Positions 1 through 21,297 of a DNA stretch of 21,297 nucleotides are shown one piece after another. The stretch comes from a virus, in IMG/VR virus record IMGVR_UViG_3300035670_001406, positions 1 through 21,297 of that record; one strand, given 5' to 3'. Positions within the stretch are counted from its first letter, which is position 1. Every line of letters begins with the position of its first letter. Below the pieces are notes generated by a model. The model made no database searches. It was not told where the DNA came from and saw only the letters and a list, made by a program, of their open reading frames with translations. Made by a program: the position numbers and the translations under genes.

Positions 1-327
1 TGGAGTCCACAGCATTGGGCCAAAGGTGGCCTCTGGAAACAGGTCGAGCCACGTCTTGATGGTCGTGGTCTTTAGCATTGGGTAGCTATTCCGTACAATT
101 GCGAAACGTGTGTAGCGGATGCCATCTACAGGGGAGGGCTTTTGCCTGACGGCACGCAACATCACCTCAGCAGCACAGGCGTAGCTCTTGCCCGAGCCCA
201 CCGGCCCCATTACTCCACGCACGAATGCATTGCTTTGCAGGAAGTCATAGACCACCGGGCTGGTCCTAAAGTCCAGGTTCAGCCCGCCGGTGATCTCCTT
301 GGTCGATCTTTCCTTGGTTCTGCTCAT
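1..327 (-). CDS. terL: Terminase large subunit, N-terminal part (runs off window)
   Basis: This is the first 109 codons of the packaging motor ATPase, which pumps phage DNA into the prohead and cuts it with a C-terminal nuclease. The gene enters from the left edge, so only the N-terminus is seen. A textbook Walker A motif, GPVGSGKS, lies at residues 41-48 (bases 184-207). It is preceded by a short adenine-binding-type lead (DFRTSPVVYDFLQSN) and followed by an R-Y-x-R-x-x-I-V-R-N-S-Y-P stretch (from about residue 71) typical of phage terminases. The nuclease domain lies outside the window. The ATG at 325-327 overlaps the TGA of the upstream glycosyltransferase as ATGA, implying coupled translation; the ribosome site (GGGGC) is weak. 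The terminase small subunit is about 1.5 kb upstream in the same operon. The family is clear; which packaging type (cos, pac or direct repeats) cannot be told. Confidence 0.9.
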   Translation of the reverse strand, partial: MSRTKERSTKEITGGLNLDFRTSPVVYDFLQSNAFVRGVMGPVGSGKSYACAAEVMLRAVRQKPSPVDGIRYTRFAIVRNSYPMLKTTTIKTWLDLFPEATFGPMLWTP

Positions 328-1007
328 GTTTGCCCCAGCATAATGTCTCTTTCGGTTATCCAGGCCTGCGCATACTCACAATCTTGCCTGTGTTCAAACC
401 ATGGACCACCCAGCGTGTAGTGGATGGCATTGAGCCTGTTGTAAGGTCCCTGTTTACACCCGGCCAGGTAGTTCCAACCCAGGTCCAGGCTTCCAATCTC
501 CGAGTCATCGAGCCACTTGAACTGGTGCAGGTAGCCTGGCTCTGCCGTATTGACCACGTCTGGGGTCAGTTTCTGCACAGATGGGTGGTAGCAGTTGAAC
601 ACAATGAACGATGACCAGTTTTTCCTGGGGTAGGCGTGCTGTATCTGACCGTCCATCTTGGTGGTTTCGGCCGGTTTGTAGTCGTGTTTGACCACAGACA
701 CCGCTTTGCTAGGGTCCACCTCCTCGAATACTCTGCGAATATCGGCCAGGAACAGAAAATCACAGTCCACAAAGATGGCAAACCCGTGCGGGCCGGCCAG
801 GGTGGGGGTCAGAAACCGGGTCAGGCTGAACTCTGTGGAGGCTTGCAGGTCTATTGGCCTGGTGTAGAGGCCAATCTCCCGCAGCTCTGGCTGCATCACA
901 GGCTTGACCATCACCTGCTCCGGGTCAGTCCTGGCCATGATTGAGTGCTTGCACACATCCCAGGCAATGGTCTCCCGAGAATCCCACCCGATAAACACCT
1001 GAATCAT
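324..1007 (-). CDS. GT8-like glycosyltransferase
   Basis: This 227-residue protein resembles small GT-A fold glycosyltransferases of the GT8 type, which move a sugar from a nucleotide-sugar to an acceptor using a metal held by a DxD motif. The N-terminus MIQVFIGWDSRE is a typical first strand. The D-C-D at about residues 101-103, inside FVDCDFLFL, is the metal-binding DxD site, and later WNYLAG and HYTLGGPW resemble the C-terminal acceptor-side motifs. There is no signal peptide or membrane segment, so it acts in the cytoplasm. Its ATG overlaps the TGA of the 48-residue gene upstream, and its own TGA overlaps the terL start, both as ATGA. It is therefore expressed with packaging genes, late in infection. 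The acceptor is unknown: candidates are virion protein, host surface sugar precursors or DNA. Confidence 0.8.
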   Translation of the reverse strand: MIQVFIGWDSRETIAWDVCKHSIMARTDPEQVMVKPVMQPELREIGLYTRPIDLQASTEFSLTRFLTPTLAGPHGFAIFVDCDFLFLADIRRVFEEVDPSKAVSVVKHDYKPAETTKMDGQIQHAYPRKNWSSFIVFNCYHPSVQKLTPDVVNTAEPGYLHQFKWLDDSEIGSLDLGWNYLAGCKQGPYNRLNAIHYTLGGPWFEHRQDCEYAQAWITERDIMLGQT

Positions 1008-1150
1008 TTATTGGCCGCCAGCCAGACACCTGCCTGCGCCACGGCGTAGCCCAGGAACATTAGCGCCAGGTCAAACTTGCCCTGCCGGTAGAGGTCAAGG
1101 CAGACCACGACATAGATCATGCCCACCAGGGCAATGAGCCATGAGCTCAT
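1004..1150 (-). CDS. Small membrane protein, 48 aa
   Basis: A short open frame filling the space between two called genes. It starts at ATG 1148-1150, which overlaps the TGA of the upstream 65-residue gene as ATGA. It ends in a TGA that overlaps the glycosyltransferase ATG in the same way. The exact fit at both ends is the main reason to call it. The protein has two hydrophobic stretches, at about residues 4-18 (WLIALVGMIYVVVCL) and 29-45 (ALMFLGYAVAQAGVWLA), separated by a short charged turn (DLYRQGKFD). That gives a two-pass hairpin membrane protein. Function is unknown; a two-helix small protein could be an accessory holin or a membrane partner of the glycosyltransferase, but nothing in the sequence decides this. 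Confidence 0.65.
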   Translation of the reverse strand: MSSWLIALVGMIYVVVCLDLYRQGKFDLALMFLGYAVAQAGVWLAANK

Positions 1151-1347
1151 ACCTTGCCCCGAATGCACTGGGAGGCGTAGGCAAAATAATTGTGGCTGCG
1201 GGCATTGGATTGCATCTTGTCGAGCAGGTCTGCCACCTCCAGGCGCTCAAAGTAGGCGGCCCGCTTGCACAATTCGATCAGGAACTCCTCAGCGTCAATG
1301 CCGTCTGGCATTCCCTGGATGATTTCCATGGCCTCTTGTTTGGTCAT
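1147..1347 (-). CDS. Hypothetical protein, 65 aa
   Basis: The start was placed at ATG 1345-1347 (MTKQEAMEII) rather than the longer open frame. This ATG overlaps the TGA of the upstream gene as ATGA and has a strong GGAGG ribosome site seven bases ahead. The product is mostly helical and charged with no membrane segment, and the C-terminus is basic (QCIRGKV). It resembles small soluble phage proteins of unknown role. It belongs to the group of four small genes between terS and the glycosyltransferase/terL pair. No family is recognised. Confidence 0.65.
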   Translation of the reverse strand: MTKQEAMEIIQGMPDGIDAEEFLIELCKRAAYFERLEVADLLDKMQSNARSHNYFAYASQCIRGKV

Positions 1348-1553
1348 TTCGGTGCCTCCACTAGGTTTTGCTGGTTGACCCAAAGGCTTACGCAGGCAGC
1401 GTCCAGGTCCCAGCTCACGGGGTTCAGGCTCAGGGCATCTGCCCGGCCGGCCTTATAGCTACCAATGTGCCAGGCACTGTTGTCCACTCGGCTCTCTGGG
1501 ATTATCCACAGGGCGATGGCCACCCCGGCCACAAAGCTTAGAAGTTTCCCCAT
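1344..1553 (-). CDS. Hypothetical protein with N-terminal membrane segment, 69 aa
   Basis: The ATG at 1553 has an AGGAG ribosome site about eight bases upstream and overlaps the end of the 92-residue gene by 16 nt. Residues 3-18 (KLLSFVAGVAIALWII) form a hydrophobic helix after a single lysine, so it is either a signal anchor or an uncleaved signal peptide. The remaining 50 residues are polar and contain W and Y residues scattered along the chain. There is no lipobox cysteine near the helix end, so it is not an obvious Rz1-type lipoprotein. A perfect DnaA-box sequence (1502-1510) lies within the gene, probably by chance. Function is unknown. Confidence 0.6.
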   Translation of the reverse strand: MGKLLSFVAGVAIALWIIPESRVDNSAWHIGSYKAGRADALSLNPVSWDLDAACVSLWVNQQNLVEAPK

Positions 1554-1816
1554 GTCGGTAGCTCCTCTCTTTTCTGACCTTCTGGTTCTTTTTTTGCCTG
1601 GGTGTAGCCACGCTCTGCAAAGGCCACCTCAGTCTCGAGCAGGGATATCCTGCGGTTTAGGTTCTGGATTTCCTGCTTAAAAAACTTCTGCGCCTCTTGC
1701 CAGCCAGCGTCAAAGGCGTACTCAGCCACCTTCTCCTCGTCCTCGGTCCAATAGCGCAGGTCTGCCTTGGTCTTGCGCATCTCCCGTATCCAGTCGTAGT
1801 AGCACTCATAGATCAT
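1538..1816 (-). CDS. Hypothetical coiled-coil protein, 92 aa
   Basis: The start was set at ATG 1814-1816 (MIYECYYDW), which has a GAGGAG ribosome site followed by an A-rich spacer. It overlaps the end of terS by 11 nt. Upstream in-frame ATGs lie inside terS and are less likely. The protein is highly charged. An aromatic N-terminus (YECYYDWIREM) is followed by a helical stretch, about residues 45-75 (FFKQEIQNLNRRISLLETEVAFAER), with leucine/isoleucine spacing suggesting a coiled coil. There is no membrane segment. It sits directly after terS, where packaging accessory proteins can occur, but no homology is recognised, so function is left open. Confidence 0.6.
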   Translation of the reverse strand: MIYECYYDWIREMRKTKADLRYWTEDEEKVAEYAFDAGWQEAQKFFKQEIQNLNRRISLLETEVAFAERGYTQAKKEPEGQKREELPTWGNF

Positions 1817-2252
1817 CTTTTTTCTCCTCATAGTCCACGGTCTCGGGTGCTTGGACATTGATGCCAATCACCGAGGGCTTTTCACTTCCATCGTCAGGGT
1901 TGTCCAGTAGGCCACTGGCCTTGGCCAGCAGTCTGAGCACCCCGATCTTGTCGTACAGCTCCACTTCCAGGGTCTGTGCCCCGTCTTTTCCCCTGGTCAC
2001 CCGGATGTTCTTGATGGCCTGCAATGCATGGTCTGGGATGGCAGAGGCAGCCTTCACCTTGACATTGCCCTCCTCGTCCCAGGTCAGCACGTCTGTGATC
2101 TTGGTATTGGCCATGCAGAGCAGCGAGTAAGCCACCGCCTCCCGATTCTCGACAATGGTGGCCGACCTCTCAAGCCTCCTCTGCACAGACCGAACCCCAC
2201 CCCAGTTCTTCAGGGATGGGACCTGGTTGGCCAGTCTTGGTGAGCGAGGCAT
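1806..2252 (-). CDS. terS: Terminase small subunit, Terminase_2-like
   Basis: Small subunits recognise the packaging site on phage DNA and control the large subunit. The central part, from about residue 53 (ITDVLTWDEEGNVKV) through IPDHALQAIKNIRVTRG to the LYDKIGVLRLLAKASGLLD segment, follows the pattern of the Terminase_2 family: a W-D-E-D-G turn, a strand-helix hinge ending in I-K-x-I-x-V, then a K-L-x-x-L-x-x-L-x-K-x-x-G-L helix. The N-terminus is short. The usual helix-turn-helix with its NATQAA-type helix is not visible; instead there is a basic segment (RSVQRRLERS). Length is 148 residues. The start shares one base with the stop of the SSB-like gene (TGATG). The large subunit lies about 1.5 kb downstream rather than adjacent. 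Family call is fairly firm; DNA-binding mode is not. Confidence 0.75.
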   Translation of the reverse strand: MPRSPRLANQVPSLKNWGGVRSVQRRLERSATIVENREAVAYSLLCMANTKITDVLTWDEEGNVKVKAASAIPDHALQAIKNIRVTRGKDGAQTLEVELYDKIGVLRLLAKASGLLDNPDDGSEKPSVIGINVQAPETVDYEEKKDDL

Positions 2253-2599
2253 CAGAAGGGGATATCTGCGTCCAGGTCACGGCCCTCTGGCTGGTAGCCA
2301 TTGGCCTTGGCCTGCGCATGACTAGGGTCTGCATACCCGGTGACCGCATTCTGGTAAACCGGTTTGGCAGGGAATGGCTGGTGAGCAGCTGAGTAAACCT
2401 CACCCACGGCCTGCACCGGCTGCCCAATGCTTAAGGAGAAAAACTCGCCCCCATTGCTTGCCTTCTTCACCCAGGCCGATATCCAGTATTCCTGGCCATC
2501 AAGCCACTTGATCTTGCCCGTCATGTCAGGACTGGTGTCCTTGGTCTTTGTCTTCGCCTTACCCAGTGTGCCCTTGCCAGGCTGGTGCTCATAAGCCAT
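2252..2599 (-). CDS. SSB-like phage protein with acidic IPF tail
   Basis: The start was set at ATG 2597-2599 (MAYEHQPGKG), which overlaps the TAA of the upstream gene as TAATG; the longer frame upstream is the 56-residue gene read in the wrong phase. The 115-residue product has a compact N-terminal domain with the pattern EYWISAWVKKASNGGEFFSLSIG, resembling a family of small phage proteins with an OB-like fold. It ends in an acidic tail, DLDADIPF. That tail matches the protein-interaction tip of single-stranded DNA-binding proteins (D-D-D-I-P-F). Probable role: coating single strands during replication or recombination. It is co-transcribed with the initiator upstream. An alternative is an unrelated virion or accessory protein that has gained an SSB-like tail. 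Confidence 0.65.
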   Translation of the reverse strand: MAYEHQPGKGTLGKAKTKTKDTSPDMTGKIKWLDGQEYWISAWVKKASNGGEFFSLSIGQPVQAVGEVYSAAHQPFPAKPVYQNAVTGYADPSHAQAKANGYQPEGRDLDADIPF

Positions 2600-2769
2600 T
2601 ACGGTCTCCCTCTCTCTTCGTTGATTGCTTTGACGTAAACATCCGCTTGCATCAGCTCTACCTTCTGCTCTGCCAACACAAGAGATATCTGCTCCACAGT
2701 AAACCCTTGCCGAATCTTCTGCAACACCCATGCACGCAGATCATCTTCCAACCTCTTCACCTCTGCCAT
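2599..2769 (-). CDS. Hypothetical protein, 56 aa
   Basis: An open frame too short for simple gene calling but well supported by its signals. The ATG at 2767-2769 has a near-perfect AGGAGGAG ribosome site, and the TAA overlaps the SSB-like gene start as TAATG. The protein is soluble and helical (MAEVKRLEDDLRAWV...). The middle, residues 21-34 (QGFTVEQISLVLAE), reads like a short helix-turn-helix or regulatory helix pair, and the C-terminus is KAINEERGRP. Its ATG also shares a base with the TGA of the unexplained open frame upstream (TGATG). Function is unknown. Confidence 0.7.
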   Translation of the reverse strand: MAEVKRLEDDLRAWVLQKIRQGFTVEQISLVLAEQKVELMQADVYVKAINEERGRP

Positions 2770-3103
2770 CACACTCCTCCTCTAAAACGGCCTGTACGGC
2801 CCCCAAACTGCACTGGGTAGGCTAGGGTACTAGCCACCCCCCATGAACGGCAAATAGACCCCTTCCTGTGGCCTGCAAGAGGCATCCACAATCGGGGGGA
2901 AACTCCTCCCAAAGAAAAAGGGAGGAAAATTTTGGTGATACCCCCACGCCCAATGGCCGACCGGGGGAGGGGGAAGGGGTGCCTCTTTCCCAGCCGCAAC
3001 CGCATCATGCCGCCTGGCACCCCGCCTGTTGCTGCCGCAGGCAGAGGGGTAGCCTCCTCGACCCCTGCTGCAACAGAGCAAACGAACCTATGCACCTGTT
3101 GCA
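2770..3103. other. 334-nt interval without a convincing gene; G-rich tracts and hairpins
   Basis: This is the only gap above 300 nt in the window. One leftward frame (2769-3104, 111 codons) spans it completely and joins both neighbours by TGATG overlaps. However, its translation is rich in Gly, Arg and Pro, has no Asp or Asn and only two Glu, so it does not look like the other proteins here. Visible elements are a GGTAGGCTAG/CTAGCCACC hairpin with a 4-nt loop (2816-2838), a TCCTCCC/GGGAGGA hairpin with a purine loop (2904-2926) next to AAAATTTT, and a G5-A-G5-AA-G4 tract (2963-2979) that could form a quadruplex on the + strand. It may be a regulatory leader, a terminator/promoter region, a small RNA or a packaging site. 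The frame is described here, not called as a gene. Confidence 0.5.
2904..2926. repeat. 7-bp inverted repeat with purine loop
   Basis: The arms TCCTCCC (2904-2910) and GGGAGGA (2920-2926) enclose a 9-nt AAAGAAAAA loop; AAAATTTT follows (2926-2933). The layout could be a weak terminator for + strand transcription or a structured RNA element in the leftward message between the initiator and the SSB-like operon. The T run is short, so an intrinsic terminator is doubtful. Confidence 0.35.
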
Positions 3104-4078
3104 TCAGTAACCCTTGGCCTCGAGCACCATCCGACAGGCATCACCCAGGCTCTCGGTCTGCTCGATGGCGGCAACCATCTCCGACTCGGTCACCCCGACC
3201 TCGACTGCGAGACTCCCCCACTTCATGTCAGAGTCTTTTATTAATCTATTCTTTCTTAATTCATAAACCTTATATAACTCTATTAAACCTATGTTTTCTG
3301 TGTTCTTGGCAACCCTATTGGGTTGCCTATCAGGTTGCCTATGTAAGCCATCATCATTGGCAACCGTATCTGGTTGCCTATGTGGCTGCTCTTGATCACC
3401 TATACAAACACCTGTTTCGACCTCTGTTGGCGCAACCTTCGGTTGCGCAGAACGTGGTTTTCTTGCTTTTGGAATTGGCTTTGTGGTGGCCATCAGTTCT
3501 CCCATGGTCTGTGGTTGGTGGGTTCGGAAATTCGATGGGCTTCCAAGGGTGCCCAGCAAGGCCTTCAATCGCCTCATGTTGGCCTGTATCTGCTCTGGTG
3601 ATAGGTCTGGTAGGTCGTTGTCTGCCATGATGCTCCTGAGCTCCTCCTCTCGTTTGCGTTGGTCTGGTGGCCTGGTGTCCTCGATGCCACTAGTGATTGC
3701 AATGGCATCCTGGGCGCTCAGTGTGGTGTCGAACACCACCCGCAGCGTGTTCGATCTCTCGCCCCTGAATCCCTTGCGGGTGATCTCCACATAGCCTGCA
3801 GCTCGCAGCTTGACCAGCTGCTTGGTGATGGCCTGCCTGCTCACCTTCATGTCCTCGGCCAGGCGCTTCTGACTCACCCATGTAATGCCAGCCCGGTTGC
3901 AGTACGAACACAGCACCGCCAGCGTGCGGAAGCAGGCATCAGTCAGCGTCTTGTCTGTGATGGCCCTGATCGGCACCACAGCCACCATGCGCCTGTCTGG
4001 TGGGGCCTCCTTCTCGAGTACCCTCGGCTTCCTCTTTGGCAGCTTGAAATCCACCACGTTTGTCGGCACTGCACTCAT
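3104..4078 (-). CDS. Replication initiator protein, lambda-O-like layout
   Basis: The start was set at ATG 4076-4078 (MSAVPTNVVDFK), which overlaps the TGA of the zinc-ribbon gene as ATGA; 324 residues. Residues about 45-100 form a winged helix of the HTH_36 type: DACFRTLAVLCSYCN, then WVSQKRLAEDMKVSRQAITKQLVKLRAAGYVEI. This is the domain seen in phage replication proteins and plasmid Rep proteins. The middle (about 180-260) is polar, basic and probably disordered. It is encoded by DNA containing repeated GGTTGCC/GGCAACC units, followed by an AT-rich tract and a short C-terminal helical domain (DMKWGSLAVEV...). A DNA-binding N-terminus, internal repeats, an AT-rich stretch and a C-terminal partner-binding domain are the order of lambda O. 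Probable role: binding the repeats and loading the host helicase. No helicase or loader is visible in the window. An alternative is a repressor of similar fold. Confidence 0.75.
   Translation of the reverse strand: MSAVPTNVVDFKLPKRKPRVLEKEAPPDRRMVAVVPIRAITDKTLTDACFRTLAVLCSYCNRAGITWVSQKRLAEDMKVSRQAITKQLVKLRAAGYVEITRKGFRGERSNTLRVVFDTTLSAQDAIAITSGIEDTRPPDQRKREEELRSIMADNDLPDLSPEQIQANMRRLKALLGTLGSPSNFRTHQPQTMGELMATTKPIPKARKPRSAQPKVAPTEVETGVCIGDQEQPHRQPDTVANDDGLHRQPDRQPNRVAKNTENIGLIELYKVYELRKNRLIKDSDMKWGSLAVEVGVTESEMVAAIEQTESLGDACRMVLEAKGY
3234..3448. other. Candidate phage replication origin inside the initiator gene
   Basis: GGTTGCC occurs at 3321, 3333 and 3372. Its complement GGCAACC occurs at 3308 and 3359, and a variant pair CGCAACC/GGTTGCG at 3431-3447. 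The units at 3308, 3321, 3333, 3359 and 3372 fall close to a 13-bp spacing with one position missing. Three form perfect inverted pairs: 3308-3327 (4-nt centre), 3359-3378 (6-nt centre) and 3430-3448 (3-nt centre). Immediately beside them lies an AT-rich tract; 3241-3300 is 78% A+T by count, far above its surroundings. Initiator-binding iterons next to an unwinding element within the initiator gene are the known arrangement of lambda ori. Function here is inferred from layout. Confidence 0.65.
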
Positions 4079-4260
4079 ACCTGCCTGGCTTTCGCTCTCT
4101 CTTTTGCCCGCTCCACACAGGCAGCGCACTTCCACCTCTTATTCATGCCGTTTGGACTCACCTTCCACTTGCCACCCTGCTCTGGCCTCTGGCCCTGGCA
4201 ATGCGAGCACCAGCGCCGGCCAGTCAGCAGCGCAGCCACCTGGCCCACCTTCACACTCAT
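4075..4260 (-). CDS. Small zinc-ribbon protein
   Basis: A 61-residue basic protein with two CxxC pairs, CSHC at about residues 18-21 and CAAC at 45-48. The pair spacing is that of a zinc ribbon. The C-terminus is a charged helix (ERAKERAKARQ). The ATG at 4258-4260 (MSVKVGQ) is used here. A TTG at 4270-4272 is also possible, since it overlaps the upstream TGA and sits five bases after GGGAG; it would add four residues. The protein is probably a DNA- or RNA-binding accessory factor made with the replication initiator, to which it is joined by ATGA. No named family is recognised. Confidence 0.65.
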   Translation of the reverse strand: MSVKVGQVAALLTGRRWCSHCQGQRPEQGGKWKVSPNGMNKRWKCAACVERAKERAKARQV

Positions 4261-4268
4261 TCGATTGC

Positions 4269-4586
4269 TCAAAGCTTCTCCCTCATGGCCTTTATCAGCA
4301 GCTCTATCGGCACCACTGCCCGCCATGGCTGGCCATTCCTTCTATAAACCACCACCGGCCACTCTCCCGGCCCGGCCGCAGCCTCAATCTGCTGGCACCA
4401 GTCATCCAGGCGCAGAGCCTCCCGCCGCTTCACCTCGAGCCTGTAGTGCTCCACCTGTATGTCATCGCCACCATCTCTGGCCTGGCCCAGCTTCCTTTTA
4501 ACGACAAAGCCGAGCTCATCCGACAGCATCGCTGCCAGTTCGTTTTCGCCTCGAGCGCCCTTGTTTCGACTCGCTCTACCGCCCAT
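4269..4586 (-). CDS. PD-(D/E)XK nuclease, Holliday-junction-resolvase-like
   Basis: A 105-residue protein with the active-site layout of the PD-(D/E)XK superfamily: a helix carrying E14 (GARGENELAAML), then GGDDI at 39-43 supplying the catalytic aspartate, and LEVKR at 50-54 supplying the E-x-K pair. The rest (DDWCQQIEAAAGPGEWPVVVYRRNGQPW) resembles small phage and archaeal-type junction resolvases, where a central strand ends in a hydrophobic V-V-Y. Such enzymes cut branched DNA made during replication and recombination before packaging. The ATG at 4584-4586 (MGGRASRNKG) overlaps the upstream gene by 11 nt and leaves the conserved N-terminus intact; the longer frame adds an unrelated leader. 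Restriction-type or VRR-type nuclease roles remain possible. Confidence 0.7.
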   Translation of the reverse strand: MGGRASRNKGARGENELAAMLSDELGFVVKRKLGQARDGGDDIQVEHYRLEVKRREALRLDDWCQQIEAAAGPGEWPVVVYRRNGQPWRAVVPIELLIKAMREKL

Positions 4587-4758
4587 CAACCCGCTCCGCA
4601 ATGGCATCAGCCTCAACCATGCCCTGAAGCACATGGTTCCAGCTCACCACCCGACGATTCTCATCACGCAGGCGCAAAATTGCTTCCTTTGCCTCCTGGA
4701 GAATCAACGGGTGTGCCATCACGGATGCAGGGTCGAGGCGCTCACAGATATCTGTCAT
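4576..4758 (-). CDS. Hypothetical protein, 60 aa
   Basis: A short helical, acidic protein (MTDICERLDPASVMAHPLI...). Its ATG at 4756-4758 overlaps the TGA of the ribbon-helix-helix gene and is preceded by GGAG seven bases upstream. It has no cysteine pairs or membrane segment. The ILRLRDENRRVVSWN stretch looks like a single amphipathic helix. It sits between a DNA-binding regulator and a nuclease in the early leftward operon, so a regulatory or DNA-related role is likely but not shown. Confidence 0.6.
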   Translation of the reverse strand: MTDICERLDPASVMAHPLILQEAKEAILRLRDENRRVVSWNHVLQGMVEADAIAERVDGR

Positions 4759-4952
4759 GGCCTAGCTCCCAGAAGTACATCCAACCGCTCTTCAACATCT
4801 GCTGAATACTTGTCCGACAACAGCTCACGAATGGCCTCATCAATGATGGCCGCCCTGCTCTTACGCTGCTCGACCGTGGCCCTGTCCAGCATGGCCCTGG
4901 TGTCTGCGTGAAGACGTACTAAAAACGGCTGCAGCTTTGGTTTGGTTTGCAT
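4755..4952 (-). CDS. Ribbon-helix-helix DNA-binding protein
   Basis: A 65-residue protein of the CopG/Arc type. An N-terminal strand (QPFLVRLH, about residues 8-15) would pair with a second subunit to form the ribbon that enters the DNA major groove. It is followed by two helices (DTRAMLDRATVEQ and SRAAIIDEAIRELLSDKY) with the usual R-S/A-x-x-I-x-x-A-I pattern. Such dimers bind short palindromes and usually repress their own promoter. The gene is first in the leftward operon, with a perfect AGGAGG ribosome site. An ATATCG-GCA-CGATAT palindrome lies 13 bases upstream of its ATG and a related site lies near the opposite promoter, so it may govern both directions. Confidence 0.8.
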   Translation of the reverse strand: MQTKPKLQPFLVRLHADTRAMLDRATVEQRKSRAAIIDEAIRELLSDKYSADVEERLDVLLGARP

Positions 4953-4965
4953 GAATCCCTCCTAT

Positions 4966-4980
4966 ATATCGGCACGATAT
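4966..4980. promoter_or_regulatory. Operator-like palindrome ATATCG-GCA-CGATAT
   Basis: A perfect 6-bp inverted repeat with a 3-nt centre just upstream of the ribbon-helix-helix gene ribosome site. Its size and place fit an autoregulatory site for a dimeric ribbon-helix-helix protein. A related sequence lies at 5056-5068. Confidence 0.5.
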
Positions 4981-4986
4981 CCCAAG

Positions 4987-4995
4987 TTATCCACA
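4987..4995 (+). promoter_or_regulatory. Perfect DnaA box TTATCCACA
   Basis: An exact match to the bacterial DnaA-binding consensus in the divergent control region. One isolated box does not make an origin; host DnaA may tune early transcription or help replication. Another exact copy (1502-1510) lies inside a coding sequence. Confidence 0.4.
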
Positions 4996-5055
4996 GGCGC
5001 AAGACTGTAAAGCCCCGCAAAGTAGTAGGGGAATTGCATTTGCCTGTTGACAGAG

Positions 5056-5068
5056 ATATCGCGCGGTA
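5056..5068. promoter_or_regulatory. Second operator-like site, ATATCGCGCGGTA
   Basis: It shares the ATATCG half and the 3-nt spacing with the palindrome at 4966-4980, but its second half (GGTAAG) is degenerate. It falls between the TTGACA hexamer and the expected -10 position of the rightward operon, where a bound repressor would block transcription. Confidence 0.35.
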
Positions 5069-5107
5069 AGAGGATGGCATCACTGAACTACCACTAAGGA
5101 GATTCAA

Positions 5108-5761
5108 ATGTTCATTGCCTACTACCGAGTCAGCACCGACAAGCAGGGCCGCTCAGGCCTTGGTCTTGAGGCCCAGCAGGCAGCTGTTAACAAGTTTCTT
5201 GATGGCAAAGAGCACCAGGTTTTTATTGAGGTGGAGTCTGGCAGCAGCCGCAACCGGCCCGAGCTCAACAAGGCCCTGGCCATCTGCCGCAAGACTGGTG
5301 CCACGATGGTGGTGGCCAAGCTGGACCGACTTTCCCGTGATGAGCTGCTGATTCTGACCATTATGGAGAGTGGCGTGCTGGTCAAGTTCTTGGATATGCC
5401 AGACATTGACACCAGCACCCCGGTTGGCCGCTTCATGCTTAACAGCCTGGCCAACGTGGCCGCCTTTGAGAAGCGTCTTATCTCTGAGCGCACCAAGGCA
5501 GCCCTGGCCGCTGCCAAGGCCCGTGGCCAGAAGCTGGGCTCACCCAACCCTAGAGCAGGCGGGCTGGCCGTATCAGCTCACCTGCGTGCACGCAAAGCAG
5601 CCACCATTGCCAAGGTGATGCCCATCGTGCGTGACTTGCAGGCCCTGGGCATGACCACCACCCGCCAGATTGCCCAGGCTTTAACCGAGCGGGGTATCCA
5701 AACGGCCACAGGCGCTACCACCTGGCACTCTGCCCAGGTTTCCCGTCTATTGGCCGCATAA
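5108..5761 (+). CDS. Serine recombinase (resolvase/invertase type)
   Basis: A 217-residue site-specific recombinase. Residues 1-135 form the catalytic domain. Ser9, in YYRVSTDKQ, is the nucleophile, and Arg7, Lys71, Asp73, Arg74 and Arg77 (AKLDRLSRDE) complete the active site. ERTKAALAAAKARG is the start of the long E helix that bridges the dimer. The C-terminus, about residues 183-215 (TTTRQIAQALTERGIQT...WHSAQVSRLL), is a helix-turn-helix DNA-binding segment. The size is that of small resolvases and invertases, not of large phage integrases. It has an AAGGAG ribosome site and is the first gene of the rightward operon, under possible ribbon-helix-helix control. Probable roles are integration or resolution of the phage DNA, or inversion of a segment. 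No target repeats were recognised. Confidence 0.9.
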   Translation: MFIAYYRVSTDKQGRSGLGLEAQQAAVNKFLDGKEHQVFIEVESGSSRNRPELNKALAICRKTGATMVVAKLDRLSRDELLILTIMESGVLVKFLDMPDIDTSTPVGRFMLNSLANVAAFEKRLISERTKAALAAAKARGQKLGSPNPRAGGLAVSAHLRARKAATIAKVMPIVRDLQALGMTTTRQIAQALTERGIQTATGATTWHSAQVSRLLAA

Positions 5762-5776
5762 CCTGAGGAGAATGAG

Positions 5777-5917
5777 ATGGACGATTACCGCATTGTCGTA
5801 GACCGCCGCCGTAGCCTGCTGCGCAAACCCAGCCGGTTACAAATCATAGTTGAGAGCTTGGTTTTCACAGCCATGATTGCCCTGCTCTTTGTCGTGCTCA
5901 CGATGGTTTCTTACTAG
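5777..5917 (+). CDS. Small single-pass membrane protein, 46 aa
   Basis: A short open frame with a good GAGGAG ribosome site six bases before the ATG at 5777. Its N-terminus is basic (MDDYRIVVDRRRSLLRKPSR), and its C-terminal half is one hydrophobic helix, about residues 25-45 (VESLVFTAMIALLFVVLTMV). The charge pattern predicts the N-terminus in the cytoplasm. It sits between the recombinase and a small HTH gene in the early operon. The function is unknown; early phage membrane proteins of this size often act in superinfection exclusion or host take-over, but nothing here proves that. Confidence 0.65.
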   Translation: MDDYRIVVDRRRSLLRKPSRLQIIVESLVFTAMIALLFVVLTMVSY

Positions 5918-5928
5918 GAGATCACCAG

Positions 5929-6138
5929 ATGAGCCAGACAGCCGATATCCTAGAGACCCTCAGGCGTGGACCGATCACCCCGCTTGAGGCCCTGCGTGAC
6001 CATGGTTGCCTGCGCCTGGCTGCCCGCATCGAGGAGCTGCGTTCAGAAGGCCACGTGATCGTGACAGAGATGATCAAACACAACGGTAAAAAATTCGGAC
6101 AGTACGTTTTAATCAAGGAGAAGAAAAATGGTAGGTAA
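5929..6138 (+). CDS. Small helix-turn-helix protein, 69 aa
   Basis: A short protein of a type common in phage recombination operons: DILETLRRGPITPLEAL, then GCLRLAARIEELRSEGHVI, then a basic strand region (KHNGKKFGQYVLI). The pattern is a compact winged helix in which ITPLEAL...CLRLAARI gives the helix-turn-helix and the last part the wing. The start has an AGGAG ribosome site. Its 3' end overlaps the exonuclease gene by 11 nt. It is probably a regulator or DNA-binding accessory to the exonuclease/RecT pair. No named family assigned. Confidence 0.7.
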   Translation: MSQTADILETLRRGPITPLEALRDHGCLRLAARIEELRSEGHVIVTEMIKHNGKKFGQYVLIKEKKNGR

Positions 6139-7087
6139 AGTCACGCCAGACACCATGGCCTCAGCAAGCCTCTTGCCGGCCATCATGGGGGTGTCACCCT
6201 GGGCCAGCCCCAACGATGCCCTATCTGGGGTCTTAGAAGCCCACCGTGGGCATGAGCGGCCAGGTCTGTCTGATCCTGAGCCAGCAGAGTGGGGAAACCT
6301 GCTTGAGACCACCATCCTGGAGCAGGCCTGCCTACGCCTGGGGCTCACCCACCTGGACCTGGACCATTCCGAGGCACGGTTCCACCCAATGCTCAAGCTT
6401 GCCTGCAGCTTGGACGGCACCGCAGACGGCAATGGCCTGCTGGTGAAGCACAACCCAGACGCTGGCATCTATGTCATGGATGGCGAGGAGATAGCACTCA
6501 ATGGCATTGGCGTGATGGAGGCCAAGAGCACGGCCATCGAGCCGGCCGACAGCCCGCCCTTGTACCAGGGCCCCATCCAGCTGCAGGCCCAGATGGATAT
6601 CATCGGTGCCGAGTGGGGGGCAGTCTGTACCCTGTTCCGGGGCTCCAGGCTGCGGGTGTACCTGTTCAAGCGGCACAGCCAGACGTGCCAGGAGATTGCC
6701 AAGGCAGTCATCGACTTTCAGCGCCGGGTAGACCAATGGCTAGTGGATGGCAGCATTGACTATTACCCACCTACCAACAGCAAAGACGCAGACCGTACCT
6801 GGGGCCAGGCCGAGGAGGTGGAGGTGGACCTGGGCGCAACGGCCGAGCTGCTGGTCGATGAGATTGTGGTGGCCAAGGCTGAGATCAAGCGCCTCGAGGA
6901 GAAGGTCGAGAAGGCAGAGACCAACCTCAAAAACCTGATGCAGAAGGCGAGCAAGGCAAGGGCTGGAATGTGGGAGATATCCTGGCCCATGCGGAAGTAC
7001 CAAGCGCAGCCTCAGCGGGTGGTGGCGGCCACCGAGGCCAGGGTCGTGCGGCAGTCCACCCTCAAGATCAAGGAGGCCAAGGTATGA
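6128..7087 (+). CDS. YqaJ-type (lambda-exo-like) recombination exonuclease
   Basis: A 319-residue protein of the YqaJ/lambda exonuclease family in the PD-(D/E)XK superfamily, which resects double-stranded ends 5' to 3' to make single strands for annealing. The conserved helix WGNLLETTILEQA holds E60. D96 is in SLDGTAD, E131 and K133 are in VMEAKST, and the following YQGPIQLQAQMDIIG segment carries the conserved glutamine about 20 residues later. The C-terminus (about 235-285) is a charged coiled coil (EIKRLEEKVEKAET...). The ATG at 6128 follows AGGAG. The partner annealing protein RecT lies about 460 nt downstream, with two small genes between. Together they form a phage recombination system of the Red/RecET type. 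Confidence 0.85.
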   Translation: MVGKVTPDTMASASLLPAIMGVSPWASPNDALSGVLEAHRGHERPGLSDPEPAEWGNLLETTILEQACLRLGLTHLDLDHSEARFHPMLKLACSLDGTADGNGLLVKHNPDAGIYVMDGEEIALNGIGVMEAKSTAIEPADSPPLYQGPIQLQAQMDIIGAEWGAVCTLFRGSRLRVYLFKRHSQTCQEIAKAVIDFQRRVDQWLVDGSIDYYPPTNSKDADRTWGQAEEVEVDLGATAELLVDEIVVAKAEIKRLEEKVEKAETNLKNLMQKASKARAGMWEISWPMRKYQAQPQRVVAATEARVVRQSTLKIKEAKV

Positions 7088-7302
7088 AATGGGGAGCGCC
7101 AGCACCAACGTATCTACAGCGTGTGTACACCAAGGGGCCGCTGATGTATGTGCCGCTCTACACTGATGCCCGCTTGTATGTGGGGCCAGGGTATCCGCAC
7201 CTGAACCGAGCACGCTACACGCCAGATGAATTACTCAAGGCCGGGTGCAAGCCACAGGACCATTACCTGCTGGCCCGCATTGGCATGACCGAAATAGACT
7301 AG
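7084..7302 (+). CDS. Hypothetical protein, 72 aa
   Basis: The start was set at ATG 7084, which overlaps the exonuclease TGA as ATGA; the longer frame runs inside the exonuclease. The sequence is rich in Tyr, Pro and Gly (MKWGAPAPTYLQRVYTKGPL...) with no membrane segment or metal motif. It lies between the exonuclease and RecT, so it may be a recombination accessory. No family is recognised. Confidence 0.6.
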   Translation: MKWGAPAPTYLQRVYTKGPLMYVPLYTDARLYVGPGYPHLNRARYTPDELLKAGCKPQDHYLLARIGMTEID

Positions 7303-7312
7303 GAGAAGAGAG

Positions 7313-7555
7313 ATGAGAAAAGTATTAAGAAAAGAATCAAAAGAGGAAACGGTTGCAAAGATTGTTGAGTGCAATACAAGTGCGCCCGACAACCTGAAAG
7401 ATTTGAAAGACCTGGTTCAAGAGTTGTGGTCAGAAAACCTAAGTTTAATAACTGAGATGCGCAAGTTGCGCTATGCCATAGCAGAGTTGAAATATGACAA
7501 CGCAACACTTAAAGCTGAGAAAAGCGGTTACAAAATGGAAGGAGAGGAGAGATGA
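7313..7555 (+). CDS. Small coiled-coil protein, 80 aa
   Basis: A Lys/Glu/Leu-rich helical protein. Residues about 28-70 (NLKDLKDLVQELWSENLSLITEMRKLRYAIAELKYDNATLKAEK) show heptad-like leucine spacing, so a dimeric coiled coil is likely. It has a GGAGAAGAGAG ribosome site, and its stop overlaps the recT start as ATGA. The gene is visibly more AT-rich than both flanking genes (many AAA, GAA and TTA codons), which suggests recent acquisition or different selection. Function is unknown. Confidence 0.65.
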   Translation: MRKVLRKESKEETVAKIVECNTSAPDNLKDLKDLVQELWSENLSLITEMRKLRYAIAELKYDNATLKAEKSGYKMEGEER

Positions 7556-8622
7556 GCAATATCACGACAACCCAGCAAGGGTTTGCCCCGGCCACACTGA
7601 CCGAGGCCATGCAGTTCAGCGAGATGCTGGCCAAGAGCTCGATGGTGCCACGGGCCTACCAGGGCAAGGCAGAGGATGTGCTGGTGGCCATGCAGTGGGG
7701 CCGCGAGATTGGCCTGGCACCGCTGCAGGCCCTGCAAAACATTGCAGTGATCAATGGCAAGCCCTCGGTTTACGGTGACGCAGCCATGGCGCTGGTGCAG
7801 GCCAGCCCGGTCTGCGAGGATATTGAGGAGACCATCGAGGGTGAGGGCACGCCGAACCCGGTGGCCGTTTGCATTGCCAAGCGCAAGGGCCGCAAGCCGG
7901 TGGTGGCCAGGTTCAGCCTCGAGGATGCCAAGCGTGCCGGCCTCTGGGGCAAGCCAGGACCATGGCAGGCATACCCGAAGAGAATGATGCAGATGCGAGC
8001 CCGAGGGTTTGCCCTGCGGGATGCCTTCCCTGATGTGCTCAAGGGCCTGATCACCGTGGAGGAGGCCCAAGACTTTCCCGATCAGGACCGGCCGGCCAAC
8101 GTGGTCAACCTGCCCCGCACCCGTAACCCCTTGGAGGCATTACCTTTGAGTGAAATCACGCAGCCTATTGAGCAAACCGAAGACCCGCAGCGGGAATATG
8201 TCGAGGTCGAGCAGGTGAATCAGATGCTTCAGGAGGAGGCCGAGAGCCGCACAGATGAGGTGCTCACCCCGGTGGCTGCCGAGTCCATTGCCAAGCAGCT
8301 CACGCAGCAGCTCGAGGATGCCGGCATTGAGGTGGTCGAGGTGAAGGAGTACACCTGGGCACTAGGCGTACCCGGCAAGCCAGACATTCCCTGCAACAAT
8401 TATGAGGAGTGGGCCCACCAGTACGAAGAGATGGCAGGCAAGGTGGCGAGGAGCAAGCTGGCCCCGGATGCCAAGCTCAAAAAATTGGAGGAGCTAAAGA
8501 AGGCGAACACTGCCATGTTTGGAAAGTTACGCACCGAGCAGTCCCTGCAGCACACCAAGCACATGGTGGCTAGGCGCAGTCAGATTGAGGCAGAGGTTTC
8601 TGACAAAGGCGGGCAGGCGTAG
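7552..8622 (+). CDS. RecT-family single-strand annealing protein
   Basis: This 356-residue protein has the conserved N-terminal core of phage RecT proteins: TLTEAMQFSEMLAKSSMVP, then GKAEDVLVAMQWGREIGLAPLQALQNIAVINGKPSVYGDAA, then a K-R-K-G-R-K-P-V-V-A-R-F strand region and the WQAYPKRMMQMRARGFALRDAFPDVLKGL helix with its conserved R-A-R-x-F-A-L-R. The protein coats single strands made by the upstream exonuclease and anneals complementary DNA. The C-terminal third (after about residue 190) is acidic, variable and contains Glu-rich helices. ATGA coupling to the small coiled-coil gene supports the start. Confidence 0.88.
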   Translation: MSNITTTQQGFAPATLTEAMQFSEMLAKSSMVPRAYQGKAEDVLVAMQWGREIGLAPLQALQNIAVINGKPSVYGDAAMALVQASPVCEDIEETIEGEGTPNPVAVCIAKRKGRKPVVARFSLEDAKRAGLWGKPGPWQAYPKRMMQMRARGFALRDAFPDVLKGLITVEEAQDFPDQDRPANVVNLPRTRNPLEALPLSEITQPIEQTEDPQREYVEVEQVNQMLQEEAESRTDEVLTPVAAESIAKQLTQQLEDAGIEVVEVKEYTWALGVPGKPDIPCNNYEEWAHQYEEMAGKVARSKLAPDAKLKKLEELKKANTAMFGKLRTEQSLQHTKHMVARRSQIEAEVSDKGGQA

Positions 8623-8623
8623 C

Positions 8624-9382
8624 TTGGATGCGGTAGAGGTCCCAAGGATTTACCAGGCCCAGGGGGAGAAGGCATCGCCCTCCTGGTGCCAGGCATTCGC
8701 CGAGGGATGCGGTGGCACCATCACCCAATCGCAGACAATTAAGGATGGGCCGGTGGCATTGTTTGGCAGCCTGCAATTGAGGAGGGTGCTCGAGGCGGCC
8801 ATGGCAGAGGGTCGGACCTGGTACTACGGTGACAAGGCTTACTTTGGTCGAGACGTTTATTACCGGGTGACCAAGAATGCCTACCAGTACACAGACTTTA
8901 AGCTCAATGCCACGCCCCACAGGCTTGAGCGCACCGGGATGCGCATCAAGCCCTGGCGCAAAGGTGGCAAGAAAATCTTGATCTGCCCGCAGTCCGAGCT
9001 GTTCCATGAGTGGCATGGCATACCCCAGGCGCAGTGGATTAAGGCAGTCGAGACCGAGCTGGCCAAGCACACCAAGAAACAAACCGCCCTCCGGTTCAAA
9101 ACCTGGAGCAGGGCCGAGCAAGACTTTGAGCTGGCCCTCGAGGGTGTCCATGCGGTGGTGGTATTCACTAGCATCGCTGGGGTGCAGGCAACCCTGCATG
9201 GTGTGCCCTGCTTTGCCACCCATGATTGTGCGAGCGCCAGGTTTGGCAGCATGGACCTTAGTCGTATCGAAGACCCGGTCAGGCCAGACAACCGGGAGCA
9301 GATGGCCTGGGAGCTGGCAGATAATCAATGGACACTTTTAGAGATGAGGAGCGGAATGGCATGGGAACATCTGACGAAATGA
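8624..9382 (+). CDS. GT-B-like glycosyltransferase/capsule-synthesis-type protein
   Basis: A protein of about 252 residues. The long open frame begins inside recT, but coding-like sequence begins near IYQAQGEK, so a TTG start at 8624, two bases after the recT stop, is the best choice; no ATG fits. The N-terminal half has AFAEGCGG and a helix-rich nucleotide-type domain. The C-terminal half has HAVVVFTSIAGVQATLHGVPCFATH, matching the S-x-A-G-x-x-A-x-x-x-G-V-P pattern of GT-B glycosyltransferases and capsule/KpsC-type enzymes, where the sugar nucleotide is bound. No membrane segment is seen. It forms a trio with the FkbM methyltransferase and GT9-like gene downstream. Function as a sugar transferase is inferred from motif and context. 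Confidence 0.55.
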   Translation: MDAVEVPRIYQAQGEKASPSWCQAFAEGCGGTITQSQTIKDGPVALFGSLQLRRVLEAAMAEGRTWYYGDKAYFGRDVYYRVTKNAYQYTDFKLNATPHRLERTGMRIKPWRKGGKKILICPQSELFHEWHGIPQAQWIKAVETELAKHTKKQTALRFKTWSRAEQDFELALEGVHAVVVFTSIAGVQATLHGVPCFATHDCASARFGSMDLSRIEDPVRPDNREQMAWELADNQWTLLEMRSGMAWEHLTK

Positions 9383-10038
9383 AAGAATGGCGAGGCTTGT
9401 GGTTTCCCCCAGGCGAGAAGCATCAGACCGCCTGGATGGCCAAGAACCTGGCAGTGGTGGACGGCAAGCCGGCCTACCAATACCACAAGTATCGGGCTGC
9501 CAAGGATGCCTGCAACAACCGAAGGGTGGCCATTGATGTGGGCGCTAACGTGGGCCTGTGGTCTCGGGTGATGCTGCTCGACTTCCAGGTGGTCCATGCC
9601 TTTGAGCCAGTGCCCATGTATCGGGAATGCCTCAAGCTCAATGCGCCTGGTGCCAATGTCTACCCTTATGGCCTGGGCAATAAGCCGGCAGTGGTGGACA
9701 TGGCTTGCAGAACCGAGGGCAGCTACGGTGACACAGCACCGGCCAGCGGCAGGGATGGTGAATTTATCGTGGCCAAGGGGGTTGAGATTGTCACACTCGA
9801 TAGCCTGGGCATCGAGCTGGTGGACCTGATCAAGATCGACTGCGAGGGTTTTGAGTCTTTTGTGATCGAGGGCGCAGAGCAGACCATCAGAACCTGCAAG
9901 CCGGTGATTATTGTCGAGCAGAAGAAGGGCAACGGTAAGGCATTCTCATTACCAGATGACCATGCTGTGTCGCTGCTCAAGTCCTGGGGCATGAGGGTTG
10001 AGAGGGAAATGTCTGGCGATTACCTGATGGTTTGGTGA
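9361..10038 (+). CDS. FkbM-family methyltransferase
   Basis: A SAM-dependent methyltransferase of the FkbM type, which usually O-methylates sugars in polyketides or surface glycans. With the ATG at 9361 (AGGAG nine bases upstream) it has 225 residues. Motif I is VAIDVGANVGLWS (about 56-68), the acidic residue binding the ribose is in HAFEPVP (79-85), LIKIDCEGFE (156-165) is the family signature, and VIIVEQ follows at about 182-187. Two other starts are possible: ATG 9328, with no clear ribosome site, and ATG 9379, which overlaps the upstream TGA as ATGA. It follows the GT-B-like gene and overlaps the GT9-like gene by one base (TGATG), pointing to a single glycan-building task. Confidence 0.85.
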   Translation: MGTSDEMKEWRGLWFPPGEKHQTAWMAKNLAVVDGKPAYQYHKYRAAKDACNNRRVAIDVGANVGLWSRVMLLDFQVVHAFEPVPMYRECLKLNAPGANVYPYGLGNKPAVVDMACRTEGSYGDTAPASGRDGEFIVAKGVEIVTLDSLGIELVDLIKIDCEGFESFVIEGAEQTIRTCKPVIIVEQKKGNGKAFSLPDDHAVSLLKSWGMRVEREMSGDYLMVW

Positions 10039-10808
10039 TGGGCTGGGGTGATGAGCTCATGGCCGCAGGCGAGGCACAGGCCAAGGCTGCTGGTCGTGAT
10101 ATCAAGGTGGCCATCAAAGACCGCAATGGCCAGGTGCGCTGGCATGATGCCTGGGAGAATCACCCACTGATTGCCAGACCTGGCCAGCCTTACCAAGACA
10201 GCATCACCAATGGCCCAGGCGTGCGCAGCTATACCAATGGGGTGCACGCTGGCAGGTGGGTGTGGCGCAAGTACACACCAGTACCGGCAGATATCTACTT
10301 CAGTGAGGCAGAGAAAAAATTTGCATCCAGCCTTGGGTCTGGGTTTGTTGTCATCGAGCCCAACCTCAAGGGCAAGAAGGAGTCTGTCAATCGAGACTGG
10401 GGATGGGACAAGTGGCAGGCCCTGGTCAAGCTGATGCCCAAGGTGCAGTGGGTGCAGCTCGGCCCGGCCGGGGCACGCACCCTGCGCAAGCTCAGGTTTA
10501 TCCAGACAGATACGCCACGCCTGATGGCAGCCGCCCTGTCAAAGGCCGTGGCATTTGTAGCACCAGAGGGTGGGCTGCATCACACAGCGGCAGCAGTGCG
10601 GGTGCCAGGGGTGGTCATTCATGGGCACTTTAATTCTGCTGGGTTGACAGGCTACCCAGGCATGGTGCATCTATCTACCGAGGAGCTGGGCTGCGGCAGT
10701 CAGCTTTTCTGCCAGGCCTGCCGGGATGCCATGGAGGCCATCACCCCAGAGGCCGTGGCCGGCCATCTTCAAACCATCCTAGATCAGGCAGTGGCCTCGG
10801 ATAAATAG
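10038..10808 (+). CDS. GT9-like (heptosyltransferase-type) glycosyltransferase
   Basis: A 256-residue protein resembling family 9 glycosyltransferases, which add heptose or similar sugars to the lipopolysaccharide core. The N-terminal GWGDELMAAGEAQ matches the GxGD loop of the family. The C-terminal domain has FVVIEPNL, DKWQALVKLM, WVQLGP, then a RLMAAALSKAVAFVAPEGGLHHTAAAV segment with the conserved G-G-x-x-H-x-A-A-A, followed by VVIHGHFNS. A cysteine group near the end (CGSQLFCQAC) is common in phage members of this type. The start is ATG 10038, sharing a base with the FkbM stop; a TTG at 10032 is less likely. Its 3' end overlaps the endolysin gene by 25 nt on the opposite strand. Confidence 0.8.
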   Translation: MGWGDELMAAGEAQAKAAGRDIKVAIKDRNGQVRWHDAWENHPLIARPGQPYQDSITNGPGVRSYTNGVHAGRWVWRKYTPVPADIYFSEAEKKFASSLGSGFVVIEPNLKGKKESVNRDWGWDKWQALVKLMPKVQWVQLGPAGARTLRKLRFIQTDTPRLMAAALSKAVAFVAPEGGLHHTAAAVRVPGVVIHGHFNSAGLTGYPGMVHLSTEELGCGSQLFCQACRDAMEAITPEAVAGHLQTILDQAVASDK

Positions 10809-11296
10809 AGAGCACGCTCGTCTTCCCGGCGCTTGACCAGGCCGGGGAGCACCCTGCCACCGCCCTTGGTCCACATCCTGAACGCATCAGCTGCGCCCTG
10901 GTGGTCACCCCGCCGGTGGCGCATGAGGATGGTGGACCTCTGCAGATTGCCTAGCCCAGCATTGAACGCAAAAGAGACCAACGCTCCAAACTGGCCAGGA
11001 GTAACCCGACCATGAGTGAGGCGCACCACACCGCGGGTAAAAGTCGCAAGGTCTTGAGTAAGTAGGGCATCTATCTCTCCGTCTGACCAGATGCGGAAGT
11101 CCTCCACCTGTAGCGTGTAGTCCTTCCGAATCATCCCAGTGTAGCCAGGCTTGCGCACCACCGGCAGCCTGATCTGCTCCTGGTAAAGCACGTGGCCCAC
11201 GCCCACCGTCCATATTTGAGCCGGGCAGAGATAAGGCTTATTCCTTACCCCTTCATGGTGCTTCAACATTTTGAGCACGGCCGGCTGCAGTGTCAT
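10784..11296 (-). CDS. Endolysin, T4-lysozyme-like (GH24)
   Basis: A 170-residue muramidase that cuts the peptidoglycan sugar backbone at lysis. The catalytic block is HHEGVRNKPYLCPAQIWTVGVGH. Glu15 is the acid and Thr30 matches T4 Thr26. Position 24, nine residues after the glutamate, is Cys where T4 has Asp20, a change also found in other phage lysozymes. The C-terminal lobe has the family's PGQFGALVSFAFNAGLGNLQRSTIL. There is no signal peptide or SAR helix, so release needs the holin encoded just upstream (ATGA overlap). It is the last gene of the late leftward operon, and its stop lies inside the convergent glycosyltransferase gene. Confidence 0.9.
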   Translation of the reverse strand: MTLQPAVLKMLKHHEGVRNKPYLCPAQIWTVGVGHVLYQEQIRLPVVRKPGYTGMIRKDYTLQVEDFRIWSDGEIDALLTQDLATFTRGVVRLTHGRVTPGQFGALVSFAFNAGLGNLQRSTILMRHRRGDHQGAADAFRMWTKGGGRVLPGLVKRREDERALYLSEATA

Positions 11297-11796
11297 CGCT
11301 TCTGCCAGTTGCGTGAGCCGAACCAGAATCCAATGATGCCGCCCAGCATGGCCATCTCATCTGAGCTGAAGATTACGTCTGCAAGCTTGACGATATCTGC
11401 CATGTCCTTGACCAGACCAGGCGTGGCCATCACCCAGTACATCATGTAGACGTTGATCAGGACCAGCTCGAGCACAAAGATATAGGTCACGGTCGGGCGC
11501 ACTGTGCCAACGTAATTAGCCACCCACTTGCTGGCACGGTCGAGCACCTTCTCATCATGCTGCAGGGCCGCCACCGTCATCTGGGCATCGGTCTGCATGG
11601 CCACCTGGTCGGTGCGAATCTCCTCGATGCGCTGCTGGGCAATGAATCCCTCACGGGCCAGGGCCATCTCCCGCTCTGTCTGCACTGCAGCTAGGGCGAG
11701 CTCATGTTTCTTGTCGGATTTATCTTGGAAAAAATCCAGCAGCTTTGGCAGGCCAGAGATTAGCAGGCCACCCAGAGTTGAGATCAGTGAAAGCAT
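11293..11796 (-). CDS. Putative holin (GTA-type 3TM-like)
   Basis: The start was set at ATG 11794-11796 (MLSLISTLGG), two bases after the upstream TAA and with an AAGGGGG ribosome site; 167 residues. A short hydrophobic N-terminus (residues 3-18) is followed by a long charged coiled coil (about 24-90, with DKKHELALAAVQTEREMALAREG). A membrane pair follows: VRPTVTYIFVLELVLINVYMMYWVM (about 99-123) and MAMLGGIIGFWFGSRNW (148-164). The R-P before the main helix and the terminal GxWFGSR are typical of the holin_3TM family. The holin would form the pores that let the endolysin, its immediate downstream partner, reach the cell wall. Another membrane role is possible but less likely. Confidence 0.7.
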   Translation of the reverse strand: MLSLISTLGGLLISGLPKLLDFFQDKSDKKHELALAAVQTEREMALAREGFIAQQRIEEIRTDQVAMQTDAQMTVAALQHDEKVLDRASKWVANYVGTVRPTVTYIFVLELVLINVYMMYWVMATPGLVKDMADIVKLADVIFSSDEMAMLGGIIGFWFGSRNWQKR

Positions 11797-11798
11797 TG

Positions 11799-12317
11799 TT
11801 ACCCCCTTGAAAGAATCATATCGACTGCGGCCCAGACCACCATGCCGCCAATGCCAACGATGGTGGTGCCACCTATCCACAGAATCAGGTTGTCCCAAAA
11901 GGCCTTCTCGGCAGCTTCCTGGTCCTGCTTGGCCTTGATGCGCCTGGCTCTAATCTCCCTGCGCATATTGCAGAACTTGCGATAACCGTCCATGCCACCG
12001 AACTCGCCCGGAAGCGAGGCCCAATCACCCACCACGAACATATCCCTAATCTCCTGCTCGTATTGACGCAGCTTGTACTCTGCTTCAAAGGCATTGAAAG
12101 CTTCTTGGGTGTCATTGGTGGCACCACCGCGGGCGAATAGCTTGGGTTTGGGTGGTTCGTTCTTGTGCTTGTTGATCACCTCTTCAAGCTGATCGGCCAC
12201 GCCACAATACTTGGAAAGCTGGGACCAGACACCCTCTGCCTCAGCCGCAAACTCGCTGGCCTTCTTGAGGCCAGACCAGATGGCAGATGCCGTGGCCAGT
12301 AGGGTGATCGGGTCCAT
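11799..12317 (-). CDS. Conserved phage membrane protein next to holin
   Basis: A 172-residue protein that starts MDPITLLATASAIWSGLKKAS, has a charged helical middle (ALNAFEAE-type region, then KLRQYEQEIRDMF), and ends with one membrane helix (about 145-166, LILWIGGTTIVGIGGMVVWAAV). This layout occurs in many marine and freshwater phages next to lysis or tail genes, but its role is not established. Its ATG overlaps the phosphoesterase TAA as TAATG. It could be an internal virion or lysis accessory protein. There is no lipobox, so a canonical Rz1-type spanin is unlikely. Confidence 0.6.
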   Translation of the reverse strand: MDPITLLATASAIWSGLKKASEFAAEAEGVWSQLSKYCGVADQLEEVINKHKNEPPKPKLFARGGATNDTQEAFNAFEAEYKLRQYEQEIRDMFVVGDWASLPGEFGGMDGYRKFCNMRREIRARRIKAKQDQEAAEKAFWDNLILWIGGTTIVGIGGMVVWAAVDMILSRG

Positions 12318-13366
12318 TATTTAGCTCGCTTCCATTTCAGATATTCGACACCCTCGAGCGGGTCCCAGAAGAGCTTGATCATGTCTGGATGGTCCTCGTC
12401 CAAGGTTGGGTCAATCACTGTTAAACAGGCGGGCGACAGGGTCTGGTCTCGGAAGCCACGCTCTTTTGCATAGCTGTCATAGAGTTTGTAGCTGGCCACC
12501 TGCACTGCATGGCAGATGCGCCCGCTGCTAGGGTCCTTGATCACGCCATAGCCAGAGGTGTGCTTGTGGCCAGAGATCATCAGGTGGTCACGGTGCCCCA
12601 TCTGCGCAGCCTTCATCTGGCCGTGCGCCGGGTTCCACATTGAGTGGCCGGCAAAGTCATGGCGGGCATTGACAATCACCTGCCTGCCGTTGGGGAAGCG
12701 CAGGCCAATGCGGCACTCTGAACTCTGATACAGGGTGTCTTGCTGGCGGGCAATCCATTTGATGGGGTCGGCCGAGCCAGACCAGGCATCGTGGTTGCCA
12801 CCCACCATGTAGAGCCAGCGGGTGCGGGAGATGAACCACTCGGCCAGCTTCCAGGCCTGGGCAGCAGTGGTGCCTTGGTTGGCATACAGGCGAGCCAGGC
12901 GGCCTACCCAGTTGTTGGTAGTGTCGCCCACGTTGGCACCCCAGACACCCTCAATCTTGGTCAGGTCTGAGTGCAGGCGCAGCTGCTCGAGGTCGGTGCC
13001 GTCATCGTCCACGTGCGGGTCACCGAAGTGGAGGATACCAATGGGGCCGTCAAGCTTAACCTTTACAGTGATGAGCTTGGTGGCCTCCTGGTATTCCCGC
13101 TTCTTACCAAACTGCTTGATGCGCAGCTCGACCAGCTCGTCAATGTCGAGGTCATCATCTGGCAGGGTCATCACGGTGAACTCTTCCTTCACCTCTTCCT
13201 CGCCTGTGATGTGGTCCTGTAGCACCGCCCTGGCCCGGTCGAGCCGGGTGCGGAAGGTGGACTGTGGCATCTTGGCTGCCACGGCTGCCTTGTATACACT
13301 GCCGTGGGTCTTGTAGAGCTCGAGGGCCTCAAGCAGTTGGGACTCTTTAAGTTGCGGGTATGCCAT
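12317..13366 (-). CDS. HTH-fused calcineurin-like metallophosphoesterase
   Basis: A 349-residue protein. Residues about 9-45 form a helix-turn-helix (LEALELYKTHGSVYKAAVAAKMPQSTFRTRL). After a linker comes a two-metal phosphoesterase domain with all motifs: GDPHVDDDG (115-123), GDTTNNW (147-153), GGNHDAW (189-195), ARHDFAGH (234-241) and GHKHTSG (266-272). These enzymes cleave phosphodiester or phosphomonoester bonds, often of nucleic acids or nucleotides. Placing one among tail and lysis genes is seen in other podovirus-like phages, but the substrate is unknown. The start has GGAGAG upstream and overlaps the preceding gene by 20 nt. The DNA-binding domain suggests it acts on DNA, possibly during packaging or host-DNA breakdown. 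Confidence 0.82.
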   Translation of the reverse strand: MAYPQLKESQLLEALELYKTHGSVYKAAVAAKMPQSTFRTRLDRARAVLQDHITGEEEVKEEFTVMTLPDDDLDIDELVELRIKQFGKKREYQEATKLITVKVKLDGPIGILHFGDPHVDDDGTDLEQLRLHSDLTKIEGVWGANVGDTTNNWVGRLARLYANQGTTAAQAWKLAEWFISRTRWLYMVGGNHDAWSGSADPIKWIARQQDTLYQSSECRIGLRFPNGRQVIVNARHDFAGHSMWNPAHGQMKAAQMGHRDHLMISGHKHTSGYGVIKDPSSGRICHAVQVASYKLYDSYAKERGFRDQTLSPACLTVIDPTLDEDHPDMIKLFWDPLEGVEYLKWKRAK

Positions 13367-13622
13367 CGCTCTCCACTTTCAGGTCGCCCAGGACAGTCAT
13401 CTTTTTAATCATGCCTTTGGGTATAAAGATCATGTTGGCGGTGTCTCCGTCGTACCAGGTCTGGGCCAGCATCACCCCATCCTTGGTTCTCTTTGTTAGG
13501 AATCCCACGGTCCAGCAGGGGGATGGGTCTGGCTCGGGGTCTGCTCCGAACATCCACCCATCCAGGTGATACGCATCAATCCATTCGACAATGACCAGCT
13601 CTGGCCCGACCTGTTTAGACAT
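13347..13622 (-). CDS. Small conserved phage protein, 91 aa
   Basis: A protein of mostly beta-type sequence: ELVIVEWIDAYHLDGWM, then PSPCWTVGFLTKRTKDGVMLAQTWYDGD, then FIPKGMIKKMTVL. The V-E-W-x-D-A start and K-D-x-V-x-L-A core are shared by small phage proteins of unknown role. No membrane segment. The start has a GGGAGGG ribosome site eight bases upstream. It overlaps the phosphoesterase gene by 20 nt, so the two may work together; nothing identifies its function. Confidence 0.65.
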   Translation of the reverse strand: MSKQVGPELVIVEWIDAYHLDGWMFGADPEPDPSPCWTVGFLTKRTKDGVMLAQTWYDGDTANMIFIPKGMIKKMTVLGDLKVESDGIPAT

Positions 13623-13670
13623 AGCACGCCCTCCCTGGGCGAATGGTGAGCGATATCTGTTACGGGGTGC

Positions 13671-13916
13671 TTACCCTTTGTTGATGGCCTGCATGATGCC
13701 AATCCAAATGGCTGCCGCCACGGCCACGGCCACCGCACCAAAGAAGGCCAGGGTGCCATGGTCGGCAATCTTGCGCAGGCGTTTGCCAAAGCGCAGGTCC
13801 TGGCGAAACTCCTCGACCGACTCAGGCTTGTCAATGTCCACCCCGAGGATGGCAAAGGTTTTCTTCACCGCTCGGTCTGCAATCTCACTGCACTCTGGTC
13901 GGTTGCCGCAGTCCAT
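13671..13916 (-). CDS. Small membrane protein, 81 aa
   Basis: The N-terminus (MDCGNRPECSEIADRAVKKTFAILGVDIDKPESVEEFRQDLRFGKRLRKIAD) is a soluble helical domain with two cysteines, followed by a single C-terminal membrane helix (about 56-76, LAFFGAVAVAVAAAIWIGIMQ). The pattern, with the V-D-I-D-x-P-E-S-V-E-E-F motif, is common in phage tail/lysis regions. Its location between tail-fibre-associated genes and lysis genes makes a lysis accessory or second holin-like role possible. Function is not known. Confidence 0.65.
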   Translation of the reverse strand: MDCGNRPECSEIADRAVKKTFAILGVDIDKPESVEEFRQDLRFGKRLRKIADHGTLAFFGAVAVAVAAAIWIGIMQAINKG

Positions 13917-13918
13917 CT

Positions 13919-14155
13919 CTACACCTCGGGCAGCAATGCTTTTAATTCGTCAGCACTCTGGGCCGCATCCATCTGTGCTTGCAGAGTGGCGTACTTATCA
14001 CGAATTGTTTGACGGGCGGCTTCTGCGGCTTGAGCGTCCACACCCGGAATCTGTTTCATGATGACTTCATCGTGCGGTGCAAACTCAGCAGAACGAGCCG
14101 CCCTGCGCTTTTCGTGGGCGATGTCTTTTGCCTTGGTCATGTCAATCGTAATCAT
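13919..14155 (-). CDS. Tail-fibre-associated small protein, 78 aa
   Basis: An Ala-rich helical protein (ITIDMTKAKDIAHEKRRAARSAEFAPHDEVIMKQIPG...). The opening and the AEAARQTIRDKYA helix resemble small proteins often found just after tail-fibre genes, related to DUF4376-like or tail assembly chaperone-type products. The ATG overlaps the upstream gene TGA as ATGA. It probably helps fold or attach the fibre, by position and family resemblance rather than by any direct motif. Confidence 0.55.
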   Translation of the reverse strand: MITIDMTKAKDIAHEKRRAARSAEFAPHDEVIMKQIPGVDAQAAEAARQTIRDKYATLQAQMDAAQSADELKALLPEV

Positions 14156-14403
14156 GCTCGCTCCTGAAATTCGTTAGACTCTGCGCCCACGCCATCTGTC
14201 AGTTCAGCCTCGTCAACAGTCCACGCATTGCGGAAAGTGCGGTCTGATGGAATGTCATCGACAGAGACAATCTTGTAAGGTTTGCCAGCCGGTACATCTT
14301 TAGCCGCAATCTCCTCGATGGTGTGTTCTTGCAGACAGTTGGGAGAAGGGACGATGACACTCACGCCGCCGTCATCAGTAGGGTAAATAATTCGTTGGTT
14401 CAT
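14152..14403 (-). CDS. Tail-fibre-associated small protein, 83 aa
   Basis: MNQRIIYPTDDGGVSVIVPSP, then TIEEIAAKDVPAGKPYKIVSVDDIPSDRTFRNAW, is a recurring pattern in small proteins that follow phage tail fibre genes. It has an AGGAG ribosome site and follows the tail fibre by 15 nt. Together with the 78-residue gene downstream it forms a pair that probably assists fibre assembly. The role is inferred from context. Confidence 0.6.
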   Translation of the reverse strand: MNQRIIYPTDDGGVSVIVPSPNCLQEHTIEEIAAKDVPAGKPYKIVSVDDIPSDRTFRNAWTVDEAELTDGVGAESNEFQERA

Positions 14404-14418
14404 TTATTACTCTCCTGA

Positions 14419-16491
14419 TTAGCGGAAAAAAGCACCAAATACATATTCTGGATCGAGATCCGTGCCATTTGAACTTTGATATAACATTCTAAATGCTGTA
14501 GTTGTTGGATTGGTAGCATCATGCCATCCAATTGAATAGTTAAATAATGCACTTACATACTGTTTTGAAGTTAGCATGGCAGCATAATTTGCATCTGGCA
14601 TCGCAGTCGTAAAGTTCACCGTGTAGTCACCCGTGCCGTTATCCGTAATGCTCGACACATTGCCACTTGCACGAATCGCTGGTGTTCCAGTGCCATCGAA
14701 GTTCACCCAAGCACGACATCCGTATGCAGTAGCGACTGAGCCGTAGCCGGAGTTGAATTTAAGGTCTGTTCCATCAAACTCACCGACCAACGCTCCATTC
14801 GTTGCAAAGCCTAATCTATCGTTTCCTGGTCTATAGATGCCCGTGTTGGTATCGGATGAAAAATTTACAGATGGAGTCGTTGCAGAACCATCACCGAGAT
14901 TTGATGCACCACCTGCGGTTGCCCATCCCAGCGCGCCAGACCCGTCTGTTTTCAATACTTGATCTGCGGTTCCGTCTGCATTTGGCAGTGTCCAAGTAAC
15001 GTCTGATGCAATGCTTGCTGGGGCCTTGATAGCAACATAATTTGTGCCGTTGTCTGTATCCTCAAACAATTGCACCTCACCTTGTGTAGATGAAGTTCCA
15101 GACGCTTTGATTGTGTTTGCGGTAACAGTCGTGTCTTTAAGTAGAACTCCGTCAACAGTGACACCGGCCGCAGAGGTTTCCTCAGAGATGGTGTCGGTGG
15201 CCAAACCGTTGTCAAAGGTCTTCACCCCGGTGATGGTCTGCGCATCTGCCACGGTCACAAACCCTGCAGCAGTGATATAGGCGGCCACCCAGGCGGCCCC
15301 GTCGTAGACCTTCATGGCATCGTCTACGGTATTGAAGTACAGGTCACCGGCCTGCAGCGCAGAGCTGTCGTTCCTGGTGGCTGGGTCGCTCGAGGCGGGC
15401 CCCAGGTAAACATCCGAGAAGTTGGTAATGTCTGCCACGTTGGTAGCCACTGTCGTGACATCAGCAGAGATACCCGCCACGGTTGTCACATTGGCACTGA
15501 TGCCTGCGACTGTCGTGACATTGGCAGCAATGCCTGCCACGGTGGTGATATCAGAATCAATACCCGCCACGGTCTGAATGTCGGCAGAGTCTCCAGCAAC
15601 CGTAGTCACGTCAGCAGAGATGCCCGCCACTGTATTCACGTTTGCAATGTTGGTGGCCACTGTGCCAATGTCTGTAGCGTCTGCCGCCACAGCGGTCACG
15701 TCCGAGTCAATGCCAGCCACCGTTGTAATGTCAGCGGCAATCGGGCCAAGGGCTGCAATCTCTGTGGACAGGCCTGCCACCGTACCAATGTCGGTGCCAT
15801 CGGCAGCCACTGTGGTTACGTCTGCGCTGATTCCAGCCACCGTGGTGACGTTGCCAGAGATGCCAGCAACCGTGGTCACATTGGCAGCAATACCGGCCAC
15901 CGTTGCAATGTTGGCCGCAGCTCCTGCCACTGTAGAGATATTGTTCGATGGACTGATCTGGCCAGCCACCAGGTTTATGTTGGCTGCATTGTTCGCAACC
16001 GCAGTAATATCCACGACGGTATTGACCACCTCTGGGTCACCAGTAGAGGCATTGAACGACAGATACTTGCCAGCCCGGTCTGCCTTTACTGGCAGGGTCA
16101 TGTCGATGGTGGTCGGGTCTGTGACCGGGGCCCTGATCGCACGATCACCGGCCTCGGCATTCTGCTGGGTGAAGATGGTCAGACTGTCGAGCTCTTCGTT
16201 CAGACTGTTGGCAAAGAGGTCGCCCCCCGTCACAAAGTCTGTGGTGCGCTGGATGGTCCTGGCACCCACGATGGTGATGTTATCTGTGCCGGCCGTGGCC
16301 ACCAGGGTGACCGATCCAGTGCCATTCGGGTTAATGGTCACCGTGTAGTCGGTGGTCAGGGTCAGGAGGGTATCGCCCTTGTAAACCTCGATATCGGTTG
16401 CGGCCAGAATCTCGAAGGTAAAGGCATACGGCCCAGTCCCGCTGGGTGCGAATACTATGCGTCGGACTACGTTTGAAATAGGGACTGCCAT
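14419..16491 (-). CDS. Tail fibre protein, T7-gp17-like N-terminus
   Basis: A 690-residue host-recognition protein. Residues 1 to about 140 match the N-terminal domain of T7-like fibres that docks to the tail: NVVRRIVFAPSGTGPYAFTF, then YTVTINPNGTGSVTLV, then a GARTIQRTTDFV segment and ELDSLTIFTQQ. Residues 185-354 are 17 tandem decapeptide repeats (consensus VTTVAGISAD) forming a shaft. A short trimer-type region follows, with GVLLKDTTVTANTI-like and WTLPNADGTADQVLKTDG motifs common in fibres. The C-terminus (NTGIYRPGNDRLGF, then YTVNFTTAMPDANYAAML) is the probable receptor-binding end. It has an AGGAGG ribosome site. The full length appears intact. No DGR variable-region signature was seen. 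Confidence 0.9.
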   Translation of the reverse strand: MAVPISNVVRRIVFAPSGTGPYAFTFEILAATDIEVYKGDTLLTLTTDYTVTINPNGTGSVTLVATAGTDNITIVGARTIQRTTDFVTGGDLFANSLNEELDSLTIFTQQNAEAGDRAIRAPVTDPTTIDMTLPVKADRAGKYLSFNASTGDPEVVNTVVDITAVANNAANINLVAGQISPSNNISTVAGAAANIATVAGIAANVTTVAGISGNVTTVAGISADVTTVAADGTDIGTVAGLSTEIAALGPIAADITTVAGIDSDVTAVAADATDIGTVATNIANVNTVAGISADVTTVAGDSADIQTVAGIDSDITTVAGIAANVTTVAGISANVTTVAGISADVTTVATNVADITNFSDVYLGPASSDPATRNDSSALQAGDLYFNTVDDAMKVYDGAAWVAAYITAAGFVTVADAQTITGVKTFDNGLATDTISEETSAAGVTVDGVLLKDTTVTANTIKASGTSSTQGEVQLFEDTDNGTNYVAIKAPASIASDVTWTLPNADGTADQVLKTDGSGALGWATAGGASNLGDGSATTPSVNFSSDTNTGIYRPGNDRLGFATNGALVGEFDGTDLKFNSGYGSVATAYGCRAWVNFDGTGTPAIRASGNVSSITDNGTGDYTVNFTTAMPDANYAAMLTSKQYVSALFNYSIGWHDATNPTTTAFRMLYQSSNGTDLDPEYVFGAFFR
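15430..15939 (-). repeat. 17 tandem 30-bp coding repeats in tail fibre shaft
   Basis: Each 30-bp unit encodes a decapeptide of the form (V/I)-T-T-V-A-G-I-x-(A/S)-(D/N), at protein residues 185-354. The last seven units are close copies, while the middle ones (for example IAALGPIAAD, VTAVAADATD) have drifted. The regular valine/isoleucine spacing suggests a triple beta-helix or similar shaft. Unit gain or loss by slippage or RecT-driven recombination could change fibre length. Confidence 0.85.
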
Positions 16492-16535
16492 TTGAATCCT
16501 CCTGTGTGGAATCTAAGCGCTATCTGGTTACAGGT

Positions 16536-19500
16536 CTACTTTTCTTCAATCGCACGCAGGGCACCCTCAGACAATGGCAAGCTTGGTGGCTTGCGGCCCG
16601 TCTTGTCCTCGTATGCCTTGCGCTGGTCAATCAGTTGTTGCAGCTCTGGGAACTCGGTCAACATCAATTTTTTGGCCAGCTCGGTGTAGCGCCTTCTGGC
16701 GTTTGTCAGCTTGTCCAGCCTCTCGCCCTTGGAAGCAGGGCGCTCAACGCCAGTATCTTTATCAATGGTCATTTTGTAATACGGGTCTGCAATAACCGCT
16801 ATTAGCCCGTCTGCCAAAGATGGAAGCTGCTGCTCAAGCTCCCTGGTTAGCTTTGCTCTTTGGTCCTGGGACATGGCAGATATCTCTTGCCGTTCATAGC
16901 CCAAAACCTCCAGGGCAAACACAGACCTGGTCGGGTAATTGATCAGCTCTTTGTACCGCTCAAACTGCTGGTCATTAAGCTTGATCATGGACTCGCCAAG
17001 CGTATTGCTAATTCTTGGAAATCCGCTGCGCAGCTCGTCGAGCTCTCGGTTAATTGCGTTGTATTTCTTGTCTTGGATTCTGGTCGCAAGGAATGCGGTC
17101 AGATCACCAAACCCTTGCTTGATCGGCTCATACCAATCATTCCGCTCCACGAACATCTGGCTTGAGAAGTAAAGCAGTCTTGACCTATGGGCCTGCACGG
17201 CCTCGTAGACCGGCCGCAGCGACATCCTCCAGCCCGGCAGATCGAGATACTCGTACTGGTTTTCTGGGAGTGCAGACCGCTTGAACGGGTCAACGTACCG
17301 CTCTATGTTTGAAACGATGCCAGTCGGAGCCAGGCCAAACGTGCCGACACTTTGGGCAACAACCAGACCAGATGCCACCGTCTGCTTTTGAAATGCCCCG
17401 ACAATCCTCTCGGCTTGGCTAGCAGTATCAAGCGCCTCCTCTTCGGACTGTGGCCTAATAATGGATGCAAGCTCAGAAGCAAACTGAACCATCGGTTGGT
17501 TTTCCAGCATATAGTTGACAGTGGCCAAGCTCATCTCAAAGATCAGATTTTCTTGTGCGTCTGGGTCATCAAGCTTTAGGGCTGTATCTCTTACGTCTGC
17601 CCATCCAGCAACAATCCCAGAGATTGGGTCATAGCGCCCGTAGTTAACCCAGGTATATGAACCGTCTGGCTTTTTGATTCCGACAGAATATGGCTCATGC
17701 GTCTGCAACCAGTTTCGACGCTCCTTGGGATTAGTTGGCCCGTATCCTGTAATGGTGACGTTGCCACCAGAAATGTAATCGGCCAGCATGATGCTGCTGC
17801 CCACGGCCGAACTAAAGCCCACCTTTGCCAGGGCCACAGACCTCTCCGATTCAGTTTTCGGATTTACCATGGCCTTCCAAAATCTAGGCATGATCACAGC
17901 CAGCGGGGTGCGCTCTTGGATTCTTAGGGCAATCTGCACTGGGGTCTTAAAGAACGGGAACCCAAGAAGCTTTGCAAGTGGATGAGCAAAAAATGATTGA
18001 GCCTGCCCAAGAAATACGCCAGGCAGCTCGTCTTGAAATGTGCCTATCCTTGCAAATTCAGATGCCTGTGCAAAGGTTGAGTCTGCCTCAATGGTTCGAA
18101 GGAAAACATCCCTTGCCGCATTGGTTGCATCTTCAACAGACTTCCCGGCGTTAAGGGCAGAATTGAAAGCTTTGCCAGATGCATCTGCGGCAATCATCTC
18201 CATTTCCATGCCGCGCAGTAGCGCCTTGTAGCCTTCGTCAACCGTGGTCAATACCCTAAAGCCGGGAGCTCGAGTGGCAATGCCAAGATAGTCAATCGTC
18301 TTGCCAAGGGTGGTTTCTGGCAGCACCCCAAAGTTTTCCGCTTTGGTAGCAATCCTAGATTGATCGAACTTGCTGGCCATGTCTGCCGGTATCTCTGTCT
18401 TGGCAGCGTCCCAAGCAGCAGCCAGCGCCTGGTTCAAATACTTAGGTATAACCCGGACACCGTGCAGCACAGCGTCTCTAGCAACGCTATCGCCCCTCAT
18501 CATGGCGGCCAGATATCTTTCGGACATCATCAAAGATGTGTGTATTGGGGTGCCCAAAAAATTGAAGAGGTGCGTCTGCGGCCCAGAAACAATTGCGCTC
18601 TGGAATATCTCCGCAGCTGAGTCAAGACCGGCTCGGCCCAGACTCAACATCCGTCTTACAAAGGTTTGTTTCTGCTGGGTGCCCGGCAAAGACTTGTAGA
18701 GCTGGGCTGCAAAACGTACCTTTTCACGTCCACCCAACGCATCCAAAAGTCTTTCTGCGTCTGTCGATTCACCGGGCACTGATGCGCCACGCACTACGTC
18801 TGCAATGGTCTCTGCGCCCTCTGGTATGGTCTGCCCCCCGGTGGGTGCAATGCCAGCCTGTTCAATGATCTGACGCATCGCAGCAGAGCGCCCAGCGTCT
18901 GGGCTAATCATTATGCGATTGACGGCCAGGCCACGTCCGTAATCAGCTACGTTGCCAAGGGATGCGGCAGAAGAGTAACCCTCGATCTGCATCAACATTG
19001 CAAACCTAGCCAGGTCTTCGTCGGTCCCGGTCTTAAGATAGGCATTTGCTGCCGACTCAGTCTCTACTGCCAGGTCCAGCTGGGCAAAACGCACGGCCAT
19101 GGATTCGGCATCAGTAAATGGCCGGTCTCCAGGCTTGCGGGTAAGGGTCATCTGCAATGCTTGACCAGGCGATATTTCCCGAGCCTCTGCTTCTATCTGA
19201 TCGAAGGTTCTGCCAGCCCTGCGTTGCTGGTCAATATAGTTTTTGTAATACTGGACCGAGCCAGACAGGAATCTTTTGATCGAATCCTCAGAGTCAATGA
19301 CATCAAGGTTGGGTCTGACCCGTGGTGGCTTGCCCTCTGTTGGCGAGCCCTCAACAATATCTAAGAAGCGCCTGGCTTCTGCTTGAGACACAGGCTCAAC
19401 TATTACCTTGTCGCCAATAACACGAACCTGTTGCTGGCCAGAAAGGGCATTGATCTGTTCTGCGGTTGCCTTGGGGGCTTCCTGTGGGCCGGGTGGTGGC

Positions 19501-19808
19501 TTTACCTCTGGTTGGTCGCCGCTTGGCGCTTCCAGTACCTTTTCTTCCTGGGTCTTTTGTTCCAGCTTTTGTTCAATCCGCTTGGCTGGCTGCGTTTCTG
19601 CCGGGCCCATTTCCTTGGAAATGCCCTTAAGAATCCCAATCAATGCCTCACGTTTTCCAGCAACCTCTACTGGCTCAGGCAAATCTTCCGGGGCCGGTGG
19701 CATATCAATAGGTGGCGGCAGGCTAGTGGGCACAAGCTCAGACTCGGTGGCAAACTCCTCCACCCCGGTCATTTGGTCAATCCGCTTTTCTAGTGGTTTG
19801 ATGGCCAT
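16536..19808 (-). CDS. Large internal virion / DNA-ejection-type protein, 1090 aa
   Basis: A very long soluble protein placed just before the tail fibre in transcription order, where podoviruses encode internal core or ejection proteins. Residues about 25-150 are Pro/Glu-rich and probably disordered. The middle has the GPQTHLFNFLGTPIHTSLMMSERYLAAMMR segment and the region around GYGPTNPKERRNWLQTHEPYSVGI...YGRYDPISGIVAG, both of which recur in large phage virion proteins. The C-terminus is helical and charged. Hydrophobic stretches near SSAVGSSIMLADYISGG could insert into membranes. No lysozyme or peptidase motif was seen. The start (MAIKPLEKRI) is five bases from the upstream gene end. Function as an ejected internal protein is inferred; a tape-measure role is less likely. 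Confidence 0.6.
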   Translation of the reverse strand: MAIKPLEKRIDQMTGVEEFATESELVPTSLPPPIDMPPAPEDLPEPVEVAGKREALIGILKGISKEMGPAETQPAKRIEQKLEQKTQEEKVLEAPSGDQPEVKPPPGPQEAPKATAEQINALSGQQQVRVIGDKVIVEPVSQAEARRFLDIVEGSPTEGKPPRVRPNLDVIDSEDSIKRFLSGSVQYYKNYIDQQRRAGRTFDQIEAEAREISPGQALQMTLTRKPGDRPFTDAESMAVRFAQLDLAVETESAANAYLKTGTDEDLARFAMLMQIEGYSSAASLGNVADYGRGLAVNRIMISPDAGRSAAMRQIIEQAGIAPTGGQTIPEGAETIADVVRGASVPGESTDAERLLDALGGREKVRFAAQLYKSLPGTQQKQTFVRRMLSLGRAGLDSAAEIFQSAIVSGPQTHLFNFLGTPIHTSLMMSERYLAAMMRGDSVARDAVLHGVRVIPKYLNQALAAAWDAAKTEIPADMASKFDQSRIATKAENFGVLPETTLGKTIDYLGIATRAPGFRVLTTVDEGYKALLRGMEMEMIAADASGKAFNSALNAGKSVEDATNAARDVFLRTIEADSTFAQASEFARIGTFQDELPGVFLGQAQSFFAHPLAKLLGFPFFKTPVQIALRIQERTPLAVIMPRFWKAMVNPKTESERSVALAKVGFSSAVGSSIMLADYISGGNVTITGYGPTNPKERRNWLQTHEPYSVGIKKPDGSYTWVNYGRYDPISGIVAGWADVRDTALKLDDPDAQENLIFEMSLATVNYMLENQPMVQFASELASIIRPQSEEEALDTASQAERIVGAFQKQTVASGLVVAQSVGTFGLAPTGIVSNIERYVDPFKRSALPENQYEYLDLPGWRMSLRPVYEAVQAHRSRLLYFSSQMFVERNDWYEPIKQGFGDLTAFLATRIQDKKYNAINRELDELRSGFPRISNTLGESMIKLNDQQFERYKELINYPTRSVFALEVLGYERQEISAMSQDQRAKLTRELEQQLPSLADGLIAVIADPYYKMTIDKDTGVERPASKGERLDKLTNARRRYTELAKKLMLTEFPELQQLIDQRKAYEDKTGRKPPSLPLSEGALRAIEEK

Positions 19809-20408
19809 TTAATCTTGTCCCTTGGGTTTTTCTACTGCAATGGGCACCGCAGCGGCTGCAACCGGCGCAACTGCCTTTTTCCTTACCACCCGCTTCGTAG
19901 CCCTGGCAACTGCCTTGGTGCCCTCAACGGCCGTCTTACCACCACCGCCGAGCTCGCCAACAAACTCCGAAACCCTGGCAGCTTTTTTCCTGGTTTCGTC
20001 AGCGCCCTCTGGCACCAGCGGAATGCCAAGGGTCTCGTCAAAGAACTCCTTAACATCCTCAGTCGTTGGCATCCCGGTTGGCTTTTCCAACCCCTCCAAG
20101 AATGCGTTAAGGTCTCCCCCGGATGCCCCCAGGTCATACACGCCACGCATCAGAGAGATGATATCGCCAGCCAAACCAATGCTACCCTGCACGCCACCCT
20201 TGAGCAGGCCGGCCGGTACGTCAGCGGCCATCTTTGCAAAGGTTTCTAGGGGCAGAGTCTTTTCTTCCCCAGTCGGTGTTCCAACGGTCATTTGCTCAAC
20301 AAGGTCTGGTTCTGGGGCAATCATCTCCGTGCCGTCTGCAAAAACCTGCACGCCCAATCCCATTTGACGGTTCAGCAAGGCATTAAGCATCAAATCGTCG
20401 TAATTCAT
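19809..20408 (-). CDS. Virion-associated protein, 199 aa
   Basis: A protein with a short helical N-terminus (MNYDDLMLNALLNRQMG), a glycine-rich, mildly hydrophobic middle (ADVPAGLLKGGVQGSIGLAGDIISLMRGVYDLG, about 64-96) and a basic, Ala/Lys-rich C-terminus (AVARATKRVVRKKAVAPVAAAAVPIAVEKP). The hydrophobic, glycine-rich middle is common in podovirus internal proteins that help DNA cross the membrane. It overlaps the upstream gene as ATGA and almost touches the 1090-residue gene. It is best read as a partner of the two flanking internal-virion-type proteins. Confidence 0.55.
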   Translation of the reverse strand: MNYDDLMLNALLNRQMGLGVQVFADGTEMIAPEPDLVEQMTVGTPTGEEKTLPLETFAKMAADVPAGLLKGGVQGSIGLAGDIISLMRGVYDLGASGGDLNAFLEGLEKPTGMPTTEDVKEFFDETLGIPLVPEGADETRKKAARVSEFVGELGGGGKTAVEGTKAVARATKRVVRKKAVAPVAAAAVPIAVEKPKGQD

Positions 20409-21297
20409 TTGGTTGCCCCCGCTCCTACCTTGTTGCCGTTTTCGTCAATCAATCCCTGCTTTCTAGCGTCTTGCCAGTCTTGGTACTGCAGCTGGAGAGT
20501 GTTCGCTTGGTTGAGGTCTCCAATGCGTTGGGCATCTCGAATGGCAGACTCAAATCCCTTCTGGGTTTTGATAGAGCGGCCAGCAACCGTAGTCGCCAAA
20601 TCTGTGTCTGCTTTTTGAGCGGCAGGTTTTAGAATCTTGTCTTTGTTGGCCTCAAACCAAGTAAACACATCAAGGTTTGGGTCTGCTCTTCTGGCCGCTA
20701 TTAAAGCAACATCAAACGCATTCATCTGCAATTGAGCTCGCTTGCGTGCAGCGTCTGGAATAAGCACAGAACCACCAGACGTGCCGAGCTCCGATGCAAC
20801 CTGCTCACGAAGTATTTTTACCCTTTCGTCTGCGCTAGCCTTAATTCTTTCTAGATATCTGGAATAAGTGTCTTGTGTCAGGCGGCCGGCATTGTTGATC
20901 AGCTCTTGCGCTGTAACCGGGTTGGTTCCAAATGGGTTGGACAGGCGCTCATCCAGATTCTTAACCAGCAGCTGGTTGTCCCTAGAGGCAAAAATCCCGC
21001 CAGTATTGTCGTACTGGTTTAACCTTTTTTCGTAATTGCCTGGGTCATATAGCCTGGTTTCTGACAAAACCTTCCTGATCTCAGCCGGGTTGTTAGACCG
21101 AATTGCATCTGCCCATCTCACCTCAACCTCTTTGGCTCGCTCGGCATTGAATTTTGAGACATTGTCGATAGTGGTATTAAAGTCTTTCATCGCATCGTCT
21201 GCAGCCAACAGCACTTCGTTTCTTTCGCCAGATCGAATCATCTGATCTATTACGGCATTGCCAGACCGCCCAGCCTTAATCTGTTGGTAGGCAACAA
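20405..21297 (-). CDS. Internal-virion-type protein, C-terminal part (runs off window)
   Basis: The frame stays open to the right edge; an ATG at 21239-21241 is internal, since the upstream codons (KAGRSGNAVIDQMIRSGERNE when read through) continue protein-like sequence. The visible 297 or so residues are helical and charged, with many Asn/Gln and no membrane segment. Segments such as YSRYLERIKASADERVKILREQ and GKSFESAIRDAQRIGDLNQANTLQLQYQDW-like stretches suggest long coiled coils. The ATGA overlap with the 199-residue gene puts it in the same late operon. It is probably another large core or ejection protein; the identity cannot be settled from the fragment. Confidence 0.55.
   Translation of the reverse strand, partial: VAYQQIKAGRSGNAVIDQMIRSGERNEVLLAADDAMKDFNTTIDNVSKFNAERAKEVEVRWADAIRSNNPAEIRKVLSETRLYDPGNYEKRLNQYDNTGGIFASRDNQLLVKNLDERLSNPFGTNPVTAQELINNAGRLTQDTYSRYLERIKASADERVKILREQVASELGTSGGSVLIPDAARKRAQLQMNAFDVALIAARRADPNLDVFTWFEANKDKILKPAAQKADTDLATTVAGRSIKTQKGFESAIRDAQRIGDLNQANTLQLQYQDWQDARKQGLIDENGNKVGAGATK

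Follow-up and report, generated by a model that had tools for sequence, protein, structure and literature searches.

In bacteriophage lambda, iterons and an A+T-rich region lie in the middle of gene O (PMC7466680). The four annotated iterons are 18 bp long and about 20-24 bp apart. Iteron plasmids (RepE, RK2 TrfA) and those with a pSK41-type RepA share one origin plan, usually placed beside the rep gene. The plan consists of a winged-helix initiator, iterons, an A+T-rich unwinding element and, in some cases, a DnaA box; iteron plasmids are the subject of a review (PMC4980987). In the PLE satellites of Vibrio cholerae, the RepA_N DNA-binding domain covaries with the origin and modules have been swapped, the specificity being shown experimentally (PMC8263062). 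Residues of geminivirus Rep, in an iteron-related domain, correlate with short iterons in related viruses (PMC12548392, PMC10611410).

We analysed a 21,297-base IMG/VR record classed as linear, hereafter the window, in which positions 3241-3448 very probably form a phage replication origin inside the initiator gene. The initial annotation had called this site lambda-like, and the likeness holds for the plan: as in gene O, dyad-symmetric iterons occupy initiator codons and an A+T tract lies on their 3' side. The proteins, however, have no detectable homology (blastp E 0.40), and the iterons differ from those of lambda in sequence and spacing; the site may thus work like lambda ori, while membership of a lambda family is unsupported. 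The PHROG matches common to lambda O and the window initiator (391, 678 and 345) are weak for the latter, and those to 391 fall in mostly different regions of the profile. Some relatives of the window also differ from lambda in having a DnaA box and a half-site past the A+T tract. The window genes scanned, which include part of the small ORFs, yielded no recognisable helicase loader, lambda P-like or other; the window is probably a fragment, since long contigs with the same initiator gene measure 32-36 kb.

With respect to iteron plasmids, fold and sequence matches are too weak for homology: the weak fold matches of the window initiator include a Rep-DNA complex (5kbj), and a single PLSDB plasmid weakly matches its N-terminal half (E 5e-4). 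Whereas the PLE origin is intergenic and covaries with a whole domain, the origin proposed here lies in codons and the correlation is with single residues of the recognition helix. Geminiviruses differ in their rolling-circle replication of single-stranded DNA, in an unrelated Rep and in iterons placed outside the coding region. In annotated phage records, the only match to the initiator is gp55 of Methylophilales phage MEP301 (34% identity over the N-terminal 43%), a marine OM43 phage (PMC8024684). This protein of 201 amino acids is annotated as hypothetical and its neighbour genes are similar to those of the window; linker repeats are not evident in its sequence by eye. In a literature search that reached few subscription journals, we found neither a description of this origin nor a phage family in which an origin in initiator codons comes with a correlation that narrows to individual helix residues across many natural variants.

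Repeat cluster and A+T-rich tract in the initiator gene

The features of the locus are as follows, in window positions or residues of the initiator and in the order of the gene, which is read from the minus strand.

3104-4078, minus strand: initiator gene, 324 codons, with a predicted winged helix and replication-initiator profile matches
Residues about 37-114: N-terminal winged helix of the initiator
3797-3838, minus strand: codons of the putative recognition helix, residues 81-94 (R81 at 3836-3838, K86 at 3821-3823)
To residue 177: middle helices
3302-3544, minus strand: codons of the predicted disordered linker, residues 179-259, with pLDDT <50 through most of it; carries the repeats
3430-3448: upstream short-spacer dyad, GCGCAACC-TTC-GGTTGCGC, in gene sense GCGCAACC-GAA-GGTTGCGC
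3372-3378, minus strand: half-site 1, which reads GGCAACC in gene sense and forms the left arm of dyad A, with CATA just before it
3359-3365, plus strand: half-site 2, right arm of dyad A after a 6-nt spacer, followed in gene sense by AATG
3333-3339, minus strand: half-site 3, single, a direct repeat 12 nt ahead of half-site 4, with CATA just before it
3321-3327, minus strand: half-site 4, left arm of dyad B
3308-3314, plus strand: half-site 5, right arm of dyad B; the dyad reads GGCAACCC-TATT-GGGTTGCC on the plus strand
3241-3300: A+T-rich tract (78% A+T), candidate unwinding element, which also encodes the start of the C-terminal domain
Residues 265-321: C-terminal helices

We place the start of the gene at 4078, where relatives open with MSA; an in-frame GTG at 4135 would give 19 extra residues. 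Its designation as a winged-helix initiator was borne out by a Pfam match to HTH_36 (E 1.2e-8) and by PHROG matches which, although weak (best E 2.2e-7), are all to replication initiators. In the AlphaFold2 model (77 sequences, mean pLDDT 70.7), the linker separates the winged helix from a small helical C-terminal domain. From their place in the HTH_36 match and in this model, we infer that residues 81-94 form the recognition helix. A fold search of the PDB returned generic winged-helix matches only, with poor TM-scores, the best being MarR/Rrf2-type regulators.

In gene sense, the half-sites are ordered > < at 3378-3359 and then > > < at 3339-3308, and the A+T tract follows directly at 3300-3241. 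The initial annotation had listed GGTTGCC/GGCAACC units at 3308, 3321, 3333, 3359 and 3372, several of them in inverted pairs and most on a near-13-bp phase. These positions are exact; the starts differ by 13, 12, 26 and 13, and dyads A and B are the inverted pairs. The variant pair that it placed at 3431-3447 is present as well, with bounds one base wider on each side. Its 60-bp tract at 78% A+T was likewise reproduced (47 of 60 positions; 65, 80, 85 and 75% in successive 20-nt bins), as was its reading of the two repeat orientations as different residues, R-Q-P and V-A. At the end of the cluster where the variant pair lies, a relative (L004) has comparable dyads, likewise with short spacers and of its own class.

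Exact copies of GGTTGCC/GGCAACC number 13 in the window against 4.8 expected, and none of 100 shuffles held as many. Dyads of the form CAACC-N2..9-GGTTG occur at three places in the 21.3 kb, all within this cluster, where 0.24 would be expected. None of 200 synonymous-codon shuffles or 200 codon permutations of the gene reached the level of the cluster; the repeats are therefore not imposed by the protein sequence. A sixth exact copy at 3170, absent from the initial annotation, was left out of the count because a relative of a different iteron class (L003) keeps the same copy. The uniqueness of generic CAACC dyads was of little use in 20 long relatives, where chance matches arose elsewhere and some classes were missed.

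Relatives and constraint on the DNA

Overlapping protein scans of IMG/VR yielded 77 complete initiator genes in a first set and 32 in a second, 109 in all, non-redundant at 95% nucleotide identity. For each gene of the first set, a 6-mer was counted on both strands and compared with synonymous-codon shuffles (p<0.05). A linker repeat cluster beyond these shuffles was found in 63 of the 77, with about four expected by chance, and nearly all clusters lie at 0.54-0.69 of gene length. A scan of GTDB genomes for prophage relatives found none.

The half-sites themselves differ among lineages, in at least five classes: nGCAAC, GGACAC, [ACT]ACAAC, GACAAC and GTCAAC. Half-sites were assigned to classes by template counts, which replaced a noisy grouping by dyad arms. 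The aligned repeats read CATAGGCAACC in the window, CATAGTCAACC in L033 and CATACACAACC in L031; the complementary arms match in each, and all three keep the > < .. > > < order. Within a genome, all half-sites switch as a set, and the encoded amino acids switch with them, from H-R-Q-P with V-A to H-S-Q-P with V-D or H-T-Q-P with V-V, which shows that the constraint acts on the DNA. That selection works on the DNA rather than on a protein repeat had been suggested beforehand, and the relatives agree: position, architecture and A+T tract are kept, while the repeat sequence varies as a set and tracks the recognition helix. The proposal of a new iteron family stands too, none of these classes having the lambda iteron sequence. 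The linker that these codons encode is predicted to be disordered, so that the whole set of sites can change in DNA and leave the protein unbroken.

When the entire collection was scanned with a degenerate dyad whose class-determining bases were left free, 10 contigs were returned. Nine were known members of the family, and the remaining one (L113) has the initiator gene as well, with GTCAAC sites. In several linkers of the GGACAC class (L016, L077, L094 and L064), one GGCAACC copy is retained, as CATAGGCAACC then ATAGGACAC; it may be left over from an older class or be a site that is tolerated.

Recognition-helix residues and repeat class

Repeat class and residue 81 agree in all 109 genes when first-base variants are summed: arginine goes with nG.., glutamine with nA.., and lysine with GA or GT. 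In the 73 classified genes of the first set, residue 81 is invariant within each class, being R81 for GGCAAC and GGACAC, Q81 for ACAAC, and K81 for GACAAC and GTCAAC; R81 is also found in two genes whose half-sites are CGCAAC and TGCAAC. The rule derived from these 73 was then applied to the 32 held-out genes, of which 31 agree by the single best template and the remaining one is a tie. It fits the classical contacts of arginine with guanine and glutamine with adenine. Residue 86 is asparagine in each of the 16 genes with GGACAC repeats and a different residue in the 93 others, and residues 81, 83 and 86 jointly give the class in 108 of 109. Among 89 variable N-terminal columns, residue 81 ranks first (its mutual information equals its whole entropy), residue 86 second (0.83), and the third column reaches 0.60.

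Correlation alone is weak evidence here, because the DNA-binding domain and its sites adjoin and are inherited together; through this linkage, further residues of the domain correlate with class too. Gene pairs with similar N-terminal and dissimilar C-terminal domains nevertheless share their class in 27 of 27 cases, whereas those with dissimilar N-terminal and similar C-terminal domains differ in 14 of 15. The class is thus predicted far better by the N-terminal than by the C-terminal domain. On a tree built without the recognition helix, residue 81 and class change 13 times each, but the tree is weakly resolved (116 columns) and its well-supported branches force only about 4 changes. On those branches a sign test gives 4 of 4 (p 0.125), too few for significance.

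Individual pairs illustrate the switch. In L006/L078, L094/L250 and L342/L310, identity of the domain outside the helix is 82, 90 and 81%, against 48, 52 and 43% within the helix, and the repeats differ; in the first pair, the DNA on both flanks is nearly identical even though helix and repeats have switched. Between the window and L003, nucleotide identity is 98% in the A+T tract, 41% in the iteron linker and 64% in the N-terminal domain, and the C-terminal domain is shared. Judged from these identities, the recognition part is exchanged in this pair, and the opening and C-terminal parts are kept.

How an initiator and many sites shift specificity jointly while function is kept is a long-standing question about replicons. 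We tentatively propose, as a possibility that falls somewhat short of probable, that residues 81, 83 and 86 are a nearly complete natural code setting every half-site, and that lineages repeatedly switched helix and whole site set together. As to the selective cause of this switching, we can only speculate: it was perhaps escape from origin competition by co-infecting relatives or satellites. With more than 100 natural variants, at least five site classes and several pairs with near-identical flanks, the family is a ready test panel, and the apparent code predicts which protein pairs with which repeat, each prediction being testable. Origins in uncultured phages of this group could, moreover, be marked from sequence alone.

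Proposed origin function, alternatives and gene neighbourhood

In 96% of 106 genes, the 60-nt stretch with the highest A+T content lies 0-100 nt beyond the final half-site. A perfect DnaA box, TTATCCACA, is present among the repeats in 37 of the 109 genes, in every case at 0.6-0.7 of gene length, whereas synonymous shuffles give 2.7 (maximum 6); the window's own initiator gene has none. A single class-matched half-site past the A+T tract is found in 20 of 24 relatives with K81, 36 of 49 with Q81 and 17 of 23 with R81; in the window, no class-specific half-site lies beyond the tract. In L053, L079, L190, L247 and others, this far-side half-site comes 45-140 nt after the last dyad, often as GTTCT-N-half-site. 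A cumulative GC-skew minimum at the site, which the initial annotation had put forward as a check, was not observed: the minimum falls at 6402, about 3 kb off. In five full-length relatives there is no consistent minimum at the initiator gene, and neither in them nor in the window does the skew consistently track the site or gene strand.

Site architecture, constraint on the DNA, A+T tract, DnaA boxes of relatives and covariation of residue with repeat can all be read directly from the genes compared. From them we infer binding, unwinding, helicase recruitment and use as an origin in vivo. The N-terminal winged helix would bind GGCAACC half-sites through the recognition helix that starts at residue 81, pairs of initiator molecules probably occupying the dyads. 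Bound copies would then bend or strain the adjoining A+T tract until it opens, after which the C-terminal domain may recruit the host replicative helicase or a helicase loader. Host DnaA might assist in those relatives that have a DnaA box.

The repeats could instead be an operator through which the initiator regulates its own or downstream genes, with the origin elsewhere. Many winged-helix proteins of this kind act as repressors, the best fold matches are regulators, and covariation indicates DNA recognition rather than its purpose. We nevertheless consider this unlikely: the sites lie about 630-770 nt into the coding sequence, a conserved A+T tract and, in part of the genes, DnaA boxes accompany them at the frequencies given above, no similar dyad cluster occurs near any promoter of the window, and the PHROG families matched are replication initiators. 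The inverted repeats might also act as RNA or single-strand hairpins in the initiator mRNA (attenuator, processing site or terminator), since loops of 3-6 nt are foldable and the arms show compensatory change. For such a role, arm-to-arm complementarity alone would suffice, yet all half-sites of a genome are identical, unpaired direct copies included, and their sequence tracks a protein residue. An Rfam scan gave no matches, there is no terminator-like site at the repeats, and hairpins are a very improbable explanation. A tRNA scan was empty as well.

It is also highly unlikely that the cluster is a recombination or packaging site located in the initiator gene by happenstance. Inverted half-sites do look like recombinase sites, and the window encodes a serine recombinase (5108-5761) and a terminase small-subunit-like gene (1806-2252); however, over 109 genes the class goes, in cis, with the recognition helix that the initiator gene itself encodes, and several relatives have switched helix and repeats with unchanged flanks. 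Hardly credible at all is a low-complexity linker repeat that serves the protein and has no function as DNA. The linker is predicted to be disordered, and such linkers often drift into repeats, but the two orientations encode unlike residues and most clusters of the first set exceed the synonymous shuffles. An origin within the initiator gene is the reading that we retain.

Outside the initiator gene, perfect DnaA boxes occur in the window at 4987-4995 and 1502-1510. The former lies in intergenic region 4953-5107, where the minus-strand block and the serine-recombinase gene diverge; a relative (G001) has a DnaA box near the corresponding strand switch (21853). The serine recombinase is of the DNA-invertase kind and is followed by RecE-like (6128-7087) and RecT-like (7552-8622) genes; MEP301 likewise encodes a resolvase-domain protein and a YqaJ recombinase. 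Three further genes, an FkbM-type methyltransferase (9328-10038, Pfam E 1.3e-19), a weak match to glycosyltransferase-9 (10032-10808) and the conserved unknown phrog_28018 (324-1007), possibly modify glycans. Finally, positions 16536-19808 encode a product of 1090 amino acids that resembles internal virion protein D, with about 25% identity to marine podoviruses, which suggests that the window virus is a podovirus.
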